Shown: one piece after another, positions 1-64,000 of the stretch | Numbering within the stretch: position 1 is the stretch's first letter | How the letters are laid out: the number at the start of each line of letters is the position of its first letter | Origin: Candidatus Limnocylindrales bacterium | GTDB lineage: Bacteria > Desulfobacterota > Binatia > UBA1149 > CAITLU01 | Assembly: GCA_035571835.1 (NCBI GenBank) | Contig: DATNBU010000011.1 | Location: 1-64,000 of the forward strand | Reading direction: 5' to 3' | DNA: 64,000 nucleotides | Position numbers and translations under genes: made by a program | The notes under the pieces: model-generated | What the model was told of the DNA's origin: nothing | The model's input: the letters and a program-made list of their open reading frames with translations, nothing else | The model's database searches: none

Positions 1-370
1 CGTTGACCTCGAGCGTCGACTGGCCCGGAACGATGTTGGCGAGAACGATGTGCCGGTCGATGAAGGCCTGGCTTCCGCGCAGCACGGCGATGCAGCAGGC
101 CGACCCGGCGCTGGGCCGCAGGATGAACCGGATGGCATTGACCGCTGCCGGAATCGGCGTGTCGAACGCGAGCGGCGCAGCGGCCGACGATGGCGCTATG
201 CTGCCGACCGCCGCGGACGACTGCTCCCAGTTGACCGAGAACGACAATTGAGTGCCCGGCGTCGACGAGCCGGACCCGCCGCCGCTGCCGCCGCAGCCGT
301 CAGTCAGTGAGACGGCGAACGCAGCGAGAACTGCAAGTTGTGAACGGCGTCCGAAAGATTTGATGCCCAT
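1..370 (-). CDS. putative lipoprotein, truncated by window edge
   Basis: Reading leftward from an ATG at 368-370, 123 codons are open to the window edge with no stop, so the C-terminus lies outside. The N-terminus is a lipoprotein-like export signal: basic start (GRR at residues 7-9), hydrophobic core (LAVLAAFAVSL) and a Cys at residue 26 followed by a Gly/Ser linker typical of outer-membrane lipoproteins. The lipobox (L-T-D-G-C) is loose. The visible part after the linker is Ser/Ala rich with no recognised domain. Function unknown; only export is supported. Confidence 0.6.
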   Translation of the reverse strand, partial: MGIKSFGRRSQLAVLAAFAVSLTDGCGGSGGGSGSSTPGTQLSFSVNWEQSSAAVGSIAPSSAAAPLAFDTPIPAAVNAIRFILRPSAGSACCIAVLRGSQAFIDRHIVLANIVPGQSTLEVN

Positions 371-618
371 GAAGACCCCGCCCGTGCTGCTTGATCGAAA
401 CCCCCGGAAAACCGCGCGAAGCTATACGAACTTAGCTCGAAGACTCAAACGGTCCGGCCGTTCTTGTCGGATCTACGGTGGGCGGCGGTCTGGCCTGGTC
501 GTCGTATATGGGTGGGCGGCCGGCTTTTTCCGGCGCAGAATGCCTTCCATAAGTCCGGCAGGCCCGCATTGACTGAGGGTCGGACGGCAGCGTAGGCCTG
601 CGCCCGACCGAGCGGTAT

Positions 619-1125
619 GTGTCCGGCACTTTCTGTGGCCGTCAGCACTGCGATGGAACGAGCGGCGAGTGTCCGGCTCGGCCATACGTCAACTGCGACA
701 ACGAAACTCTCGATGCCGGGGAGCAGTGCGATACCGGATACTCGAACGGCGAGGATTGGAGTTGCTGCGACTGCAGCTGCTCGTTCGTCGCGGCGGCCAC
801 GCTGTGCCGTGACGGCTTCGTGGCCTGCAACCCGCTCGAGTATTGCACCGGTTCGAGCGCCGAGTACCCCGTCGACGTTTACGAAGGTGACGACGACGCC
901 ATCTGTAATCCCGTGGACGTGCACCGACCTTTTCGTCAACCTCCTCAACAGCACCGATCTCAGCCTCGATGCGCCTCGCCAAAAGGGCAAGCTGCTGACC
1001 TATCTCAGCGTTACGAACGCCGATTCGGTCGATCCGGTCGGACACGGAACACGGGCTCAGGGCCGACTCGTCGCGTCACCGTGCGTGACTTTGAGCTCGC
1101 GTGCCAGCTCGATTGCACGTTGACC
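619..1125 (+). pseudogene. decayed cysteine-rich secreted protein gene
   Basis: The frame beginning with GTG at 619 encodes a dense Cys-rich stretch (NCDNETLDAGEQCD, CCDCSCSF, then LEYCTGSSAEYPVDVY) resembling the disintegrin-like Cys repeats in exported proteins of this kind of genome. A TGA lies in the same frame about 40 bases upstream and no signal peptide precedes, so the 5' end is missing. After about 910 the sense moves to the frame one base earlier (LFVNLLNSTDLSLDAPRQKG.. LSVTNADSVDPVG), a plausible continuation, which then degenerates. I read this as a 5'-truncated, frameshifted remnant; a sequencing error could explain the frameshift but not the missing start. Bases 371-618 hold no gene I can see. 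Confidence 0.45.
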
Positions 1126-1192
1126 GGAGCAGCCATCTTCCGCATTGTCTTTCGCGGGTGGGGCGATCCGGCGCGCCGGGGGAAGCGCAGCA

Positions 1193-2677
1193 GTGGGCAA
1201 TGCCAATACAATTCTGGATCCGGTTTCTGCGCGTCACCTGCTGCGTCGAACGGGATTCGGCGCGCGGCCGGCAGATGTTCAAGCGATCCTCGACCGACAA
1301 CTGACGCGCGGCCAGGCTGTCGATGAGCTGATGGCCTTCGAGAGCAAGCCGATCGGGCTCGGCGGTTACTACGTCGAGAAGATCCACGCCAAGTGGCTCA
1401 AGACGATGGTCCGCTCGCGATATCCGTTGCAGGGCAAGCTCGTGCTCTTCTGGCACGACCACTTCGCCACGAGCAACGCCAAGGTCGATAACCTGCCCAC
1501 GATGGGCGTCCACATCGACCTGATCCACACGCACTGCAAAGGCGACTTCAAAGCATTCGTCAAGGCGATGAATCGCGACTCCGCGATGATCTTGTTCCTC
1601 GACACCAGGCGCAATCTTAAAGAGAGCCCGAACGAGAACTACGCGAGAGAGTTGCAGGAGCTGTTCACTCTCGGCGTCTATGATTTCGCCGGCAATCCCA
1701 ACTACACCCAGCAGGATGTCGTGCAGATCGCGCGAGCCTTCAGCGGCTGGCACGACTGGGGCTTCCGGGACTACGAACACGACTATCAGTCCGAATTCCT
1801 GGCCGCGCGCGGCCCGAAGGTGATTTACCAGAGTACAGGCGGTTTCGGACCGGGCGGCGCTGCGTTCGACGTCGATGGTGAGGGACCGCAGGAGATCGAT
1901 GCCGTAACCGACATCATCTTCGAGCATGTCGATGGGGACGGGAAACACACCGTCGCGCGTCGGATGACTCGCCGGCTCTTCGAATATTTCGCGTACGAGA
2001 TCCCGGACCCGATCGATCAGGATCATGTTGGCATGATCGACCAGCTCATCGACGAATCGGGGTTCGCATCGTCATGGGACATCGCAGCGCTCCTCCGCGC
2101 GATGTTCGTCCACGACCGGTTCTACGAGACGGCCGCGCCGGCGCCATTCGTCGAGACTACCCGCAAATCGGTCAGGTGGCCGGTCGATTACGTGGTGACC
2201 GCGCTGCGACTGCTCAGCGCACGCCTGGACAAACAAGGGAACGAGAGGGTTCGCGGGCAGCTTTCGAAGATGGGTCAGGTGCTTCTCGAACCGCCGAGCG
2301 TGTTTGGATGGGAATGGGAGCTCGGCTGGATCGGCAGCGCAGCATTGCTCGCGCGCTATGACTTCGCGTCGTACCTGACCTCTATCGACGAAGACGGACG
2401 GCACACCTTCCGACCGGAACGGCAACGCGTGCTCGTCGATGGCGAGTCGGTGCGCCTGAGCTCCCTGACGGATCCCGCTGGGATTGTCCGTGCCGCAGCA
2501 GACATACTCGGTGTCCCTGATCTGCTGACGAGCGACGAGCACGATGCCCTGGTGGCGTACCTGAGCGACGATGGGCTGAACGCAACCATTGACCTGAACG
2601 ACGAGCAGACGCTCAACGAGAAACTCTACGGTTTGTTCGCGCTGATGCTGCAGTGCCCGGGCTACCATGTGCACTAG
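1193..2677 (+). CDS. DUF1800 family protein
   Basis: 494-residue protein of the DUF1800 family, whose genes usually sit directly before a DUF1501 gene, as here. Diagnostic stretches are visible: SARHLLRRTGFGARP near the N-terminus, FWHDHFATSNAKV, MILFLDTRRN, and NENYARELQELFTLGV followed by the Tyr/Thr-rich segment ending in ARAFSGW. The frame is open from a TTG at 1145, but a GTG at 1193 has a good ribosome site (GGGGGAAG, 7 bases upstream) and starts just before family similarity, so I chose it. No signal peptide is obvious. The downstream DUF1501 gene starts 9 bases after the stop, so the two are co-transcribed. Biochemical function of the family is unknown. Confidence 0.88.
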   Translation: MGNANTILDPVSARHLLRRTGFGARPADVQAILDRQLTRGQAVDELMAFESKPIGLGGYYVEKIHAKWLKTMVRSRYPLQGKLVLFWHDHFATSNAKVDNLPTMGVHIDLIHTHCKGDFKAFVKAMNRDSAMILFLDTRRNLKESPNENYARELQELFTLGVYDFAGNPNYTQQDVVQIARAFSGWHDWGFRDYEHDYQSEFLAARGPKVIYQSTGGFGPGGAAFDVDGEGPQEIDAVTDIIFEHVDGDGKHTVARRMTRRLFEYFAYEIPDPIDQDHVGMIDQLIDESGFASSWDIAALLRAMFVHDRFYETAAPAPFVETTRKSVRWPVDYVVTALRLLSARLDKQGNERVRGQLSKMGQVLLEPPSVFGWEWELGWIGSAALLARYDFASYLTSIDEDGRHTFRPERQRVLVDGESVRLSSLTDPAGIVRAAADILGVPDLLTSDEHDALVAYLSDDGLNATIDLNDEQTLNEKLYGLFALMLQCPGYHVH

Positions 2678-2686
2678 GAGCTCCGG

Positions 2687-4084
2687 ATGATCACTCGGCG
2701 ACAGTTCCTCAAACGTGCCGGCGTGATGGGTGCGGCAGCCCTCGCGGGTCCCGGACTGTTCGAGAGGCTGCTCGTTCAGCAGGCGATCGCCGAGACGTTC
2801 GGCGACAAGTACTTCGTCGTCATTTATCTCGACGGTGGAAACGATGGTCTGAACACCGTCACGCCGTACGACAACGGCAACGGTTCGTTGCGATCCGCGT
2901 ATAATGTCGCGCGGGCGACGAACAGCCAGTTGCACCTGAGCCCCGACGTTCTCGAGGCCTCACTCATCGGCGTCGATCCGAACACAGGCGCCCAGCTCGC
3001 GCTGCATCCTGCTCTTTCCGGCCTCAAGGACTTGTACGATCTCGGCAAGGTCGCCGTCCTGCAGGGCTGCGGCTATCCGGAGTACACGACCTCGCACGAG
3101 TATTCGCGCAGGATCTGGCAGACGGCCGATCCCCTTCGAGCCGGCGTGAACACGGGATGGCTTGGCAGGTATCTGGCCGCGAACTACGGCGGCGACGATA
3201 CGGTCGGCGTCAGCATGTCGGAAACCGTCGCCGGCGAGCTTCGCCAGGGCACAACCGGCGTGCTGACGATGTCACGCGTGCAGGACTTCGGTTTCCCGTA
3301 CGACCCGTCCTTCAATGTGGAAGACAAACGTGCGGCATTTGCCGCACTTTGCGCCGCGGGCAGCGCCAGCTCGCAGCCGTCGCTGTCGTCGCTCGGCAAG
3401 ACCGCGATGGCGACGCTGCTGAGCAGCGAGGCGTATCCGAGTCTCGATGCCTACTACAACAACGCTCGGGGCGGTATCTGGAACCCGCAATACGATGCTG
3501 TCGCAGGCACGTTGTCCGGTGACCTGCGTGAAATCGCGAAAATGATCTACGGCGTCTCGCAAGGCGTGCCGAATGTCGGAGCGCGATTCTTCCAGGCACG
3601 CGCTTTAGGCTACGACCTGCACGCGGACCAGGGAGGCGCCGAGGCGACCGGCCAGCATTCGATCCTGCACAGGGCGCTCGGGGATTCGCTCAAGGTGTTC
3701 TACGAAGACCTCGCCGATATGGGGATCGCGGACAAGACGTGCATTCTCGTGTGGAGCGAGTTCGGCCGGCGAGTTCCGCAGAACAACAACGGCACCGACC
3801 ACGGCTCGCAGGGCCCCGCCTTTCTCGTCGGCGGATCTGTCCTCGGCGGTGTCTATGGCGATCACCCGAATATTTCCGCCAACGCGCTCGACGCGAGCGG
3901 TAACACCGAGTACCGCCAGGGCGCTGCCGAGTTCCGCTCGACGGATCTGCGTGATGTCTACGGCACGATCCTCAAGCACTGGCTCGGAATGTCGGCGATC
4001 GACGTCGCTTCGGTTCTGCCGCTCGATGCAGGCGACCCGCAGCGCTACTGGACGACGTCCGATTTCGATCTTGGGATGCTTTGA
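2687..4084 (+). CDS. DUF1501 family protein, Tat-exported
   Basis: 465-residue DUF1501 protein (alkaline-phosphatase/sulfatase-like fold family of unknown activity). It begins MITRRQFLKRAGVMGAAALAG, a twin-arginine signal with the RRxFLKR consensus, so it should be exported folded. Family marks: VIYLDGGNDGLNTV near residue 45, HPALSGLKDLYDLGKVAVLQG, and the late motif SEFGRR with GTDHGSQGPAFLVGG at about 357-382. An ATG with an AGGAGCTCC-like ribosome site follows the DUF1800 stop by 9 bases. The pair is a recurrent two-gene module in several phyla; the DUF1800 partner is assumed to act with it, but no reaction is known. Confidence 0.9.
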   Translation: MITRRQFLKRAGVMGAAALAGPGLFERLLVQQAIAETFGDKYFVVIYLDGGNDGLNTVTPYDNGNGSLRSAYNVARATNSQLHLSPDVLEASLIGVDPNTGAQLALHPALSGLKDLYDLGKVAVLQGCGYPEYTTSHEYSRRIWQTADPLRAGVNTGWLGRYLAANYGGDDTVGVSMSETVAGELRQGTTGVLTMSRVQDFGFPYDPSFNVEDKRAAFAALCAAGSASSQPSLSSLGKTAMATLLSSEAYPSLDAYYNNARGGIWNPQYDAVAGTLSGDLREIAKMIYGVSQGVPNVGARFFQARALGYDLHADQGGAEATGQHSILHRALGDSLKVFYEDLADMGIADKTCILVWSEFGRRVPQNNNGTDHGSQGPAFLVGGSVLGGVYGDHPNISANALDASGNTEYRQGAAEFRSTDLRDVYGTILKHWLGMSAIDVASVLPLDAGDPQRYWTTSDFDLGML

Positions 4085-4120
4085 GCGTAGCGAGACTCGG
4101 CGCAGCCGGGACCGGGCCGA

Positions 4121-5089
4121 TCAGCCGGACTCTGCCAGCCCGGACCTCACCTTCACATCGAACCTTGCAGCAACCGGGTAGTGGTCGGACAGCTCGCGCC
4201 CGCGTTTGTCGCGGAAATTCTCGAGCACCTCGTACTTCACAGGCGCGAAGCTGACCGCGCTGCCGCTTCGATAGAAAATCTTGTCCACCAGCTCGCAATC
4301 GCGACCGGCGGGAGCCCGGCTGCACGTAACGTCCATCATCGGTCCGGGCTCCGGAACCCGGCCGCCTCGCACGAGCTCGACCCACACATCGCGAAGGCCG
4401 CCTGCCACGAGAAGCTGATCGACGTTGTCGCGCGGTGATCGGGTATAGCGTGCGTTGGTATCGCCCATCACGATGACGGCCGTTCCCGGCGGAGAGAGCA
4501 GTTGCATGGCTTTGAGGAGCTGGCGGATGTTGCTGCGGCGCGCCGCAAAGCTGCCGCGATCCCCTCCTGCGTCGGCGTGAAGGTTGTAGACGTCGACGAA
4601 TGCCCCCGGCGCGATCGCATGCCGTGCATAGGAAAAACCCTTGTCCGTGTCGCAGTCGCTCTCGTACAGGCCGAGCCTGCCAAAGCATTTTTTCCAGTCG
4701 ACGCGAAAGGGGCGCGCAAACGCCGATACGGACAACTGCACGAGACCGTCGCCGAGTCCGAACGTGCCGCCGCGGTTCTTCACCGTCGCGAACGGAAACG
4801 AGGATGCGGAGATGCCGACGAGCGTCCTGTGGTAGTCGCGGTCGAACACCTCCTGGAGCGCGACGATGATCCTGGCGCCGGCCGAGGAGGTGTCCGGCGT
4901 GCGCAGACTTTCCAGAAGCTCGGCAATCGCCTCGACTTTTCCGCTGCGATCGCCGATCAGCAGCGGCGGCAGGCCGTGGACATTATAGGTAAGGACGCTC
5001 AGCGGCTGGCTCGAAGCGGGCGACGGCCATAGCGCAACCGTCGCCATCAGGACCGCTGCGCATCTGCCGGCTCGCTTCGTTCGCTTCAC
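4121..5089 (-). CDS. exported endonuclease/exonuclease/phosphatase (EEP) family hydrolase
   Basis: 322-residue protein with an N-terminal signal peptide (hydrophobic core AAVLMATVALWPSPASSQ) and a complete EEP fold signature: LTYNVHGL (metal/Asn site), ALQEVF (catalytic Glu), NLHADAGG, GDTNAR and the terminal SDHYPV (catalytic His). These motifs are shared by DNase I-like nucleases, inositol phosphatases and bacterial sphingomyelinases; the NLHADA pattern and export lean towards a phosphodiesterase of the sphingomyelinase type, but the substrate cannot be told from sequence. Convergent with the DUF1501 gene (36-base gap), so its transcription is independent. Confidence 0.85.
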   Translation of the reverse strand: MKRTKRAGRCAAVLMATVALWPSPASSQPLSVLTYNVHGLPPLLIGDRSGKVEAIAELLESLRTPDTSSAGARIIVALQEVFDRDYHRTLVGISASSFPFATVKNRGGTFGLGDGLVQLSVSAFARPFRVDWKKCFGRLGLYESDCDTDKGFSYARHAIAPGAFVDVYNLHADAGGDRGSFAARRSNIRQLLKAMQLLSPPGTAVIVMGDTNARYTRSPRDNVDQLLVAGGLRDVWVELVRGGRVPEPGPMMDVTCSRAPAGRDCELVDKIFYRSGSAVSFAPVKYEVLENFRDKRGRELSDHYPVAARFDVKVRSGLAESG

Positions 5090-5235
5090 GACTTCGACAG
5101 TAGCGCCTGATGCTTCGCCAAATCGATGAGGTTTCGAAAAACAACTCGCGTGATTGCGGCTCGAGCGTGCCCCCGTGCTCGGATCTCGGAGCTCCCTCCG
5201 GTTTCGGAGCCTTAAGCGGGTCTGGACCTGCAGGC

Positions 5236-6108
5236 TCAGCGTGCGGTTCCGGGGTCACTGCCCCGGAAGTAGCGCAGGAAGTCGCTCTCGGGCGACAGGA
5301 TCATCGACGTGCCGCTCTTGATCGACGTGCGATAGGCCTCGAGCGTGCGCACGAACGCGTAGAAGTCGGTGTCGCGCCCATAGGCGTCGGCGAAGATCTT
5401 CACGGCCTGGGCATCGCCTTCACCTCGGCGGATCTCGGACTGCTTTCTTGCCTCTGCAATCAGGATGGCCACTTCCTTGTCGGAGCCCGAGCGGATCTTG
5501 CGCGCTTCCTCGTCGCCTTCGGCGCGGAACTTCTTCGCGAGCCGCTCGCGTTCGGTGCGCATGCGGCTGAAGACGTTCATCTCGGTTTTCTCGGGAAGAT
5601 CGGCGCGCTTGATGCGCACGTCGACGATCTCGATGCCGAAGTCGTGCGCCCGCTCGTTGGTGATCTGCGTGACTTCCTTCATGAGCTGCTCGCGGCTGGA
5701 GCTGATGATCTCGCTGAAGGTGTGACGGCCGAGATTCTCGCGCACGTTGGAGTAGATGATGTCGTCCAGCCGCGAGGCCGCGCCCTGCTCGTTGCGCACC
5801 GTCCGGTAGAACAGCAGCGGATCGAGGATGCGCCAGCGCGCGTAGTTGTCCACGAGAAGCTGCTGCTTGTCCTTGGTGAGCACCTCGCGCGGCGATGCGT
5901 CGTACTCGAGCAGTCGCCGGTCGAAATACAGAACGCTCTGGACGAACGGCAGCTTGAAGTTGAGCCCGGGCTCGCGAACGGTGCGAACCGGATCGCCGAG
6001 CTGGACAACGACCGCCTGCATCCATTGCTGCACGCGGAAAGCGGCAAGATTCCATGCCGCGATGATGAGGCCGAGCGCGATCAGGAAGGGGAGGGCACGC
6101 CGGTCCAT
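5236..6108 (-). CDS. hflC: protease modulator HflC
   Basis: 290-residue SPFH/band-7 protein. One N-terminal membrane helix (about residues 6-24) is followed by the prohibitin-like domain, including VQLGDPVRTVREPGLNFKLPF, VDNYARWRI, and the helical region with RMRTERERLAKKFRAEGDEEA. The C-terminus ends LSPESDFLRYFRG, closely matching the HflC tail. HflC pairs with HflK in a large periplasmic-facing complex that controls the membrane AAA protease FtsH. The start at 6108 lies 2 bases after the hflK stop, so the pair is translationally coupled; an in-frame extension upstream overlaps hflK and is rejected. Confidence 0.95.
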   Translation of the reverse strand: MDRRALPFLIALGLIIAAWNLAAFRVQQWMQAVVVQLGDPVRTVREPGLNFKLPFVQSVLYFDRRLLEYDASPREVLTKDKQQLLVDNYARWRILDPLLFYRTVRNEQGAASRLDDIIYSNVRENLGRHTFSEIISSSREQLMKEVTQITNERAHDFGIEIVDVRIKRADLPEKTEMNVFSRMRTERERLAKKFRAEGDEEARKIRSGSDKEVAILIAEARKQSEIRRGEGDAQAVKIFADAYGRDTDFYAFVRTLEAYRTSIKSGTSMILSPESDFLRYFRGSDPGTAR

Positions 6109-6110
6109 CG

Positions 6111-7229
6111 TTACTGTCCCTCGCCGCGCGGCATCTCGGATTCGAGCGGGCCCGGAGTGCGCCGCAGCATCTGGTCCAGAGGCAGATACGGAACCACGTG
6201 CGTCGCCGATTGCTCGTCGAGCAGCAGCACGTTGCTGCGCGACATCACGTCTTCCATCGTCTCGATCCACAGCCGTGTCCGCGTAACCGCGGCGGCCTTG
6301 GCGTATTCGTCGTGGAGAGCGATGAACCTGCCGGCCGCGCCTTCGGCCGCCTTGACCTTGGTCTCCACGTAAGCGTCGGCCTCGTTGATCAGCTGCGCCG
6401 CCTGGCCGCGCGCCTTCGGCACGACGTCGTTGGCGTAACCACGCGACTCGTTGATGAGCCGTTCGCGGTCCTGCTGCGCGCTGATCACGTCCTTGAACGC
6501 GTCGGCGACCTGGTCGGGAGGATCGACGTCCTGGAGCTTGACCGTCGCTACCTCGATGCCGAGGTCATACTGATCGAGGATCGTCTGGAGCAGCTTCTGG
6601 GTGTCGGTCTGAATGCGGTCCTTGCCCTCGGTCAGCGCGGTATCGATGTCGTTGCGGCCGATGACTTCGCGCATCGCCGCTTCGGCGGCATCGCGCACGG
6701 TCTGGGTCTGATTGCGAACATTGAAGAGGAAGTCGGTCGCGCCGGACTCCTCCGGCTTGATGCGATACTGGACGATGAACTGGAGCTTGACGATGTTTTC
6801 GTCGCCAGTGACCATCAGCGCTTCGCGGTCCACGTCGACGTATTCGGCCGGCGGCCCGACGGCCACGGTGCGGAATCCGAACTCTTCCTTGCTGATGCGT
6901 GTGACCGACGGCTTGAGCACTTCCTCGACCGGCCACGGCAGGTGATAGCCGGGACCAGACGGCGCCTCGCGTACGACGCGGCCAAACCGGAGCACGATGC
7001 CGCGCTCCTCGGGCGCGATGATGAAGAACCCGGACGCAAGCCAGAGCACCAGCGCAATTACCGCGAGCGCCCACGGAGGCACCGGCCACTTCGGCGGCCC
7101 GCTTCGCGCATTGCCGCCGCCGGAGGTCGCGGACACTTGATACTGTCCGAGCAGCCGGCGTGCCTCTTCGAGCGGATCGAAGGGTCGATCGCCTCCATTT
7201 GGCTGTCCGGGTGTCCAACCTTCGGCCAT
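6111..7229 (-). CDS. hflK: FtsH protease activity modulator HflK
   Basis: 372-residue HflK. It has the characteristic Gly/Pro-rich cytoplasmic N-tail (about 1-45), a single membrane helix (ALAVIALVLWLASGFFII), then the SPFH domain starting APEERGIVLRFGRV and GPGYHLPWPVEEV, IVQYRIK, and the helical segment with PKARGQAAQLINEADAYVETK. It ends in a short Pro-rich tail. With HflC it forms the membrane assembly that surrounds and modulates FtsH. First gene of the hflKC operon; a rho-independent-type hairpin oriented leftward lies upstream (7408-7430), separating it from other leftward transcription. Confidence 0.95.
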   Translation of the reverse strand: MAEGWTPGQPNGGDRPFDPLEEARRLLGQYQVSATSGGGNARSGPPKWPVPPWALAVIALVLWLASGFFIIAPEERGIVLRFGRVVREAPSGPGYHLPWPVEEVLKPSVTRISKEEFGFRTVAVGPPAEYVDVDREALMVTGDENIVKLQFIVQYRIKPEESGATDFLFNVRNQTQTVRDAAEAAMREVIGRNDIDTALTEGKDRIQTDTQKLLQTILDQYDLGIEVATVKLQDVDPPDQVADAFKDVISAQQDRERLINESRGYANDVVPKARGQAAQLINEADAYVETKVKAAEGAAGRFIALHDEYAKAAAVTRTRLWIETMEDVMSRSNVLLLDEQSATHVVPYLPLDQMLRRTPGPLESEMPRGEGQ

Positions 7230-7679
7230 CGCCGTCCTCCCTCCATCGCCGTCGCAAGATCGCGAGGCGAATCTTCATTGCCCCGACACGCCGCCGCAGC
7301 AATCCGGACTCTCGCGTCTCAGGGCACTACGCGCGTGCTCCCGTTGCAATTTGACGCAACTTTCCCGCGCTTCGGCCGGGCAGTCGGATTCGGACGCACA
7401 AAAAAACGGGCCGCTGCACCGCAGCGGCCCCGCTCTTTCAACGATCGAGCCTGCCGTTCACTGGAACATGCACGCGTTGATGAAGCTCGCCTTCGCGGCG
7501 GGCAGTCGCCGTCCGCGTCGTCGCGTTTTCCACAAGGCGACCCTCGGAATTCTACGTCGAATTCAGGCTGGCCTCACTGCGGCTGGTGCAATAGCATGCG
7601 CCCGGCGGCGGTAACGTATCGCGTTGCCGACCGGCTGCTTCTCGATCGCCGGTCGAGACCTGTTCGAAGGAGGAGGGAC
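7230..7679. other. divergent intergenic region, no clear gene
   Basis: 450 bases between the divergent hflK and BNR-protein genes, which must contain both promoters. The strong leftward terminator at 7401-7430 is the only clear element. Upstream of it on the minus strand a very short frame ends ..RRLPAAKASFINACMFQ at 7458; it is in-frame closed 33 codons earlier and has no good start, so I treat it as at most a remnant of a small exported peptide gene. A GAAGGAGGAGGG ribosome site at about 7665-7678 belongs to the next gene. Confidence 0.5.
7401..7430 (-). terminator. rho-independent-type terminator, leftward
   Basis: A 10-bp perfect GC-rich stem (GGGCCGCTGC at 7408-7417 with GCAGCGGCCC at 7421-7430, 3-base loop) is followed on the minus strand by a run of seven U residues (A-run in the plus strand just left of the stem). 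The orientation serves a transcript coming from the right; no convincing gene is found there. Confidence 0.75.
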
Positions 7680-9761
7680 ATGAACATCACGCGGCAAACT
7701 CCGGTTGTGCTGGGACTGTGGATCTTTTCGGTTCTGCGCGCGCAGGCGGCTCCGCCCGTGTTCGAGCCAGCCGTCGTGGTCGACCCGCAGCTCGTCGACG
7801 TAGGCCGATTTGCTCTCGATCATGTCGCGGCCACGACGGGAACGGGGACGTGGGTAGCCGCATGGAGCAACGCCCGCGAGATCGTATTTTCGCGATCGAC
7901 CGATCATGGGCTTTCGTTCTCTCCCGCCGCCATTCTCAACACGGACTTCGCAGACGATCAGGACCCGTGGTTCGATACCTTTTTCGAACAAAGAGATAAC
8001 GCGCCGGCGCTCGCGGCCGATCCGAACGGTCGTTTCATCGCCGTATGGCAGAGGTCAAGCCTTCAAGGCGAACACATCGAAGTCGCGCACTCGGATGATT
8101 CCGGCGCGACGTGGACGCCCCCGGCCATCCTCGTGGACTACGGCGGACGTTCCCCGGGAATCGCAACCGACGGACAGGGGAAGTGGATCATCGTCTGGCC
8201 CGGTCACCACGTGGCTGGCGGGAAATACCAGGAGGTATATTTCACGCGCTCGACGGACGGCGGCAACACGTGGAGCGCTCCGGCGCCGCTGGTCGCGAAC
8301 AGCTCCGGTGGTGCACCGACCGTGCTCGGCACGCGGGTGGTCTGGTCGGGAGGAACCTGGATTGTCGCGTGGTCGAACGGCGACACTTCCGGTGACGTTG
8401 ATTCCGACCTGGTGACCTCGCGCTCGACGGATGGTGGTCTCACATGGTCGGCGCCTTCGCCTGTGGACACCATCGACACCAATCTCGACTTCGGAGCGCA
8501 GCTTGCGGGCGACGGCGCCGGCAACTGGATCGCGGTGTGGGAGGCGAGACTGGCGAACTCGCAGGACGTGCTCGCGGCGCGATCCTCGGACGACGCCGTG
8601 ACGTGGAGCGCGCCCGTTGCACTGAATGCAGATCCGGGAACCGGGTCATCGGTCAATTGGGCCATACACGCAGCCGCCGGAGCGACCGGCGAATTCGTTG
8701 CCGCCTGGACGCGGTACTCAGAAGAAGCGGGCGATCCCTACGGCAACGACGACGCAGACGTTCTGATGAGGAGTACGAGTGACGGCGGCGTGTCGTGGAC
8801 GCCGGAGTTGCCGCTGAACGCAGCCGAGACCGACGGGATCTACGAAGACGAGATTTTTCCTTTCGTTGCTCACGATCCGTCCGGGCACTGGATGGTGTTC
8901 TGGTCATCCGAAGACGATCGTCTCTTGAGCGGTACCAAGGGCGGCTATCTCGATCTGGTCTACGCGCTGGCCGACCATCCCTGCGGCAACGGCGTGACCG
9001 ATCCCGGCGAAGGATGCGATGACGGCCGTCGCGGCGATCTCGACTGCTGCGATCGCACATGCACGTTCAATGCCGATGGTACAGCATGTGCCGCCGATGA
9101 TGACCTCTGCACTCTCGAGCGCTGCGATGGCAGCGGCACCTGTAATCATCTGACCGCGCCGGCAGGAACGCTCTGTACCGCCGACAGCGACGTCTGCACG
9201 TACGACCGTTGCGACGATGCAAGGAACTGCGAACACGTCGCTGAGCCGCGGCCCAGCTGCAAACAACCGTTCGCGCGTGCGTCGAAACTGCAGATCGTCG
9301 ATGGCGCCGATCCCGCCGACCGGTCGTTTCGATGGAAATGGTCACGCGGAGACCTGGCGGATCTTTACGACGTCGGCCAGTCCGTCCAGGACTTCGGCCT
9401 GTGTGTCTTCGATTCGAACGGCCTCATCGCACGCTTCGACGCGCCGGCGGGCCCGAGATGCCTCGAGGACGTCACCGACGACTGCTGGAAGTTTGCCGGC
9501 AACCACAGCTGGAAATATCAGTACCGGAACAAATCCGGCTCACCGACTGGACTGACGAGCCTGGTGCTCAAAGGCAACGATGCATCCAGGTTGGGCATCA
9601 GCCTGTCCGCAAGCGGAGACAATCTGGTGTTGCCTTCGCTGCCGCTCACGAACCTTCCGCTGCGTGTACAGCTCGTCAACGAGATCGGAACGTGCTGGGA
9701 CGCGGTCTATTCGCAGCCAAAGGAGACTACGGACACGAGCTTCAAGGCCTTGAACGATTGA
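7680..9761 (+). CDS. exported BNR/sialidase-like repeat protein with Cys-rich segment and shared C-terminal domain
   Basis: 693 residues. A signal peptide (WIFSVLRAQAA) is followed by BNR-type Asp-box repeats to about residue 420 (SxDxGxTW pattern: STDHGLSF, SDDSGATW, STDGGNTW, STDGGLTW, SSDDAVTW, TSDGGVSW), predicting a beta-propeller. Residues 434-530 are Cys-rich (GNGVTDPGEGCDDG.. CTLERCDGSGTC). Residues about 533-693 form a compact domain (FRWKW, FGLCVFDSNG, CWKF, PSLPLT, CWDAVYS) that recurs at the ends of two other exported proteins in this window. The true start is the ATG at 7680, set by a strong GAAGGAGGAGGG site and the signal peptide. Asp-boxes alone do not prove sialidase activity; a binding or structural surface protein is equally possible. 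First gene of a likely four-gene operon. Confidence 0.82.
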   Translation: MNITRQTPVVLGLWIFSVLRAQAAPPVFEPAVVVDPQLVDVGRFALDHVAATTGTGTWVAAWSNAREIVFSRSTDHGLSFSPAAILNTDFADDQDPWFDTFFEQRDNAPALAADPNGRFIAVWQRSSLQGEHIEVAHSDDSGATWTPPAILVDYGGRSPGIATDGQGKWIIVWPGHHVAGGKYQEVYFTRSTDGGNTWSAPAPLVANSSGGAPTVLGTRVVWSGGTWIVAWSNGDTSGDVDSDLVTSRSTDGGLTWSAPSPVDTIDTNLDFGAQLAGDGAGNWIAVWEARLANSQDVLAARSSDDAVTWSAPVALNADPGTGSSVNWAIHAAAGATGEFVAAWTRYSEEAGDPYGNDDADVLMRSTSDGGVSWTPELPLNAAETDGIYEDEIFPFVAHDPSGHWMVFWSSEDDRLLSGTKGGYLDLVYALADHPCGNGVTDPGEGCDDGRRGDLDCCDRTCTFNADGTACAADDDLCTLERCDGSGTCNHLTAPAGTLCTADSDVCTYDRCDDARNCEHVAEPRPSCKQPFARASKLQIVDGADPADRSFRWKWSRGDLADLYDVGQSVQDFGLCVFDSNGLIARFDAPAGPRCLEDVTDDCWKFAGNHSWKYQYRNKSGSPTGLTSLVLKGNDASRLGISLSASGDNLVLPSLPLTNLPLRVQLVNEIGTCWDAVYSQPKETTDTSFKALND

Positions 9762-9768
9762 GTTGTCG

Positions 9769-11880
9769 ATGCCGCACGTGCAGACCCAGCGGGTTCTTTC
9801 TCTGGCGGCATTGCTCGCACTGCTTGTCGCCGCGCCTTGTTCGCACGCGGGCGGTCCACTCCTCGTCAGCGGCGCGGGACAGCCGCTTACGTGGGCGGCC
9901 GATCCGATCCCGTACAATCCCGACCGCGGAATGCTCGGAAACCTCAGCAATGCCTCCGCCACGTCGCGTATCGCGGACGCGGCGGCGGCATGGACCGCGG
10001 TAACGACGTCATCGATCTCGCTGTCGCAGGCGGCTGCCCTGCCGGTCGACGTCACCGTGTCGAATTACGCTGCCTACCTGCAGGTATGCGGGGATGATCT
10101 CAGTCCGATCGTTTTCGACAGCGATGGAAGGATCACGGACGACCTCTTCGGCGTCGGCGCGAATCAGCATATCATCGGTTTTGCCGGTCCAGCCTGCGGA
10201 ACCTTCGACCCTCCGGTCATCACCGAGGGTTTCTCCGTGTTCAACGGCCGTTTTCTCGACGGCGTGGACGCATCGAACAATCCCGAGCTGACTCCGGACG
10301 AATTCGATGCGGTGCTGCTCCACGAGCTCGGCCACTACGTCGGACTCGATCATTCACAGGTAAATTTCGCCGAGGCGGCCGACGGCGATGCGTCAAACGA
10401 CGACGCGCTTGCAACGATGTTCCCGATTCTCGTCAATGCGACGCAAATGAAGTCGCTTCATCTCGACGACATCGTCGCAGTCTCGTCGCTGTATCCGCAA
10501 AGCTCCTTCACCACCGATTTCGGAACGATCACTGGCCAAGTGTATGAAGGAGACGGGGCGACACCGTTCCAGGGCGCGAATGTCATTGCGCGAAAGGTCG
10601 GCGACCCTCGCATCACGGCCGTCTCGCAAGTCTCGGGCGCTCGATATTTTCCCCAGAACTATGGCGGACCTCCCGACCCGTCGCTGCGCGCGCTCTTCGA
10701 GCTCAAGGGGCTGCCGCCGGGATCGTATACGGTCGAGCTCGAGCCGATTTACGTGAACTTCACCGGCGGCTCGAGCGTCGGGCCCCTCGAAATCCCGGCC
10801 GGACTGCCCGGAGCTGCGGAGTTCTGGAATGGCTCTGATGAATCCGCGTCAAATCCGCCCGACGATCCGACGGTCGCCGAGACCATCGACGTCGTCGCGA
10901 ACAGTGTCACCGAGGGAATCGACTTCGTGCTGAACCAGGGGCCGCCTCCGAGCAACGACGAGTGCGCTGGTGCGATCGAAATCCCGACGACGCCATTTAC
11001 GGACGCGGCAGACGTCACGGGCGCGACGACCGGAGCGTTCGATCCGATTCAGTCGTGCACGGACCTGTTTGGCTCGCAGAACATGAACAGCGTCTGGTAC
11101 CGCTACACGGCGCCCGCCGACGGAGTCCTTCACGTCTCCACCGACGGCAGCAATTATGACACTGCCGTCAGTGCACTGACGGGAATATGCGGAAATCTCG
11201 TGGAAGCCGGATGCGATGACATCAGTGGACCGGGCGTCCTGGCGGATCTCCTGATGGAGGCCGATGCAGGCGTCTCCTATCTGCTGGAGGCGACGGCGCG
11301 CTCGGGCGGCGGACAGCTCAGCATCGCGGTGGATTTCGAGCCCGCTGCGGATTGTCCGTCGGAGCAGCGCACGGGTTGTCGCGCAGCCTCAAACGACAGG
11401 TCCGCGCTGCGGCTTCGCCCGAGTCCCGATCCCCAGAGTCAATCGATGCAATGGAAATGGCTGTCAGGCGACGCAACGGCCGGCGAGCTCGGTGATCCGC
11501 TGCTTTCGACCGGTACCAGTTACGCACTGTGCATCTACGACGGCACCGGTACGCTTGCGCTGCGCGCTCGGGCTCCTGCCGGCGACCGCTGCGGCAGCGG
11601 TCTCGGCGAATGCTGGCAGTCGCGCAACGGTGCGCTGAAGTACAAGGACCGCGAGCGGCTGCCGGACGGACTGGCGAGCGTCGGATTCAAAGCCGGAAGC
11701 GGCGATGCGAAGCTCAAGATCAAAGCGGGCGGCGAGAACCTCGACATGCCGTCGCTCCCCCTGACTGCTCCCGTGACGATCCAGCTCTCGAACAGCGACG
11801 GCGGCTGCTGGGAGTCGTCGTTTTCCGGCTTGGACATCACGCAGAATGACGAGCTCGGTCTTGCCGCGAGGAATCGATGA
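9769..11880 (+). CDS. exported matrixin-like (M10) metalloprotease with shared C-terminal domain
   Basis: 703 residues starting at ATG 9769 (a TTG two codons earlier is possible). Order: signal peptide (LAALLALLVAAPCSHA), protease domain with the zinc motif HELGHYVGLDH (His185, Glu186, His189, His195) and a Met-turn-like TMFPI, a carboxypeptidase-regulatory-like beta domain (GTITGQVYEGDGATPF.. LKGLPPGSYTVEL, about 250-385), a pre-peptidase C-terminal-type domain (SNDECAGAIEIP.. VWYRYTAP, about 400-525), and the ~160-residue C-terminal domain shared with the preceding gene (MQWKWLSGD, YALCIYDGTG, CWQS, KYKDRE, PSLPLT, CWESSFS). A secreted zinc endopeptidase is well supported; substrate unknown. 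Seven bases after the previous stop, and overlapping the next gene by ATGA. Confidence 0.85.
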   Translation: MPHVQTQRVLSLAALLALLVAAPCSHAGGPLLVSGAGQPLTWAADPIPYNPDRGMLGNLSNASATSRIADAAAAWTAVTTSSISLSQAAALPVDVTVSNYAAYLQVCGDDLSPIVFDSDGRITDDLFGVGANQHIIGFAGPACGTFDPPVITEGFSVFNGRFLDGVDASNNPELTPDEFDAVLLHELGHYVGLDHSQVNFAEAADGDASNDDALATMFPILVNATQMKSLHLDDIVAVSSLYPQSSFTTDFGTITGQVYEGDGATPFQGANVIARKVGDPRITAVSQVSGARYFPQNYGGPPDPSLRALFELKGLPPGSYTVELEPIYVNFTGGSSVGPLEIPAGLPGAAEFWNGSDESASNPPDDPTVAETIDVVANSVTEGIDFVLNQGPPPSNDECAGAIEIPTTPFTDAADVTGATTGAFDPIQSCTDLFGSQNMNSVWYRYTAPADGVLHVSTDGSNYDTAVSALTGICGNLVEAGCDDISGPGVLADLLMEADAGVSYLLEATARSGGGQLSIAVDFEPAADCPSEQRTGCRAASNDRSALRLRPSPDPQSQSMQWKWLSGDATAGELGDPLLSTGTSYALCIYDGTGTLALRARAPAGDRCGSGLGECWQSRNGALKYKDRERLPDGLASVGFKAGSGDAKLKIKAGGENLDMPSLPLTAPVTIQLSNSDGGCWESSFSGLDITQNDELGLAARNR

Positions 11881-12404
11881 TGCGGAACGTGATGCCAATC
11901 GCCGTCTTTGTTGCGAGCCTCGTGGCGTTTTCATCCCCGGCTCGAGCCACGCTGCTTCTGGGCTCGCTGTCATTGGAGGAGACGACCCGGCAGGCCGATC
12001 GCATCGCCTACGGAAAAGTGACCGACGTTCGCGTCGCGACCGACGATGCCGGGCTTACGGCGACGTGGGTGACGCTCGAAGTCCGACGCGGCCTGAAGGG
12101 AGTTGCCGCGGGCAACCTGACCATCAAGCAGTTCGGCGATTGCAGCGCGGCGGATCTGCAACCGATCGGTCGCGTTCCGGGTCTGCCGTTGTATGTTCCG
12201 GGTGAGGAGATCGTCTTCTTTCTGCGCGGGAACAGCGCTCGCGGGTTCACGAGCCCCGTCGGCTTCGAAGGCGGCATCTATCGAGTGCATGTCGTCGGTA
12301 CACGGCGTTCCGCCCGCAGCGTCGGTTCACCGGCCGACGAAAATCTCGAAACGCTGCTCGGGAAGGTAGCCGACATCGTTCAGCGGCAGTCCACGGAAGA
12401 ATAA
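11877..12404 (+). CDS. small exported protein of the matrixin locus
   Basis: 175 residues. A signal peptide (MPIAVFVASLVAFSSPARA) leads into LSLEETTRQADRIAYGKVTDVR, then a beta-rich region with GLPLYVPGEEIVFFLRG and GIYRV. I know this layout as an uncharacterised exported family often encoded next to matrixin-like proteases, but have no name for it. Its start ATG overlaps the protease stop (ATGA), so translation is coupled; a second ATG at 11880 is an alternative. The tight coupling suggests the product works with, inhibits or is processed by the protease; that is inference. No catalytic motif is seen. Confidence 0.75.
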   Translation: MMRNVMPIAVFVASLVAFSSPARATLLLGSLSLEETTRQADRIAYGKVTDVRVATDDAGLTATWVTLEVRRGLKGVAAGNLTIKQFGDCSAADLQPIGRVPGLPLYVPGEEIVFFLRGNSARGFTSPVGFEGGIYRVHVVGTRRSARSVGSPADENLETLLGKVADIVQRQSTEE

Positions 12405-12451
12405 GCTGCTGAACCGAGCGGCTGCGTCGTGATCTCCTTCCGCCGACTGCT

Positions 12452-14596
12452 GTGACACGTAAACACCACCACGTCCCCGCACGGCTTTCACCCGCAATAG
12501 CGCTCGCGCTCGTCACGCTGTCGGCCGTCGCGGCGTCGGCCGCGACCACGTGCTACGACGAATCGCTGTATCCGGCGGTCTTTCGGCTCGAGCGGTCCCC
12601 GAAGGGACTTCGTGCCGTCGTCAACGATCCCGGTCATGACTCCGAGTCCCGGTCCGAGTTTCCGGCACTCGACTACTCTCCTGCGGACGGCTGGCAGCCC
12701 GCTGGCTCGGCACTTCCGTACGACTCGGGCGCGTACGAAAAGAAGTCTCCCGTTCCCGAGATCGTCCTCTCCAGGCGCGAGGCCATCACGCTGCGCCCGC
12801 ATCTGGTGAACGCCGACGTCTTCGAACAGGAAACCGGCGCGTGGACCGAGCACGACGGCAGCATCTGGTTCGGCATCTCGTTCTACGAGGGCGAAGGCGT
12901 GGACGGCGTCGGCGGCGTCGGCCGCTACGATGCAACGACGCACACGACCGAAATACGCCGGCCCGAGCTTCTTATCGACTCGTCGATCGACTCGATCGTG
13001 CACGACGGCACGTGGCTGTGGTTCTCGACGGCCGGCCACTACGAATGCATCGGGCTACCGCCGATGGAAGGGCTCGTACGCTACGACTGGAACGCGGACC
13101 GGCTCGAAACGTTCAAGGGCAACGACGACGGGCCGTGCGGCTTCGCCGTCCACGACCTCATGCTCGATGACGACTATCTGTGGGTCGCGACCGATCTCGG
13201 GCTATCGCGGCGTGAACGTCGCACCGGGAAATGGGAGCACTTCGTTCCCGACGTCAAGGCGACGCCGCCGATGCGGCCGGCGACGTGCGAGCAGCTGTAC
13301 ACGCATCTTCTCGAGACGCTTCCGAAGCCGAGCGGCGACGATGTCAATCGCTATTCGGACGACGACCGCGACTCGCGGTCGCAGTTGATTGGAAACCTGC
13401 AGACGTTCCGGCCGCGTTTCCTCGCCGGCAAAGCGCGAACGCGTCCCGAGCAGTGGACTTGCGGCGACCTCGCGGCTCTCGGACAGAAGGCCGAGAGCTA
13501 TGCTGCGCTCAAGACGAATGTGCTGCGGCGCCGGCGCATCGGCAGCCCGGACGTCGCGTGCGCTCTCGAAGCGTTCGGCAGGAAGAAGACGCGTGAGCCG
13601 GAGTGGCGCGATCTTCTGCTCGCGCTGCTCGATACGCCAGGTTTTTCATCGACGGCGCTGCAGGCGCTCGAGCCGTTCGCGGGCGACGAAAAGGTGGGTG
13701 CGGCCCTTGTCCGCCGCCTCGAGCAGACGCCGGAACCAATGAGCGAAGCGATGGTGCTTTCCGAAATCCTCAGCGATCGAAGCGTTCCGGCGCTCGTCCG
13801 CGCGCTCGACCGTTTCCAGCAGGACGAGCATGACACGCTGACATGGATCATCGTTGCCCTGATGCGCGCTACGAAGATCGGAATCCGCCCGGACGGCACG
13901 ATCGTGAACCTGCCGAAGACCGCCGAGGCGAATCGTTTCGCCTTCGAGCTCCAGGATTATTTCGACATCATCGGGTCCCGGGAAAGTCGCGACAACATCC
14001 GGCGCGTCGCCGACCATTGGCGGGAGTGGTCGAAGAATCCTGAACGTCCGCGCTGCCAGCCGCTTCCGGAAGCCGATCCGGCACCGACGGACTGCCTGCG
14101 CGAATTCGGCGAGCTTGCTTCGCCGATCGTGCCCGGTTTCGAAGCAAATCATGGATTGAGCCAGGCCGCGCTGGCCCAGCAGTTCGGCGCTCCTATGAAC
14201 AGCCTCGTGTCGAAGTCGCGCGACAACATCACCGGCGAGGCGGTCGAGCACATTACGCTCGAGTTCCCCGGAATCACGGCGTCGGGTCTTCGGTCCGCGA
14301 AATCGAAGGCCGATCCGTTGTTGCTCACGCGTCTCGTCGTCGAGACACGGGAGCTGAGTCTTCCGTGTGATCTGCGGATCGGCGATACGATTTCGCAGTT
14401 CGTCAATCGCATCGGTCCGACGCAAGCAGAGCTTCCGTACGGGACGTCGCCGTTCGCAAGCAACAGTCCTATGTACAAATGGGATCGCAACGAGTGCCGT
14501 AGCGGTGTCCCCAGCTCCTCGCGCACGAGGATCGACGTTTCGACCGGCGTAGACGGGCGTGTAAGCCGCGTGGTGTGGGAGGTCTGGCCGTACTGA
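12452..14596 (+). CDS. exported propeller/HEAT-like protein
   Basis: 714 residues from a GTG start. A signal peptide (LALVTLSAVAASAA) is followed by an N-terminal half with repeated Trp/Asp-Gly blades (EHDGSIWFGISF, VHDGTWLWFSTA, YLWVATDLGLSR) like two-component-regulator-type beta-propellers, then an alpha-helical half with HEAT-like helices (about 380-480: ALQALEPFAGDEKVGAALVRRL.. DRSVPALVRALDRF). The C-terminal 150 residues (LSQAALAQQFGAPMNSLV.. RIGDTISQFVNRIG) are unassigned. It lies 47 bases after the small exported protein and probably completes that operon. No enzymatic motif seen; a surface or periplasmic sensor/structural role is possible. Confidence 0.75.
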   Translation: MTRKHHHVPARLSPAIALALVTLSAVAASAATTCYDESLYPAVFRLERSPKGLRAVVNDPGHDSESRSEFPALDYSPADGWQPAGSALPYDSGAYEKKSPVPEIVLSRREAITLRPHLVNADVFEQETGAWTEHDGSIWFGISFYEGEGVDGVGGVGRYDATTHTTEIRRPELLIDSSIDSIVHDGTWLWFSTAGHYECIGLPPMEGLVRYDWNADRLETFKGNDDGPCGFAVHDLMLDDDYLWVATDLGLSRRERRTGKWEHFVPDVKATPPMRPATCEQLYTHLLETLPKPSGDDVNRYSDDDRDSRSQLIGNLQTFRPRFLAGKARTRPEQWTCGDLAALGQKAESYAALKTNVLRRRRIGSPDVACALEAFGRKKTREPEWRDLLLALLDTPGFSSTALQALEPFAGDEKVGAALVRRLEQTPEPMSEAMVLSEILSDRSVPALVRALDRFQQDEHDTLTWIIVALMRATKIGIRPDGTIVNLPKTAEANRFAFELQDYFDIIGSRESRDNIRRVADHWREWSKNPERPRCQPLPEADPAPTDCLREFGELASPIVPGFEANHGLSQAALAQQFGAPMNSLVSKSRDNITGEAVEHITLEFPGITASGLRSAKSKADPLLLTRLVVETRELSLPCDLRIGDTISQFVNRIGPTQAELPYGTSPFASNSPMYKWDRNECRSGVPSSSRTRIDVSTGVDGRVSRVVWEVWPY

Positions 14597-14641
14597 CGCG
14601 AAACGCTCCTTCTCGCAATCCGCGTGTCGCAGGTGCGTCGG

Positions 14642-15145
14642 TCAGCGCGGCTGCCGCCCGCGCAGAAGCGATTGCACAGAGTCTCCGACGCTCGGGTGGA
14701 GAAATTCGGTGTAGCGCCCGAGCCAATCGACCATGCGCTCGGCAATGCCCTCGTCAAAGCGGCTGTCCAGACGCGCGATATGCGGACCGCGAAACGTGGC
14801 CACCTCCACGCCCGACATCGCAAGGTCTGGCGCTCCGCCGATGCGGTAACACGTGCGCCAGCGTGCGCGGACGCGGTTGCCGGCCTGCTCGATCTGGGGC
14901 CGGCCCACGATTGCCCGCTCGTCGAAGCGACGGTCGAAGTTGTCGAGCACTCCGCGGAAGTAGTCCGCGACGCCGTCGATGCCTTCACACCCTCCGGAGA
15001 ACGGCTCGGTGTGGATGCGGATCACGACATCCCTCGTGAGGAACGATTCGATCCGCGTCCAGTCGTCGTCGTGAAACGCGAGCTCGAACGCGGCAACGTA
15101 GGCCGCGTAGCGCTCGGTCAGGTCTTCATTGCGTGGAGGCGCCAT
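14642..15145 (-). CDS. SnoaL/NTF2-like protein
   Basis: 167 residues with the cone-shaped NTF2-like pattern: an N-terminal helix (ERYAAYVAAFELAFHDDDWTRIESFLTRDVVIRIH), a variable loop with F.GG.EGIDGVADYFRGVLDNFDRRF, and antiparallel strands (NRVRARWRTCYRI.. GVEVATFRGPHIARLDSRF). Members include polyketide cyclases, dehydratases and simple binding proteins, so activity cannot be named. It starts 7 bases after the stop of the upstream beta-helix gene on the same strand and is likely in its operon. Cytoplasmic (no signal). Confidence 0.78.
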   Translation of the reverse strand: MAPPRNEDLTERYAAYVAAFELAFHDDDWTRIESFLTRDVVIRIHTEPFSGGCEGIDGVADYFRGVLDNFDRRFDERAIVGRPQIEQAGNRVRARWRTCYRIGGAPDLAMSGVEVATFRGPHIARLDSRFDEGIAERMVDWLGRYTEFLHPSVGDSVQSLLRGRQPR

Positions 15146-15152
15146 GGCTTCG

Positions 15153-16685
15153 TCACGGTCCGACGACCGCCATGCAGCTCGAATGGTCGACCGTGATCTT
15201 TTTGAAGCTGCTGCCGGTCAGGTCGCACGTGCTGCCGCTGGCAACGAAGTCGAGCGTTGCTCCATCTGCCGAACCAGTGACCTTCGTATTCTTGAAGAGG
15301 AACGGGTTGAAGGGCGCGTCGTCTGCGTCGCCGACCACGATGGTCTTGCCGGCGATCTTCGCGCCGTCCACCGACAGTGTTTCATACGGATGCAGCATGA
15401 TCGAATTCTGCTTCTCCGCGCCGCTGAGCGAAACTTTTGGCGAGATCCCGATCGAGTAGCCCTCGAGGACGATCGAGGACGGCATCATCGGGTCTTTGGC
15501 AGTTCCGCTCTTGATCTTGGTGCCTTCGGCGATCTGTACGCCGAACCCGGAGTTCGGCGCGGACGAGATCAGAGTGTCGGAGGTGTATGCACTCACCTTG
15601 CTCTTGGCCCCGAGCGAAACCCCGAGGTAGCCCTGGAGCGAAACCGACCCGCCCGTGGAGACGATCTTCGCTTTGTCTCCGAAATCGATCGTGCTGCCGG
15701 TCGAGGAGCTTATGTTCGCGTACGCGCTGAGCTTGGCGCTCGCGCCGAAGCTCACGCCTCCCGACAGGCTGACGACGAGACCCGTTGCAGCAGTGAGCCT
15801 CGCCTTCTCGCCAACAGCCAGGTTGCCTCCGCCGAGCGTTACGACGCCATCTGTCGCCTCGACGGAAAATTTGTCGCCGGCGACAAGATCTCCGCTGCCG
15901 CTGGTCGTCACGGTTCCGCCTGACATCTTCACGCCGTCCCCAGCCGTGATTCCGTTGGCCGAAATGGAAGCGCTCGACTCGCCTTCGAGCGACACACCGT
16001 CACCGAGCGTCAGAGTGCTCGATGCTGTTATCGACAGCGAGCCTGTCGCAGCAACGGACACGCCGGACTGGAGCTCGCTGCCTGCGTTCATGCTGATGCT
16101 GACGTAGCCATTCGTACCGACGATGGAGGCGCCTTCCCGAACGAGGATGTCATTGTCCACATCAAGATAGACGGAAGCGCCGCTGAGGTGCGTGCTCGCC
16201 CCAAGGTCGGTGGTGGCAGACCCGGTCATCGACAGAATTCCCGTGATGGCCGTCAAAGTGGCGCCGTCGCCCACGATCATGACTCCGCCACTCATGCCAA
16301 AATGGACGTCGTTTCCGATCAGCTTCGCGCTGGCACCGATTTGGATTGAAAAGCCGTCGAAGCTGAAACTGCTGTAGTTCGAAACGCTGCCGTCGAGATA
16401 GAGGCGCGTGGCATGCCAGTCCGTGTTCGACCCGTCGGGCGCCTCGAGCTTGACGCCATGGGGCACGACGATGGATCCCGACGTTGTGTAGGTGCCGACC
16501 AGCGACGCCTCCGGAATCTCCGTATCGGTTCCGCTGTTGAAGCAGCCGTCGTTGCCGACGTCGAGGTAGACAAAATCCGGTTCACCCGGCGGACAGATCA
16601 CGGCGTGCGCGGGTGGGACTGCTGCGGCCGACGCAAGACAGGCCGCTGCGACGAAGGATCGATGCCATACGAAAGAACACTTCAT
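15153..16685 (-). CDS. exported repetitive beta-helix protein
   Basis: 510 residues with a clear signal peptide (FVAAACLASAAAVPPAHA, cleavage near residue 28). The body is a run of short degenerate repeats of the type (L/I)xLGxGxx(L/V)xGxxxxxxSx, rich in Gly, Ser, Thr and Val with regularly alternating hydrophobics, as in right-handed beta-helix or autotransporter-passenger-like surface proteins. There is no autotransporter barrel at the C-terminus, which instead ends with two Cys (STCDLTG and SSCMAVVGP) that could form a disulfide cap. A ribosome site precedes the ATG (GGGGGAACTC). Likely surface/extracellular; ligand and function unknown. Confidence 0.75.
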   Translation of the reverse strand: MKCSFVWHRSFVAAACLASAAAVPPAHAVICPPGEPDFVYLDVGNDGCFNSGTDTEIPEASLVGTYTTSGSIVVPHGVKLEAPDGSNTDWHATRLYLDGSVSNYSSFSFDGFSIQIGASAKLIGNDVHFGMSGGVMIVGDGATLTAITGILSMTGSATTDLGASTHLSGASVYLDVDNDILVREGASIVGTNGYVSISMNAGSELQSGVSVAATGSLSITASSTLTLGDGVSLEGESSASISANGITAGDGVKMSGGTVTTSGSGDLVAGDKFSVEATDGVVTLGGGNLAVGEKARLTAATGLVVSLSGGVSFGASAKLSAYANISSSTGSTIDFGDKAKIVSTGGSVSLQGYLGVSLGAKSKVSAYTSDTLISSAPNSGFGVQIAEGTKIKSGTAKDPMMPSSIVLEGYSIGISPKVSLSGAEKQNSIMLHPYETLSVDGAKIAGKTIVVGDADDAPFNPFLFKNTKVTGSADGATLDFVASGSTCDLTGSSFKKITVDHSSCMAVVGP

Positions 16686-17101
16686 GAGTTCCCCCTTCCG
16701 TGTCGATGAGTCACGGGAAATCGGGAGTTAGCGGGCGGGCACGCATGTGTCGAGTGCGTGGGGAAAGAGCGAAACGAAAAAGACGCCGGCGCCTGCTCAC
16801 GCGCGATCGCGCGCAACTCCGATCCCGATTTGACCGATGTGTCGCCAGCGCCGAACTCGCTCGACAGGCAGAAGCCGTTCGGACGGACGAGCTGCACGAT
16901 CATCTGCGGGAGCCTGTTTGACGAATTGGGTCGGTCCGACCGGGCCAGGAAGCGGAAGTCCGGAGTAATCCTGCGCACGCAACCGCATCGGCAGGAAGAT
17001 CGACCGAGGTTCCTAGTAGCTCGACGATTGCCATCAGCCGCATTGCGGTACTCGCCTGCCAACCGTTCCTGAGTTGCGGCGGCGACTCCCAGTCAATTCT
17101 G
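16686..17101. other. intergenic region without recognisable gene
   Basis: 416 bases between the ends of two leftward transcription units. I find no credible reading frame, RNA gene or strong terminator. It must contain the promoter of the beta-helix/SnoaL-like operon next to 16685. Confidence 0.5.
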
Positions 17102-17818
17102 CTATGGCTGCGGTTTTGTCGGATTGGGCTGGGGCGAGGTTGGCTCGGTAGTATGACTCGCGTCAGCCCTGTCACGGGTGACGCAGATCGGTACCCTTTC
17201 TTCCTTCGGTTTATCGTCGTGTGGTGGGTTGGCAGCCCAGGCATAGACTCCCAGCGCGATCAGGCCCATGGAGGTGACTAAGAGCAGTGCCACCGAACGA
17301 TTGCGGACGTCCATTTTGAGCTGCTCCGTTTGCAGATACGAGCTCAGGCGACTCAACGTCGGCGTCAGCGCGGTGAATCTGTTCAACGCCTCAGTGTATT
17401 CGTTCGAACCCGGGGACTTGCTGTGCTTACGCAGCTCGACGGTGGCAGCTTGACGTTCATCAAGCAGCGGAATGAGGGACTCGTACTGAGGCGGTAGAAG
17501 GTCCGATGCGTGAGCCTCAATGAGTTTGAGGAGATTCGAGTTCTGTCTCACATCTTCCAGGAAAAAAGTCTCGGTGATGAGAAGGCGTAGCGCCTGGATC
17601 ATTCCGATACCGAAAAGAAGCAGCGCCGCCGCGAGTGCCACCACCGCAGCGTAGAACCGCGGTGTAAGCGGGATCAAAGAGCCGAGAGACGTGAAGGGGC
17701 TGGTGCCGATCGCCAGCGCCCCGAGAGCGCCCAAGCCACCGACCATCCATTTGGCGGTCGCGCGAATATCCGATCGCACGGCCTCAAATTTCTGAAGTGG
17801 AGAGTCCGGGGTATCCAT
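17102..17818 (-). CDS. three-helix membrane protein of unknown function
   Basis: 238 residues. Three hydrophobic helices are visible: about 25-45 (WMVGGLGALGALAIG), 55-80 (FYAAVVALAAALLLFGIGMIQAL) and 175-196 (VALLLVTSMGLIALGVYAWAA), with a ~95-residue largely helical soluble segment between the second and third, and a Pro-rich C-terminal tail (TSPQPNPTKPQP). The N-terminal block resembles membrane anchors that accompany effector/STAND-type proteins in actinobacteria, but I cannot assign a family. It starts 3 bases after the stop of the upstream 128-residue gene, so the two form an operon. Confidence 0.6.
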   Translation of the reverse strand: MDTPDSPLQKFEAVRSDIRATAKWMVGGLGALGALAIGTSPFTSLGSLIPLTPRFYAAVVALAAALLLFGIGMIQALRLLITETFFLEDVRQNSNLLKLIEAHASDLLPPQYESLIPLLDERQAATVELRKHSKSPGSNEYTEALNRFTALTPTLSRLSSYLQTEQLKMDVRNRSVALLLVTSMGLIALGVYAWAANPPHDDKPKEERVPICVTRDRADASHTTEPTSPQPNPTKPQP

Positions 17819-17821
17819 GGA

Positions 17822-18208
17822 TCAGACGATTTCGAATTTGATCCGGGCAGGAATCGCGAGTCTCGAGCGTAGTTTCTCAATGTCCACGCTTTTGCCTGGC
17901 GGAACATGCACGAGAAGTGCCGGCGACTTGCGCGACCGCGTCGGGCTGGCGCCCGTTCGGACCTCGAGTAGATCCCAGTCTGTGAATGGGAGGCTCGATT
18001 TGCGGCCGGATCGGATCGGCTGAATCAGCCAGCAGGAAGTGGTCCCGGGGTCAGGAAGAACCGGCGGCGAGGTAGGCTTTGGCCCTACCGGCTTCGGAGT
18101 CTTCTTACGCCGACTCGTCGGCTTTTTCGTGGTGGCTCGCCACAGTGTGACAGATTCACCATGGCAACTGACTGTGATGCTGCCGTCCAGATTCTCTTTG
18201 ACGTCCAT
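17822..18208 (-). CDS. hypothetical protein, operon partner of the three-helix membrane protein
   Basis: 128 residues, no signal peptide. The N-terminus has a short beta-hairpin pattern (GSITVSCHGESVTLW), followed by a Lys/Pro-rich linker (about 28-52), and a C-terminal part (SLPFTDWDLLEVRTG.. ALLVHVPPGKSVDIEKLRSRL) compatible with a small alpha/beta domain. No known family recognised. The stop is 3 bases before the start of the membrane protein, implying translational coupling and a joint role. Confidence 0.5.
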   Translation of the reverse strand: MDVKENLDGSITVSCHGESVTLWRATTKKPTSRRKKTPKPVGPKPTSPPVLPDPGTTSCWLIQPIRSGRKSSLPFTDWDLLEVRTGASPTRSRKSPALLVHVPPGKSVDIEKLRSRLAIPARIKFEIV

Positions 18209-18454
18209 GAGTAAGCCTCGCGGCGAATGCGGTTACGGGGCTGGCGGAACTGTGTCGAGTGACAAGGGTGAGTATCGCCACAAGTAGGGGACTGGGGGGA
18301 CTTGGCCGGCGCTCGTACGATGCGGATCGCCGCGCCGGTGAGAAGCCTCGCGAAACCGGAACCGACCGAAACAATATCCATGCGGCTCGGGGTTAAACGC
18401 CCCGGGCAACCACGGGTTGCGGCGATTAAGGCTCGGGCGGTCACAGCGGGAAAG

Positions 18455-18482
18455 ACCCCGCGGCGCGTGCAAGCGCCGCGGG
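18455..18482 (-). terminator. terminator hairpin of the small Cys-rich gene
   Basis: An 11-bp perfect stem (CCCCGCGGCGC at 18455-18465 with GCGCCGCGGGG at 18472-18482, 6-base loop) lies about 30 bases past the stop of the leftward Cys-rich exported protein. On the minus strand it is followed by only a weak TCTTTCC tract, so it may be a partly rho-independent stop or an mRNA 3'-end stabiliser. Confidence 0.6.
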
Positions 18483-18510
18483 GCCTCGAAGGGTTTTACG
18501 TGGAGGCGCC

Positions 18511-19134
18511 TTACTCGCAGAAGCCGCCGACTCCGCACGTCAGTGCAGGCAGCCACTCGCCGCTGAAGCCTTCGCAATCCACCTGCGAGTTGAAGTTCGG
18601 GCCGGCCACGCAGCCACTCGACGTCTGGCAGCATCCGCCCGGCGTCGGAGTTGCAGAGCAGAAGCCGTCGCTGCCGCATCCGGCCCCCGCCGTGATGTAT
18701 GTCGCGAGGGGCCCGGCGGCCATCTGGCAGTCGGTGAGCGTCTGCAGAGTCGAAAGGATCCCGCAGGCGCCGGACACGCCGTCCGATCCGCTGCAGCATG
18801 CGGTGATCGTCAGTTTCCGCAGCGACATGCTGGCGGATTCTTCGATGTCTGCCTGGAACACACCTTCGTCCCCGGAAGTCCGACAGCCGCCTTTCGACTC
18901 CGCTTTCGTCCACGACGACGAGATCTTGCCGACGCACTTCGAGGTATCGACGGGGTCGCCGCTCTTGAGCGACTTGGCGTTTGCCGCGTGCAGGCACGAC
19001 GAGTACTTGCCGGCGGCTTTTAGTTTCGCGGCTGCACAATCGGCGGCAGGGTCGCCGGCTCGCGACGCTGCAGCCGCCGCCAGTGTCAGACAAGTGACCG
19101 CAACGACAAACGAAGTTCTTCGAATCAAACTCAT
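18511..19134 (-). CDS. small cysteine-rich exported protein
   Basis: 207 residues from the ATG at 19134, preceded by an AGAAGGAGAGGAC ribosome site; an in-frame extension further upstream lacks one. A signal peptide (VVAVTCLTLAAAAASRAG) precedes a module CAAAKLKAAGKYSSCL.. KCVGKISSSWTKAES.. GCRTSGD, a helix-rich Cys motif I have seen repeated in exported proteins of deltaproteobacteria-like genomes, and then a second Cys-rich block (TACCSGSDG.. GCGSDGFCSATPTPGGCCQTSSGC) to the end. About 17 Cys suggest a disulfide-stabilised extracellular protein. Function unknown. Followed by a terminator at 18455-18482. Confidence 0.75.
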   Translation of the reverse strand: MSLIRRTSFVVAVTCLTLAAAAASRAGDPAADCAAAKLKAAGKYSSCLHAANAKSLKSGDPVDTSKCVGKISSSWTKAESKGGCRTSGDEGVFQADIEESASMSLRKLTITACCSGSDGVSGACGILSTLQTLTDCQMAAGPLATYITAGAGCGSDGFCSATPTPGGCCQTSSGCVAGPNFNSQVDCEGFSGEWLPALTCGVGGFCE

Positions 19135-19298
19135 TGTCCTCTCCTTCTTCGCCTCGACGGCGTCGCACACCTTGTTGTGGCAGTCCTATGGACAGTGTCG
19201 TGCGACGGCCAGTCTGCGATTCCCGCCGATCTTCGCTCGACGCACGAGCGTACAATTCGAGTACGTCGAGAGTTGATGCAAACGGATCGGCCGGCGAG

Positions 19299-22142
19299 CT
19301 ACGGCGCCTTGTACGATGCAGCGAACTTCGCCGCGCCGTTACTCTTGATCTCGTCCGCCCCGAAGCTCGCCTGCCAGCAGGACGCGTCGCTCGTGCGAAC
19401 CTGCGCGACTACGGTACCTTCGAGGCCGTCGCCGAGCGCAAACGTCGGGATCGTGCTGCCCTTCGCCTTGAGCTGGACCTTTCCGCTGCCCGTGGTGCTC
19501 GACGTGCCGGCAATTCCGCTGATTCCGTCGCCCGGTGCCGGCTTCCGGCGGTCCTTGTATTTGAAGCCCTTGGTCGTCTCGCTCCAGCACGACTCGTCTT
19601 CGCAGGTCGCGTTTCCGGCCAGCGGTTGGAGGAAAATGACGAGGCCATTCGCATCGTACACGCAGAGCTCGTACGCCGTGTCGGTCGTGGGCGAGCCGAG
19701 ATCCTCCTTCGCGAAGCCGGCCTTGCCCCACTTGAACGAGACCGCGCGCTTCCCGGCGTCGTCGGAATTGGCCAGCGAGAGCGTCGCGCCGCCCGGCGCG
19801 TCGTTGTCACAGGTCTGCGGCGTGTCGTCGCTTTCGCAACCGCTTTCCACGTTGCAGTAGTCCCGTGTGCAGAGGGTGCCGTCGTCGCATGCGCTATCGT
19901 CGGCGGTGTGCAGGCAGCGTCCGACACTGTCGCACTCGTCGACGGTGCACCCGACGCCGTCCTCCCAGCATGGAGCCCCGTCGGCTTCGAAGGTGCACGT
20001 CGAAGAGCAGCAGTCTCCATTCGCGACATTCCCGTCGTCGCAGATTTCGCCGTATTCGACGAGGCCATTGCCGCACACCGGGATCCCCGCTTCATAGGCG
20101 CCGAGATCGCAGTGGGCTCCGACCGGCCGCGGGAATCCGCGCTGATCCCGGTCGCCGAGCAGATGGCAAGTGGTATCGTCGCCGGCGTCGATCGCGCTCG
20201 ACGGGACGTTGAGCTTCAGCGTGTATGTCGGGCCGCCGTTGTCATCGGGATCGCCCGCGAGATTCGGGTCACCGCTGAGTGCCGGATTGCAGCTTCCGTC
20301 CTCGATGAGGTTGTGATGGTTCACGGCGAACGCCGTGCTCAAACAATCGGCGTGCAACGAATTGGCGATGATGTTGTTCACGATGCTGAGATTGCCGCCC
20401 GACGCGAGCCGAACCAGTCCAACCGAGTTGTACGAGAGAGTGCTGTTGGTGAGCTCGAGCGATCCGGTGTCGAGAGTGATCGCGCCACCCGTGATCGAGT
20501 TGGAAAAGCTGGCCGAGAACGTGCTGTTCCGGATGCTCGTTGCGCTGTTCGTGCTGTAGACGGCTCCTCCGTCGGAGTCTGCGCCATTTCCCGCGAAATA
20601 GCTGTCGAGGACGGAGAGCGTCGAGGAGCTTACGTAGATCGCACCGCCGGTGCCCGCAACGTTGTTGCTGAACGAGCTGCCTTCTATTGCGAGCGTCGAG
20701 GAGCTGGCGTGGATCACACCGCCGTCGATCGCAACATTGTTGTTGAACGAGCAGCCTTCTATTGCGAGCGTCGCCGAATCGACCATGATCGCGCCGCCGG
20801 CCACCGCGCCGCCTCCCTGAATCTGCAGTCCATTCATCTCGACGGTGCCGCCGTCGATCGAGAAGACCTGGACGGGGACGTTGGTCTCGTCGACGCCGGT
20901 GATCACGACGTACTGGCCTGCGCCGTCTATCGTGAGGGTTTTGTGGATCTGCGGGAGGCTCGATTCGAGTGTAATAAAAGTCGTGTCTGCGAACCTGATG
21001 AGATTCGGTCCAAAGGCGGCGGCGGCGGCGTTCATCGCCTCGCGCAGCGTGCAATGCGCGTCGCAGGTGCCGTCGTCATCGTCCCCACCGGCGGTGACAT
21101 AGAGGATGTTCTGTTCTTCGGTCGCGCCGATGTCGCAGCCGGATCCCACCGGCCGCGTGATGCCGCGCTGATCGACACCGCCTGTGGGACTGGCCAGGCA
21201 GTAGGTTTCGTCGCCGTGGTCGTTCGCGAGGGAGCCGTTCATCGGCGGTGCTGTCTGGGTCGGACCGCCGTAGTTCCCAAGAGGCGAAAGCATGGGATCG
21301 CCGCTGAACGCAGCCGGGCACGATGCATCCTCGATCAAGTTCGAGGTGTTCGTCCCGATGGAGCCGCCGGACTCCAGCTTGCAGTCCGCACCGGTCGATC
21401 CGGCGATGATGGTGTTGACGAGGTCGAGCGGTCCGCGAGTCGCGATGCCGCCTCCAGCTGTCAGAGGCGCCGAATTGGCCATGACTGTGGTGTTGTACAG
21501 TTGCACGCCCGCGGTCACCCGGCCCTGGATTCCTCCGCCGTCGGTTGCTGCCGTGTTTCCGTAGATCGTGCTGTTGACGATCAGTGCGCTCGACGCCACG
21601 TAGATCCCGCCTCCCTGGTCGCCGCTGTTGCCGTTGATCGTGCTGCCGGAGATGGTCGCATACGTGGCGTAGATGCCGCCGCCTGCGGCGGAAGCGTGAC
21701 ATGCGGAGACCGTGCTGTCGTAGAAGAACAGCCGGCCCGTGCTCAGGATACAACCGCCGACGTCGCCGAGACCTTTGGTGAGCGTCACGTGGTCGAGAGT
21801 GAAGTTGATCTCGAAAGCGACGACGAACAGCTGAACGTCTGCGCTGCCGTTTCCGTTGCTGTCGCCGCTCAATGTGACCGGCACGCCGGTACCGTCGATC
21901 GTCAGGTCCTTGTCCACGGTGATGGCGCTGCCGAAACGGATTACTGATCCGGCCAGACCGGCGTCGAAGTCGATCGTGTCGCCCGACGATGCCGATGCGA
22001 TCGTGTCGCGCAGCGATCCGGCGCCGGTGTCATTGCTGTTCATGACGGTGAGCACGGCCGCCTCGGACCAGTCCGGCGTCATCGCCAGCAGACAGAACGC
22101 CAGGACGCACGCAGAGTAGTTTCGAATGTTTCGGATGTTCAT
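19299..22142 (-). CDS. exported beta-helix protein with two CSLREA/choice-of-anchor modules and shared C-terminal domain
   Basis: 947 residues from ATG 22142 (GAGGGAGGGCC site; upstream in-frame sequence is non-coding). After the signal peptide, two tandem modules each begin with a CSLREA-like segment (TGAGSLRDTIASASSGDTIDF; CDAHCTLREAMNAAAAAFG), continue as parallel beta-helix repeats (GGGIYATYATISGSTINGN, SNNVAGTGGAIYVSSSTLSV) and close with the choice-of-anchor Q pattern (NYGGPTQT.. DQRGITRPVGSGCDIGATE; DNGGPTYTL.. DQRGFPRPVGAHCDLGAYE). A Cys-rich repeat (CGNGLVEYGEICDDGN) follows, then about 785-947 the domain shared with two proteins at 7.7-11.9 kb (SFKW, YELCVYDANG, CWSE, KYKDRR, CWQASFG). 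A large surface or secreted protein; ligand unknown. Downstream partner of the 68-residue gene that ends 11 bases before it. Confidence 0.85.
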   Translation of the reverse strand: MNIRNIRNYSACVLAFCLLAMTPDWSEAAVLTVMNSNDTGAGSLRDTIASASSGDTIDFDAGLAGSVIRFGSAITVDKDLTIDGTGVPVTLSGDSNGNGSADVQLFVVAFEINFTLDHVTLTKGLGDVGGCILSTGRLFFYDSTVSACHASAAGGGIYATYATISGSTINGNSGDQGGGIYVASSALIVNSTIYGNTAATDGGGIQGRVTAGVQLYNTTVMANSAPLTAGGGIATRGPLDLVNTIIAGSTGADCKLESGGSIGTNTSNLIEDASCPAAFSGDPMLSPLGNYGGPTQTAPPMNGSLANDHGDETYCLASPTGGVDQRGITRPVGSGCDIGATEEQNILYVTAGGDDDDGTCDAHCTLREAMNAAAAAFGPNLIRFADTTFITLESSLPQIHKTLTIDGAGQYVVITGVDETNVPVQVFSIDGGTVEMNGLQIQGGGAVAGGAIMVDSATLAIEGCSFNNNVAIDGGVIHASSSTLAIEGSSFSNNVAGTGGAIYVSSSTLSVLDSYFAGNGADSDGGAVYSTNSATSIRNSTFSASFSNSITGGAITLDTGSLELTNSTLSYNSVGLVRLASGGNLSIVNNIIANSLHADCLSTAFAVNHHNLIEDGSCNPALSGDPNLAGDPDDNGGPTYTLKLNVPSSAIDAGDDTTCHLLGDRDQRGFPRPVGAHCDLGAYEAGIPVCGNGLVEYGEICDDGNVANGDCCSSTCTFEADGAPCWEDGVGCTVDECDSVGRCLHTADDSACDDGTLCTRDYCNVESGCESDDTPQTCDNDAPGGATLSLANSDDAGKRAVSFKWGKAGFAKEDLGSPTTDTAYELCVYDANGLVIFLQPLAGNATCEDESCWSETTKGFKYKDRRKPAPGDGISGIAGTSSTTGSGKVQLKAKGSTIPTFALGDGLEGTVVAQVRTSDASCWQASFGADEIKSNGAAKFAASYKAP

Positions 22143-22153
22143 GGCCCTCCCTC

Positions 22154-22360
22154 TCAGTCGATCAGTTTGCCAAGGTGCTCGAGCAGCTCGGCGAGGCTCG
22201 TGAAGTGGTGGCGGCCGCTCGACGTGACCTCCTCCAGCTTGCCCCTGCACGTACCGGCACCGAGATCGGTGGTACGGTCGAAGCGCAGGACGAACGTCCG
22301 CTCCTGTGGATAGAGGGGACGCTGGAGTTTCTCGTCGTCGCTGCGGAAGCGCTCGGTCAT
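22154..22360 (-). CDS. small protein, first gene of the beta-helix operon
   Basis: 68 residues, no signal peptide or membrane helix. The sequence TFVLRFDRTTDLGAG, TCRGKLEEVTSSGRHHF and SLAELLEHLGKLI has the strand-strand-helix pattern of a small uncharacterised bacterial family in which an FxxxxELxxFL-like helix ends the protein. It ends 11 bases before the start of the 947-residue exported protein and faces the AAA/TPR regulator across a 168-base divergent promoter region, so it may be the regulatory or accessory member of that operon. Confidence 0.6.
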   Translation of the reverse strand: MTERFRSDDEKLQRPLYPQERTFVLRFDRTTDLGAGTCRGKLEEVTSSGRHHFTSLAELLEHLGKLID

Positions 22361-22528
22361 GCGCAGTTGCTACCCCGGCCGGCGCCGGCGAGTCCCCACA
22401 AAACTCACACATTTCGAGGCTGCCGGGCACGAAGGCGCTCGTTTCCGGCCTCGCGCCGCCGCAGTCGGCGTGAGCGTCCACCGGCGAGCTATTTTGTGGT
22501 TTCGCCGTCCCCGGTATTCTTCCGCGCC

Positions 22529-25420
22529 ATGGCCGGGACTTCTGGTGCTGCTCCCGCGCGTCGCCGGATCGGTCAGGGTTTCGAGCTGGATCTTTCCGGC
22601 GAACAACTCTGCCGCGGCGGGCAGACCATTGCGGTGCGGCCCAAGAGCTGGCTCGTGCTCCGGTATCTCAGCGAACGAGCGGGCGAGCTCGTTTCGATAG
22701 GCGACCTTCTCGATGTCGCGTGGCCTGGAACAGCAATCACACCGAACACGCTGAGCAACGTCATCAACGAGCTGAGACGGGCTCTCGGGGACAGCGCATC
22801 CGATCCGCGCTTCATCCAGACCGTGCACAGGCGCGGATTCCGCTGGCTTGGGGCCGGTGCGGGCGACGGTCGTCCGCCTTCGGAATCCGATTCCCGCGGC
22901 TCCGTGCCACACACGGAAGTATTCGTTGGCCGAGAGACTGAGCTGGAGCGACTTCGTCGCTGCTGGACCGATGCAAAGGCGGGCCGGCGGCAGATCGTTT
23001 TCGTTGGAGGCGATGCCGGTATTGGCAAGACGACACTCGTCGCTGAGCTCATGCGCTCGCTCGATGATGGAGAGAGCCTGATCGCGCGCGGCGGCGCTGT
23101 CGAATCGACAGGCGCCCTCGAGCCATACGTGCCGTTTGTCGGTGCGATCGATGACCTGCTGTCGCGCGAGCGCGCTCTGGTGCTGCCTTTGTTGCAGCGC
23201 TCAGCTCCCGGCTGGCTCGCCATGATGCCTTGGACTGCCGCGCCCGAATCAGCCCCGCTTTCGCCGGCTGCACCTCTCGACACTGCTCCCTCGCTGCTGT
23301 TCCAGGGAGCAACCTTCTGGGAATCCGTCGCGGCGATGCGACCCACGCTGCTGGTGATCGAAGACCTTCACATGGCGGATGCGGCAACGATCGCGCTCGT
23401 CGGGCTTCTCGCCGAGCGCACCGCGACGGCACGACTCATGGTGCTCGCTACGTGGCGCTCTGCGCAGGCCGTTGCGACCGAGCACGCCGCCGCGGGCCTT
23501 GTCCGGCGGTTGCAGGCGTCGCGCCGTGCGAGCGTGATCTCCTTGTCACCGCTGCTGCGTGTCGAGATCGAGCGGTGGCTGTCCCATCGCTTCGCCAGCG
23601 ACTCGGTTGCCGCAGCGCTTGCGCCGGCGCTGGAACAGCTCTCGGAGGGCAACCCGCTCTTTCTCCGCGCGCTCAGCGAACATGCGGTCGAGCGGGGCAT
23701 CATCAGCAGCGACGGAAGTGCCTGGCAGCTTCCAGTCGATCCTGCTGCCACGCTGCTCGAGCTTCCGGACGATCTGCGCGACATCGTGGGAGCACAGCTC
23801 GACGTGCTCGGCCCGGACGAAACCGAAGCCCTGGAGGTTGCAGCCGCGGTGGGGCTGCGCTTCTGCGCGCAGGACGTCGCCAGCGGATGCGGACGGCCGG
23901 TGGCTGCTGCCGATTCGCTCTGCCATCGCCTCGGGAAGGCGCGTCATTTCATCCGCGCGTGTGGCAGTGTCACTCGTCCCGACGGCACTCGCAGCGGCGA
24001 ATACGAGTTCGTGCATTCTCTCTTCCGTCACGCCTGCTACGCGCGCATGTCGTCGGCGCGCCGCCAGCTCGTTCACGAGCGGATCGCGCTCGGAATGGAA
24101 ATGGCCCACGGCGAGCGAACGACGGAGGCTGTTTACCAGCTCGCTGAGCAGTTCGAGGCGGCGGACGATCTCGAGAGGGCGGTGCAGTATCTGTCGAAGG
24201 CCGCCGCATCCGCGGTCGAACCCGACGCACAGGCCGAAGCGCGCAAGCGTCTCGAACAGTTGCTTCAAAGGCTTCACGAAGAACCCCGAAGCCGCGCGCG
24301 TGATAGCGAGGATGCCCAGTTCCAGCTTACCGGCCTCGACTTTCAGCGCACGGGGGGCGACTACTTCCAGTACTACCAGACGGCGGAGCGGTTGGCCTTG
24401 CGAGCGGGAGACAGCCGCCTCGTCTTCACCGCGCGCCTCGGACTCGCTGTCGGCCAGCTTGCGCTCGGAGAAACGGAGCAGGCCGAGCTCACCGCGGAAA
24501 AGCTTCTCGTGATGGCCGACAGGGAGCTGCCCACTCTTCGTCCACAAGCGCTCACGGCGGCGTCGTTCGCACCGGTCGTCAAAGGAGAGCTCGAGAAGGC
24601 CGCGGCGCGTCTTTCGGTAGCCGTCACGCTGGATCCGGAGCCGGGCATTCCCGCCACCGTCGATCAGCGCGCGTGGCAGGAGATTCACTACGCGTACGTG
24701 CTTGCGCTGCTCGGAAGACTCCGCGAGTCGGAAGTGTGGCTCGAACGATCACTCGCGCGCTGTGAGGATTCGGATCATCCGGTCAGCCAATCTTTGGTAC
24801 AGACCCACGCCGCGGAGATCTGCATCGTGCTGCGCAATCCCGATCGAGCCGCGCGCTGCAACGAACGATCGTCGCAGATCACGCAGCAGCTCATCGGAAA
24901 AATCACTGCGCGAAACCGCGCGATCGCGAGCTGGGCCGCCTTTGAGCGCACACCTTCGGCCGAGTTGTGCGATGCGATGGAAGGCATCAATCAACGCCGC
25001 TGGTTGTCCTGGCCGGCAGTGCTCGCCTCGGCGCAGAGGCGCGTCGGCCGGCTCGAGAAGGCTCTTCAGACGATCGAGGCCGGCTTCCAATACGCCGTCG
25101 ACACCAGCTCGGCGATCTATCTGGCAGACTTGCACCGCGAGCGCGGCGAGATCGCGATGGCCCGGCTCACGCACGAACGCGGCGCCGGCACCGCCGCCGA
25201 AGCGGAAACGCAGTTCCGCGAAGCAGTGCGCGTGGCGCACCATCAGCGTTCCCGGCTGCTCGAGCTCCGAGCCAGAGTTTGCCTCGCGCGACTGCTCGCC
25301 CGGACGGAGCGTGCGGCCGAGGCTCGCCAGCAGCTCGAGGACATTCTCGGTTCCTTCGAGGGCGAGCCGGCTGCCGCGGACATCACCGAGGCGATGGCCG
25401 CGAACCAGAGTATCTGCTGA
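22529..25420 (+). CDS. OmpR-type winged-helix/AAA ATPase/TPR transcriptional regulator
   Basis: 963 residues from ATG 22529. Residues about 15-105 form an OmpR/CadC-type winged helix (VRPKSWLVLRYLSERAGELV, TPNTLSNVINELRRALGD, FIQTVHRRGFRWLG). An AAA_16-type NTPase follows (about 125-420) with Walker A GGDAGIGKTTL near 159 and Walker B LLVIEDLHMAD. The C-terminal half (about 560-963) is alpha-helical with TPR-like repeats. This layout matches large STAND-like activators that couple ligand or partner sensing by TPRs to ATP-dependent switching. It is divergent from the small protein/beta-helix operon, a natural candidate target. The frame remains open upstream but the winged helix starts right after this ATG. 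Confidence 0.85.
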   Translation: MAGTSGAAPARRRIGQGFELDLSGEQLCRGGQTIAVRPKSWLVLRYLSERAGELVSIGDLLDVAWPGTAITPNTLSNVINELRRALGDSASDPRFIQTVHRRGFRWLGAGAGDGRPPSESDSRGSVPHTEVFVGRETELERLRRCWTDAKAGRRQIVFVGGDAGIGKTTLVAELMRSLDDGESLIARGGAVESTGALEPYVPFVGAIDDLLSRERALVLPLLQRSAPGWLAMMPWTAAPESAPLSPAAPLDTAPSLLFQGATFWESVAAMRPTLLVIEDLHMADAATIALVGLLAERTATARLMVLATWRSAQAVATEHAAAGLVRRLQASRRASVISLSPLLRVEIERWLSHRFASDSVAAALAPALEQLSEGNPLFLRALSEHAVERGIISSDGSAWQLPVDPAATLLELPDDLRDIVGAQLDVLGPDETEALEVAAAVGLRFCAQDVASGCGRPVAAADSLCHRLGKARHFIRACGSVTRPDGTRSGEYEFVHSLFRHACYARMSSARRQLVHERIALGMEMAHGERTTEAVYQLAEQFEAADDLERAVQYLSKAAASAVEPDAQAEARKRLEQLLQRLHEEPRSRARDSEDAQFQLTGLDFQRTGGDYFQYYQTAERLALRAGDSRLVFTARLGLAVGQLALGETEQAELTAEKLLVMADRELPTLRPQALTAASFAPVVKGELEKAAARLSVAVTLDPEPGIPATVDQRAWQEIHYAYVLALLGRLRESEVWLERSLARCEDSDHPVSQSLVQTHAAEICIVLRNPDRAARCNERSSQITQQLIGKITARNRAIASWAAFERTPSAELCDAMEGINQRRWLSWPAVLASAQRRVGRLEKALQTIEAGFQYAVDTSSAIYLADLHRERGEIAMARLTHERGAGTAAEAETQFREAVRVAHHQRSRLLELRARVCLARLLARTERAAEARQQLEDILGSFEGEPAAADITEAMAANQSIC

Positions 25421-25434
25421 GGCTGATGCAGTAG

Positions 25435-25477
25435 GCGCGAAGCGCCGTGACGAGGAAGCGCGAAGCGCCGTGACGAG
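25435..25477 (+). repeat. 20-base tandem direct repeat
   Basis: GCGCGAAGCGCCGTGACGAG occurs at 25435-25454 and again at 25458-25477, separated by 3 bases, just past the stop of the AAA/TPR regulator. Each copy contains the partly self-complementary GCGCGAAGCGC. Non-coding; significance unknown. Confidence 0.75.
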
Positions 25478-25529
25478 AGTCCCGTACGGCGATCGTCCCG
25501 TCCATGTCGCGGAACCCTTCTGCTTCACG

Positions 25530-25549
25530 AACATTCCCCGGGGAATGTT
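25530..25549. repeat. perfect 20-bp palindrome
   Basis: AACATTCCCCGGGGAATGTT is a perfect inverted repeat without spacer. It lies 110 bases past the regulator gene and about 100 bases past the stop of the convergent GNAT gene. Its symmetry is like a homodimeric regulator operator, but the position between two convergent gene ends is not a promoter position; a terminator or recombination site is also possible. Confidence 0.6.
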
Positions 25550-25648
25550 GTTCGCGATCGTCGTACGACGGCCGAGCTGCTCATCGCGATCGCCGAGATC
25601 GATGACCGTAAGCTCTCCGCCAGGCACGCCTGATCTGGCGGAGTGAGG

Positions 25649-26098
25649 CTAACCGAGCCATTTGAGGTAGGCGTTGGCGCGACTGAACCCCGCTCTCTCG
25701 TAGAACCGATGCGCGTCAGCGCGCCGACTGTTTGATGACAGCTCGATGTGAGTGAGGCCGCGCGCCGTCGCCCAGTCCTCGGCCGCGGCCAGCAACTGAC
25801 CGCCGATGCCCTCGGACCGCCTCTTCTCATCGACAACCATGTCCTGCAGCCAACACTTCGGACCGAAGCCGAGCGATTGGATGTCCGCATAGACACTCGT
25901 CAAGCCCACGGCTCTGTCACCATCAAAAGCCAGAAGTATGTCGGCATTCGGTTGCTCCACTGCCCAGCGGAACGATGTCGACGAGCGGCGTCGCGTGTAG
26001 TCGGGGGGCACGCCGCCGGGCGGCTCGAACAACTGCTCGAGCAGGTAAAGCGCGCCCTCCTCGTCCGAGAGGGTTGCCGGGCGTATCTCGATTCCCAT
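25649..26098 (-). CDS. GNAT family N-acetyltransferase
   Basis: 149 residues covering the whole GNAT fold: IEIRPATLSDEEGALYLLEQLF, VGLTSVYADIQSL, the core acetyl-CoA segment WLQDMVVDEKRRSEGIGGQLLAAAE (R/Q-x-x-G-x-G/A type P-loop), and IELSSNSRRADAHRFYERAGF near the end. It transfers an acetyl group from acetyl-CoA to an amine; the acceptor is not predictable. Single-gene unit in its immediate surroundings. Confidence 0.9.
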   Translation of the reverse strand: MGIEIRPATLSDEEGALYLLEQLFEPPGGVPPDYTRRRSSTSFRWAVEQPNADILLAFDGDRAVGLTSVYADIQSLGFGPKCWLQDMVVDEKRRSEGIGGQLLAAAEDWATARGLTHIELSSNSRRADAHRFYERAGFSRANAYLKWLG

Positions 26099-26172
26099 GT
26101 TCGGATTCTACACAAGGACGAAACGTGGACTAGAAGGCGGGTGGCCAGAGCCGGCCACCAGGCGCGTCTGTG

Positions 26173-27018
26173 TCAGTCTTCGTAGACCGGCGGACGTCCA
26201 TGCTTTCGCGCGCGAATCGCCTCGTCGAGATTCTGCGTCGTCATGCGCACGAGCAGCTGGTTGCGGTTCTCGAGATCGATGGCGGCCTTGAGGCTGCCCG
26301 CCTCGAGGTTCGCCCACAGCACTTCCTTCGTCATCGAAAGACCGTGCGCGCTGTAGCCGCACATGCGGTCGGCCATCTCGAGGGCGCAATCGACGAGCTC
26401 GGCGTCATCGACGACGCGCGAGACGAGGCCGATACGCTCGGCTTCGTCCGCATCGACCTCGCGACCCGACAGGATGATCTCGTTGGCGCGCGACGCGCCG
26501 ATCAGTCGCGGGAGTAGATAGCTTACGCCGCACTCGGTACCGGCGAGGCCGTTGTTGATGCCGGCGCCGCGAAAGGTCGCCGAGCGCGCCGCGATGCGGA
26601 TGTCGGCGCCGAGCGGAATGCACATTCCGCCGCCGTACGACGGGCCGTTGACCGCGCAAATCAGCGGCTGCGGAATCGCACGCATTGCCGGTACCACGTC
26701 CGACATGAACGCCATCGCGCGGATCGCGATGCGCGAGATCGGAAGCCCGTCGCTTCCCGGCGGCATCCCGACGTCGGTCAGGTCCATGCCCGAGCAGAAG
26801 CCGCGACCGCTTCCGGTCAGGATTGCGACCATGCAGTCGTTGTCGGCGGCGACGCGGCGGAGCGCGGCGTACAGCGACTCGACGAGCGGAAACGACATCG
26901 CGTTGAGCCGCTCGGGGTTGTTGAGCGTGATCAGTCGAACGCGCGGCCGCGGGCTCGACACGAGCACGTAGTCCGCGCCGTCGTCACGCGCGTGCATGGC
27001 GTAGTTCTGGTGACTCAT
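26173..27018 (-). CDS. enoyl-CoA hydratase/isomerase family protein
   Basis: 281 residues (start ATG 27018). Crotonase-fold marks: VRLITLNNPERLNAMSFPLVESL, the oxyanion-hole segment GSGRGFCSGMDL, PLICAVNGPSYGGGMCIPLGADIRIA, and NNGLAGTECGVSYLLPRLIG with the Glu and Cys near the catalytic site, ending in the trimerisation helices (ANEIILSGREVDADEA). Likely acts on an enoyl-CoA or related thioester in fatty-acid or aromatic beta-oxidation; the exact substrate is open. Possibly two starts (M1 or the ATG at MHARDDG). Confidence 0.92.
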   Translation of the reverse strand: MSHQNYAMHARDDGADYVLVSSPRPRVRLITLNNPERLNAMSFPLVESLYAALRRVAADNDCMVAILTGSGRGFCSGMDLTDVGMPPGSDGLPISRIAIRAMAFMSDVVPAMRAIPQPLICAVNGPSYGGGMCIPLGADIRIAARSATFRGAGINNGLAGTECGVSYLLPRLIGASRANEIILSGREVDADEAERIGLVSRVVDDAELVDCALEMADRMCGYSAHGLSMTKEVLWANLEAGSLKAAIDLENRNQLLVRMTTQNLDEAIRARKHGRPPVYED

Positions 27019-27090
27019 GACGCTGGCCAATCGTTGCCGCACGGCGGGAAGTCAATCGGAGACCAGCAGCAGCGGTTTCTTGTTACTGAG

Positions 27091-27157
27091 TTTTAAATGT
27101 ACCTGTCCCCATCAGGTTGCGCCGGATTTGCTGACGAATTTTAAATGTACCTGTCCC
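27091..27157. repeat. duplicated TTTTAAATGTACCTGTCCC element
   Basis: The 19-mer TTTTAAATGTACCTGTCCC occurs at 27091-27109 and 27139-27157 (48-base period) in the gap between the divergent crotonase and glutathione-transferase genes. Its AT-rich half contrasts with the surrounding DNA. The reverse form GGGACAGGTACATTTAAAA resembles dispersed extragenic repeats that I associate with REP/RAYT (Y1 transposase) elements; no transposase gene is here. Confidence 0.65.
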
Positions 27158-27182
27158 TATTTTCCGTTTCAGGAGGACTACG

Positions 27183-27797
27183 ATGATCACGTTGTATGGC
27201 GTGCCCGGCTCGCGGGCGTTTCGCACGATCTGGATGCTCGAGGAGCTCGGCGTCCCTTATGAAAATGTCCCGACCCACTTCGCGAACGGCGACACGAAGA
27301 AGCCGGACTATCTCGCGCTGAATCCGAATGGCCACATTCCGACGCTCGTCGACGACGGGACGCCGTACTGGGAGTCGATGGCGATCAACCTGTATCTCGC
27401 GAAGAAGTACGACAAGGGCCTGCAGCCGAAGTCGGCTGAAGGCGAAGCGCACGCCATACAGTGGAGCTTCTGGGCGATGACCGAGGTCGAGAACCCGCTC
27501 ATCGAAGTGCTGATGCACCGCATGTTCCTGCCCGCCGACCAGCGCAATCCCAAAGTCGCCGAAGCGGCCGTCGAAAAGCTCCAGGGCCCGCTCGGTGTGC
27601 TCGACCGGCATCTGGCCGGCCGCAAGTACGTGCTCGGCGACCAGTACAGTGTCGCCGACGTGAATCTTGCGTCGGTTCTTTCGTGGGGTCCGCTCGTAGG
27701 GCTCGACCTGTCCGGTTTCCCGTCGCTCGGGAAGTGGCTGATGGAGTGCTCGGCGCGGCCTGCGGCAAAGACCGCGTCGGCCAAGGCGATGGGCTAG
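27183..27797 (+). CDS. glutathione S-transferase family protein
   Basis: 204 residues. The N-terminal thioredoxin-like domain starts MITLYGVPGSRAFRTIWMLEELGVPYE, with the cis-Pro segment NPNGHIPTLVDDG and the glutathione-binding ESMAINLYLAKKY; the all-helical C-terminal domain includes VLDRHLAGRKYVLGDQYSVADVNLASVLSW (N-capping box S-x-A-D). Likely conjugates or reduces electrophiles with glutathione in the cytoplasm. ATG preceded by AGGAGG at 27171-27176. Its 5' region holds the duplicated 19-mer repeat, which may supply or disrupt its promoter. Confidence 0.93.
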   Translation: MITLYGVPGSRAFRTIWMLEELGVPYENVPTHFANGDTKKPDYLALNPNGHIPTLVDDGTPYWESMAINLYLAKKYDKGLQPKSAEGEAHAIQWSFWAMTEVENPLIEVLMHRMFLPADQRNPKVAEAAVEKLQGPLGVLDRHLAGRKYVLGDQYSVADVNLASVLSWGPLVGLDLSGFPSLGKWLMECSARPAAKTASAKAMG

Positions 27798-28233
27798 CCG
27801 TCACCTCGGCCGTCGTAGCAGGTCTCGCCGGGATCGGCTGAACCGAAGGCGCGGCGCTGGCGCGGAAAAGATCACAAAAAAAGACCCGACGTTCCTCTGG
27901 CCGTGGAACGTCGGGTCCGAATCGCTCGAAGTCTCGGGGGGGAGGTCAGACTTCGAGCAGGAGCTGCACCGATGGGGGGGATGGTCAGTCGGTTCAACTC
28001 CCGTGGCACCATCAGAGCACGGCTCGTGCCAGCCGGCGGCGTTCACGGCACAGTTCTTAACAACATGAAGTCGCTCAGGATTTTTCGAGCTATGCGGGAA
28101 TTTTACCGCAATCGTGTCTCAGTGAACTGTTTCAATTCTGTCTCTGTCGTGTCCCGCGAGACACCGTAGAGACACCGTCTGAAAATCCCGGAGGGCCTCG
28201 ATCGCCGGCATCGCGCCGGTCGATTTCTGCCCG
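27798..28233. other. intergenic region with leftward terminator, possible small RNA
   Basis: 436 bases between the glutathione-transferase gene and the 3' end of the sigma-54 regulator gene. It contains a strong leftward terminator at 27876-27917. Right of it I see no convincing frame; the segment 28110-28175 has several GTCTC/GAGAC motifs, including the inverted repeat GTGTC-CCGCGA-GACAC. The stretch may be the long 3' UTR of the signalling operon or an independent small RNA. Confidence 0.5.
27876..27917 (-). terminator. rho-independent terminator, leftward
   Basis: A 13-bp perfect stem (GACCCGACGTTCC at 27883-27895 with GGAACGTCGGGTC at 27905-27917, 9-base loop), followed on the minus strand by seven U residues. 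It terminates transcripts coming from the right: either the PhnD/kinase/regulator operon, 316 bases upstream, or a separate small transcript. Confidence 0.85.
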
Positions 28234-29991
28234 TCATTCATCCTTCGGCTGCTCGCCGTGCTCTGGATCGTCGGCACCAAACCCCGGGACCCCAAGCACC
28301 GTCAGCCGCCGGTAGAACGTGGCGCGACTCACTCCGAGCAGCTTGGCGGCCTGCGACCGGTTGCCGCCCGCGCGGTGCAGCGCTTCGAGCACCTCGAGCC
28401 GCGAGGCCATCGGACCCTGCGGCAGCGATGCGGCAGCAGCCGCACCGTCGAGCACTTCGACCGGAAGATCGTCGGCCTGGATGAGCTCGCCGCGGGCGCG
28501 CGCCGCCGCCACAGCGATCGCATTGCGAAGCTCGCGCACGTTGCCCGGCCAATCGTACAGGTGAAGCAGCCGCAGCGTTTCGTTGCCGACGCCGCGTACG
28601 GTCTTGCCGGTAACGGCGCTCTGCGCGGCGAGGAAGTGCCGCACCAGGTGCACGATGTCTTCCTTGCGGTCGCGCAGCGGGGGAAGCGTAATGCGCGCCG
28701 CGCGCACGCGATAGTAAAGATCGGCACGGAAGTGTCCGAGCCTCACCTCCTCGGCAAGGTCGCGATTGGTCGCGGCGACGATGCGCACGTCGACCGGCTC
28801 TCCCTTGGTGCGTCCGACCGGATAGACGAGCCGCTCGTCGAGCACGCGAAGCAGGCTCGCCTGCACGCGCGCCGACAGCTCGCCGATCTCGTCGAGAAAC
28901 AGCGTTCCGCCGTTGGCTGCGCGGAAGAGTCCCTCGTAGTCGCCGATCGCGTCGGTGAACGCGCCGCGGGCGTGTCCGAAGAGCTGGCTCGAGGCGAGCT
29001 CGTCGGAAAGTCCCGCGCAGTTGACGGCGACGAAATTTCCGTCGGCGCGCACGCTGCTGCGGTGGATCGCGCGCGCAACCAGCTCTTTGCCCGAACCGGT
29101 TTCGCCGTCGACGAGCACCGGCACTTCGACAGCGCCGTAGTCGCGGATCTGCAGGAAGATCTGCTTCATCGGATCGCTGTTGCCGACGATGTCGCTGAAG
29201 CGCGAGCGCTCGTCGAGGATGCGCTCGAGGTGCACGACGCGCGACACGTCGTACAGGAAGAACATCCTGCCGCCGGCCGTGCGCACGTCTTCGCGCACCT
29301 CGACTTCGACCGCCGTCGGAACGCCGGCACCGTGCGGTATGTGCACCAGCACCGTTCCGGCATGTCCCGCCGGATTGCGAACGGCGTTGTCGAGACGCTG
29401 GCGATCGCTCTTGGAGAGTCCGAGCGCATCCTGCCAGTTGCTGCCGAGCACGCTCTCCTCCTCGAGGCCAAGCATCGACAGCGCCGCACGGCTCGCGAAC
29501 GTGACGCGGCTCTCGCCGTCGACGAGAAGCGTGCCGTGGCGCTGCGCATCGAGCACGGCCTTCAGGTCGTCGTGCGCGCGCTGCAGGTTGCGATGGATTG
29601 CGCCGCGACCGAGCGCGGTCTGCACGGTGACCTCGATGTCGCGCTGGTCGAACGGCTTGACGATATAACCGAGCGGTGCGGCGCTGCGCGCGCGCTCGAG
29701 CGTGGTCGGATCGGCGTACGCGGTCAGGAACACGATCGGGATGTCGTGTTCCCGGCGGATGCGCTTGGCGAGCTCGATGCCGTCTTCCTCGCCCTCGATG
29801 CGCACGTCCATCAGCACGAGGTCGGGTTTGTGCTCGATCGCGAGCTGGAAAGCCGCTTCGCCGCTGCGCGCGGTTCCCACCACTTCGTGGCCGAGGCGCC
29901 GCAGCCGCGTGGCGATGTCGAACGCGACGATGCTTTCGTCTTCGACGATCAGGATGCGTGCCGGAAGAGTAGCCGTAGGTACTTCGCTCAT
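28234..29991 (-). CDS. sigma-54-dependent response regulator (REC-PAS-AAA-Fis)
   Basis: 585 residues. Receiver domain (1-125) with acidic pocket E17/D18, phospho-acceptor Asp62 (LVLMDVRIEG), and VFLTAYAD/IVKPFD; a PAS-like linker (about 135-250: AVLDAQRHGTLLVDGESRVTF); an AAA sigma-54 interaction domain with Walker A GETGSGKE, Walker B GGTLFLDEIGEL and Arg-finger region; and a Fis-type helix-turn-helix (AGGNRSQAAKLLGVSRATFYRRL). The sigma-54 contact loop reads GAFTDA rather than the usual GAFTGA. Last gene of the binding protein-kinase-regulator operon (43 bases after the kinase stop). It should activate sigma-54 promoters in response to the kinase. Confidence 0.93.
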   Translation of the reverse strand: MSEVPTATLPARILIVEDESIVAFDIATRLRRLGHEVVGTARSGEAAFQLAIEHKPDLVLMDVRIEGEEDGIELAKRIRREHDIPIVFLTAYADPTTLERARSAAPLGYIVKPFDQRDIEVTVQTALGRGAIHRNLQRAHDDLKAVLDAQRHGTLLVDGESRVTFASRAALSMLGLEEESVLGSNWQDALGLSKSDRQRLDNAVRNPAGHAGTVLVHIPHGAGVPTAVEVEVREDVRTAGGRMFFLYDVSRVVHLERILDERSRFSDIVGNSDPMKQIFLQIRDYGAVEVPVLVDGETGSGKELVARAIHRSSVRADGNFVAVNCAGLSDELASSQLFGHARGAFTDAIGDYEGLFRAANGGTLFLDEIGELSARVQASLLRVLDERLVYPVGRTKGEPVDVRIVAATNRDLAEEVRLGHFRADLYYRVRAARITLPPLRDRKEDIVHLVRHFLAAQSAVTGKTVRGVGNETLRLLHLYDWPGNVRELRNAIAVAAARARGELIQADDLPVEVLDGAAAAASLPQGPMASRLEVLEALHRAGGNRSQAAKLLGVSRATFYRRLTVLGVPGFGADDPEHGEQPKDE

Positions 29992-30034
29992 GACCCGGCT
30001 CCTTCCATGCTCGCCACGCTCGGGCTGCGCGCGA

Positions 30035-31888
30035 TCATGATGCGACCGCCTTGCGCGGACGGCCCGGCGCGACGGCTTCCGAGTCTTCGATGGAAACGTC
30101 GTCGACGCCGGCGGTCTGCGCGAGAGCCGGCAGGTCGACGATGCACTTGGCGCCGCCGTCGGTTGCCATCGTAAGGTGCCCGCCGAGCTGCTCGGTCAGT
30201 GCCTGCACGAGCTTCAGCCCCAGGCTGTCGGACGTCTCGATGTCGAGATCGGCCGGAAAACCACTTCCGTTGTCGGTCACCAGCAGCCTGCGTGCGAGCG
30301 CGTTGCCGCTCAGCCGCACCGTGATCAGGCCTTTCGGCTGGCCTGTAAAACCGTGTTTGACCGAGTTCGCGATCAGCTCGTTGACGATCAGACCGATCGG
30401 AATTGCCTGGTCGACGCTCACCTCGCGCACGCTTTCGTCGACGTGCACGTCGACGTGGCACTCGCCGTGGCCGAGATAGCGGATCACCTGCTGCGCGAGC
30501 GTGTCGAGGTAACGCGCGAGATCGACATGGGCGAGGTCTCCCGAGCGGTAGAGCTGCTCGTGGACGAGCGCCATGGCGCGGATCCGGACTTCGCTTTCAT
30601 GAAAGATTTCGCGCGTGTCGTCGTCGCGGCTGCGATCGCCCTGAAGGCTCAGCATCGACGAGATGATCTGCAGGTTGTTCTTCACGCGGTGGTGGATTTC
30701 GCGCAGCAGGATCTCTTTCTCCACGAGCGAGCGCTCGATCTGTCTTTCGGCTGCGAGGCGGTCGGTGACGTTTTCCATGACGAACACGTAACCCGTAGGT
30801 ACGCCGCCCTCTTCACGAAGCGGGGCTGCAGACACGCGCACCGGAATGTGGCCGCCATCCGGCCGGCACAGCTCGAACGTGCGAGGAGAATCGCTGTAGC
30901 GCGGCAGGCCGACCGGCGCGCGCCGCAGATCGGGCAGCAACGTCTCGATGAGCTTTCCGTGAAGCTCGGATTCACTCGCGCCGAGCTCTTCAAGACAGCG
31001 CGGATTGGCGGTCACGACGCGGCCTTCGGCATCGGTGGCGATCAGCATGTCGGCCATCGAGCGCAGCACGTTGTCGAAATAGTCCTTGGACACCGTCGTC
31101 GTGCGCAGCGTTGCGGCCATTTCGTCGAACGCGCGCGAGAGATCGCCGATCTCGTCGCGGCGCTCGAGCGCGTCCGATTGCACCAGCTCGCCGCGACCGA
31201 TGCGTCGGGCGCGCGATGCGAACGCGACGACCGGACGCGAAAGGCCGCCCGCGACCCCGATTGCCGAAAGCACCGAAACCGTGACGAGCACGATGCCGAG
31301 CGCGATGCCCGTCAGCGAGAACGCCGTCGACTGGCTGCGGATGAGTCCATCCAGACGCGCCTGCTCGAGCTGGATGTCGCTGCGGATTCCGTCCATCGCA
31401 AGGTCGACCAGCGCGGCGCCGATCACGTGATTTTCGAGAACCGCGGGAGCGGCCACGCGCAGCGTCCGGCCGTCGCGCCGACTCGAAGGTTTTCCGGTTT
31501 CGAGAGCCTCGCGCACCCACGGAACAGCCTGCCGGCTGTCATCGCCGTCGGGCGGCACGCCGCTTTCACGAATCAGCATCCCCCTGCCGTCGACGACCGA
31601 TGCCGTAAGCACGTCGGGATAGCTCCGCAGCTCGGCGGCTTCGTGGCTGATCTGGCGGTAGTCGTTGTGATACAGCGGCGTGACGAGACGCTCGGCAAGC
31701 GCGGATGCGAGCGAGATGCCGTGCTTCTCAATCTGGCGTTCGAGCGTGTCGCTCAGGTTCGAGGATGCAACCGAGCTGATTTCCTCGGCGTAGCGGCGCT
31801 GCTCGGCGAGCAGCGCCGCGCCGAGCACGAGCAGGCTCGCGCACACGAGCCCTCCGATCACCATCGTGTATTGTCCGCGGAGCCGCAT
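30035..31888 (-). CDS. membrane sensor histidine kinase (HAMP-PAS-HisKA_2)
   Basis: 617 residues. TM helix 1 (about 9-27), a ~165-residue periplasmic helical sensor, TM helix 2 (about 190-214), HAMP (LSRPVVAFASRARRIGRGELV.. RRDEIGDLSRAFDEM), PAS (about 275-385: SMADMLIATDAEGRVVTANPRCLEELGA), then a HisKA_2 dimerisation segment REIHHRVKNNLQIISSMLSLQ with the phospho-His near 396 and a HATPase domain (NELIANSVKHGF, VTDNGSGFPAD, SLGLKLVQAL). The HRVKNN type often signals to receiver domains of unusual response regulators, consistent with the next gene. Its start abuts the stop of the PhnD-like gene. Confidence 0.93.
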   Translation of the reverse strand: MRLRGQYTMVIGGLVCASLLVLGAALLAEQRRYAEEISSVASSNLSDTLERQIEKHGISLASALAERLVTPLYHNDYRQISHEAAELRSYPDVLTASVVDGRGMLIRESGVPPDGDDSRQAVPWVREALETGKPSSRRDGRTLRVAAPAVLENHVIGAALVDLAMDGIRSDIQLEQARLDGLIRSQSTAFSLTGIALGIVLVTVSVLSAIGVAGGLSRPVVAFASRARRIGRGELVQSDALERRDEIGDLSRAFDEMAATLRTTTVSKDYFDNVLRSMADMLIATDAEGRVVTANPRCLEELGASESELHGKLIETLLPDLRRAPVGLPRYSDSPRTFELCRPDGGHIPVRVSAAPLREEGGVPTGYVFVMENVTDRLAAERQIERSLVEKEILLREIHHRVKNNLQIISSMLSLQGDRSRDDDTREIFHESEVRIRAMALVHEQLYRSGDLAHVDLARYLDTLAQQVIRYLGHGECHVDVHVDESVREVSVDQAIPIGLIVNELIANSVKHGFTGQPKGLITVRLSGNALARRLLVTDNGSGFPADLDIETSDSLGLKLVQALTEQLGGHLTMATDGGAKCIVDLPALAQTAGVDDVSIEDSEAVAPGRPRKAVAS

Positions 31889-32935
31889 TCAGTTGGCTCC
31901 CTGCACGGCGCCGGACAATTCCGCATGAACGAGCGACCAGGTCTCTTCGAGATCGGCGATCGACCGCTCAGTCTCCGCATCGATCGCGCTCAGGCGGTCG
32001 ATCTTGTTGTAGCGATCGAGCGTTTCGCGCCCGTCGGCGTCGCTGTTCATCTCGAGCAGCAGCTTGCCGAGCCCCGCGCGCTGCTCGGCCGAGACCGTCG
32101 GCCCGGTCAGCACGAACGCGCGCGGAATCTCGTTCGACTCGTAGATGATACGCAAGCCGGAAATGGTTGTGGGCTGTGCGGCTTCGGCGGCCTTCCATTC
32201 CTCGCTGCTGAGCGCGCCGGCGTCTGCGACGTCGCGAGCGACGGCGGCAACGATCGCCGTCTCCGAGAGTGCGAAGAAATATCCGGCCGCATCCTTCGGC
32301 GCGGCCTGCATCGGGGTTGCGAGTGCGACCGTTGCAAGACCCGTACGCTTGATGCCGGCAAGCGGCAGCAGGAACGCGGTCGTCGAGCCGGAGTCTTCGA
32401 ATGCGACGCGATGCGAGCCAAGGTCGGCGAGCGTATGAATCGGGGAATCTTTCCGGACGAAGACGACCGAGTCGTACGTCGCCCGTCCGCCCCGACTCTC
32501 GCGCAGCAGGATCGTGGCGCCGGCAGCCTTGACGAAATGAATCGCCGAAAGCGGGGTCTCCGAGACAACGTCGACGATGCCTCGCCGAAGGAACTCGATC
32601 ATCTCGGCGTTGTCGCGAGCGACGACCGGGCGGGCCCTGGCGTATCCCAGCCCGCCGATGCGGCTGGCGAACCACGAGGCGAGCGCGTCGAGTGCGGGAA
32701 GATGCTCGGAGACGTTGCGCGCGACGCGGCCGACTCCGAGCGTGTCGGGCTGTTCGAGCTCGTCGCGATACAGGATCGGAGGCTTGCCGAGATCGGCGGT
32801 ATCCGGGGCTTCGACGCTGGGATCGCGTGGTTCCATTTCAGCCGTCGCCAGGCCTGCCGCACCGGTGATCATCGCCACCGGGACGAGCAGAAAAACCAGC
32901 GTCATTGCTGCCACGGACCCCGCGTGCCTCAGCAT
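31889..32935 (-). CDS. PhnD-like periplasmic substrate-binding protein
   Basis: 348 residues from ATG 32935. The signal peptide/anchor (MTLVFLLVPVAMITGAAGLATA) is followed by the phosphate/phosphite/phosphonate-type binding fold: LGVGRVARNVSEHLPALDALASWFASRIG, DNAEMIEFLRRGIVDVVSETPL, YDSVVFVRKDSPIHTLADLGSHRVAFEDSGSTTAFLLPLA and a C-terminal helical hairpin. No ABC permease or ATPase is nearby; instead the stop is directly followed by the sensor-kinase start. The binding protein therefore probably presents its ligand to the kinase. The ligand need not be a phosphonate, as this family binds diverse oxyanions. Confidence 0.85.
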   Translation of the reverse strand: MLRHAGSVAAMTLVFLLVPVAMITGAAGLATAEMEPRDPSVEAPDTADLGKPPILYRDELEQPDTLGVGRVARNVSEHLPALDALASWFASRIGGLGYARARPVVARDNAEMIEFLRRGIVDVVSETPLSAIHFVKAAGATILLRESRGGRATYDSVVFVRKDSPIHTLADLGSHRVAFEDSGSTTAFLLPLAGIKRTGLATVALATPMQAAPKDAAGYFFALSETAIVAAVARDVADAGALSSEEWKAAEAAQPTTISGLRIIYESNEIPRAFVLTGPTVSAEQRAGLGKLLLEMNSDADGRETLDRYNKIDRLSAIDAETERSIADLEETWSLVHAELSGAVQGAN

Positions 32936-33084
32936 CTCCCCTCTTTCCGGAACTCGCGAAAGTCGCCGGTTCTGTTGTCTCACCACTGTCTCAGCCGTGA
33001 CGCAAGCACTTTCTGGTAACGGCCTCGGTACGCGCCGGAATTGCTGGAGATTGACCTGACCCGCGCCGTTCGACATCGAGGGGC

Positions 33085-34158
33085 ATGCCCCCGTTCCTGT
33101 GGCCGGTCCTCATCTATGGAGTGATCCTTCTCCTCCATATTGCCGTGCCTGGCCGGTGGGTGACCGGCTACGTGACCGGCGAAAACGGCGAGAAGCTCCG
33201 CTACCGGCTGAACGGTCTTCGCGTGCTCGCGGCCGCGATCGTGCTGTGGGCGGGCGCATGCTGGGGAGGTTTCCTCGCGTGGGATGCGTTTTACGTGCAC
33301 CGCTGGGAGCTCGCGGCCGGTGCGTGCCTCGTCGGCCTCATCTTCACGCTCGCGATCGTGCTTCCGGCCGCGCCTGATCCGGACAAGTCATTTGCAGCGC
33401 AGCTCTACGAGGGCCGGCTCGCCAACCCGCAGTGGTTCGGCGGGCTTCTCGACGCGAAGATGGTGCTCTATCTGCTAGGCGCGATCATGCTCGAGCAGAA
33501 CGTGCTGTCGTTCGCCGCCCACCACGTTCTGCTTCATCAGGATGACCCGTCGCCGGGCGTGTTTCTGTACGCAGCGCTGTTCAGCTTCTTCGTCGCCGAG
33601 TATCTGAACTTCGAGGAAGTCCATCTCTACACGTACGACTTCATGGCCGAGCGCGTCGGCTTCAAGCTGGGCTGGGGCTGCCTGGTGTTCTATCCGTTCT
33701 TCTATGCCGTTGGTCTGTGGGGACTCGCGGAATGGCCGAACCCGCATACGCCGCCTGTGCTGCTCGTGCTGTACGCGGGAATCTTCTTCAGCGGCTGGAT
33801 GCTGTCGCGCGGCGCGAACCTGCAGAAGTTCTGGTTCAAGCGCGATCCGTCGGCTCGGGCATTCGGTGTGCTCGATCCGCGCGCGATCAGCGGCGGCGGA
33901 AAGCACGTGCTGGCCGGAGGTTTCTGGGGCCTGTCGCGGCACATCAATTATCTCGGCGAGATCCTGATGGCCTGCGGCCTCGCGCTGAGCCTCGGCTATC
34001 CGCTCGCGCTCACGCCGTGGCTCTACCCGCTGTATTACGTCGCGCTGCTTTTGCCGCGCCAGGCCGACGACGACCGCCGCTGCGCCGCGCGCTACGGTGA
34101 CCTGTGGACCGAATACTGCCGCCGCGTGCCGTGGCGCATCATTCCCTACGTGTACTGA
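33085..34158 (+). CDS. ERG4/ERG24-like (sterol reductase family) membrane protein
   Basis: 357 residues with about eight to nine hydrophobic helices. The C-terminus carries the family signature: GLSRHINYLGEILMACGLAL, then LYPLYYVALLLPRQADDDRRCAARYGDLWTEYCRRVPWRIIPYVY-type ending (Arg/Asp cluster with WxxYCxxVPxRIIPxVY). This is the NADPH-binding end of delta14/delta24 sterol reductases and related DUF1295/ICMT proteins. In bacteria such proteins may reduce sterol or isoprenoid double bonds or have methyltransferase-like roles. Divergent from the PhnD-like gene; followed by the nitronate monooxygenase 62 bases on. Confidence 0.85.
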   Translation: MPPFLWPVLIYGVILLLHIAVPGRWVTGYVTGENGEKLRYRLNGLRVLAAAIVLWAGACWGGFLAWDAFYVHRWELAAGACLVGLIFTLAIVLPAAPDPDKSFAAQLYEGRLANPQWFGGLLDAKMVLYLLGAIMLEQNVLSFAAHHVLLHQDDPSPGVFLYAALFSFFVAEYLNFEEVHLYTYDFMAERVGFKLGWGCLVFYPFFYAVGLWGLAEWPNPHTPPVLLVLYAGIFFSGWMLSRGANLQKFWFKRDPSARAFGVLDPRAISGGGKHVLAGGFWGLSRHINYLGEILMACGLALSLGYPLALTPWLYPLYYVALLLPRQADDDRRCAARYGDLWTEYCRRVPWRIIPYVY

Positions 34159-34220
34159 GCAGTTTTCCTTGCCGGTGCGTTTGCGGCACCACGACACAAG
34201 CTCCATCGCGAGGGACCCCC

Positions 34221-35351
34221 ATGCGAACTGCCGTTACAAAGATGCTGGGAATCGACTTCCCGATCTTCGCGTTCACGCACTGCCGCGACGTCGTCGCTGC
34301 AGTATCCAATGCCGGCGGTCTCGGCGTGCTCGGAGCCGTTGCGCATACCCCCGAGCAACTCGACATCGATCTCAAGTGGATTCGCGAGCAGGTCAAAGGC
34401 CGACCGTTCGGCGTCGACCTGCTGATCCCGAGCAAGTATGCCGGCGCAAGCGAAGGCGGCTTCGACGCCGCATCGCTGAAATCGATGGTGCCGGACGAGC
34501 ACCGCGAGTGGCTCGAGCGCCTGCTCGAGCGCTACGACATTCCCGGTCTTCCCGAGCCGGCGAGCGGCGAGCGCGGCATGGCGCGCATGCGTGTCGATCC
34601 GAAAAGCATGGGCCCACTGATCGACGTGTCGTTCGACAACAAGGTTTCATTCCTCGCCTCTGCGCTCGGCAGCCCGCCGCGATGGCTCGTCGACCGCTGC
34701 CACGAAGCCGGAGTGCCGGTTGCTGCGCTGGCCGGGCGTCTCGACCATGCGATCGCTCACAAGGAAGCCGGCGTCGACATCATCATCGCGCAGGGAACCG
34801 AAGGCGGAGGCCACACCGGCGAGATCGCGACGATGGTGCTGATTCCGCAGGTCGTCGATGCGGTTGCGCCGGTGCCGGTGCTCGCGGCCGGCGGGATCGC
34901 CAACGGCAGGCAGATGGCTGCCGCAATGGCGCTCGGCGCCGAAGGCGTCTGGTGCGGCTCGGTATGGCTGACGACCAACGAAGCCGAGACGTCGCCGGTG
35001 ATCCGGCAGAAGTTTCTCGCGGCAACCTCGGCCGACACGCTTCGTTCGAAGTCGCTCACCGGAAAGCCCGCGCGCATGCTTCGCAGCGCATGGACCGATG
35101 CGTGGCAGGATCCCGATGCGCCGCAGCCGCTGCCGATGCCGCTTCAGAGCATGCTGATCGGCGAGGCGCAGCGCCGCATCCATCGCATCGCGCACAAGGA
35201 AGGAAGCGGCGCGCAGCAGCTCGCGACGTACTTCGTCGGCCAGGTCGTCGGGCAGATGAATACGCCGATGCCGGCCCGGCGCGTCGTCTCGGAGATGGTC
35301 GAAGAGTTCGTGACCGCGATGGAGCGCATGAACTCTCTCGTCGAGGATTGA
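34221..35351 (+). CDS. nitronate monooxygenase (2-nitropropane dioxygenase family)
   Basis: 376 residues from ATG 34221. FMN TIM-barrel: MLGIDFPIFAFTHCRDVVAAVSNAGGLGVLGA at the N-terminus, KEAGVDIIIAQGTEGGGHTGEIATMVLIPQ with the catalytic-type His, VPVLAAGGIANGRQMAAAMALGAEGVWCGSVW (phosphate site of FMN). Oxidises alkyl nitronates or related acidic carbanion substrates with O2. Followed 125 bases later by another flavin enzyme gene (LLM), with a long inverted repeat between. A longer frame starting upstream overlaps the ERG4-like gene and is rejected. Confidence 0.93.
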   Translation: MRTAVTKMLGIDFPIFAFTHCRDVVAAVSNAGGLGVLGAVAHTPEQLDIDLKWIREQVKGRPFGVDLLIPSKYAGASEGGFDAASLKSMVPDEHREWLERLLERYDIPGLPEPASGERGMARMRVDPKSMGPLIDVSFDNKVSFLASALGSPPRWLVDRCHEAGVPVAALAGRLDHAIAHKEAGVDIIIAQGTEGGGHTGEIATMVLIPQVVDAVAPVPVLAAGGIANGRQMAAAMALGAEGVWCGSVWLTTNEAETSPVIRQKFLAATSADTLRSKSLTGKPARMLRSAWTDAWQDPDAPQPLPMPLQSMLIGEAQRRIHRIAHKEGSGAQQLATYFVGQVVGQMNTPMPARRVVSEMVEEFVTAMERMNSLVED

Positions 35352-35366
35352 ATTCGCTCGAGCGAC

Positions 35367-35451
35367 GCGCGCCGGGGGCGGGGGCATGCGCGTACGCTTC
35401 GATTCGCTTCGCTCATAGGCGCGTCCGCGCACGCCCTCGCCCCCGGCGCGC
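35367..35451. repeat. long imperfect inverted repeat between two flavoenzyme genes
   Basis: GCGCGCCGGGGGCG (35367-35380) pairs perfectly with CGCCCCCGGCGCGC (35438-35451); inside, GGGCATGCGCG (35382-35392) pairs with CGCGCACGCCC (35426-35436) with one mismatch. Together they can form a ~25-bp stem with a ~33-base apical loop. No U-tract follows in either direction, so it is not a standard terminator; a REP-like element or mRNA-processing structure is possible. Confidence 0.7.
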
Positions 35452-35476
35452 TGCGTAGTTGCTTGATGGAGGGATT

Positions 35477-36535
35477 GTGAACTACGGCGTACTTCAGATT
35501 TTTCAGAATTATGAGAGCCGCGATGCGGACGAAGTCGTCTGGCAGCAGGAGACCGAGATGGCGCTCGAGGCGGAGAAGCTCGGGTTTCATTCGGTGTGGG
35601 TCGTCGAGCATCACTTCCGCGACTACGCGGCGTGTCCCGACAATCTCCAGTACCTGGCGTGGCTCGCGGCCAAGACGAGCCGCATCCGTCTTGCGACCGG
35701 CGCGGTCATTCTTCCGTGGAACGATCCGCTGCGCGTCGCCGAGAAGCTCTCGGTGCTCGACCATTTGAGCGGCGGGCGCGCGATCTTCGGAATGGGCCGG
35801 GGCCTCGCGCGCTGCGAATACCTCGGCTTCAACATCGAGATGGACACGTCGCGCGGACGCTTCGACGAAGCGGCCGACAGCGTGCTGAGCGCGCTCGACA
35901 CCGGCATCTTCGAAAGCAAAGGCCCGTGGTTCACGCGTGAGCCTACCGAGATCCGGCCGCGCCCGCGCGCCGGGTTTCGCGATCGGGTCTGGTGCATCGC
36001 GATGTCACCGGATTCGGTCGAGGCCGCGGCGCGCATCGGCACCGGCATGGCGATGTTCTCGCAGGCGTCGTGGGACAGCGCGCGCGAGTCGGTCGGCCGC
36101 TACCGCACGCTGTTTCGCGAGCAGCACGCCGGCAAGCCGATTCCTCCCGTCGTCACCGCCGACATGATCGTCTGCGACGACGATCCCGAGCGCGCGAAAG
36201 ACATGGCGCGCAAACACATCGGCGGCTACCTCGTCACGGTCTTCAATCATTACGAGCTGATGAGCGATCATCTGAAGAACGCGAAAGGCTACGAGCTCTA
36301 CGGCAGCGCCGTCGACATGCTGCGCGCCATCGGGCTCGAGCACGTCGTCGAGAGCTACATCGACGTCCAGGCGTGGGGCACGCCCGAGATGGTCGCAGAC
36401 AAGCTTCGCGCGCGCGGCGAGAAGATCGGCGACTATTTCTTCAACGCGTGTTTCCGTTTCGCCGGCGTTCCGCACGACTACGCGATGCGCAGCATGCGGA
36501 TGTTCGCGGACAAGGTGATGCCGGCGCTCGCATAA
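35477..36535 (+). CDS. LLM-class flavin-dependent oxidoreductase
   Basis: 352 residues from a GTG at 35477 with GGAGGG just upstream; an in-frame TTG at 35459 is less likely. Bacterial luciferase-like TIM barrel: EMALEAEKLGFHSVWVVEHHFRDYAACPDNLQYLAWLAAKTSRIRLATGAVILPWNDPLRVAEKLSVLDHLSGGRAIFGMGRG at the N-terminus in successive motifs, and WGTPEMVADKLRARGEKIGDYFF near the end. Uses reduced flavin and O2 on an unknown substrate (a monooxygenase). Followed after 4 bases by a small NTF2-like gene and probably co-transcribed with it. Confidence 0.92.
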   Translation: MNYGVLQIFQNYESRDADEVVWQQETEMALEAEKLGFHSVWVVEHHFRDYAACPDNLQYLAWLAAKTSRIRLATGAVILPWNDPLRVAEKLSVLDHLSGGRAIFGMGRGLARCEYLGFNIEMDTSRGRFDEAADSVLSALDTGIFESKGPWFTREPTEIRPRPRAGFRDRVWCIAMSPDSVEAAARIGTGMAMFSQASWDSARESVGRYRTLFREQHAGKPIPPVVTADMIVCDDDPERAKDMARKHIGGYLVTVFNHYELMSDHLKNAKGYELYGSAVDMLRAIGLEHVVESYIDVQAWGTPEMVADKLRARGEKIGDYFFNACFRFAGVPHDYAMRSMRMFADKVMPALA

Positions 36536-36539
36536 CGTC

Positions 36540-37001
36540 ATGGACATCAAGGATCCGGAAATACTCGGGCTCATTGAGGAGCTCGACCGCGCGCGTGAAT
36601 CGTGGATTCACGGAAGAACCGAGAAGCCGGGCACCGACGTCATGGTGCAGGGCGCCGACATGACGATCTTCGGTCCGTTCGGCGGCGAGCTCGTGAGCAA
36701 CAGTCCGGAGCTCGAGCGGCGGCAGGAAGCGATCTCGGCGAAATTCCGCGGCGGAACCGGGAGATCGGAAGTCGCGAGCGTGATGCGCGAAGGCAACCTC
36801 GTCGTGATCGTGCTCCTCGAGCGCAACACGGTGCTGTTCGAAGGAAAGACCGAGCCGCAACCGTTCGTGCTGCGCACGACGCAGGTGTTTCGAAAGGACG
36901 GTGAACGCTGGCTGCGCCTGCACCGACATGCCGATCCACTGATCGACCGGCGTTCGTTCGAGACGACGCTCGAGATCGCGGCCGGAAAGCTCGGCGGCTG
37001 A
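36540..37001 (+). CDS. NTF2-like (DUF4440/ketosteroid isomerase-like) protein
   Basis: 153 residues, 4 bases after the LLM gene. Pattern: N-terminal helix (LIEELDRARESWIHG), strand-loop with MTIFGPFGGE, helix ERRQEAISAKF, then strands VASVMREGNLVVIVLLERNTVLF and WLRLHRHADPLIDRRSF typical of DUF4440-type cone-fold proteins in which the last strand reads WRxxHRHADPL. Likely a small-molecule binding or isomerase/hydrolase-type protein helping the upstream monooxygenase; activity unproven. Confidence 0.82.
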   Translation: MDIKDPEILGLIEELDRARESWIHGRTEKPGTDVMVQGADMTIFGPFGGELVSNSPELERRQEAISAKFRGGTGRSEVASVMREGNLVVIVLLERNTVLFEGKTEPQPFVLRTTQVFRKDGERWLRLHRHADPLIDRRSFETTLEIAAGKLGG

Positions 37002-37078
37002 GCGTAGCCTTAGCCGCTGATTCGCATCCTGCTGTTGCCGCGGGCCGGTCGTATCGGAAATCCGCGGCTATACCGTGT

Positions 37079-37732
37079 TTACTGCACTTCGAGCGTCGAG
37101 AGCTCTCCGCCGTAGATGGCGTAACGGACGGTCATGTTTTCGTCGATGCAGCTCGAATAGAGATCGAGGTCACCTTGGAAAGCGAGATGCAAAGTCGCGA
37201 CCTGATCGACGAACGCGCCGGTGTCGATCGGATCGGTGACGATCGTCATCGTATCGGTTCCGTCATCGTACGAAGCGCTGGCCACGGTGGCTTTGCTTGT
37301 CGCCACTGTCATCCGGTTTCCAGCCGGGTTCAGGCCGACCCAGCGAATCTTGATCTTTCCTTTGTCCAGCGTCGAAGCGCTGCTGAAGAACGACGCGCAG
37401 GTTGCTTCGCGCAGCTTGCCGGTGAGCCGGAACGAAACCTCGGTGATGGGCGCGGAGCCCCCGGTTATGCCCGAGTTATCGCAACTGCTTTGCGTGTCGG
37501 TCACCCGTGCCGTCTGCGTCTTCGGAATTCCCGTGAGGCCCGGGTGAAACTCGAATCCGGTATATGGCCACGAATGCTCGTCGCCGCTTGCGATGGAGCA
37601 CGAGATCGTCCCGGTCGGCTGATCGGCACTGGCGACGGTCGCCGGCGCCGCGCAGAGAAGCACCGCCAGAACCATGGCTCCGAACGATGTAGTGGTACGG
37701 GTAACAGTCCGATCGCAGCGACGGTTTGTCAT
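37079..37732 (-). CDS. exported protein of unknown function
   Basis: 217 residues. A long basic N-terminus precedes a hydrophobic core (FGAMVLAVLLCAAPATVASA), a signal peptide. The mature part is beta-rich with paired Cys (GTISCSIASG.. TQSSCDNSG, ATCASFFSSASTLDKGKIKIRWVGLNP, SSCIDENMTVRYAIYGGE). The segment LRG/LTGKLREATC.. KGKIKIRW recurs, to my knowledge, in uncharacterised exported proteins of deltaproteobacteria-like genomes. No enzymatic motif. Monocistronic. Confidence 0.7.
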   Translation of the reverse strand: MTNRRCDRTVTRTTTSFGAMVLAVLLCAAPATVASADQPTGTISCSIASGDEHSWPYTGFEFHPGLTGIPKTQTARVTDTQSSCDNSGITGGSAPITEVSFRLTGKLREATCASFFSSASTLDKGKIKIRWVGLNPAGNRMTVATSKATVASASYDDGTDTMTIVTDPIDTGAFVDQVATLHLAFQGDLDLYSSCIDENMTVRYAIYGGELSTLEVQ

Positions 37733-37853
37733 GGAAGCCCTCCTGAAGGCCGCGGGTCTCGTCTCCCTTAGAGGGTTGCCACCCAGTGTGTCAAGGGACG
37801 AATCGCTCGCGGGCTACTTACTTCGCGTCACTCGCGAGTGCCGAATCACCGCG

Positions 37854-38894
37854 TCAGCTCCTGATGCGGATCTTGTAGTTGCCGCGCGCCTGGTCGTATT
37901 CGAGCGTGACGAGGCTACGGGCCTCGGCGTCTTTCAGCATCTCGACGAAGCTCGCGTAGCCGTAGTGCTCTTCGCGAAAGTCGGGATGCACGCGTCGCAG
38001 CGTCTGTTTCACGAGCGAGCCCCAGACCGGATCGTAATCCTGCGACAGCGACGTGACGATCTCGAGCAGCTTGTCGATGCCTTCGGCCCTGTTGTCGTGA
38101 GCCGCTTCGGTCGTCGTCGTCTCCGTCTCGGGCTCGACGGGAGTGTCGGTCACCGCCTCGGCCTCCGCGTCCACGGACTTCTTCGAGCGCCGCCCGCGCG
38201 CCGTGCGCGTGGACGTGGCCTTTGTCGAAGCTTTCGTCGTGCGCGAACGTTTCGCCGGTTTTGCTTCGACGACCGGCTCAGCCGCCGCTTCGACGACGAC
38301 CTCCGCCAGCGGCGCTGCGCTTTCCTTGGCGACCGGCGCAGTCTTTGTCGAAGCGCGGCCGCGCGTGCGCGCTCCGGTAGAGCGCGACGCGCGCCGTGCC
38401 GACGCGACCGTGCGGATCTTGTCGGCGGTCTGCACGAGATCGTCATAGTAGATGAACTCGTCGCAGCTCGAGACCAGAAGCTCCGACGTCGAGCTTCGCA
38501 CGCCGCAGCCGATCACGCGCTTGTTGTTCTCCTTGAGCTTGTTGACGAGCGGCGAGAAGTCGCTGTCGCCGGTCAGCAGCGCGAACACGTCGATGTGGTC
38601 TTTCGAGTAACAGAGGTCGAGCGCATCGACGACCATGCGGATGTCGGCAGAGTTCTTGCCCGTCAGCTTGTTCGAGGGGATGTCGATCATCTCGATTCCC
38701 TGCGAGTGGAAGCCGCGCACGGCGCCGCGATAGCGGTTCCAGTCGCAGTACGCGCGCTTGAAGACGAGGCGGCCTTTTTCGAGAAGCCGCTTGTGGACGA
38801 GATCGATGCGGAACTCGCCTTCGTGCATGTCGCGCGAGCCGATCGCGAGGTTCTCGAAGTCGACGAAGACGGCAATCAGGGATTCTTCAGCCAT
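37854..38894 (-). CDS. NYN-domain RNase-like protein with C-terminal OST-HTH/LOTUS-like domain
   Basis: 346 residues. N-terminal NYN (LabA/PIN-like) domain, about 1-155: AVFVDFENLAIGS, KRAYCDWNRYRGAVRGFHSQGIEMIDIP, NSADIRMVVDALDLCYSK, VFALLTGDSDFSPLVNKLKENNKRVIGCG, containing the acidic metal-binding residues. An Ala/Lys/Thr/Glu-rich disordered linker (about 160-265) joins a winged-helix OST-HTH/LOTUS-like end (WGSLVKQTLRRVHPDFREEHYGYASFVEMLKDAE). NYN-LOTUS proteins are considered RNA-binding nucleases or RNA adaptors. Start at 38894 or an ATG four codons upstream. Confidence 0.88.
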   Translation of the reverse strand: MAEESLIAVFVDFENLAIGSRDMHEGEFRIDLVHKRLLEKGRLVFKRAYCDWNRYRGAVRGFHSQGIEMIDIPSNKLTGKNSADIRMVVDALDLCYSKDHIDVFALLTGDSDFSPLVNKLKENNKRVIGCGVRSSTSELLVSSCDEFIYYDDLVQTADKIRTVASARRASRSTGARTRGRASTKTAPVAKESAAPLAEVVVEAAAEPVVEAKPAKRSRTTKASTKATSTRTARGRRSKKSVDAEAEAVTDTPVEPETETTTTEAAHDNRAEGIDKLLEIVTSLSQDYDPVWGSLVKQTLRRVHPDFREEHYGYASFVEMLKDAEARSLVTLEYDQARGNYKIRIRS

Positions 38895-39091
38895 GCGCCG
38901 CACCATAGGCCTCACGGCGGCCGGAACGAATCGATTCCCGTGCACGGACGCGGTCATCGGCCTGGAGAAACGGCAGACGATCCGCCTCGCACGCTTTCCG
39001 GGGCTCCGGGCGCGAGTCGTTCGCGTCTGTTTATGCTGCAGTCTTGACCTCCGCGGACCCTGCATGATAGCCGCCGCAGAGGGGATCGATC

Positions 39092-41788
39092 ATGAGACGA
39101 ATCCTGTCCGCAGTTGCCGGAGGTGTTCTGACGATTGTCCCGGTTACACGAGGCTACGCGCAATACGTCGCCGTTCCGAGCTTTCCCGCGGGATCGCCGA
39201 CGTTCTGCACGTGGCTCCAGGAGATCGATGTCGCGCCGGGCAGCGACGGCGGCTTCACTGTGGTCTGGGGAGAATTCAACAACACGCTCGGATCCTCGAA
39301 CGCGATCGTCACGCATCGCTTCTCTCGCGACGGCGTCGCCGAGGCTCCTCCCGTGCGGATCGATACCAGCGGCTGGGGACTTTACCCGACGATCACCGCG
39401 GACGCGGGAGGCGGTTTCATCGGCGCGTGGATGTACTCGCACGACGGCTCGCCGCGCGCGCTGTACTCGCGACGTTTGAGTGCAGCCGGCGTCGGCGTCG
39501 GTGGTGAAGGTCGCATCGACACGCTGAACACCGGTCCGATGATCGCGCATTCGGTCGCCTATCGCGATGCCGGGCCGGTTTATCTGTGGAAGCAGAACGG
39601 GCTGTTCATCCGCGCGTACGACAACTTCGGAAACGCGTTGTCGTCGGCGATCGCCGTTACGAGCAACTCGCCTTCGTTCGAGACCGGGATCGCAGCGCTC
39701 CCTGGTGGCGGCTTCATCGTGACGTGGAGCAACATGTGGATGACCGAGTGGAGCTGGGCGCGCATCTATAATGCGGATCTTACGCCGGCGACCGCCGAAT
39801 TTTCTGTCGATGTGCCCGGCCTCGTCGACAACGTCATCGCGAGCAGCACCGGTGAAATCACTTTCGTCGGGCACGCGTGGAACGATGGCGGGCCGGCGGG
39901 ATCTCACTCGGAAGCATGGTTCCGCAAATTTTCTTCCAGCGGATCACCGCTCGGCGACAGAGTGATCGCCAGAACCGCGCCCGACGGCTACTACCTCGAA
40001 GTAGACGCCGACTACGATTCGCGCGGCAATCTGCTGCTGGTCTGGACCGAATACGACACGACGAACGAGGTCTTCCTGCCGGCGCGCGCCCGTGCGTACG
40101 ACGCGTCGAATTCTCCGCTTGGCCCCGATTTCATCGTTGCCGACGCACGCGCCGATTCGATCCGTACGGCGGCGCTCAGCGACGGCTGCTTCGCGAACGC
40201 GTGGTACGGAAACGCAAGGGCGTACGCGAACGTCGTGTGCCTGTGCGGCGGCGAGAACAGCTCGTGCGGCGACGGCAACGTGGATGCGCAGTGCGAAGCG
40301 TGCGACGACGGCAACACGACCGACGGCGATGGCTGCGATTCCAACTGTACGTTACCGGCATGCGGCAATGGCGTGGTCTCGCCGGGAGAAGGCTGCGACG
40401 ACGGCAATCGTGCCGACAGCGATGGCTGCGATTCGAACTGCACGCCGACTGCGTGCGGCAACGGCGTGCGTGCCGGCGCTGAGCAGTGCGACGACGGCAA
40501 TCTGGTCGACGACGACGGTTGCGACGCGAACTGCCGTCCAAGCGGTTGCGGCAACGGGACGGCCGGCGCCGGCGAAGCGTGCGACGACGGTGATCAGGCG
40601 AGCGGCGACGGGTGCGATGCCAACTGCACGGTCTCGCGCTGCGGCAACGGAATCGCCGCCGGCGGCGAGGCCTGCGACGACGGAAACGAAACCTCCGGCG
40701 ACGGCTGCGACACCAACTGCACGCTTTCCGCGTGTGGAAACGGCATCGCGGTCGGCGAGGAAGAGTGCGACGACGCGAACCGCACGAGCGGCGACGGCTG
40801 CGACAAGAACTGCCTGATCGAGTTCTGCGGCAACGGCCGCCGCGAAGCGAACGAGCAGTGCGACAGCGGCGGTGCGCCCGAAGGCGAAGACGCCGGATGC
40901 AATCCGGATTGCACGCTGCGCGCCGTGCACGACAGTGTCGTATTCGCGGTCGATCCGATCGAGCTGTCGATCCCCGTCGGAAACTCTCCGTTCCCGTCGA
41001 ACGTCGTCGTGCAGGTTCAGAACGCGGACGTGACTCCCGAGCGCGAGTCGCCCGGACACACGATTCGCCTGACGGCGTCCGACGGGGATTGTCCGCCGGG
41101 AACCGCCGGCCAGCCGGATTTCGATCGCGGCGTGGCGGGCGTGCAGGATACGACCGTAGTCGAGGGAGGCGTGCCGTCGACTGCGATCGCGGAAGTCACG
41201 GTTTCACGCGACGCATTCACGCCGTTCGACCACAAGATCCCGACGCGCTGCACGCTGTGGTTCACAGCCGAGGAAGCGAGCGGCGCATCCGACGATCCGA
41301 CGCCCGACAACAACGTTGCGTCGGTGCATCTCGACGTGACCGACACCGATGACCCCGTGCACTCGGACGAAGACGAGTTCTTCATCGACAGCATGGACCC
41401 GATCACGATCAAGATTCCGAACGGGCAGACCGTCGTCACCAAACAGATCAAGCCGGTCGTGCGCCGGTCGCGCGATCTTCCGGACACCGCCGGCGATCTC
41501 GAGGTGACCGTGAGCGTGAGCGACGGCGACTGCCCGCCGGGGACCGTCGGCTACATCGACTTCGACAAGCGGCTTGCCGGGCATCAGTCGCGGATGATGC
41601 TGCGCCGCGGACGGCGTGCGAAAGGAACGCTCGGCCTCGTCGTTCGCGCGGAGGTGTTCGACAGTCCGAGCGACGAGTCTCCGCGGCGGTGCACGGCGCT
41701 GATCACGGCGAACGGGTATGGAGATTCGGATCCGTCGAACAACACCACGCGGCTGGTGATTGATGTGGTGGATCGGAACGATTTCTAG
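39092..41788 (+). CDS. exported protein with Myxococcus-type Cys-rich repeats and duplicated C-terminal domain
   Basis: 898 residues. A signal peptide (ILSAVAGGVLTIVPVTRGYA) precedes a propeller-like N-terminal region (about 30-385) with repeated GGGFIxxW-type blades. Then seven tandem Cys-rich repeats (about 390-610) of consensus CGNG....GEaCDDGN...GDGCDxNC, the myxo_disulf/DUF4215 type. The last 285 residues are two copies of a ~135-residue domain, each with ASDGDCPPGTxGxxDFD or VSDGDCPPGTVGYIDFD, a Cys in RCT, and a D(D)PTPDNNxAS/DSDPSNNTTRLV ending, an Ig-like pattern. Likely surface or secreted. GAGGGG ribosome site before ATG 39092. Confidence 0.85.
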   Translation: MRRILSAVAGGVLTIVPVTRGYAQYVAVPSFPAGSPTFCTWLQEIDVAPGSDGGFTVVWGEFNNTLGSSNAIVTHRFSRDGVAEAPPVRIDTSGWGLYPTITADAGGGFIGAWMYSHDGSPRALYSRRLSAAGVGVGGEGRIDTLNTGPMIAHSVAYRDAGPVYLWKQNGLFIRAYDNFGNALSSAIAVTSNSPSFETGIAALPGGGFIVTWSNMWMTEWSWARIYNADLTPATAEFSVDVPGLVDNVIASSTGEITFVGHAWNDGGPAGSHSEAWFRKFSSSGSPLGDRVIARTAPDGYYLEVDADYDSRGNLLLVWTEYDTTNEVFLPARARAYDASNSPLGPDFIVADARADSIRTAALSDGCFANAWYGNARAYANVVCLCGGENSSCGDGNVDAQCEACDDGNTTDGDGCDSNCTLPACGNGVVSPGEGCDDGNRADSDGCDSNCTPTACGNGVRAGAEQCDDGNLVDDDGCDANCRPSGCGNGTAGAGEACDDGDQASGDGCDANCTVSRCGNGIAAGGEACDDGNETSGDGCDTNCTLSACGNGIAVGEEECDDANRTSGDGCDKNCLIEFCGNGRREANEQCDSGGAPEGEDAGCNPDCTLRAVHDSVVFAVDPIELSIPVGNSPFPSNVVVQVQNADVTPERESPGHTIRLTASDGDCPPGTAGQPDFDRGVAGVQDTTVVEGGVPSTAIAEVTVSRDAFTPFDHKIPTRCTLWFTAEEASGASDDPTPDNNVASVHLDVTDTDDPVHSDEDEFFIDSMDPITIKIPNGQTVVTKQIKPVVRRSRDLPDTAGDLEVTVSVSDGDCPPGTVGYIDFDKRLAGHQSRMMLRRGRRAKGTLGLVVRAEVFDSPSDESPRRCTALITANGYGDSDPSNNTTRLVIDVVDRNDF

Positions 41789-41853
41789 CCGCTCTCGCGG
41801 CGCGCATCACGACAGCCGCATTCCGGGCCGCGGTCTCGAGACGCCCGCGGCGT

Positions 41854-42066
41854 TCAGTCGCGTGCTTCGGCTCCGGACGGATGGGCGGCAACGTCGGAAA
41901 TGTTAAGGGTAAGAACTGCACGGGTTTCACCCGACGGCAGAACGAACTCGACTTCGACGCCATCCGGTTCGTAGACGAACACAATTGTCCCGTGATCGCC
42001 TGCCTTCAGACGGTGCTCCGGGATGTCTCGTCGCAAAACAACGATATCGAGTTCTCGGTATTTCAT
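41854..42066 (-). CDS. DUF4926 domain protein
   Basis: 70 residues, matching the whole DUF4926 family: MKYRELDIVVLRRDIPEHRLKAGDHGTIV, VYEPDGVEVEFVLPSGET, and the final strand VLTLNISDV. A small SH3-like beta-barrel protein of unknown function. Its ATG overlaps the TGA of a truncated DUF6883 frame (ATGA), the common neighbour of this family, so the pair was originally co-expressed. Confidence 0.85.
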   Translation of the reverse strand: MKYRELDIVVLRRDIPEHRLKAGDHGTIVFVYEPDGVEVEFVLPSGETRAVLTLNISDVAAHPSGAEARD

Positions 42067-42287
42067 GACGGTTCTCCCGGATATGCGCTAACCAATCGCG
42101 GGAAGTCTTCTCCTTTGAGTATGATCCAGACCGAGACGACCTCCCGAACGATTCCTGACGGTCCCCGAAGCGTACCACGGACTGCGTATTTCATTCCATA
42201 AACAGTCTCAGCTGCATCAACGGCCGGTCGAAGGCGCAGATGGCGCCTGAGATCGTCCGCGAGACGTTTCCAGTGATTGCGCGAATA
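42063..42287 (-). pseudogene. N-terminally truncated DUF6883 gene remnant
   Basis: After a TGA at 42288-42290 the frame is open for 74 codons without a proper early start: RNHWKRLADDLRRHL, VYGMKYAVRGTLRGPSG, VVSVWIILKGEDFPRLVSAYP, then TGA at 42063-42065. This is the C-terminal two-thirds of a DUF6883 protein (typical ~110 residues). The missing N-terminal third is not found upstream in any frame; the next gene ends at 42337. An internal ATG could still give a ~43-residue product. It overlaps the DUF4926 start by 4 bases, preserving the ancestral coupling. Confidence 0.65.
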
Positions 42288-42336
42288 TCATCATATCTTC
42301 CAGACAGGCACCGGAACGGGTGGCGACTTCTAATTG

Positions 42337-43812
42337 CTAACGTCGTACTCTGATCGCCGCCTCCTCGCTCGCCCGCTCGGCGATCGAGTCGAGCATGCCC
42401 TGGAAGACGATCGCGTGCAGTGGATAGACGCCGTACCAGTACGCGAGTCCCGCAAGCCCCGCCGGGTCGAACATCGCCGTCTGGCGAATGATCGATCCGC
42501 CTTCGGCCGGCGTCACCTCGAACTCGAGCCACGCGCGGCCGGGCACTTTCATTTCCGCGTACAGCACCAGGCGGCGATCGGGCTCGAACGCTTCGACGCG
42601 CCACCAGTCGAGCGCATCTCCTGCGCGAAGCTTTTCCGGATCGCGGCGGCCGCGTCGCATGCCGACGCCGCCCATCCACATGTCGAGTATGCCGCGAATC
42701 CGCCACAGCCAGTTCGCGTGATACCAGCCGCGCGCTCCGCCGATGCGGCGAATTGGCGCGAACGCCGCGGCCGGCGGCACAGGAACGAACGCGGTTCTGG
42801 AATCGATCAGCCGGTTACCGACGGGGACGCTGCCGGGATCGGTCGGCCGGCCGACTGCCGATAGCGCGTCCGACCAGCGGGTTTCCGCGAGCTCGTTGTC
42901 CTCGTTGACGAGGGCCGACGAAATGGCCTGCTCGAGCCCCATTGGTTTGATTCCGAAGACGCGCGTCGCTGAATCATCGCGAACGATCGTCGGATGCACG
43001 ATGCTCTCGATGAGCTTGCGGCCGATGCGTGCGTAAAGCGGCGTCACGAAGCCGAGCCACAGGCTCGACAGCCAGGGCGTGAGAAGTGGGAACGGAATCA
43101 TCGCGCGGCGAAGTCCGCGCTGGCGTGCGTACTCCTGCATGATGCCGCCGTACGAGACGACGTCGGCTCCGCCGATCTCGAAGATGCGGCTCGTCTCGGC
43201 GGGAACCGTCAGGGCGGTGACCAGGTAGGAGATGAGGTCGGCGATCGCGATCGGCTGCGCCGGCACGCGAACCCAGCGCGGCGTGATCATCACCGGCAGC
43301 CGCTCGGTCAGCGCGCGCACCATTTCGAACGAGAGGCTTCCCGACCCGATCACGACCGACGCGCGAAACTCGATCGTCGGCACGGGACTCTCGCGAAGGA
43401 TGCGACCCGTTTCGTGCCGGCTACGAAGGTGCGTGGAAAGCTCCGCGGAGTCGTCGCCGAGGCCGCCGAGGTAAACGATGCGGCGCACGCCGGCCTCGGC
43501 TGCTGCAGATGCAAAGCTGGTCGCCGCCTCGCGGTCCTGTTCCTCGAACGAGCCCGACGAGGACATTGAATGGACGAGGTAGTACGCGAACTCGCAGTGT
43601 TTCAACGCGGCGACGAGCGACGCGCGGTCGAATGCATCGCCGCGGACGACTTCGACGCCGGACGGGACGCGGGCGACCAGATACTCGGGCCGGCGTGCGA
43701 TCGCGCGCACCGCGAATCCCGCGTTGAGCAGCGGACGCAGCAGTCGGCCGCCGACATAGCCGCTGGCGCCGAGGACGGCGACGCGGCCGGCGGGTCGGGA
43801 GGTTTCGCTCAA
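42337..43812 (-). CDS. NAD(P)-binding SDR-family protein with C-terminal DUF2867
   Basis: 491 residues, apparently from a TTG at 43812. The N-terminal Rossmann domain starts VAVLGASGYVGGRLLRPLL (GxxGxxG) with RRIVYLGGLGDD and an atypical-SDR layout without the YxxxK pair; the C-terminal part (about 330-480) is DUF2867, a START-like domain with GGARGWYHANWLWRIRGILDMWMGGVGMRRGRRDP and YWYGVYPLHAIVFQGMLDSIA. Fusions of this type are widespread and poorly characterised; a lipid or isoprenoid reductase role is possible. Precedes the tRNA-Thr, on the opposite strand. Confidence 0.9.
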   Translation of the reverse strand: MSETSRPAGRVAVLGASGYVGGRLLRPLLNAGFAVRAIARRPEYLVARVPSGVEVVRGDAFDRASLVAALKHCEFAYYLVHSMSSSGSFEEQDREAATSFASAAAEAGVRRIVYLGGLGDDSAELSTHLRSRHETGRILRESPVPTIEFRASVVIGSGSLSFEMVRALTERLPVMITPRWVRVPAQPIAIADLISYLVTALTVPAETSRIFEIGGADVVSYGGIMQEYARQRGLRRAMIPFPLLTPWLSSLWLGFVTPLYARIGRKLIESIVHPTIVRDDSATRVFGIKPMGLEQAISSALVNEDNELAETRWSDALSAVGRPTDPGSVPVGNRLIDSRTAFVPVPPAAAFAPIRRIGGARGWYHANWLWRIRGILDMWMGGVGMRRGRRDPEKLRAGDALDWWRVEAFEPDRRLVLYAEMKVPGRAWLEFEVTPAEGGSIIRQTAMFDPAGLAGLAYWYGVYPLHAIVFQGMLDSIAERASEEAAIRVRR

Positions 43813-43999
43813 ACGCGGCGACTATACGGGGAGGGGAGTGCGGAGCGAGGCGGCGCTTGATCCGCCTGGAATGGGGAAACGTTGCTCGGGAGGCGTCCTG
43901 GGCTATAACGCGCGGCTGCCGGGTTGGGGCCGCCCCGCTTCGGCGTTTCTCGTGGCTCTGTCGGATTCTGTCCGCCGGGCGCGAGTTGTCCTTCGGTAC

Positions 44000-44075
44000 G
44001 CTGACGTAGCTCAGTTGGTAGAGCAGCTGATTCGTAATCAGCAGGTCCCCGGTTCGAGTCCGGGCGTCAGCTCCA
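44000..44075 (+). tRNA. tRNA-Thr (anticodon CGT)
   Basis: Complete cloverleaf: acceptor GCTGACG (44000-44006) pairs with CGTCAGC (44065-44071); D-arm GCTCAGTTGGTAGAGC; anticodon stem GCTGA/TCAGC with loop TTCGTAA and anticodon CGT at 44033-44035; T-arm CCCGGTTCGAGTCCGGG. Discriminator T and an encoded CCA (44073-44075) complete it. Reads ACG threonine codons. Immediately downstream lies gene-free, atypical DNA and a restriction-modification cassette, making this tRNA a likely integration site. Confidence 0.97.
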
Positions 44076-44854
44076 TGAAAATCAAAGACTTAGCGCGCAT
44101 CCGCGGATCGCTTCGATTCCGGGGTTACGCTGGGGTTACGACGGGGCGCGGTTCGACTATCGCTCTATCGTGACATGGAGTTTTCCTTCCAGTCTCGCGG
44201 GACAATCGTTCGCATTGGGAACGTGCGGCACAGATCACGCGGAGTGGTGCGCCGTTTTTTACGGGTCGCGAAACTCGCGAAATACGTCGGCGGACGGACA
44301 CAACTCCGCATCGCAGCTCGCCGGGAGCGCCGAACCGGAAACCAGGTCGATTCACGAAACTGATCGACCGCCAAAACTGCCACGATTCATTCTCGTGGAG
44401 CGTCGTAATCGAGACAAAAATGACAGAATTTCGCGGTCGCGAGGGGAGGGGGCGCCAAATCTCTGCGAGAGTGACTTGGGGACCGGCGCTCACAGTCGTG
44501 CGAGTGTGCGCGCAGGTTTTGGGAGTGATTTCCCGTTAGCGCGGCGGTCCGGCCCGCAGTCTTTTGGGACTTTACGGAACCGGTAAAAAAGAGAGCTCGG
44601 GTCGCGTCGCTCTGCGGCTGCAACCGGATCGCGCTAGGAACATCGTAGACCGTTTCCCGAAGGCGCTCGGCACAAATCTGCACAGTGGCCGACGTTTCGA
44701 TGGCTGGGCGTCAGGGTTAGGTTCGGGCGCGCAGAGTGGGGCGATCCGCGCGCAGCCGTCGATGGCTGGTTGGCGGGAAGACCAGGTGATCGGCTAGAAG
44801 GACTCGTGTACGTGCCTGAGCCTGGAATCCATCGGCCGGCAGCGGGAATCTCCA
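44076..44854. other. gene-free stretch downstream of tRNA-Thr
   Basis: 779 bases with no convincing gene on either strand and a visibly more AT-rich composition than the rest of the window. Directly after the encoded CCA comes TGAAAATCAAAGACTTAG, the kind of sequence often seen at tRNA-embedded attachment sites. The 9-mer GGGGTTACG is repeated at 44121-44129 and 44132-44140. Short frames here look like noise; the stretch may be decayed integrase/island DNA and includes the promoter of the methyltransferase gene. Confidence 0.5.
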
Positions 44855-45955
44855 ATGGCGATGGGCAACAGGAGTTCAATGCTTCAACGCGGGACAGATG
44901 CGAGTCACTCCGAGAGCCCACCGGCCGCTCGCACTAAGACGGGCAGAGTTTCTCCGCGTTCAGGCGCTGTAGCGCGTGCCAGTAGCCAAAGGACCAAGGC
45001 TGCGCCTCGCGCTGCGGCCGACAAATCGGCGTGCGATGTCCGGGTCGAGCTTGGAGATGCCTACGATCTACTCGATACCCTCGATCCGAGCAGCATTGAT
45101 CTGCTCATTACGAGTCCGCCGTATTGGGGGCAGCGTAGTTACGGGGCAGACCACAATTGGTCTGTCTTGAGCGAATGGAAGTGCGCGGGTGGTCAGCCCG
45201 AGCAAGCACCTCCATACGACTGGTATCGCGGGGCGGGCGGGATACTCGGGCTAGAGCCGTTTCCTGATTGGTACGTTGCGCATCTAGTTGAGATCCTCGA
45301 CAAGTGTCGGTCGCGACTGAAATCTACGGCTAGCGTTTGGGTGAACATCGGGGATACCTATTTCGCTCGCTGGGCGAGTATTCGCGAGAACGGCCGCCAA
45401 GGGTTGGGAAACAATCCACGGACACGTCGTCGGACACCCATGGGCGACTATCGGCAAGAAAAACAGTTGCTGATGGTACCGGCGCGGTTCGCGATTGCGA
45501 TGCAGTCTCGTCGCTGGATTCTTCGTAATGACGTTATTTGGTTTAAGCCGAACGTGCCGCCTCGACCCGAGAAAGACAGACTTCGGCTATCGCACGAGCA
45601 TTTCTTCCATTTTGTCTTGCGCCCGAAACTGGGACGAGCTCGATATTTCTATGACTTGGCAGCCGTTGAGCCACGCGCCCATGATGTAGTCGAGGTCCCC
45701 GTTCGGCCTGGGCAGGACGGACATTCAGCGACGTTCCCTGAGGATCTCATCCGTCCACGTATTCTGAGCTCGTGTCCGCCGAATGGAGTTGTCCTCGATC
45801 CTTTTTGCGGGACGGGTCGAACTCTCGTCGTGGCCGCGGAAAGCGGGCGGCGAGCGATCGGCTTCGACGTTGCCAAACACTTCGTAAAAGCGGCGCGGGA
45901 ATCCATCGTCGCCAAAAAACCGAGTGCGAGAGTGCGAAATGCCCGTCGCCCCTAA
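44855..45955 (+). CDS. type II DNA methyltransferase (N4-cytosine/N6-adenine class, beta order)
   Basis: 366 residues. Catalytic motif IV TSPPYWGQRSYG near residue 87 comes before the AdoMet-binding motif I DPFCGTGRTLVVAAESGRRAIGFDV near 315, the circular order of beta-class amino-methyltransferases. TSPPY is the form usual for N4-cytosine enzymes (N6-adenine enzymes tend to DPPY). Further motifs: WVNIGDTYF, MVPARFAIAMQSRRWILRNDVIWFKPNVPP, LSHEHFFHFV. The ~60 N-terminal residues are Ser/Arg/Ala-rich and disordered, so an internal start is possible. It overlaps the restriction enzyme gene and should protect its recognition site. Confidence 0.92.
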   Translation: MAMGNRSSMLQRGTDASHSESPPAARTKTGRVSPRSGAVARASSQRTKAAPRAAADKSACDVRVELGDAYDLLDTLDPSSIDLLITSPPYWGQRSYGADHNWSVLSEWKCAGGQPEQAPPYDWYRGAGGILGLEPFPDWYVAHLVEILDKCRSRLKSTASVWVNIGDTYFARWASIRENGRQGLGNNPRTRRRTPMGDYRQEKQLLMVPARFAIAMQSRRWILRNDVIWFKPNVPPRPEKDRLRLSHEHFFHFVLRPKLGRARYFYDLAAVEPRAHDVVEVPVRPGQDGHSATFPEDLIRPRILSSCPPNGVVLDPFCGTGRTLVVAAESGRRAIGFDVAKHFVKAARESIVAKKPSARVRNARRP

Positions 45956-47087
45956 CCCGCGAGTTCCCAACAATGTCGTGGCTGAGTGGTTTGGCCGGCG
46001 AGTTTATCCGACGGTCGCGGCGACGCCGGAAGCACTTTCGGATCAACAAAACCGCCGGTGCCCTTTCCTCTCCGCAGCGATCGAATCGACTTGTGCCTGC
46101 GTCAAGGCGCCGCGGTCAGCGGGAGTGTGCACAATCAGCTCCACGAGCAATGGCACAAGGCAAGACTGGCTTGTCTGTCCTTACAGAGCACTTGACCCGA
46201 ATCTCGTCGAGAACGCCGTGCGTCGGCTTTTTGATATCTCTCCAGAAATGCGGGTGATGATCCGTCCGGCTACGACGCTAGCCCGCCGTGAGGTACGCGC
46301 GGAGCTACTCGACGCTTTGGCGCGCGGGGAAGCAGTATTTGTCTACATGCAGGACAAGCTCGGGGGAGAAGTCTCCTTAATCGCGAGTCCGGGATCGCCG
46401 GAGCTGTCGTTTGACGTGACCTTGGTAAACTTGGTGCCCGGGCCGATGGCCCCGACTGTCGGACAGTACGCAATTCTGGAAGTCCAGACGATGGATTTTC
46501 ATGGAAGCTACAGTCATGTCGTGAAAGACCTCGACGACGCTCTCCGGCTCCATGCCGAAGCGTTTCACCAGAATGTACGCGCGAATGTCGGATGGCTTTG
46601 CAAGAAAATTGAGGGACCGAATATCGCGAACGTCTTCAAGCGAACGCTCTATCAGATGCTTCTAAAGTTCCGGCTTGCCGGAAACGGTGCGTGCGCGGGT
46701 GCGGCCTTGGCGATTCCACAGGCGGTCTGGGATAGCTGGCAACGTCACCTGGGTGCGCCGGTACTCGTGCCCGTAGATGACGGCACTTTTCGACTCGTAC
46801 ATCCCACGTCTCCTGTAGAGCCACGCGCGTGGCTCTATATCTTCGACCTGGATACGTCGGGCGATACGAGTCCTGACCCAGTAGTTGTTACAAAGGTGAT
46901 CGGGACCGACGCGGATACGATGACGCATTACGCATTCAAAGCCGCCCCCGAAGCGATTCTTGCGGCGGGTGGTCCGGGTTCGATGGTGCTCGATGTCATT
47001 CGGGCACGTCTGGCTAACTGGTGGCCCGAACTCGGACCGCTTCGACGTGCACAACGTCTCTCTCCGAAGACAAGTCTTTCGGAATAG
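45939..47087 (+). CDS. NotI-family type II restriction endonuclease
   Basis: 382 residues from ATG 45939, overlapping the methyltransferase by 17 bases (GTG 45924 is an alternative). The N-terminus has the NotI-family layout: VAEWFGRRVYP, then a Cys cluster CPF.. STCACVKAP.. GVCTISS.. LVCPYR, matching the structural iron-sulfur-free Fe-Cys4 site of NotI. The nuclease core has Asp159 (SFDVTLVN) and Glu181-x-Gln183 (ILEVQTMDF), an EXQ variant of PD-(D/E)XK; as I recall, NotI uses Asp160, Glu182 and Gln184, nearly the same positions. Cleaves DNA at an unmethylated site; the site need not be GCGGCCGC. Part of an acquired restriction-modification cassette behind tRNA-Thr. Confidence 0.85.
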   Translation: MPVAPNPRVPNNVVAEWFGRRVYPTVAATPEALSDQQNRRCPFLSAAIESTCACVKAPRSAGVCTISSTSNGTRQDWLVCPYRALDPNLVENAVRRLFDISPEMRVMIRPATTLARREVRAELLDALARGEAVFVYMQDKLGGEVSLIASPGSPELSFDVTLVNLVPGPMAPTVGQYAILEVQTMDFHGSYSHVVKDLDDALRLHAEAFHQNVRANVGWLCKKIEGPNIANVFKRTLYQMLLKFRLAGNGACAGAALAIPQAVWDSWQRHLGAPVLVPVDDGTFRLVHPTSPVEPRAWLYIFDLDTSGDTSPDPVVVTKVIGTDADTMTHYAFKAAPEAILAAGGPGSMVLDVIRARLANWWPELGPLRRAQRLSPKTSLSE

Positions 47088-47369
47088 CTCGCGGGCTTTG
47101 GCAACTTGACCGTCGAATCGGCAGCGCGCTTCGCGGCCCGCGGCCGAGAGTCTCGATTCCTGCCTGCATCTGCGCACCGGCCGGACGACAGCTCGCGGAA
47201 ACGTTCCGACTCTCAGCTTCCCAACGTAGCCGGCTCTCGCCACGAGCGGCCTGTGAGCACAGTCACTGCATCGTTCCCGCGGCGCTAGTCACAGTGCGGA
47301 ACGGTCTCTATGAGACGCCATAGTCTCGAATTCCGACATTGGAGTCGAGCCGTGCTGCGGAGGAGATTT

Positions 47370-47897
47370 ATGCGATTCATACTGACGAAGGCCGGGATCC
47401 TGCTGCTCGCGGTCACGCTTTGTGGCTGGTCCGGCTGCGCCCAGGTGAAACACCATCCGGTCGACAGCTTCGATCAAGTCCAGGGCATCCCTTACTACCT
47501 TGGCTCTTGGTACCTGCTGCTCTACCCGGACGGCAAGGGCGCGGTGAAATCCTCGTTCCTGTACATGATGGATCCGCGGTTCAAGATGGAGGCGCGCCCG
47601 CGCGCGTGGTTCGCCTCGGTCGAATCGCTGCTCAAGCTCGACGGCGGCGTTCTCACGGCGACCGAGATGAAAGCGGATACCACCGCCGTTCCGTCGTTCA
47701 TTCTCAAAGCCGCCGAGAAGGCGGCCACGTCAATGGTCGCCAACGACGTCAGCGCCAGCCGCGGAGAAGAAACCGTGACCTCCGTTCCCGCGCCCAGTAT
47801 CTACCGGATCGACGTTCAAGCACCGTCGAACCCGGGCGACGCGACCATCGTGACGTTTGTCGGCGAGCAATCCGATTTCCTAGTCGAAGTCTACTGA
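47370..47897 (+). CDS. putative lipoprotein, first gene of a three-gene operon
   Basis: 175 residues from ATG 47370 with AGGAGA at 47361-47366. Signal peptide (LTKAGILLLAVTLCGWSGC) with the lipid-acceptor Cys23. The mature part (VQGIPYYLGSWYLLLYPDGKGAVKSSFLYMMDPRFKMEARP, SIYRIDVQAPSNPG, TIVTFVGEQSDFLVEVY) is beta-rich and unassigned; PxYYLPxxLL-type segments occur in other uncharacterised lipoproteins. Eleven bases before the second lipoprotein gene. A ~280-base gap separates it from the restriction enzyme gene, so it may lie outside the island. Confidence 0.7.
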   Translation: MRFILTKAGILLLAVTLCGWSGCAQVKHHPVDSFDQVQGIPYYLGSWYLLLYPDGKGAVKSSFLYMMDPRFKMEARPRAWFASVESLLKLDGGVLTATEMKADTTAVPSFILKAAEKAATSMVANDVSASRGEETVTSVPAPSIYRIDVQAPSNPGDATIVTFVGEQSDFLVEVY

Positions 47898-47908
47898 GGA
47901 GGAATTCG

Positions 47909-48988
47909 ATGCGAGTATCTATGAGCCTTCTCAGTCTTGGCATCTTCCTGTGTGGGTGCACTTGCGTTCGCGTGGAGCGGGTTTCCACCGACGCCTCTCG
48001 ACATTCCCATGGGCCAGTCGGCCAGCGCTTCGCACTTCCCGTCGTCGCATTCGTGGTCACGCCGACCGGCGAGGGTGGGATTTCGGTCGAACGTAGCGAT
48101 CTTCCGGATCCAGCCAACACTTTCGCGATCGACGGTGACGCCCTGTTCGCCGCCTACAGTTTGAACGTCGAGACGAAGAATGGAGTGCTGACGCAAGTAC
48201 GATGGAATCCCGATTCGACGGCGGTCCTCGGACAGACACTCGCCTCTGCCGGCGGTCTCGCCTCGGAGGCCATCAAGGCAAGCCGGACAGCAGAAGACTC
48301 GAAGGATTCGGCCATTGCAGCCGCGAAAATGGATGTGGTGGTGGCCCAGGCGGCGTACGACAAGACACTCAAGGAGTATGGATTGGGATCCAAGGAGGAG
48401 AAGGAAGCGAAAGTCGCGCTTGCGAAAGCTAAGGCCAAGCTCGCCCTGCTCACCGGCAACGATGCAACAGCCGTACTGAACGATTTGGCCAACGTATCGA
48501 ACGATGCTGCGGGTAAGGCGGCGCTCGACCGGTTCTCGAAAGCACCTGCACCGATGCTGCTCGTGCTTCACGTCGACAAGGACGGTCGTCCGAGTCTGAA
48601 ACCGGCAAGAACCGAAGCGGGCGATTTCCAGCTTCGCACGCCGATCGCCGGCACCAAACCGGCGGCAACGACCGATACTGCTGTCGTGGTTCCGACTGAC
48701 AAAGCCCGCATCACGATCAAAAAGCCTGCTTCTGGTGACTTCACTGCCGAGATCGAGCTGAGCGCGAAGGTCGCTGCCGCGACGACGCAGGATTTACGGG
48801 ACACGCAAACCGGCATTGAGCACACGGCGCGGGCAAAAGGGCTCGTCGTGAAAACCGGCGCCGCGGATCACTTGATCCTGACGCTCGACTCCGGGTTGCC
48901 GACCGGCGTCTACCAGTATCGTTTCAACGTGACGGCGACAGCGGGAGCTGCCCCTGTCTTACTCACCGTCACGTTGGACGTGAAGTAG
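47909..48988 (+). CDS. putative lipoprotein with coiled-coil segment
   Basis: 359 residues from ATG 47909, preceded by GAGGAGG. N-terminus MRVSMSLLSLGIFLCGCTC has a lipobox L-C-G-C (Cys17). Residues 95-205 are Ala/Lys-rich and helical (ASAGGLASEAIKASRTAEDSKDSAIAAAK.. AYDKTLKEYG.. AKVALAKAKAKLALLTG), a likely coiled coil or stalk; the C-terminal ~120 residues are beta-rich (RITIKKPASGDFTAEIEL.. TGVYQYRFNVTA). Similar layouts, in my memory, belong to uncharacterised outer-membrane lipoproteins. It overlaps the metalloprotease-like gene by one base (TAGTG). Confidence 0.7.
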   Translation: MRVSMSLLSLGIFLCGCTCVRVERVSTDASRHSHGPVGQRFALPVVAFVVTPTGEGGISVERSDLPDPANTFAIDGDALFAAYSLNVETKNGVLTQVRWNPDSTAVLGQTLASAGGLASEAIKASRTAEDSKDSAIAAAKMDVVVAQAAYDKTLKEYGLGSKEEKEAKVALAKAKAKLALLTGNDATAVLNDLANVSNDAAGKAALDRFSKAPAPMLLVLHVDKDGRPSLKPARTEAGDFQLRTPIAGTKPAATTDTAVVVPTDKARITIKKPASGDFTAEIELSAKVAAATTQDLRDTQTGIEHTARAKGLVVKTGAADHLILTLDSGLPTGVYQYRFNVTATAGAAPVLLTVTLDVK

Positions 48989-50436
48989 TGGCGAGGATCG
49001 AAGGCTACGTCGGTGCGCTGCGACCGACGTCGGTGCTTCCGAGTCTTCCTCTTCAGCTCGGGGGTATCCGGATCGAGGAAAGCCTCATGCGCGGAGCCAG
49101 CGATGGTGGAACGCGCCCGCTGAGGTTCGACCTCTCGTATTCGAATCTGGCGTCGGGAAACCGACCGAACAATGAACCGTCTGACATCCCGACGCTTCAA
49201 GCCTCGCTGACTTCGCTCTTTCCCGGTCAGCCGTCGTCGCGAAGCCGGCGACGGGTAGGATTGGTGCTCGCCGACACGTACACATACAGCAAGACGGTGC
49301 TGGGACTGATGTTCGACATCGCTCCCTTTGCCGGAGAGTTTTACAGGGAAGGCGCAGCAGTGTTCCTGGACTCGATTCGTTCGTGGCGAAAGAGTGAAGG
49401 ACCACAGGCGCAAGCAGACGAAATGGCTTTCACCGCCATTCACGAGCTCGGTCACTGCTTCAATCTCTGGCACGCAGAGAAGCCGGAGTATGCCCCGAAT
49501 TTCATGATGTCGAGCGGCAAGAAGGTCTTTGATCTGAATGCATGGAACTTTCATCCGGATCACGAGAGCTACCTGAGGCTCGCGGGCGGACACGACGATG
49601 TTTTGCCGTACGTGCTACCGGGCGGCACCCCGTTCGACACGCGTCCGGACGGCTGGGGCAAGGGAACATCTTCCTGGGGAGCCGTTGAAAACAATCCACG
49701 CGAGCCGGCAAAGAACGATCTGCGTCTTCATATCGCACTGGATCGTCAGGAGATGTGGTACTTCGAGCCGCTGGAACTGGATCTGCGCATTTCCGCGAAG
49801 CGAGGAGCCCGCGTGCGAAGAATTCCGGACCAGATAGATCCGGGCTACGAACGTCTGCGAATCTGGCTCGAGGAGCCGGACGGACGCCGATCGTATTATC
49901 GACCTCCCGTACGATACTGCTCGAACCCCGCGAAAGTCGTGGTCGCCCCGGGACGCGATTTTGTCCGCGATGTCACGCTGTTCGCGGGGGCAGCCGGCTA
50001 CACGTTCAAGACGCCCGGCATATATCGCATCCGGGCCAGCTACCGCGTCGGGCCGCGCGAGGTTCTCTGGTCGAACATCGAAACGTTGAACGTGAAACCG
50101 GCGCGGCCCGGCATGAAGGAGTACGAGAATGCGAGCGCGATCCTGAAATCTCCGCAGATGGCCCACATCCTTTTGTATCATCGGCCGCGCCGGCTACGGC
50201 TCGATGTCGTCAGACAGCTCGCCGAGGTCGCCAAACGCATCCCGGACAGGACATCTGCAGGTGCGGTCCGTTACGAATCCGCGCAATTGCTGTCACGAAT
50301 TCCTGCGTCTCGGCGGGGCGCCGCGACACGCCAGGTTCTGTCGGGTCTCGAAAGATCCATCCTCGACGGCGGGCACGGACGCTACCGGGAACAACATGCG
50401 CTCGAGTTGGTCGACACGCTGCGGAAATCGAAATGA
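48988..50436 (+). CDS. zinc metalloprotease-like protein with HExxHxxNxxH motif
   Basis: 482 residues from a GTG overlapping the previous stop. Residues 152-162 read HELGHCFNLWH, a metzincin-like zinc motif in which the usual Gly is replaced by Asn; upstream AFTAI and a possible Met-turn NFMMSSG follow. The region 240-370 is beta-rich (LRLHIALDRQEMWYFEPLELDLRIS.. GIYRIRASYRVG) like an Ig-type substrate- or partner-binding domain; the C-terminal ~90 residues are helical (VRQLAEVAKRIPDRTSAGAVRYESAQLLSRIP). No signal peptide or lipobox is visible, unlike its two operon partners, so it may act in the cytoplasm or be exported another way. Confidence 0.78.
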   Translation: MARIEGYVGALRPTSVLPSLPLQLGGIRIEESLMRGASDGGTRPLRFDLSYSNLASGNRPNNEPSDIPTLQASLTSLFPGQPSSRSRRRVGLVLADTYTYSKTVLGLMFDIAPFAGEFYREGAAVFLDSIRSWRKSEGPQAQADEMAFTAIHELGHCFNLWHAEKPEYAPNFMMSSGKKVFDLNAWNFHPDHESYLRLAGGHDDVLPYVLPGGTPFDTRPDGWGKGTSSWGAVENNPREPAKNDLRLHIALDRQEMWYFEPLELDLRISAKRGARVRRIPDQIDPGYERLRIWLEEPDGRRSYYRPPVRYCSNPAKVVVAPGRDFVRDVTLFAGAAGYTFKTPGIYRIRASYRVGPREVLWSNIETLNVKPARPGMKEYENASAILKSPQMAHILLYHRPRRLRLDVVRQLAEVAKRIPDRTSAGAVRYESAQLLSRIPASRRGAATRQVLSGLERSILDGGHGRYREQHALELVDTLRKSK

Positions 50437-50574
50437 GCCATGGCGACTCGATCGTCGCACGCCAACGCGTACTCGCCGATCACGCCGCCGTCCCGTTCGA
50501 TCGCGATAACGACTTCGTCCAATGACGAAACTCCGGGCAAGCGGGTCAGGGCTGACCTGTTCGCTTCCGGAACG

Positions 50575-51168
50575 TCAGTCCAAGTCGCCGAACAGTTCCT
50601 CGATCGACAACTCGACGCCGGCGACGACTCGCGAGATCAGGAAGCCGGCGCCAAACACCCGCGCCGCCCCAAAGCCCTCGCCGTCACGCGCGAAAATCGT
50701 AACCTCACAGCGGCGAGGATCGACAAGCCAGTACTCATCGACACCACAGCGCTCGTAGATTTTCTTTTTCTCGATTCGGTCGCGCCGTGCGGTTGACGGA
50801 GACAGCACCTCTATGACGAGGTCGGGGACGACGTCGATGAACCCCGTAGGCTTGGTCATCATTTCGTTCGTGCGCCTCGCGGCCGAAATGAAAGACACAT
50901 CCGGTTGGAGCGTATCGCCCGAAGGCAGATCGAAGCCGGCGCTCGACTCGAGGACCAGGCCGCCGGTCATCCTCGCGTATCGACCCAGGGCGAATACAAT
51001 TCGGGCCGCGACCACGCTGTGACCGATCCGGGCAGGCGGCGTCATGATGATCCGTCCGCCGAGGAGCTCGTAGCGGTTGATGTCGGAAGCCGGAAGCTCC
51101 TGGAGCCAATCCCAGAACTCGGCCTGCGTGAACTTCTCGTCCGATCGGAACGCGGTCTGCACCGACAT
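50575..51168 (-). CDS. Uma2 family endonuclease-like protein
   Basis: 197 residues from ATG 51168 with GGAGGGCC upstream. Uma2 (DUF820) PD-(D/E)XK fold: RYELLGGRIIMTPPARIGHSVVAARI, LQPDVSFIS (Asp), VPDLVIEVLSPSTARRDRIEKKKIYERCGVDEYWLVDPR (Glu and Lys cluster with YWLVDP). Such proteins are numerous in cyanobacteria and other genomes, often near mobile DNA, and are presumed nucleases of unknown target. Its position next to the restriction-modification region fits that habit. Confidence 0.9.
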   Translation of the reverse strand: MSVQTAFRSDEKFTQAEFWDWLQELPASDINRYELLGGRIIMTPPARIGHSVVAARIVFALGRYARMTGGLVLESSAGFDLPSGDTLQPDVSFISAARRTNEMMTKPTGFIDVVPDLVIEVLSPSTARRDRIEKKKIYERCGVDEYWLVDPRRCEVTIFARDGEGFGAARVFGAGFLISRVVAGVELSIEELFGDLD

Positions 51169-51379
51169 GGCCCTCCAAGCGTACCCCAACTCATTCTGCC
51201 GGGAAAAGTACTCTTTCGACTGCCGATGCTGCGACGACAGGGATGGAATGTTCCGTGTCGACCGTGACGGGCTCCGGAAACTACGGCTGACGGCGCGCCG
51301 CGCAAGCTGACCCTCAAGGCCGGATCCGATGCGGCAATTAACGTCGTTGCGTACGACCCCGCTCCGTCCTACGATCCCC

Positions 51380-51456
51380 TCTCCCTCCGCGACTGGCGAA
51401 CCCGTGGACTAACCACAAGGAAACGGAGGGCGATCGTCCCGCCGCTCGCCTGGGCA
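51380..51456 (+). promoter_or_regulatory. ZTP (pfl) riboswitch candidate upstream of glyA
   Basis: The sequence follows the ZTP/ZMP riboswitch core in order: GACTGGCGA (51391-51399), a hairpin GTGG-ACTAA-CCAC preceded by AACCC, a GGAGGGCGATCGTCCC hairpin region, and the highly conserved 3' segment CCGCTCGCCTGGGCA (51440-51455). GGCGA at 51395-51399 can pair with TCGCC at 51446-51450, closing the long-range stem. It is followed by AAAACG-TTCTCGA-CGTTT, a short hairpin near the ribosome site. ZTP riboswitches are known upstream of glyA, purH, fhs and folD; binding ZMP/ZTP at low 10-formyl-THF turns expression on. No other riboswitch class seen in the window. Confidence 0.85.
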
Positions 51457-51496
51457 ACTTCAAAAAAACGTTCTCGACGTTTGTCTGGAGGTTGCC

Positions 51497-52759
51497 ATGC
51501 AGGATTTCCGTCAGCTGCTTTCGAAGACCGATCCCGATGTTTACCGCGCGCTCGTCGGTGAGGAACAGCGCCAGCGTGAAGGCGTCGAGCTGATCCCGTC
51601 GGAGAACTACACGTACCCCGAAGTTCTCGCTGCGCTCGGCTCTGTCTTCACGAACAAGTACTCGGAAGGTTATCCCGGACGCCGCTACTACGGCGGCCAG
51701 ACCTATACCGACCAGATCGAAGAGCTCGCGCGCAGTCGTGCGAAACGCCTGTTTCGCGCCGAGCACGCGAACGTTCAGCCGCTTTCCGGGTCGCCGATGA
51801 ACCAGGCGATCTACTTCGCGTACCTGAAGCCGGGCGATACGGTGCTCGGCATGGACCTTTCCCACGGCGGGCATCTGACGCACGGAGCGCCGGTCTCGCA
51901 CATGGGAAAGATCTTCAACTTCGTGCGCTACAAGACGCGCGTGGACCAGCAGGGCGCGATCGATTTCGACGAGCTGCTGCGTGTCGCGAAAGAAACGCGT
52001 CCGAAAATCGTCCTGTGCGGCTACAGCTCGTACCCGCGCGACTACGACTATCGCGCGTTCAAGTCGGTCGCCGACGAGGTCGGTGCGATGACGATGGCCG
52101 ACATCGCACATATCGGAGGTCTCGTCGCCGCTGACGTCATGCGAAACCCGCTCGATGCGGGCTTCGATTTCGTGACGACGACGACGCACAAATCGCTGCG
52201 CGGACCGCGCGGCGGCATGATCCTGTGCCGCAAAGATCATGCGGCCACGATCGATTCGTCGGTATTCCCGGGCCTGCAGGGCGGGCCGCACATGAACAAC
52301 GTCGCTGCAGCGGCGATCACGTTCGAGAAAGCATTGCAGCCGGATTTCAAAGTCTACACGGAACAGATTCTGAGAAACGCAAAGACGCTGGCGGAAGTCT
52401 TTCTGCACGAGGGCGTCGAGCTGATTACCGGCGGCACCGACAACCATCTGCTCGTCATCGACACCATCGCGAGCTTCAACCTCGACGGCAGGCGCGCCGA
52501 GGAAGTACTCGACCGCATCGGCATCACGACGAACAAGCAGGTGATTCCCGACGATCCGCGCCCGCCGCTGCGGCCGAGCGGCGTCCGGCTCGGAACTCCT
52601 GCGTGCACGACGCGAGGCATGAAAGAGCCAGAGATGGAGAAGATCGCCGCCTGGATGATTGACGCGCTTCGCCACGCCGACTCGGAAACGCATCTCGATC
52701 GACTCGCCGGCGAAGTGAAGGCGCTCTGTTCGAGATATCCGGTACCGGGCCTGGAGTAG
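51497..52759 (+). CDS. glyA: serine hydroxymethyltransferase
   Basis: 420 residues, full length for SHMT. N-terminus includes ELIPSENYTYPEVLAALGSVFTNKYSEGYPGRRYYGG; DLSHGGHLTHGAPVSH (ring-stacking His); MADIAHIGGLVAA; the PLP lysine in TTTTHKSLRGPRGG (Lys232); and the C-terminal LRPSGVRLGTPACTTRG. Converts serine and tetrahydrofolate to glycine and 5,10-methylene-THF with PLP. ATG 51497 follows GGAGG, and a ZTP riboswitch candidate lies 40 bases upstream, so expression is likely tied to one-carbon shortage. Monocistronic. Confidence 0.97.
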   Translation: MQDFRQLLSKTDPDVYRALVGEEQRQREGVELIPSENYTYPEVLAALGSVFTNKYSEGYPGRRYYGGQTYTDQIEELARSRAKRLFRAEHANVQPLSGSPMNQAIYFAYLKPGDTVLGMDLSHGGHLTHGAPVSHMGKIFNFVRYKTRVDQQGAIDFDELLRVAKETRPKIVLCGYSSYPRDYDYRAFKSVADEVGAMTMADIAHIGGLVAADVMRNPLDAGFDFVTTTTHKSLRGPRGGMILCRKDHAATIDSSVFPGLQGGPHMNNVAAAAITFEKALQPDFKVYTEQILRNAKTLAEVFLHEGVELITGGTDNHLLVIDTIASFNLDGRRAEEVLDRIGITTNKQVIPDDPRPPLRPSGVRLGTPACTTRGMKEPEMEKIAAWMIDALRHADSETHLDRLAGEVKALCSRYPVPGLE

Positions 52760-52977
52760 TCTTCTGTAAGCGGAACAGGGCGGCAGCTCCGTTGTTGAGA
52801 TTGCGCCTCGGCCACGAAGCTATCCTGCGGCGCCTCGTGTGGCGTGACGTGCTGGACGATGCTTCAGCCGGAACAAACAACTCAGCTGCGCCGCGGGTGC
52901 TTGCCTTCTCCAGATCGGTCCTGTCTACCGGCCCTCGAGCGGAACACGCCACGCTTAGAGCGAATCAGGAGGGCCGG

Positions 52978-53787
52978 ATGAACCCCATGCTTCGATCCTT
53001 TCCAGTTCTTATGACCGTGTTGCTCGTCATTTCCGCGCAAGCCGGCCAGCCGTCGCCGTACATTACTCCCCAGCCGTACGTGAGATTCTTCGACAGTCCA
53101 TTCTCCGTACAGCACGACTACGATTTCTGCCTGGAGACGTTTGAAGACGGCACATTCGACGTGCCGGGTACGACGGGCGACGGCAGCGTTCTCGGCCCCT
53201 CGTCGAATACCGATTCCGTCGACGATGACGATGGTGTCACGGACGGATTCGGCAGAGACGGGCATTCGTATTTCTCCGGGAGCGGGACCATCACCTTCAC
53301 GTTCACTGAAGGGCGGACCAACGGTTATCCTACCAAGCTTGCTGTCGTATGGACGGACGGCGGTCCGGCGACGCCTGTAACGTTCGAGGCATTCGGTCCG
53401 GATGGACAGTCGTACGGAGTCGCGGACGCGCCGTTGCATGCCGATCTCACGAATACCGGCGAAACGGCGGAAGATCGCAGCTATGCGATCCAGACGGCAG
53501 CAGGGATCTCAAAAATCACGATATCGAACGCGATCGGCGGCATCGAAGTCGATCATCTCCAGCTCGACCGCTGCATCGTCTGCGGTGACACGAATCAGGA
53601 CCTGCACGTTGCTGCTTCCGATGCGCTCGTAGCGCTGCGAACCTCGGTCGGAACGGGTACGTGCCGGCTGTGCATCTGCGATACCAACAACAGCAACTCT
53701 GTATCGGTAAGCGACGCTCTCGCGATGTTGCGGAAGTCGGTTGGACTTGCGCAGGGGATGAACTGTCCCGACTGCGTGTTTCTCTGA
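52978..53787 (+). CDS. exported protein with dockerin-like C-terminal repeats
   Basis: 269 residues from ATG 52978 (AGGAGGG site). Signal peptide (FPVLMTVLLVISAQAG). A beta-rich body with an Asp-rich loop (TDSVDDDDGVTDGFG) is followed by two short repeats near the C-terminus: GDTNQDLHVAASDALVALRTSVG and CDTNNSNSVSVSDALAMLRKSVG, the calcium-loop DxNxDxxVxxxDALxxLR pattern of dockerin-type domains, flanked by Cys pairs. Dockerin-like ends of this form occur in many exported proteins of related genomes and may serve in calcium-dependent assembly; no cohesin is seen here. Confidence 0.8.
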   Translation: MNPMLRSFPVLMTVLLVISAQAGQPSPYITPQPYVRFFDSPFSVQHDYDFCLETFEDGTFDVPGTTGDGSVLGPSSNTDSVDDDDGVTDGFGRDGHSYFSGSGTITFTFTEGRTNGYPTKLAVVWTDGGPATPVTFEAFGPDGQSYGVADAPLHADLTNTGETAEDRSYAIQTAAGISKITISNAIGGIEVDHLQLDRCIVCGDTNQDLHVAASDALVALRTSVGTGTCRLCICDTNNSNSVSVSDALAMLRKSVGLAQGMNCPDCVFL

Positions 53788-53799
53788 AGTGTTCGGCGT

Positions 53800-54165
53800 T
53801 CAGGAACCGACGACCGGCGCGCCCCGAAACACAAAGTACACCGCCCCGCAGATACACAGCGCCGCCCACAAGTAGTCCAGCTTCGGCGGCTGCCGCATGT
53901 AGAAAACCGCGAACGGCACGAACACCGACAGTGTGACGGCCTCCTGCAGGATCTTGAGCTGCCCGATGTTGTACTGCGTGAAGCCGATCCGATTGGCGGG
54001 CACCTGGAACAGATACTCGAGCAGCGCGATGGCCCAGCTGACGAGCGCCGCAACGATCCACGGCTTGCTGCCGAGTTCGCGAAGATGCGCGTACCAGGCA
54101 AACGTCATGAAGACGTTCGAAATCGTAAGCAGGATGGCTGTCTGAACGATGACGGGAATGCTCAT
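53800..54165 (-). CDS. DUF486 family membrane protein
   Basis: 121 residues with four hydrophobic helices, matching the DUF486 (DMT-superfamily-like) family end to end: LTISNVFMTFAWYAHLRE, PWIVAALVSWAIALLEYLFQVPANRIG, YNIGQLKILQEAVTLSVFVPFAVFYM, YLWAALCICGAVYFVF. It is a small inner-membrane protein, possibly a half-transporter; substrate unknown. Convergent with the dockerin-like gene (12-base gap). Confidence 0.92.
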   Translation of the reverse strand: MSIPVIVQTAILLTISNVFMTFAWYAHLRELGSKPWIVAALVSWAIALLEYLFQVPANRIGFTQYNIGQLKILQEAVTLSVFVPFAVFYMRQPPKLDYLWAALCICGAVYFVFRGAPVVGS

Positions 54166-54227
54166 GGCGACAACTTACATTGCCGCGCATCCCGACCGCA
54201 ATTCCGCCTGCGCGTCGATTGGCGAAA

Positions 54228-54617
54228 TCAGTGCGTTCCTTCCTGGCATTTCTTGTACGCGAAGCCGACGACGCGGATTTTGTTCGCGCCTTTGAGGGAA
54301 TGACGACAGAAGACGGTGGGGGAAAAGCGGTAGTGACCGCGGAACTGGACATCCCGTACGCCGTCTCCACCTTTGGCCCTCGCCTCGGCGATCAGGTCCG
54401 CCACGGCCAACGCGGCCAGCTCCGAGCAGTCGATCTTGTCGACGCGGATTTTTTCGATTCGGCCGAGGGGCTTGCCGCACACGTAATCGCGCTTGTCGTA
54501 GATCGACGCATCTTCCAGCTCCGGGTGCTGGATGTAGTTCAACTCGCCCCGGACGTAGCGGTGGCAGCCTGAAACGACCGCGAAAATCAGTGCTGAGATG
54601 AGAATGCTATTTCGCAT
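54228..54617 (-). CDS. putative lipoprotein
   Basis: 129 residues from ATG 54617. Short signal MRNSILISALIFAVVSGC with a good lipobox (V-S-G-C, Cys18). The mature part (YIQHPELEDASIYDKRDYVCGKPLGRIEKIRVDKIDCSELAALAVADLIAEARAKGGDGVRDVQFRG in successive segments) has the strand-helix-strand pattern of YbjQ/DUF4156-like lipoproteins in which A..DLIAEARxKGGDxV precedes a final strand. Function unknown. Independent of the VOC/monooxygenase genes upstream (72-base gap). Confidence 0.75.
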   Translation of the reverse strand: MRNSILISALIFAVVSGCHRYVRGELNYIQHPELEDASIYDKRDYVCGKPLGRIEKIRVDKIDCSELAALAVADLIAEARAKGGDGVRDVQFRGHYRFSPTVFCRHSLKGANKIRVVGFAYKKCQEGTH

Positions 54618-54689
54618 GGTCTGCGGCTCCGGGAGTACCTGCACCGCAGGCTATCCGCCGGCCGAGCCTCAAGCCATGCCTTGGTGCTC

Positions 54690-55256
54690 TTACTGTGCCG
54701 CGGTCGCTCCCTGCTGCACGAGCGTTTCGACCGGAACCCCTTCCTTCCACATGCGCATGAGCACATCGGGATCATACCCCACGCCGATCGGATTCTCTTC
54801 GAACGCGCCGCTGTGAAACCAAGCGTCGAGCTCCTCGTTGGTCGCGAAGTTGTCGATCTGAAGCTCGACACGATTTCCGTCGGGGTCGCTGTAGTACATT
54901 GACGTCGTCGGTCCGTGGTTGACGCACCAGGCCGGCTCGATGCCTTCGCCCTTCAGTCGTTCGTAAGTCTGGAGGAGCTCGGCGAGCGATGCATAGGTGA
55001 ACGCGACGTGGTCCAGCCCGGCCGAGAGCGGGTTCAGGTCGGCAAGCTGGGGAAGATTGATGAACGCAACGCGGTGATGCTCCTCGTCGTAGGTAAGGAA
55101 CGTCAGCATGGCGTCCGAGAACATGGTCCGCGTGTTCAGAACCGTCGAATACCATTTCACCATCGCGTCGTAGCGCGGGGTGCGGAAGACGAGGTGGGCG
55201 AGCTTGGCGGGTGCGATCGCTCGCGCCGAATCGTTGGAGCGGTTCGTCGTTTTCAT
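54690..55256 (-). CDS. VOC family ring-cleaving dioxygenase (catechol 2,3-dioxygenase-like)
   Basis: 188 residues. One vicinal-oxygen-chelate module with the metal ligands in place: His in KLAHLVFRT, His in GLDHVAFTY, and Glu in NRVELQID, plus GPTTSMYYSDPDGNRVEL. The HEAVY C-terminal segment NEELDAWFHSGAFEENPIGVGYDPDVLM is typical of small extradiol dioxygenases of the biphenyl-diol type. Starts 18 bases after the stop of the FAD monooxygenase on the same strand: hydroxylation followed by ring cleavage of an aromatic compound is the natural reading. Confidence 0.88.
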   Translation of the reverse strand: MKTTNRSNDSARAIAPAKLAHLVFRTPRYDAMVKWYSTVLNTRTMFSDAMLTFLTYDEEHHRVAFINLPQLADLNPLSAGLDHVAFTYASLAELLQTYERLKGEGIEPAWCVNHGPTTSMYYSDPDGNRVELQIDNFATNEELDAWFHSGAFEENPIGVGYDPDVLMRMWKEGVPVETLVQQGATAAQ

Positions 55257-55274
55257 TTCATCCTCACTACGTCA

Positions 55275-57077
55275 TCACGCTGCCGTTTCTTCTAACCCGG
55301 CAAGCATCGGCCGCGACAGCAAAGATGCAAACGTCTGCGCAAGAATGCCGAACGCCGCATGCGGCGCCGCGCCATCGGCCATCCGCCACCCCACGTGGCC
55401 GTCCGGACGCACGATCAGGGCGCCCCCGGTTCGCAGACCGCTGACCTCGGCCCAGGCGCCGGACGCGTCGCAGAGCTCGCCGGCATCGCCCGATCGCGAC
55501 GTCGCAATCACTGCAACGCCGAGGTCGATGCCGGCGCGCCGCACGAGCTCACGCGCCGCATCGATCCACGCGGTACCGTCCGGGTCGGTCATCAGCGTAA
55601 AGCGGCCAGGCTTCGCCAGGTCGAGCGTTGACACCCGGCGGCCTCGCTTTTCGACCCATGCATGCGGAAGCCGCGAGCCCGGGCACGCCGACGGCGAATA
55701 GACGCGTACGTCGAGCGGCGGCGCGATGGTCCCATCGCCAACGATGGCGCCGGCCTCGTAGCGGAATCCGAGATCGAGCCCGCCAAAGTCGAAATGCTCG
55801 GCCTGCGACTGGATCACTTCGCCGAGCGCGTGGCGTTTTGCGACGGCCTCTTCGCGGTCGCCATCGATTCCGAAATCCATGACTGCCACGTCGTCGCTCA
55901 TGACAACGGCCGGATCGACGGGCGCCAGCGTCGATACGCCGAGCACCATGTCGACCTCCATCATGCGCATCGCGTTGCGCACGCTCTGGTCGCAGTTGAT
56001 CTGCGCTACCGGGCGCCGCTCGACTTCGTAGCTGTCGAGCAGTCCTTCGCCGGCGTCGCCGCGTACGACGGCAGCAATCTTCCACGCAAGATTGTGGGCG
56101 TCCTGGATGCCGGTGTTCATGCCGAGACCGCCCGACGGTGGAAACCGATGCGCGGCATCGCCGGCGAGGAACACGCGCCCGCTGCGATAACGGTCGGCAA
56201 TCTGTGCGCTCATGTTCCAGTTGCCGATCGACGTGACTCGAAACTCGGCCGAAGCGTCGCCGATCGCTGCGGCAACGAGGCGCTCGGCAACCGGCATCGG
56301 GAAGTCCTCCGCCGAATGCGCCTCATCGTACGGGACCATCAGCGCCCACGTCCGCGCGAGATCGAAGCCGATGATCACGCCGCGTGTCTTCGCGCCGGCA
56401 ATCCAGAACAGCGGGCCGGTGCGAGCGCCGATCCACCGATCGAGGTTTGCTTCGAAGTAGATCGACACGAACTTCTGAAGCGACGCGGGCCCGATGAGCT
56501 CGATGCCGAGCCGCGAGCGCGTGCGGCTGCCGGCGCCGTCGCAGGCGACAGCCCACTTTGCGTTCGTGCATTGCTCGCTGCCGTCGGGCTGGCGGACGGT
56601 GAGCATCACGCGGTCGCCGCGCTCCTCGACGGCCACGACCTCGCAGTTGAAACGGACCTCGCTGCGAGCGCTTCTGCGCACCAGGTCGCAGAGCAGCGGT
56701 TCGAGCCGGTTCTGCGCGAGATTCGCGATCGACGTCGGGCTGAGCGCGAGCCGCTGCGTAAGGCCTGCGGGGGAATCCCCCTGGAGCGAGATGCGGCCGA
56801 GCTCGCGCCCGGCAAGGCTCTCGCACCACGTGACCCAGCGAAGGAGCAGCGGCGACGCAGCCTCGGCCTGCACTTCCTGCTCGATCCCGAGCCCGCGCAG
56901 AATCTCCATCGTCCTCGTATTGATGACGTGGGCCTGGGGATCGCGGTGGAGCGCCGACCGCCTTTCGAAGACGCGGCTCGTGACGCGCTGCCGATCGAGC
57001 AGGGCCGCCAGTGTAAGCCCGACCGGGCCGGCGCCAATGATTGCGACGTCGATTTCGGTGGTGAGTGAAGAGCTCAT
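55275..57077 (-). CDS. FAD-dependent aromatic monooxygenase (PheA/TfdB/MhpA type)
   Basis: 600 residues. FAD-binding DVAIIGAGPVGLTLAALL (GxGxxG), the middle DG motif WAVACDGAGSRTR, and the second flavin motif RVFLAGDAAHRFPPSGGLGMNTGIQDAHNLAWKI; the C-terminal thioredoxin-like domain typical of phenol/3-hydroxyphenylpropionate hydroxylases is present (RFTLMTDPDGTAWIDAARELV.. ALIVRPDGHVGWR). Hydroxylates an aromatic ring with NAD(P)H and O2. Operon with the downstream VOC dioxygenase; together they could initiate meta-cleavage of a phenolic or polycyclic substrate. Confidence 0.93.
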   Translation of the reverse strand: MSSSLTTEIDVAIIGAGPVGLTLAALLDRQRVTSRVFERRSALHRDPQAHVINTRTMEILRGLGIEQEVQAEAASPLLLRWVTWCESLAGRELGRISLQGDSPAGLTQRLALSPTSIANLAQNRLEPLLCDLVRRSARSEVRFNCEVVAVEERGDRVMLTVRQPDGSEQCTNAKWAVACDGAGSRTRSRLGIELIGPASLQKFVSIYFEANLDRWIGARTGPLFWIAGAKTRGVIIGFDLARTWALMVPYDEAHSAEDFPMPVAERLVAAAIGDASAEFRVTSIGNWNMSAQIADRYRSGRVFLAGDAAHRFPPSGGLGMNTGIQDAHNLAWKIAAVVRGDAGEGLLDSYEVERRPVAQINCDQSVRNAMRMMEVDMVLGVSTLAPVDPAVVMSDDVAVMDFGIDGDREEAVAKRHALGEVIQSQAEHFDFGGLDLGFRYEAGAIVGDGTIAPPLDVRVYSPSACPGSRLPHAWVEKRGRRVSTLDLAKPGRFTLMTDPDGTAWIDAARELVRRAGIDLGVAVIATSRSGDAGELCDASGAWAEVSGLRTGGALIVRPDGHVGWRMADGAAPHAAFGILAQTFASLLSRPMLAGLEETAA

Positions 57078-57525
57078 CGGAAAAACCGGAGAGGCCTATA
57101 GCAGCGAACCCGCCGTTGTCTAAGAGACGCGGCCGGCCTCTCGGCGGCACCCCGCTGCTACCATCGGCCTTAACTTCATGCTCGCCACCGTTCGCTCGTG
57201 ATGTTCTGCTCGAGCCCGTTTCGCTAACCCGCGATACCGCTTGCGAAGCGGTGCGCCACCACCGCGACGCGAGTTGCGCTTGCGCAATTCCGCAATTGAC
57301 CCGCCTGCGTGACAATCGTGCATTGTCGCACGCATGTTTCTGCCGATTCGTATCACCCAGGCAGGTTCTTCGACCTTACTAACCGTTCTTTCGCGGCCTA
57401 CAGTCGAGGCATGAGTCGCGACACACACGAGTGGGCCGGCGTACATGTCGCGCCGACACTGGTCGATGAAGCGGACTCGGCGCCGCGGTTGCCGCGGCGA
57501 CTAACATCGAAAGAAGGAGCTCACC
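57078..57525. other. intergenic region without recognisable gene
   Basis: 448 bases between the divergent monooxygenase and DUF1328 genes. Frames here look like noise in both strands. It must hold both promoters. The last 20 bases contain GAAGGAGCTCACC, the ribosome site of the DUF1328 gene. Confidence 0.5.
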
Positions 57526-57699
57526 ATGCTGCACTACGCTGTAACGTTCTTCGTGATTGCACTGATCGCGGCAGTGCTCGGATTCAATGGAGTGGCCGGA
57601 ATGTCGGCCAATATCGGCTGGCTGTTCGCCGTCCTGGCGGTGGTGGTGCTCGCAGTGGCGCTGGTGTCGGGACGACGCGGCATACTTCCGCCGCCGTAA
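57526..57699 (+). CDS. DUF1328 (YtjA-type) small membrane protein
   Basis: 57 residues: MLHYAVTFFVIALIAAVLGF, a short loop NGVAGMSANIG, a second helix WLFAVLAVVVLAVALVSG, and a GRRGILPPP tail. This matches the DUF1328/YtjA family (two transmembrane helices, usually 50-60 residues) over its whole length. GAAGGAG lies 8 bases before the ATG. Family members are often stress-induced in proteobacteria; no biochemical role is known. Too short for most automatic gene lists. Confidence 0.88.
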   Translation: MLHYAVTFFVIALIAAVLGFNGVAGMSANIGWLFAVLAVVVLAVALVSGRRGILPPP

Positions 57700-57722
57700 A
57701 CGTTCTTCGCGACTCCGGATGC

Positions 57723-57869
57723 GTGCTCTTCGGAGTACTTGTTGGAACGACGATCTGTTCGGTCGTTTCGCATCCGGGGTTCGCGGCGGACGGCACGATC
57801 TCTGCCGCTAGCCTGGGCGTCGTCGCAATGCTGCTCGGAAGCCTTCGCGACTCGCCTTCCCCGCACTGA
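57723..57869 (+). CDS. possible 48-residue hydrophobic microprotein
   Basis: From a GTG at 57723 a short frame encodes two hydrophobic segments (LFGVLVGTTICSVVSH and TISAASLGVVAMLLGSL) ending at a TGA just before a hairpin. It begins 24 bases after the DUF1328 stop. There is no clear ribosome site and no recognised family, so it may be chance; the two-helix pattern echoing its neighbour is the only argument for it. Confidence 0.25.
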   Translation: MLFGVLVGTTICSVVSHPGFAADGTISAASLGVVAMLLGSLRDSPSPH

Positions 57870-57871
57870 CA

Positions 57872-57897
57872 CCGGAGGCTCTGTGAAGAGCCTCCGG
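57872..57897. terminator. hairpin between convergent genes, possible terminator
   Basis: 11-bp perfect stem CCGGAGGCTCT (57872-57882) and AGAGCCTCCGG (57887-57897) with a 4-base loop, between the rightward DUF1328 region and the leftward 84-residue gene ending at 57908. No U-tract follows on either strand, so termination efficiency is uncertain; the position between convergent 3' ends is right for one. Confidence 0.5.
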
Positions 57898-57907
57898 ACA
57901 AGCTCTG

Positions 57908-58162
57908 CTAGCGCCGCGAACGACCCTTCGGCGCCGGCGCAAGAACTCCTCTCTCGATCGCCTCAGCTTCGGCGCGCAACTTCTCGACGCGCACCTGGAG
58001 CTCTTCCAGTGTCTCCGGCTCGTCGCCCATGATTTCGGCTTCACGCAGGTGACGAAGCTCGTCCGCGGTGATCGCGTTCGGGTCGGGGCAAACAGCGGCC
58101 AGATCGAGGCGTCGATCGACTTCGACAAACGACGGTTTCGGCGAGTTGGGGAGCCTGGGCAT
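57908..58162 (-). CDS. hypothetical helical protein
   Basis: 84 residues from ATG 58162 (AGGATCC site); a longer in-frame start at 58258 is possible. Highly charged: DELRHLREAEIMGDEPETLEELQVRVEKLRAEAEAIERGV forms a helix-loop-helix with heptad-like spacing, preceded by a Pro-rich N-terminus (MPRLPNSPKPSFVEVDRRLDL) and an Arg-rich C-terminus. No known family recognised; a small coiled-coil protein. Confidence 0.5.
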   Translation of the reverse strand: MPRLPNSPKPSFVEVDRRLDLAAVCPDPNAITADELRHLREAEIMGDEPETLEELQVRVEKLRAEAEAIERGVLAPAPKGRSRR

Positions 58163-58552
58163 CGGATCCTTTCGTATTTCCAAGAGTTGAGCTTCCGGTC
58201 CAGGGCCCGCGTGTGGGAGTTCGACGCGGTTCTCGTCCCGCGGCGACCCGGACCTCACACTGTTGTACGGGAACTACACGAGCGCGCGCAGTCGGAGTTC
58301 TACGTGCGTATTCTTACCGGGACCGGACAACCACGTAGTTCTACGTACAAACCGACAATTGAATCCAGCCGGAATCGATCAAAAATTTCGTGACAGCACG
58401 TCAAAGCGCCGTCCATCGGCTCACCCGACGTTGCAGGGCGCCGCTGCCGTTCGCTGCTCGCGCTATCGAGCTCCGCGCCATTGCTTCGTTTCCGTTGGCA
58501 TCCCTCTCGCTGCTGGTGGCGGGGCATCTGCGGCGCTGTTAGACACTCCCGC
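58163..58552. other. intergenic region without recognisable gene
   Basis: 390 bases between the divergent 84-residue gene and the TMTC-like gene. I see no RNA gene, repeat or convincing frame. An AT-richer patch around 58360-58395 (GAATCGATCAAAAATTTCGTGACA) is the most likely promoter area. Confidence 0.45.
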
Positions 58553-60340
58553 ATGCCCCGCGCGCCTGCCGCTCGACCCGGCGTGTCGTTCCAGCGCGTC
58601 GCTGTCGTTGCCGCCATCGTTTTCGCAGTGCTCGCGCTCTACGCGCCGGTGCGCAACTACCCCTTCATCAACCTCGACGACAACGAGTACGTCACCGACA
58701 ACCCGTTCGTGCGCACTGGGCTCAGCGGCGAGAACGTCGAGTGGGCGCTGACGGCGTTTCATTCGGGACACTGGCATCCGTTGACCTGGCTTTCGCTGAT
58801 GGCCGACTGCCAGTGGTCGGGTACAGCTCCGGGCGCGCTGCATCTGGTGAACGCGCTGCTTGGTGCGGCGGCCGCAGCGCTGCTCTTTCTCTGGGTCGAA
58901 TCGGCGACGGGCTGTTTCTGGCGGAGTGCATTCGTTGCGGCGCTGTTTGCGTTGCATCCGTTGCGTGTCGAATCGATCGCGTGGGTCGCCGCGCGCAAGG
59001 ACGTGCTGAGCGGCCTCTTCCTGATGCTGGCCGTCTGGGCGTGGGTTGCGTACGCGAAGAACCCATCCTTGCGGCGCTATCTGCTCACCATGCTGGCGTT
59101 CGCGCTCGCTCTTCTCGCCAAGCCGACGGTGGCCATACTTCCGTGCGGCCTGCTGCTGCTCGACTTCTGGCCGCTCCGGCGCCGGAGCTTTCCCGGCTTG
59201 CGCGGTGCAGCTTCGATCGCCGTGAATCCACGAGAGGTCCCGGTGGGATGGCTCATTGCAGAAAAGCTTCCGCTGGTGGCGCTGGCGGCGCTGACTCTGC
59301 GCCAGACGTGGGCTGCGCAGCATGCCGCAGGCGCGGTCATGCAGGGCTATCTGCCGTTCCCGACGCGCGTCGCAAACACTTTCTGGCACTACGCTCTCTA
59401 TCTCGACCGCACGTTCCGGCCGCTGGATCTCGCCGTGTTCTACCCGCTGCAGAAGGTGCCGTCGGCGAACGCGGTCGCATCGGCGCTTGGTCTCGTGCTG
59501 GTCACGATCCTTGCATGGCGCGTGCGCGGGAAGCTCCCGTATGTCCTCGTCGGGTGGCTGTGGTTCGTCGGCACGCTGCTTCCGGAAAGCGGAATCATCC
59601 AGTTCGGCGGCCAGGCAATCGCCGACCGCTATTCGTACATTCCGCACATCGGCCTGTTCCTGATGTTGACCTGGGGTGCGGCGGATCTGTTCGAGCGCTG
59701 GCAGGTACCGCGCGCCGCGATCGCCGGCGTTGCGGTGCTTCTGCTCGGCGGCCTGGCCGCGCGCACGAGCGACCAGCTTGGCTACTGGTCGAGCAGCGTC
59801 GCGCTGTTCGAGCGGGCCATCGCCGTCACCGATGGCAACTACATGGCGCACAACAACCTCGGCGTCGCGCTCGACGATCTCGGTCGCGAAGAGGACGCCG
59901 CAAAGCACTACGCCGAAGCCGTACGCATCAATCCCACGTGGCCCGAAGCGCTCAACAACTACGGCATTGCGCTCGCGCGCCGCGGTCAGTTCGGCGAAGC
60001 GCGCAGCCGTTTCGAGGAAGCGCTCCGCATCCGTCCGGCTTTCGCGAAGGCCGAGAACAACCTCGGTACCACGTACGGACGCGAACAGAATTTCGACGAA
60101 GCCATCGTGCACTACACGCGCGCGCTGGACCTTGACGGATCGTATTTCGATGCGCGCTACGCGCTCGGCGATGCGCTCGAACGGCGCGGACGCTTTCGGG
60201 CTGCCGAGGTGCAGTACCGGGAGGCGCTCGCGCTTCGCCCCGGCTTCGCTCCGGCCGCCGCAGCGCTCGCACGGGTTCAGGCAGGAATTGCGGCGGCGAC
60301 CGGTCAACCACCGCAGTTGGGAATCGGTTCAGCGCGTTGA
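58553..60340 (+). CDS. TMTC-like O-mannosyltransferase-type protein with TPR domain
   Basis: 595 residues from ATG 58553. About ten transmembrane helices in the first ~430 residues; the first luminal/periplasmic loop carries the acidic motif NLDDNEYVTDNP typical of GT-C glycosyltransferases, followed by HSGHWHPLTWLSLMADCQ and HPLRVESIAWVAARKDVL, features of the TMTC/DUF1736-type family. C-terminal TPRs (about 430-580): NYMAHNNLGVALDDLGREEDAAKHYAEAVRINP, EALNNYGIALARRGQFGEARSRFEEALRIRP, and two more. Likely a polyprenyl-phosphate-sugar-dependent transferase acting on exported proteins or glycans. Confidence 0.87.
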   Translation: MPRAPAARPGVSFQRVAVVAAIVFAVLALYAPVRNYPFINLDDNEYVTDNPFVRTGLSGENVEWALTAFHSGHWHPLTWLSLMADCQWSGTAPGALHLVNALLGAAAAALLFLWVESATGCFWRSAFVAALFALHPLRVESIAWVAARKDVLSGLFLMLAVWAWVAYAKNPSLRRYLLTMLAFALALLAKPTVAILPCGLLLLDFWPLRRRSFPGLRGAASIAVNPREVPVGWLIAEKLPLVALAALTLRQTWAAQHAAGAVMQGYLPFPTRVANTFWHYALYLDRTFRPLDLAVFYPLQKVPSANAVASALGLVLVTILAWRVRGKLPYVLVGWLWFVGTLLPESGIIQFGGQAIADRYSYIPHIGLFLMLTWGAADLFERWQVPRAAIAGVAVLLLGGLAARTSDQLGYWSSSVALFERAIAVTDGNYMAHNNLGVALDDLGREEDAAKHYAEAVRINPTWPEALNNYGIALARRGQFGEARSRFEEALRIRPAFAKAENNLGTTYGREQNFDEAIVHYTRALDLDGSYFDARYALGDALERRGRFRAAEVQYREALALRPGFAPAAAALARVQAGIAAATGQPPQLGIGSAR

Positions 60341-61780
60341 ATCCGTAGCGCTGGCGGCTCTCCACGGGCGTCTCGCGCGCTTCTCCGATCCGCGCGGCCA
60401 TCGCCGCAGCCAGCGATCCGACGCGAGCCCGACCGACTTTCGCGCGAGCGACGCGATGACGGCCGGCCGCGCAAAGTGCCGCAGCATCATCGCGCGCGCG
60501 CGACGGGACAGTTCGCCCGGAGCGAGCGTGTGGGATGCAAGCGCGGGCTCGGCCTGCGCCCGGGGCGACGCGATTGACACCTTTTCGGCCATCACGTCGT
60601 CGTAGTAACGCGTGCCGGGATACGGATGCGCATGATGGATCGTCAGGAGATCGGGCCGCACGACGCGCAGGAACCGCTCGGTTTCATCGAGCGTTTCGGG
60701 CGTGTCCCACAGAAATCCGATCATCACGTAGCCGAGCGAGACGATGCCGTGCGCGTCGCAGCCTCGCATCGCCGCTGTCGCGCGCTTCGCGTCGGGCATC
60801 TTCCGCACTTTCTGACCGATCGCGCGGCTTCCGACGTCGATGCCGAAGCTGACGCCGTAGCAGCCGCCCCGCCGCATCGCAGCCAGCACGGCATCGTCCA
60901 CGCATTCGACTCGCGTCGTCGTAACCCAGCGCGCGCCGGGACACTGCTCGGCAATCGCCTCGCTCGTGGCGATGGCCCAGGCACGGTCGAGCGAGAACGT
61001 GTCGGCGCGAAGATAGAAATAGTCGATGCCCGTCCTCTGCACGGCCGCCATTTCGGCTGCCACGCTTGCAGGCGAGCGGTGGCGCGCACGGTCGCCGCTT
61101 ACGCTATGGACGAGGCAGTACGTGCACGGAAACGGACAGCCGCGCTGAACGCGCACGGTCGCTTGCGGAGCCCCGAGGCCGCGGACCTGGTAGATCGACG
61201 AGTCGATGACGGTGCGATCCGGCCATGGAAGCGCATCGAGATCCTCGGCAACGGCCGACGGATGAGGCGAAACGATGCGGTCACCGTCGCGGTAAACGGT
61301 TCCGCACGCATCGCGGAACCCGCAGCGCACGATCGACTCGAACACGAGCTCGTATTCACCTCGCACGCAGAAATCGACGGCCGGCTGGCGGGTGAGAATC
61401 TCTTCGGCGAGCACGTAGCAAGGCGCACCACGAAGCCCGATCGAAAGATCGGGATGCCGCTCGCGGATGCGCGCGGCCCACGCGAGGTCGTCGTCGAGCG
61501 TACCGAAGGTTGCGACGAGCACGACCAGATCCGGACCGATGCGCTCGATCGACTCGAACGTCTGCGCGGCCGAAAGCCCGAGCGCCGGCGCATCGACCAC
61601 GAACGGCTCGGCGCCGGCATGGCGGATCGCGCCGGCCGCTTCGCATTCCTCCATAGGAGGCCGCATCGACGGGATCAGCTCGGGGCTGAAATACGACTGG
61701 CAGCGATCCTCTCGGCAGAACGCGCCGGTCGGACAGATGAGGAACAGCACGCGATGGTAGAAGAGCGGCTGCGCGCGCAT
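60329..61780 (-). CDS. B12-binding domain radical SAM enzyme
   Basis: 483 residues (ATG 61780; an in-frame TTG at 61816 would overlap the next gene). The N-terminal cobalamin-binding-like Rossmann domain (AGAEPFVVDAPALGLSAAQTF.. GPDLVVLVATFGTLDDDLAWAARI) lacks an obvious DxHxxG motif. The radical SAM core has RGCPFPCTYCLVHS (the CxxxCxxC cluster near 213-220), RSPASVAAEMAAVQRTGIDYFYLRADTFSLD, and GCYGVSFGIDVGSRAIGQKVRK. Family members methylate or rearrange unreactive carbons, for example in hopanoid or glycan synthesis. It overlaps the 3' end of the convergent TMTC-like gene by 12 bases and is divergent from the GT87-like gene. Confidence 0.9.
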   Translation of the reverse strand: MRAQPLFYHRVLFLICPTGAFCREDRCQSYFSPELIPSMRPPMEECEAAGAIRHAGAEPFVVDAPALGLSAAQTFESIERIGPDLVVLVATFGTLDDDLAWAARIRERHPDLSIGLRGAPCYVLAEEILTRQPAVDFCVRGEYELVFESIVRCGFRDACGTVYRDGDRIVSPHPSAVAEDLDALPWPDRTVIDSSIYQVRGLGAPQATVRVQRGCPFPCTYCLVHSVSGDRARHRSPASVAAEMAAVQRTGIDYFYLRADTFSLDRAWAIATSEAIAEQCPGARWVTTTRVECVDDAVLAAMRRGGCYGVSFGIDVGSRAIGQKVRKMPDAKRATAAMRGCDAHGIVSLGYVMIGFLWDTPETLDETERFLRVVRPDLLTIHHAHPYPGTRYYDDVMAEKVSIASPRAQAEPALASHTLAPGELSRRARAMMLRHFARPAVIASLARKSVGLASDRWLRRWPRGSEKRARRPWRAASATDSTR

Positions 61781-61815
61781 GCCGCCGTCACTAGCGGAGT
61801 CGTCTCCGAACGGCA

Positions 61816-63231
61816 ATGGCGTCGTTCATTGCCTTAACGCGAAAAATCCCGGAGCAGTTGCGCTCGATGTGGGCCGGCTCGCCAGGATCCGAGTGCACCG
61901 GGGTCGCCGAGACCACGCTGCCCAGCGCGCGCACCGCGTCGCAAAAATTCGTCTGTCTTATGGCGGCGGCATGTCTGCTGATGCTGGCGAGCGCATCGTT
62001 CGTCTGGTTCTTCGACTGGAGCAACTCGAGGCCGGACGTCACGGCGTACTGGGATGCGGCGCTGCGGTTGCGACACGGCGAAGCGCTGTACGTCCCGCCG
62101 CCGCCAGGGGTTTCGCCGAAGGCTTACCTGTATCCACCGGCATTTGCCGTGCTGTTCTCGCCGCTGACGCTGCTCGCTCCGGTGACCGGCTATGCGGTCT
62201 GGATGGCGCTGCACTTCGTGTTTCTCGCCGTGATGGTTGTTGGATGTATCCGCCTGGCGAGAATCCGCGACGCGCGTTCGCTGCTCGTCTACGCCGGGCT
62301 GCTCGTTGCCTGGCTTCCGGCGCCGGTTGGAGGCGACTTCCAGGAAGGGCAGACGAACCTGCTGGTCGCGTGCCTCGTGGTCGTCGGATTGCGATGGATC
62401 GAGAACCGGCGATGGCGGGCGGGCGCCGGCATGCTCGCGTTCGCCGTGCACATCAAGCTGCTGCCGATCGTGCTGTTCGCGGCGCTTCTTGCGCAGCGCC
62501 GCTATCGCGCGGTCGCAGCCGGCATTGCCGCAACGACTGCGCTCATCCTGCTACCGGCCGTCGTCACCGTTCCGCGCGAAGGGCTGACTGCGGGAGTCGG
62601 CCATGCGATCGCGATGCATTTCGATTACGTGCGCGTCGTGCTCGCACCGGCGGCGTTCGACGCGAAAGTTGTCGGGGCGGAGCAGTTCTACGTCCTCAAC
62701 AACTCGATCGTCGCCGTGCTGCACAGGCTCTTCGGCGATGGCGTGGCGTTTTCGCCGTTTCCGGAGCTGGGCGGATGGCACGGGCCTCTGCTGTTCGCAC
62801 TGCCGCGAGGCGCGCTGCGACTTGTCGGCGGCATCGTCGGTGCGCTGCTGGTTGCGGCTTCGCTCGTGTTCGCGCGCCGCTCGGCGGATTCGCCGACGGG
62901 ACGCGTAGCTGCGTATGCACTTTGCCTCGCGGCGATCGAGCTCGCGACACTCAACTGCTGGGAGCATCACCTTGTGTTTGTCGCGCTGATGCTCGCGCCG
63001 CTGGCTGCCGGGCAGCACGAACCGCAGCGGCGGCTCCTTGCACTGAGCGCCGCCGTTGCGGTGCTCTGGACCGGGCCATATCTGCTGCATCCGATCGCGA
63101 GCGCAGCCGGGATCGAAGCGTTCGGTGCGGTGCTTTCGACGGTTCGGACCTGGGGTGTGCCGACGCTGGCGGTGCTTGTTCTGGCGACTATCGTCAGCGG
63201 CCAGAGCGGGCGCGCGCTGCTTCGACGCTAG
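61816..63231 (+). CDS. GT87-like (DUF2029) polyprenyl-sugar glycosyltransferase
   Basis: 471 residues with about ten transmembrane helices. The first external loop contains SRPDVTAYWDAALRLRHGEALYVPPPP and YLYPPAFAVLFSPL, the hallmark D-x-x-x-Y and YPP region of DUF2029/GT87 mannosyltransferases; EGQTNLLVACLVVVGL and HIKLLPIVLFAALLAQRR follow. Family members elongate polyprenyl-phosphate-linked mannans (known in mycobacteria). The neighbouring TMTC-like and radical SAM genes suggest a shared envelope-glycan pathway. Starts 35 bases from the radical SAM start, so the promoters interleave. Confidence 0.88.
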   Translation: MASFIALTRKIPEQLRSMWAGSPGSECTGVAETTLPSARTASQKFVCLMAAACLLMLASASFVWFFDWSNSRPDVTAYWDAALRLRHGEALYVPPPPGVSPKAYLYPPAFAVLFSPLTLLAPVTGYAVWMALHFVFLAVMVVGCIRLARIRDARSLLVYAGLLVAWLPAPVGGDFQEGQTNLLVACLVVVGLRWIENRRWRAGAGMLAFAVHIKLLPIVLFAALLAQRRYRAVAAGIAATTALILLPAVVTVPREGLTAGVGHAIAMHFDYVRVVLAPAAFDAKVVGAEQFYVLNNSIVAVLHRLFGDGVAFSPFPELGGWHGPLLFALPRGALRLVGGIVGALLVAASLVFARRSADSPTGRVAAYALCLAAIELATLNCWEHHLVFVALMLAPLAAGQHEPQRRLLALSAAVAVLWTGPYLLHPIASAAGIEAFGAVLSTVRTWGVPTLAVLVLATIVSGQSGRALLRR

Positions 63232-63309
63232 AAGCGACAGCCAGCCGGCGAAAATGCTGCACGCCGGAGAGTCGGGGACAGCCCGGTTCTCCGGCGCGAG
63301 CGTTAATTC

Positions 63310-64000
63310 CTACGGCAGAACGGTGCGCGTGCAGGGTTCGCACACCATCGACTGTTTGCTCACTCCGAGATGGAGCGTGCTGCCGTCGAGGCTGATCGCA
63401 TCGATGATGGACGTCGCAGAGAGCGCGGGACCGGTTGCCTTGTAGCAGCACTGATGCGCCGTCGAGTCGGTGACCGCCGCAGCGCCGAGCGCCACCGGTG
63501 CGCAGTACAGTGCCGGCTTGCTGACCTTCACGCTGTCGGTGGCGAGGCCATCGGTCACGGCGAGACTGTCCAATGCAGAGAAAGCCGGGTTCTTGAGATC
63601 CTTGACCTTGTAGCAGCGCAGCGACTGCTCGGTCGACGCGCTTCCGCCGCACTGGCTGCAGACAAGCGCCTGCTTGCCGACGGCAAGCTGCACGGTTCCG
63701 AGGTGCGCGCCGGTGACTTCGACCGACACCGGCGAGGCCAGCTTCGCGCCGCTTTCCTTGTAGCAGCACATCGGCGCGTCCGGATTCGATACCGGCTCGG
63801 CTCCGAAACCGGCCGGCGAGCAGAACATCGCCGGACTCTTGATGTCGATGGTGTCCGACGCGACGACCTCGTCGCTGGCCGATACGTCATCCTGCGCGGC
63901 GAAAGCCGGAGTCTTCTGATCCTTCGCCTTCCAGCAGCGCAGCTCGTTGCGGCTTTCGCACGACTCCGAACCGGCCGACGGCTGGTAGGTTCCCGCTTCG
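63310..64000 (-). CDS. exported(?) protein with tandem Cys-rich CYK repeats, truncated by window edge
   Basis: At least 229 residues, open to the right edge, so the N-terminus lies outside. Two homologous ~105-residue repeats are visible: CESRNELRCWKAKDQKTPAF.. DIKSPAMFCSP.. MCCYKESG.. LVCSQC, and then LRCYKVKDLKNPAF.. KVSKPALYCAPVALG.. HQCCYKATG.. MVCEPC. Each holds a C(Y/W)KxKD start, a KPxxxCxP middle and a CxxC end. The pattern resembles uncharacterised Cys-rich repeat domains of exported proteins in deltaproteobacteria-like genomes (DUF7450-like, tentative). Function unknown. Confidence 0.75.
   Translation of the reverse strand, partial: EAGTYQPSAGSESCESRNELRCWKAKDQKTPAFAAQDDVSASDEVVASDTIDIKSPAMFCSPAGFGAEPVSNPDAPMCCYKESGAKLASPVSVEVTGAHLGTVQLAVGKQALVCSQCGGSASTEQSLRCYKVKDLKNPAFSALDSLAVTDGLATDSVKVSKPALYCAPVALGAAAVTDSTAHQCCYKATGPALSATSIIDAISLDGSTLHLGVSKQSMVCEPCTRTVLP

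Follow-up and report, generated by a model that had tools for sequence, protein, structure and literature searches.

The C-terminal domains (CTDs) of type IX secretion system (T9SS) substrates in the Bacteroidota are folded beta-sandwiches that end many unrelated Sec-exported proteins (PMC11285876). They are compact, seven-stranded, Ig-like domains in which the extreme C-terminus is essential. Other lineage-restricted C-terminal tags, which are carried by dozens of surface proteins per genome, are MYXO-CTERM (i.e., the tag associated with myxosortase), PEP-CTERM and GlyGly-CTERM, all of which are short and tripartite, with a motif, a transmembrane helix and a basic cluster. The MYXO-CTERM proteins of the Myxococcota number dozens per genome and reach the cell surface by type II secretion (PMC11980579).

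We noticed that three exported proteins encoded in a stretch of 64,000 nucleotides from Candidatus Limnocylindrales bacterium (contig DATNBU010000011.1, positions 1 to 64,000; hereafter the window) ended in a domain with likenesses to both of these groups. Like the T9SS CTD, this tail is a predicted beta-sandwich found at the end of many unrelated Sec-exported proteins; it differs in its length of about 175 residues, its approximately 12 strands, its two to three probable disulfides and the occurrence of internal copies, and neither a CTD profile of Pfam or NCBIfam matching the tail nor the translocon protein SprA was found. Like the tripartite tags, it is restricted to one lineage within the phylum sampled and occurs dozens of times per genome, but it is globular, and its last element is a beta-strand, with no hydrophobic helix or segment.

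Three Copies of One Domain in the Window

The first copy closes a BNR (Asp-box) propeller protein of 693 amino acids (positions 7680–9761, plus strand; BNR_2, E 2e-11). The ORF listed from 6198 begins too far upstream; both the start used here and the signal peptide MNITRQTPVVLGLWIFSVLRAQA came from a simple scoring script. In the extended alignment its tail occupies positions 9228–9758 (plus strand), flush with the stop codon. The second copy (11353–11877, plus strand), which was the sequence used for structure prediction with AlphaFold, belongs to a matrixin-like metalloprotease of 703 amino acids (9769–11880, plus strand), for which the scoring script also gave a signal peptide and in which the match to Peptidase_M10 (E 6e-5) fell slightly short of the model cut-off, making it a weak matrixin. 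The third copy (19302–19838, minus strand), again flush with the stop codon, belongs to a 947-residue beta-helix protein (19299–22142, minus strand) with a signal peptide and with NosD/choice-of-anchor-Q, CSLREA and Cys-rich repeat domains.

The tails matched each other in BLASTP with E-values of 7e-23 (BNR/matrixin), 6e-19 (matrixin/beta-helix) and 6e-11 (BNR/beta-helix). When a profile was made only from the 49 copies that the source genome has outside the window, it recovered all three (E 2.7e-32, 3e-38 and 1.5e-32 for copies 1, 2 and 3, respectively), whereas reversed and shuffled frames of the window gave no match to it. The three tails are thus one homologous domain at the places where the first-pass annotation had aligned them by shared motifs, and the cargo regions ahead of them, a BNR propeller, a weak matrixin and a NosD/choice-of-anchor-Q beta-helix, differ as wholly as it had proposed. 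The same profile also picked up a weak fragment at positions 16808–16921 on the minus strand (PQMIVQLVRPNGFCLSSEFGAGD...; profile positions 118–154, E 0.009), which covers only the final ~38 residues of the domain, lacks the remainder of a gene and is probably a decayed fourth copy.

Extent, Conserved Residues and Charge

The first-pass annotation, which gave about 155–160 residues, had placed the start of the domain too late, since two more cysteines, located about 25 and 17 residues upstream of that start, are invariant in 113 copies and the added stretch was predicted with pLDDT of 93–98 by AlphaFold. The full domain therefore starts about 25 residues earlier and measures about 175 residues. 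Most of the motifs listed earlier were also recovered, but across the 113 copies only C9, C17, C68, W96 and C160 were strictly invariant (numbering of window positions 11329–11877), and the cysteine pair of the motif PAG..C...CW was present in just 21 of the 52 copies of the source genome. In the same numbering, P57, G47, G55, G114, G135 and Q152 were nearly invariant in the 113 copies, and aromatic residues were well conserved at four positions (i.e., W42, W44, W96 and W161). Conservation is dispersed over the whole fold and is not concentrated at the final residues.

When residues are numbered along the 157-residue core, C42 and C134 were found in 52 of 52 copies of the source genome, while C62 and C69 were both present in 21 and both missing from 31, with no copy having a single one of them. 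Such joint gain or loss is the pattern that a disulfide predicts. The two conserved cysteine pairs and the third, co-varying pair are probably disulfides, which would give each tail two to three of them. The tails also differed from their cargoes in charge: the median net charge per 100 residues was −1.1 for tails compared to −8.7 for cargoes, lysine made up 5.1% of tails and 1.0% of cargoes, and the tail was less acidic than its own cargo in 48 of 49 proteins (Wilcoxon p 1e-14). This contrast could stem from highly acidic cargoes instead of ligand binding.

Predicted Fold and Database Searches

AlphaFold models of copy 2, made from family alignments over 157–183 residues, had a mean pLDDT of 95.5 for the core and 93.8 when the upstream cysteine pair was included, and the predicted fold was all-beta with about 12 strands. 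Foldseek found nothing in the PDB at E < 0.01 (best E 0.02–0.07). The best match of a structural aligner was Epstein-Barr gp350 (Z 6.2, 4.1 Å over 116 residues), FlaF followed with Z 5.1 (3.6 Å over 99 residues), and comparisons with FlaF/archaellin-like beta-sandwiches in general gave Z of 4–5 over about 95–130 residues. The FlaF/FlaG proteins of the archaellum, the beta-sandwich domains of archaellins and gp350 are thus the nearest structural likenesses of the modelled tail, in fold only, and with identities of 10–16%, scores below the level of a relationship and no functional link. The scores of the predicted model are within the range for common beta-sandwich arrangements, and we do not claim a new fold.

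Searches of all 52 tails of the source genome against Pfam and NCBIfam gave no family match, merely scattered single weak hits, and no match was found among PHROGs or PDB sequences. Profiles of carbohydrate-binding modules (CBMs) matched no tail, plasmids and viral contigs contained no relatives of it, and a literature search turned up no account of a domain of this kind. The tail, which the first-pass annotation did not recognise as a named domain, is indeed unnamed in Pfam, NCBIfam, PHROGs and PDB sequences. Because the annotation profile libraries have no model for it, it is left unlabelled in all the proteins that carry it.

Copy Number, Placement and Cargo

The source genome (5.46 Mb, 98% complete) contained about 52 clear copies of the tail, and a looser profile search gave 62 matches. 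In 48 of the 52 copies the domain was followed by at most 6 residues and in 51 by at most 27, the remaining one being internal. In other genomes, the end lay no more than 12 residues past the tail in 58 of 63 assessable copies. No protein with two tails was found among the copies of the source genome or those of other genomes. A heuristic scoring script, used instead of SignalP, assigned a Sec-type signal peptide to 46 of 48 complete tail proteins. Exceptions to the C-terminal position include three CBM96-containing proteins (L070, L108 and L109), in which the tail lies mid-protein between long Thr/Pro-rich TPTPT linkers and is followed by a second Cys-rich domain, and one protein in which the order is signal peptide, tail and a CGGCH-containing domain. 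The C-terminal position is therefore strongly preferred, not obligatory. These internal and N-terminal copies, attached through Thr/Pro-rich linkers, show that the tail needs no free C-terminus and, though rare, argue against a signal that requires one.

The 52 tail proteins matched 42 Pfam families, and their cargoes included metalloproteases, trypsin, lysyl oxidase, penicillin amidase, phosphodiesterase, RCC1 repeats, beta-propellers and beta-helices. The Cys-rich repeat TIGR02232 occurred in 18 of them, and in many cargoes Cys-rich repeats lay just upstream of the tail. By similarity, the cargo regions formed 14–21 clusters, the large ones being partly linked through TIGR02232 repeats, and in 23 of 51 proteins the nearest other tail was attached to an unrelated cargo. 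With about 52 copies on at least 14–21 types of cargo, the tail is portable, as the first-pass annotation had proposed from three proteins when it suggested a sorting, anchoring or carbohydrate-binding module. Its expectation, that one fold would recur at the C-terminal ends of many signal-peptide proteins of the same clade, was borne out, the fold being that of a single representative modelled from family alignments rather than of each of the three tails.

A Second Tail Family

Weak matches led to a second C-terminal domain of about 160 residues, examples of which are encoded at L018 (positions 5476–5973, minus strand), L014 (6944–7420, minus strand), L182 (1652–2143, plus strand) and L185–L196. 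It has the pattern CVNP..C...GI ... W.YxD..G...GI.K...DRS..DG ... ECA ... C.G.A..L.CR, is flush with the protein end in 13 of 13 cases and is attached to a GH8 glycoside hydrolase, a phosphoesterase and other exported proteins. When nine copies that the first-family profile had not picked were made into a profile, hhalign aligned it with the first family at a probability of 96% (E 1.6e-9) across 112 collinear columns, which indicates at the sequence level that the two families are distantly related. The second tail was found in 37 of 58 relatives, counting loose matches of which some are first-family copies. It was missing from the families that also lack the first tail and was present in the same 5 of 198 genomes of the phylum sample, so that the distributions of the two families are almost identical.

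Distribution Among Genomes

All 5 of the 198 genomes of the phylum sample in which the first tail was found are from the class of the source genome, suspected to be Binatia, and within this sample the tails are confined to that class, in which 54 of 148 genomes had them. In the genomes that were listed, tails were lacking from families f5, f6, f12 and f14, and f7 had only one match. Outside the phylum, no match was found in Pfam, NCBIfam, PHROGs, PDB, plasmid or viral sequences, and the public genome collection was covered by one scan of low sensitivity, made with a tight subgroup of tails, which returned one named locus. JACRCR01, a groundwater genome deposited as 'Deltaproteobacteria bacterium', belongs to the same family as the source genome.

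Candidate Export Routes

The type IX translocon protein SprA (TIGR04189) was not found above the cut-off in 58 genomes or in the source genome, in a search in which the control genomes also gave no match. A MYXO-CTERM profile likewise had no match in the source genome or in its controls. Clustering of the genes adjoining tail genes revealed no recurrent partner or machinery gene. The type II secretin GspD was present in nearly all genomes searched, and a GspD-type secretin was matched in all sampled tail-bearing genomes, weakly in a few incomplete ones. The source genome has two divergent full-length GspD secretins (L134 and L135; contig C39, 34900–37250 and 169900–172400). A GspD tree across the class, for which frames were chosen by similarity, had two clades with differing distributions, one of which was represented in each of the 15 tail-bearing genomes sampled and in 7 of the 13 without tails (Fisher p 0.005, which ignores kinship). 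Few independent families underlie this association, and the clade also occurs in four f12 genomes that lack tails. The GspD data permit export of the tail proteins by a type II system, short of proof. The type II export of MYXO-CTERM proteins is a helpful parallel when considering how a system of this kind could operate.

Possible Function of the Tail

The reading that we prefer, and that we think has about an even chance of being right, is that the tail is a portable surface-docking module by which Sec-exported proteins are retained through a shared ligand of the envelope. It is based on the homology of the tails, the signal peptides, the C-terminal placement, the correlated cysteines, the charge contrast and the restriction to one class. 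The tail would be a self-contained, disulfide-stapled beta-sandwich about 175 residues long, nearly always appended to the C-terminal end of its cargo. The signal peptide would direct export through Sec, and the tail would fold and oxidise in the periplasm, after which the folded protein would traverse the outer membrane, with the type II system as the most probable route. At the surface the tail would hold the protein through one common, probably anionic, partner in the envelope, for which a polysaccharide or an outer-membrane component is a candidate.

The main rival to docking is a C-terminal secretion signal recognised by a dedicated translocon of the outer membrane, which might also cleave it, much as in type IX secretion though with different machinery. 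The strong C-terminal bias, with proteins that end at or right after the last strand, and the tens of unrelated cargoes per genome are what such a signal would produce, and folded beta-sandwich signals are known from type IX secretion (PMC11285876). We nevertheless regard it as somewhat doubtful, as several internal copies and one N-terminal copy, together with conservation that extends across the fold instead of being focused on the last residues, weigh against it, as do the lack of SprA in the 58 genomes searched and of a recurrent machinery gene adjoining the tail genes. The tail might instead be a CBM that steers exported proteins to polymers of the environment and not to the producing cell. 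An all-beta module with four well-conserved aromatic residues, found next to a CBM96 domain in one family, would suit this role, but it is unlikely given that carbohydrate enzymes are a minority among the cargoes and that no CBM family was matched; a domain common to proteases, RCC1 repeats, lysyl oxidase and propellers is better explained by a shared destination than by a shared substrate. Least probable, in our opinion, is a disulfide-locked cap that shields the C-terminus from proteolysis or aids folding and has no role in targeting. The extra disulfides, the Cys-rich repeats right upstream in many cargoes and the lack of a partner gene are consistent with a cap, which would, however, be attached to many unrelated and intrinsically stable cargo folds, would occur internally and at an N-terminus, and would leave the charge contrast unexplained.

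Under the docking reading or that of a translocon signal, the tail points to a destination or route common to a large share of the exported proteome of the class, and it can serve as a marker for predicting surface-displayed proteins. The questions that it raises are what its ligand is and which exporter the tail proteins use. A lineage-wide system of protein display may have gone unrecorded in the lineage of this uncultured bacterium. It is doubtful, though conceivable, that the related tail families, two or more in number and carried by some 70 proteins per genome, represent an unrecorded lineage-specific system of secretion and surface display with a dedicated receptor or translocon unlike those of known secretion and sortase systems.

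Other Observations

The BNR and matrixin-like genes of the window (7680–11880) have a paralogous counterpart on another contig of the source genome (L011; contig C13, 1153–5892), where adjoining BNR and matrixin-like genes also carry tails, and the two pairs constitute a duplicated two-gene block. The window also encodes, at positions 39092–41788 on the plus strand, an exported protein of 898 amino acids with several DUF4215 Cys-rich repeats, which has no tail and ends in two similar repeats of about 90 residues.

What the first reader, a model, noticed from the sequence alone, without database searches (positions are those of the whole stretch)
44855..47087. NotI-type restriction enzyme with overlapping TSPPY methyltransferase
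The 382-residue partner of the methyltransferase has the rare NotI layout: an N-terminal Cys cluster and Asp159/Glu181-x-Gln183 at nearly NotI numbering. NotI-family enzymes are few and commonly target 8-bp GC-rich sites. The window itself contains GCGGCCGC (for example near 22209 and 42653), so if the specificity is the same, the host genome must be methylated.
Basis: partly seen in the sequence, partly recalled or inferred. Interest (0 to 1): 0.6.

Follow-up and report, generated by a model that had tools for sequence, protein, structure and literature searches.

The report
NotI-family restriction-modification pair
This is a genuine but uncommon relative of the laboratory DNA-cutting enzyme NotI, sitting next to the enzyme that probably protects the cell's own DNA; it is mostly ordinary, except that its relatives pair with two unrelated kinds of protecting enzyme.

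Summary
Window 45939-47087 (+) encodes a 382-aa protein matching NotI (PDB 3bvq/3c25) over 356 residues at E=1.3e-91 and 44% identity. The four cysteines, D159 and E181 are invariant in 25 clade members including the window; Q183 is kept in 24 of 25. The AlphaFold model (mean pLDDT 65) matches only NotI significantly in the PDB. Upstream, overlapping by 17 nt, lies a beta-class amino-methyltransferase with TSPPY (PF01555, E=8.5e-35), probably m4C. So this is a NotI-clade Type IIP R-M system: a new member of a known kind. The claimed specificity is not shown: NotI differs at 17 of 88 columns near-invariant in the clade, and GCGGCCGC is neither rare (1380 copies) nor clearly avoided in this genome. 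Wider finding: counting the window, 12 NotI-clade loci have this MTase directly upstream, 13 an unrelated C5-cytosine MTase in the same place, one is unreadable. The same MTase type also faces a shorter, divergent NotI-type enzyme in two viral contigs. Pfam's NotI model misses this protein and NotI itself.

The parts
44855..45955 (+). DNA methyltransferase, beta-class order (TSPPY motif IV before DPFCGTG motif I), 366 aa; predicted N4-cytosine type
   Evidence: PF01555 E=8.5e-35; PADLOC MTase_II PDLC03309 E=4.2e-143; 54-65% identity to ten relatives lying upstream of NotI-clade REases. First ~60 residues are not conserved.
45939..47087 (+). NotI-family restriction endonuclease, 382 aa (alternative GTG start at 45924)
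   Evidence: phmmer vs NotI 3bvq E=1.3e-91; Foldseek vs 3c25 E=2.2e-32, TMq 0.69
46059..46178 (+). Cys cluster C41, C54, C64, C80 (residues 41-80), metal-binding region by analogy with NotI
   Evidence: four Cys invariant in 25 of 25 clade members and NotI
46413..46487 (+). catalytic core D159 ... E181-V-Q183
   Evidence: D and E 25 of 25, Q 24 of 25 (one Arg) in alignment with NotI D160/E182/Q184
44000..44075 (+). tRNA-Thr (CGT) upstream; nucleotide homology to the same-genus genome G001 stops about 18 bp past it and resumes only near glyA (51368) on another contig

Best explanation
A two-gene Type IIP restriction-modification system of the NotI clade. The upstream MTase methylates an exocyclic amino group, most likely cytosine N4, in a GC-rich palindrome and protects host DNA. 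The downstream REase, probably co-translated through the 17-nt overlap, uses a metal-bound Cys4 module to place DNA-reading elements and a D...ExQ PD-(D/E)xK-type site to cut the same sequence when unmethylated, so it restricts incoming DNA. Shown: homology, motifs, fold match, operon layout. Inferred: activity, m4C product, metal identity and recognition site.
For: NotI match E=1.3e-91 and profile match E=6.5e-111; only NotI is matched significantly by structure (4 chains at E<=0.001); key residues conserved; MTase family match, with plasmid MTases annotated beside XcyI/Cfr9I REases at about 32% identity (that M.Cfr9I makes m4C is recalled); 11 further NotI-clade loci with the same MTase upstream; present in 1 of 58 kin genomes, in a stretch without nucleotide homology to the same-genus genome, which fits horizontal gain.
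Against: No activity, methylation or expression data. No Pfam or NCBIfam family for the REase (PF12183 not matched) and no PADLOC model. No tRNA 3'-end repeat was found to mark an insertion. AlphaFold confidence is low (pLDDT 65; most of the Cys region under 50).
Confidence: 0.88

Rival explanations
1. A working NotI-clade system whose site is not GCGGCCGC: for example a 6-bp core such as CGGCCG, or another GC-rich palindrome. NotI itself would be the specialised outlier.
For: NotI has the longest end branch (2.57; median 0.32) and differs at 17 of 88 near-invariant columns, including S70 N71 G72, Q75 and Y82 beside the Cys cluster and D265, Q268. No specific GCGGCCGC depletion in five carrier genomes (observed/expected 0.73-0.93).
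Against: 71 of 88 near-invariant columns are shared with NotI, including the catalytic residues. DNA contacts of NotI were not available here, so the differences may not touch DNA. CGGCCG is not specifically depleted either (0.82-0.96). Most relatives were found through patterns that include QDWLVCPY, which biases towards that motif.
Confidence: 0.4
2. The MTase makes m6A rather than m4C, or acts on a site unrelated to the REase site.
For: PF01555 covers both m6A and m4C enzymes; NCBIfam CcrM (m6A) also scores 60 bits, far under its cut-off of 830.
Against: TSPPY is typical of m4C enzymes (recalled); plasmid relatives at about 32% include MTases next to XcyI/Cfr9I REases; C5-type cytosine MTases occupy the same slot in 13 clade loci, which suggests a cytosine in the site is what must be protected.
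Confidence: 0.1
3. The system is decayed or silent and protects nothing.
For: REase decay occurs in the clade: in L022 the REase match is split into two pieces about 1.5 kb apart while the MTase is whole.
Against: Both window genes are intact with all catalytic motifs.
Confidence: 0.06

Closest known systems
NotI restriction endonuclease (PDB 3bvq, 3c25)
   Same: Length, collinear sequence over 356 residues at 44% identity, Cys4 cluster, D...ExQ core, fold
   Different: 17 near-invariant clade residues differ in NotI; recognition site unproven; NotI's own MTase type could not be checked here
PGAP 'NotI family restriction endonuclease' of plasmids (Pfam PF12183; PADLOC PDLC03465 for its genome relatives)
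   Same: Remote homology between the NotI-clade profile and a profile of short-clade genome and viral members (hhalign E=2.6e-12, probability 97.6%), same motif order
   Different: About 300 aa; two inspected plasmids have a C5-cytosine MTase upstream; window protein and NotI do not match PF12183
XcyI/Cfr9I systems (m4C MTases, recalled)
   Same: MTase about 32% identical
   Different: Different REase family
EagI (C^GGCCG, said to be a shorter NotI relative of about 301 aa; all recalled)
   Same: Probably the same superfamily

Membership tests
NotI restriction endonucleases | Full-length sequence homology to NotI | tested here: met
   E=1.3e-91 over residues 16-371 of the 387-aa form
NotI restriction endonucleases | Cys4 metal module | tested here: met
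   Four Cys aligned with NotI C42/55/65/81, 25 of 25; metal binding itself not testable
NotI restriction endonucleases | D...ExQ active site | tested here: met
   D159, E181, Q183; that NotI has Q in place of K is in PMC4081073, passages seen
NotI restriction endonucleases | NotI fold | tested here: met
   Foldseek 3c25_B E=2.2e-32, TMq 0.69; the model has pLDDT 65
NotI restriction endonucleases | Cleaves GC^GGCCGC | not testable with these tools
   needs in vitro cleavage; site statistics uninformative
Pfam PF12183 'NotI' | HMM score above gathering cut-off | tested here: not met
   no hit for the window protein at E<=10, but NotI residues 12-367 do not hit either, so the model does not define the family
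Beta-class amino-MTase (N6_N4_Mtase) | Motif IV (TSPPY) before motif I (DPFxGTG), PF01555 | tested here: met
m4C methyltransferase | N4-methylcytosine product | not testable with these tools
   needs long-read methylation calling or a biochemical assay
Type II R-M system | MTase and REase genes adjacent | tested here: met
   MTase directly upstream in the window and in 10 of 22 genome contigs relatives with this MTase type, plus 11 of 22 with a C5-type MTase; 1 of 22 cut by the contig edge
Type II R-M system | MTase and REase act on the same site | not testable with these tools
   inferred from adjacency only

The most novel reading that the evidence does not exclude
The NotI superfamily is a natural partner-swapping set. 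One REase scaffold reading a GC-rich palindrome has been protected in evolution by two chemically different marks, m4C and m5C, through exchange of unrelated MTases in the same operon slot, and the same m4C-type MTase also serves a divergent, shorter NotI-type enzyme in the opposite orientation. The prevailing members, including this one, may have a specificity different from NotI.
Probability: 0.45. Interest if true: 0.55.

Novelty: new member of a known kind. Interest (0 to 1): 0.38.

Why it matters
NotI is a workhorse rare-cutter with few characterised relatives (recalled). These loci give about two dozen homologues from Pseudomonadota, Actinomycetota, Acidobacteriota, Planctomycetota and Myxococcota (as labelled) that the Pfam model misses in the three cases tried (window, L008, NotI). 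They are candidates for new long-site enzymes and a comparative set for how an 8-bp site is read. The alternative partner MTases make it testable whether one REase family tolerates protection by either m4C or m5C.

Tried and rejected
Site avoidance as a clue to specificity: GCGGCCGC density in the own genome (1380 in 5.46 Mb) resembles same-family genomes, none of which has the system (1300 in 4.5 Mb, 916 in 3.7 Mb, 2122 in 4.9 Mb, 1168 in 4.7 Mb). Markov observed/expected was 0.73-0.93 in five carriers, within the range of other GC palindromes. Uninformative.

Two independent C5 acquisitions: the REase tree asks for 2 changes of MTase type (0 of 200 bootstrap trees with 1), but the AU test does not reject one C5 clade (p=0.367), and the C5 MTases of the two REase clades are 52-59% identical to each other. 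At least one swap is supported; the number is open. NotI and L014 are long branches.

Natural MTase-REase fusion in L017 (one 714-aa frame): viewed with suspicion because an A7 run lies just before the junction and a length error there would split the frame; single MAG contig.

Island at tRNA-Thr: no exact 12-mer or longer repeat of the tRNA 3' end between 44.1 and 53 kb (repeat finder over 43950-52000), so no attachment site is claimed.

P0001 (L099 REase) alone against the NotI-clade profile was no better than shuffles (third of 501); hhalign with P0001 alone gave E=0.045. Kinship of the short clade rests on the profile-profile comparison and collinear motifs. No relatives of P0001 in plasmids or phages.

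Literature: nine searches, in the open PMC library only; I read the listings, and no listed title or abstract start was about NotI relatives or NotI's MTase; two searches returned 0 papers. The NotI structure paper (PMC2390919) and the DOI looked up for a NotI variant paper are not held, so NotI's DNA contacts were not consulted. Of PMC4081073 only passages were seen.

Full report
Observation. The REase (ATG 45939-47087, 382 aa; GTG 45924 gives 387 aa) overlaps the MTase (44855-45955) by 17 nt. The only PDB match is NotI, E=1.3e-91 over 356 residues; a profile of 19 clade members matches NotI at E=6.5e-111 and nothing else at E<=1. Identity to NotI is 44%. The four cysteines and D159/E181 are invariant in 25 clade members counting the window, Q183 in 24 of 25, each one position below NotI's number. 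The AlphaFold model has mean pLDDT 65 and its Cys region is poorly modelled; still, the four chains of 3c25/3bvq are the only PDB matches at E<=0.001.

Methyltransferase. PF01555 at E=8.5e-35 with TSPPY before DPFCGTG gives a beta-class amino-MTase. PADLOC's MTase_II model PDLC03309 fits at E=4.2e-143. Matches in plasmid records are all below 60% identity and include MTases beside XcyI/Cfr9I REases at about 32%; that those make m4C, and that TSPPY marks m4C, is recalled. m4C is therefore the likelier product but is not shown.

Rarity and context. In 58 genomes of the window's kin only its own has the REase. A profile search found 2 of 396 Actinomycetota and 1 of 398 Pseudomonadota genomes, each count including the seed genome (the phylum names are those of the seed loci's titles). 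A pattern-led scan of genome contigs (84,980 species) found 22 relatives; this is a lower bound, since patterns came from the window protein. None was found in 72,556 plasmid or 50,697 phage records; two were found in viral contigs. The MTase occurs in 1 of 395 genomes of the phylum at E<=1e-60, the window's own. The pair lies after tRNA-Thr (44000-44075); nucleotide homology to the same-genus genome G001 ends about 18 bp past the tRNA and resumes near glyA, 51368, on a different contig. This fits gain by transfer, but no attachment repeat was found, and none of the neighbours scanned between 42.3 and 52.8 kb is an integrase.

Specificity. The same site as NotI is plausible but untested. Of 88 columns near-invariant in the 25 clade members, NotI shares 71 and differs in 17, including S70 N71 G72, Q75 and Y82 beside the Cys cluster and D265 and Q268. 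The pattern scan was biased to QDWLVCPY, but L025 (found by profile) and L027 (found by other patterns) keep QDWL[VA]CPYR. NotI has the longest end branch in the tree. NotI's DNA contacts could not be consulted, so which differences matter is unknown. GCGGCCGC occurs 1380 times in the 5.46-Mb genome and is not specifically depleted; if it is the site, the genome carries a dense methylation mark and the enzyme is no rare cutter for its host.

Partner exchange. Of the 22 relatives, 10 have the window-type MTase directly upstream, 11 have an ORF with PCQ and ENV motifs in that place, and one (L005) begins at a contig edge. Ten of those eleven ORFs were scanned and all ten are PF00145 C5-cytosine MTases; L023 was not scanned by Pfam but aligns with them. 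Three later loci add one window-type (L027) and two with PCQ/ENV ORFs (L025, L028), which also align with the C5 set. With the window this makes 12 against 13; L003/L007 are near copies, and L021/L028 are close. On the REase tree (26 rows) the label is strongly clustered (2 changes; shuffled mean 8.1), but one clade for C5 is not rejected (p=0.367). At least one exchange of MTase class thus took place inside the clade.

Wider superfamily. A scan with the MTase found 14 viral loci, four of them at 62-67% identity. One of the four (L097) is the L027 contig. Two (L099, L096) carry, convergent to the MTase, a shorter protein (308 aa in L099; 52% identity between the two); in L099 it shows the same motif order CPF...C...GxC...C, ExQxxD and NVxKR as NotI. 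In the fourth (L098) no REase relative was found with 26 plus 5 queries, nor in the ten contigs with 28-42% identical MTases. Two genome relatives, L112 and L113, found in 2 of 396 Actinomycetota genomes, match PADLOC REase_II PDLC03465 at E=5.3e-63 and 7.8e-61; L113 has a C5-type MTase upstream; L112's upstream gene was not settled. The profile of L112, L113 and P0001 matches the NotI-clade profile at E=2.6e-12. L113 alone has no NotI match in the PDB by sequence. Plasmid relatives of L113 (24 records, 15 listed) are annotated 'NotI family restriction endonuclease' in 14 of the 15 listed; both inspected have a C5 MTase upstream and match PF12183. Neither the window protein nor NotI residues 12-367 match PF12183, so Pfam-based annotation overlooks the NotI clade proper.

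Precedent. REase families whose members use MTases of different classes are known: PspGI with an m4C enzyme and EcoRII with an m5C enzyme, both recalled and not checked. The exchange is therefore of a known kind, but I saw no report for NotI in the listings of the searches made.

Verdict. A real NotI-clade R-M pair and a new member of a known kind. The most interesting lead is the alternation of m4C-type and C5 partners and the possible difference in specificity between NotI and the rest of its clade.

Noticed in passing
L017:3948-6116: MTase and NotI-type REase read as one 714-aa frame; an A7 run just before the junction makes a length error there a likely cause.
   Followed up: partly
L022:5040-7557: REase match split into two pieces about 1.5 kb apart with a minus-strand ORF between them (perhaps a transposase; not scanned), MTase whole: a natural example of REase loss.
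   Followed up: partly
L096:5071-5898 and L099:5052-5975 (minus strand): Divergent, shorter NotI-type REases convergent to a window-type MTase in viral contigs.
   Followed up: partly
Pfam PF12183 (no window coordinates): The Pfam 'NotI' model does not match NotI residues 12-367 nor the two clade members tried (window, L008); it matches the shorter plasmid group.
   Followed up: yes
window 50575-51189 (-): Uma2-family putative endonuclease (PF05685, E=1.4e-34) about 3.5 kb downstream of the pair.
   Followed up: no
window 39092-41788 (+): 898-aa protein with DUF4215 Cys-rich repeats (PF13948), conserved in the same-genus genome at 63% identity.
   Followed up: no
L056-L065 (G061) and L086-L095 (G062): Strong depletion of other 6-mer palindromes, e.g. 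ACCGGT 3 observed against 64 expected in G061 and CAGCTG 8 against 51 in G062, hinting at other restriction pressures.
   Followed up: no
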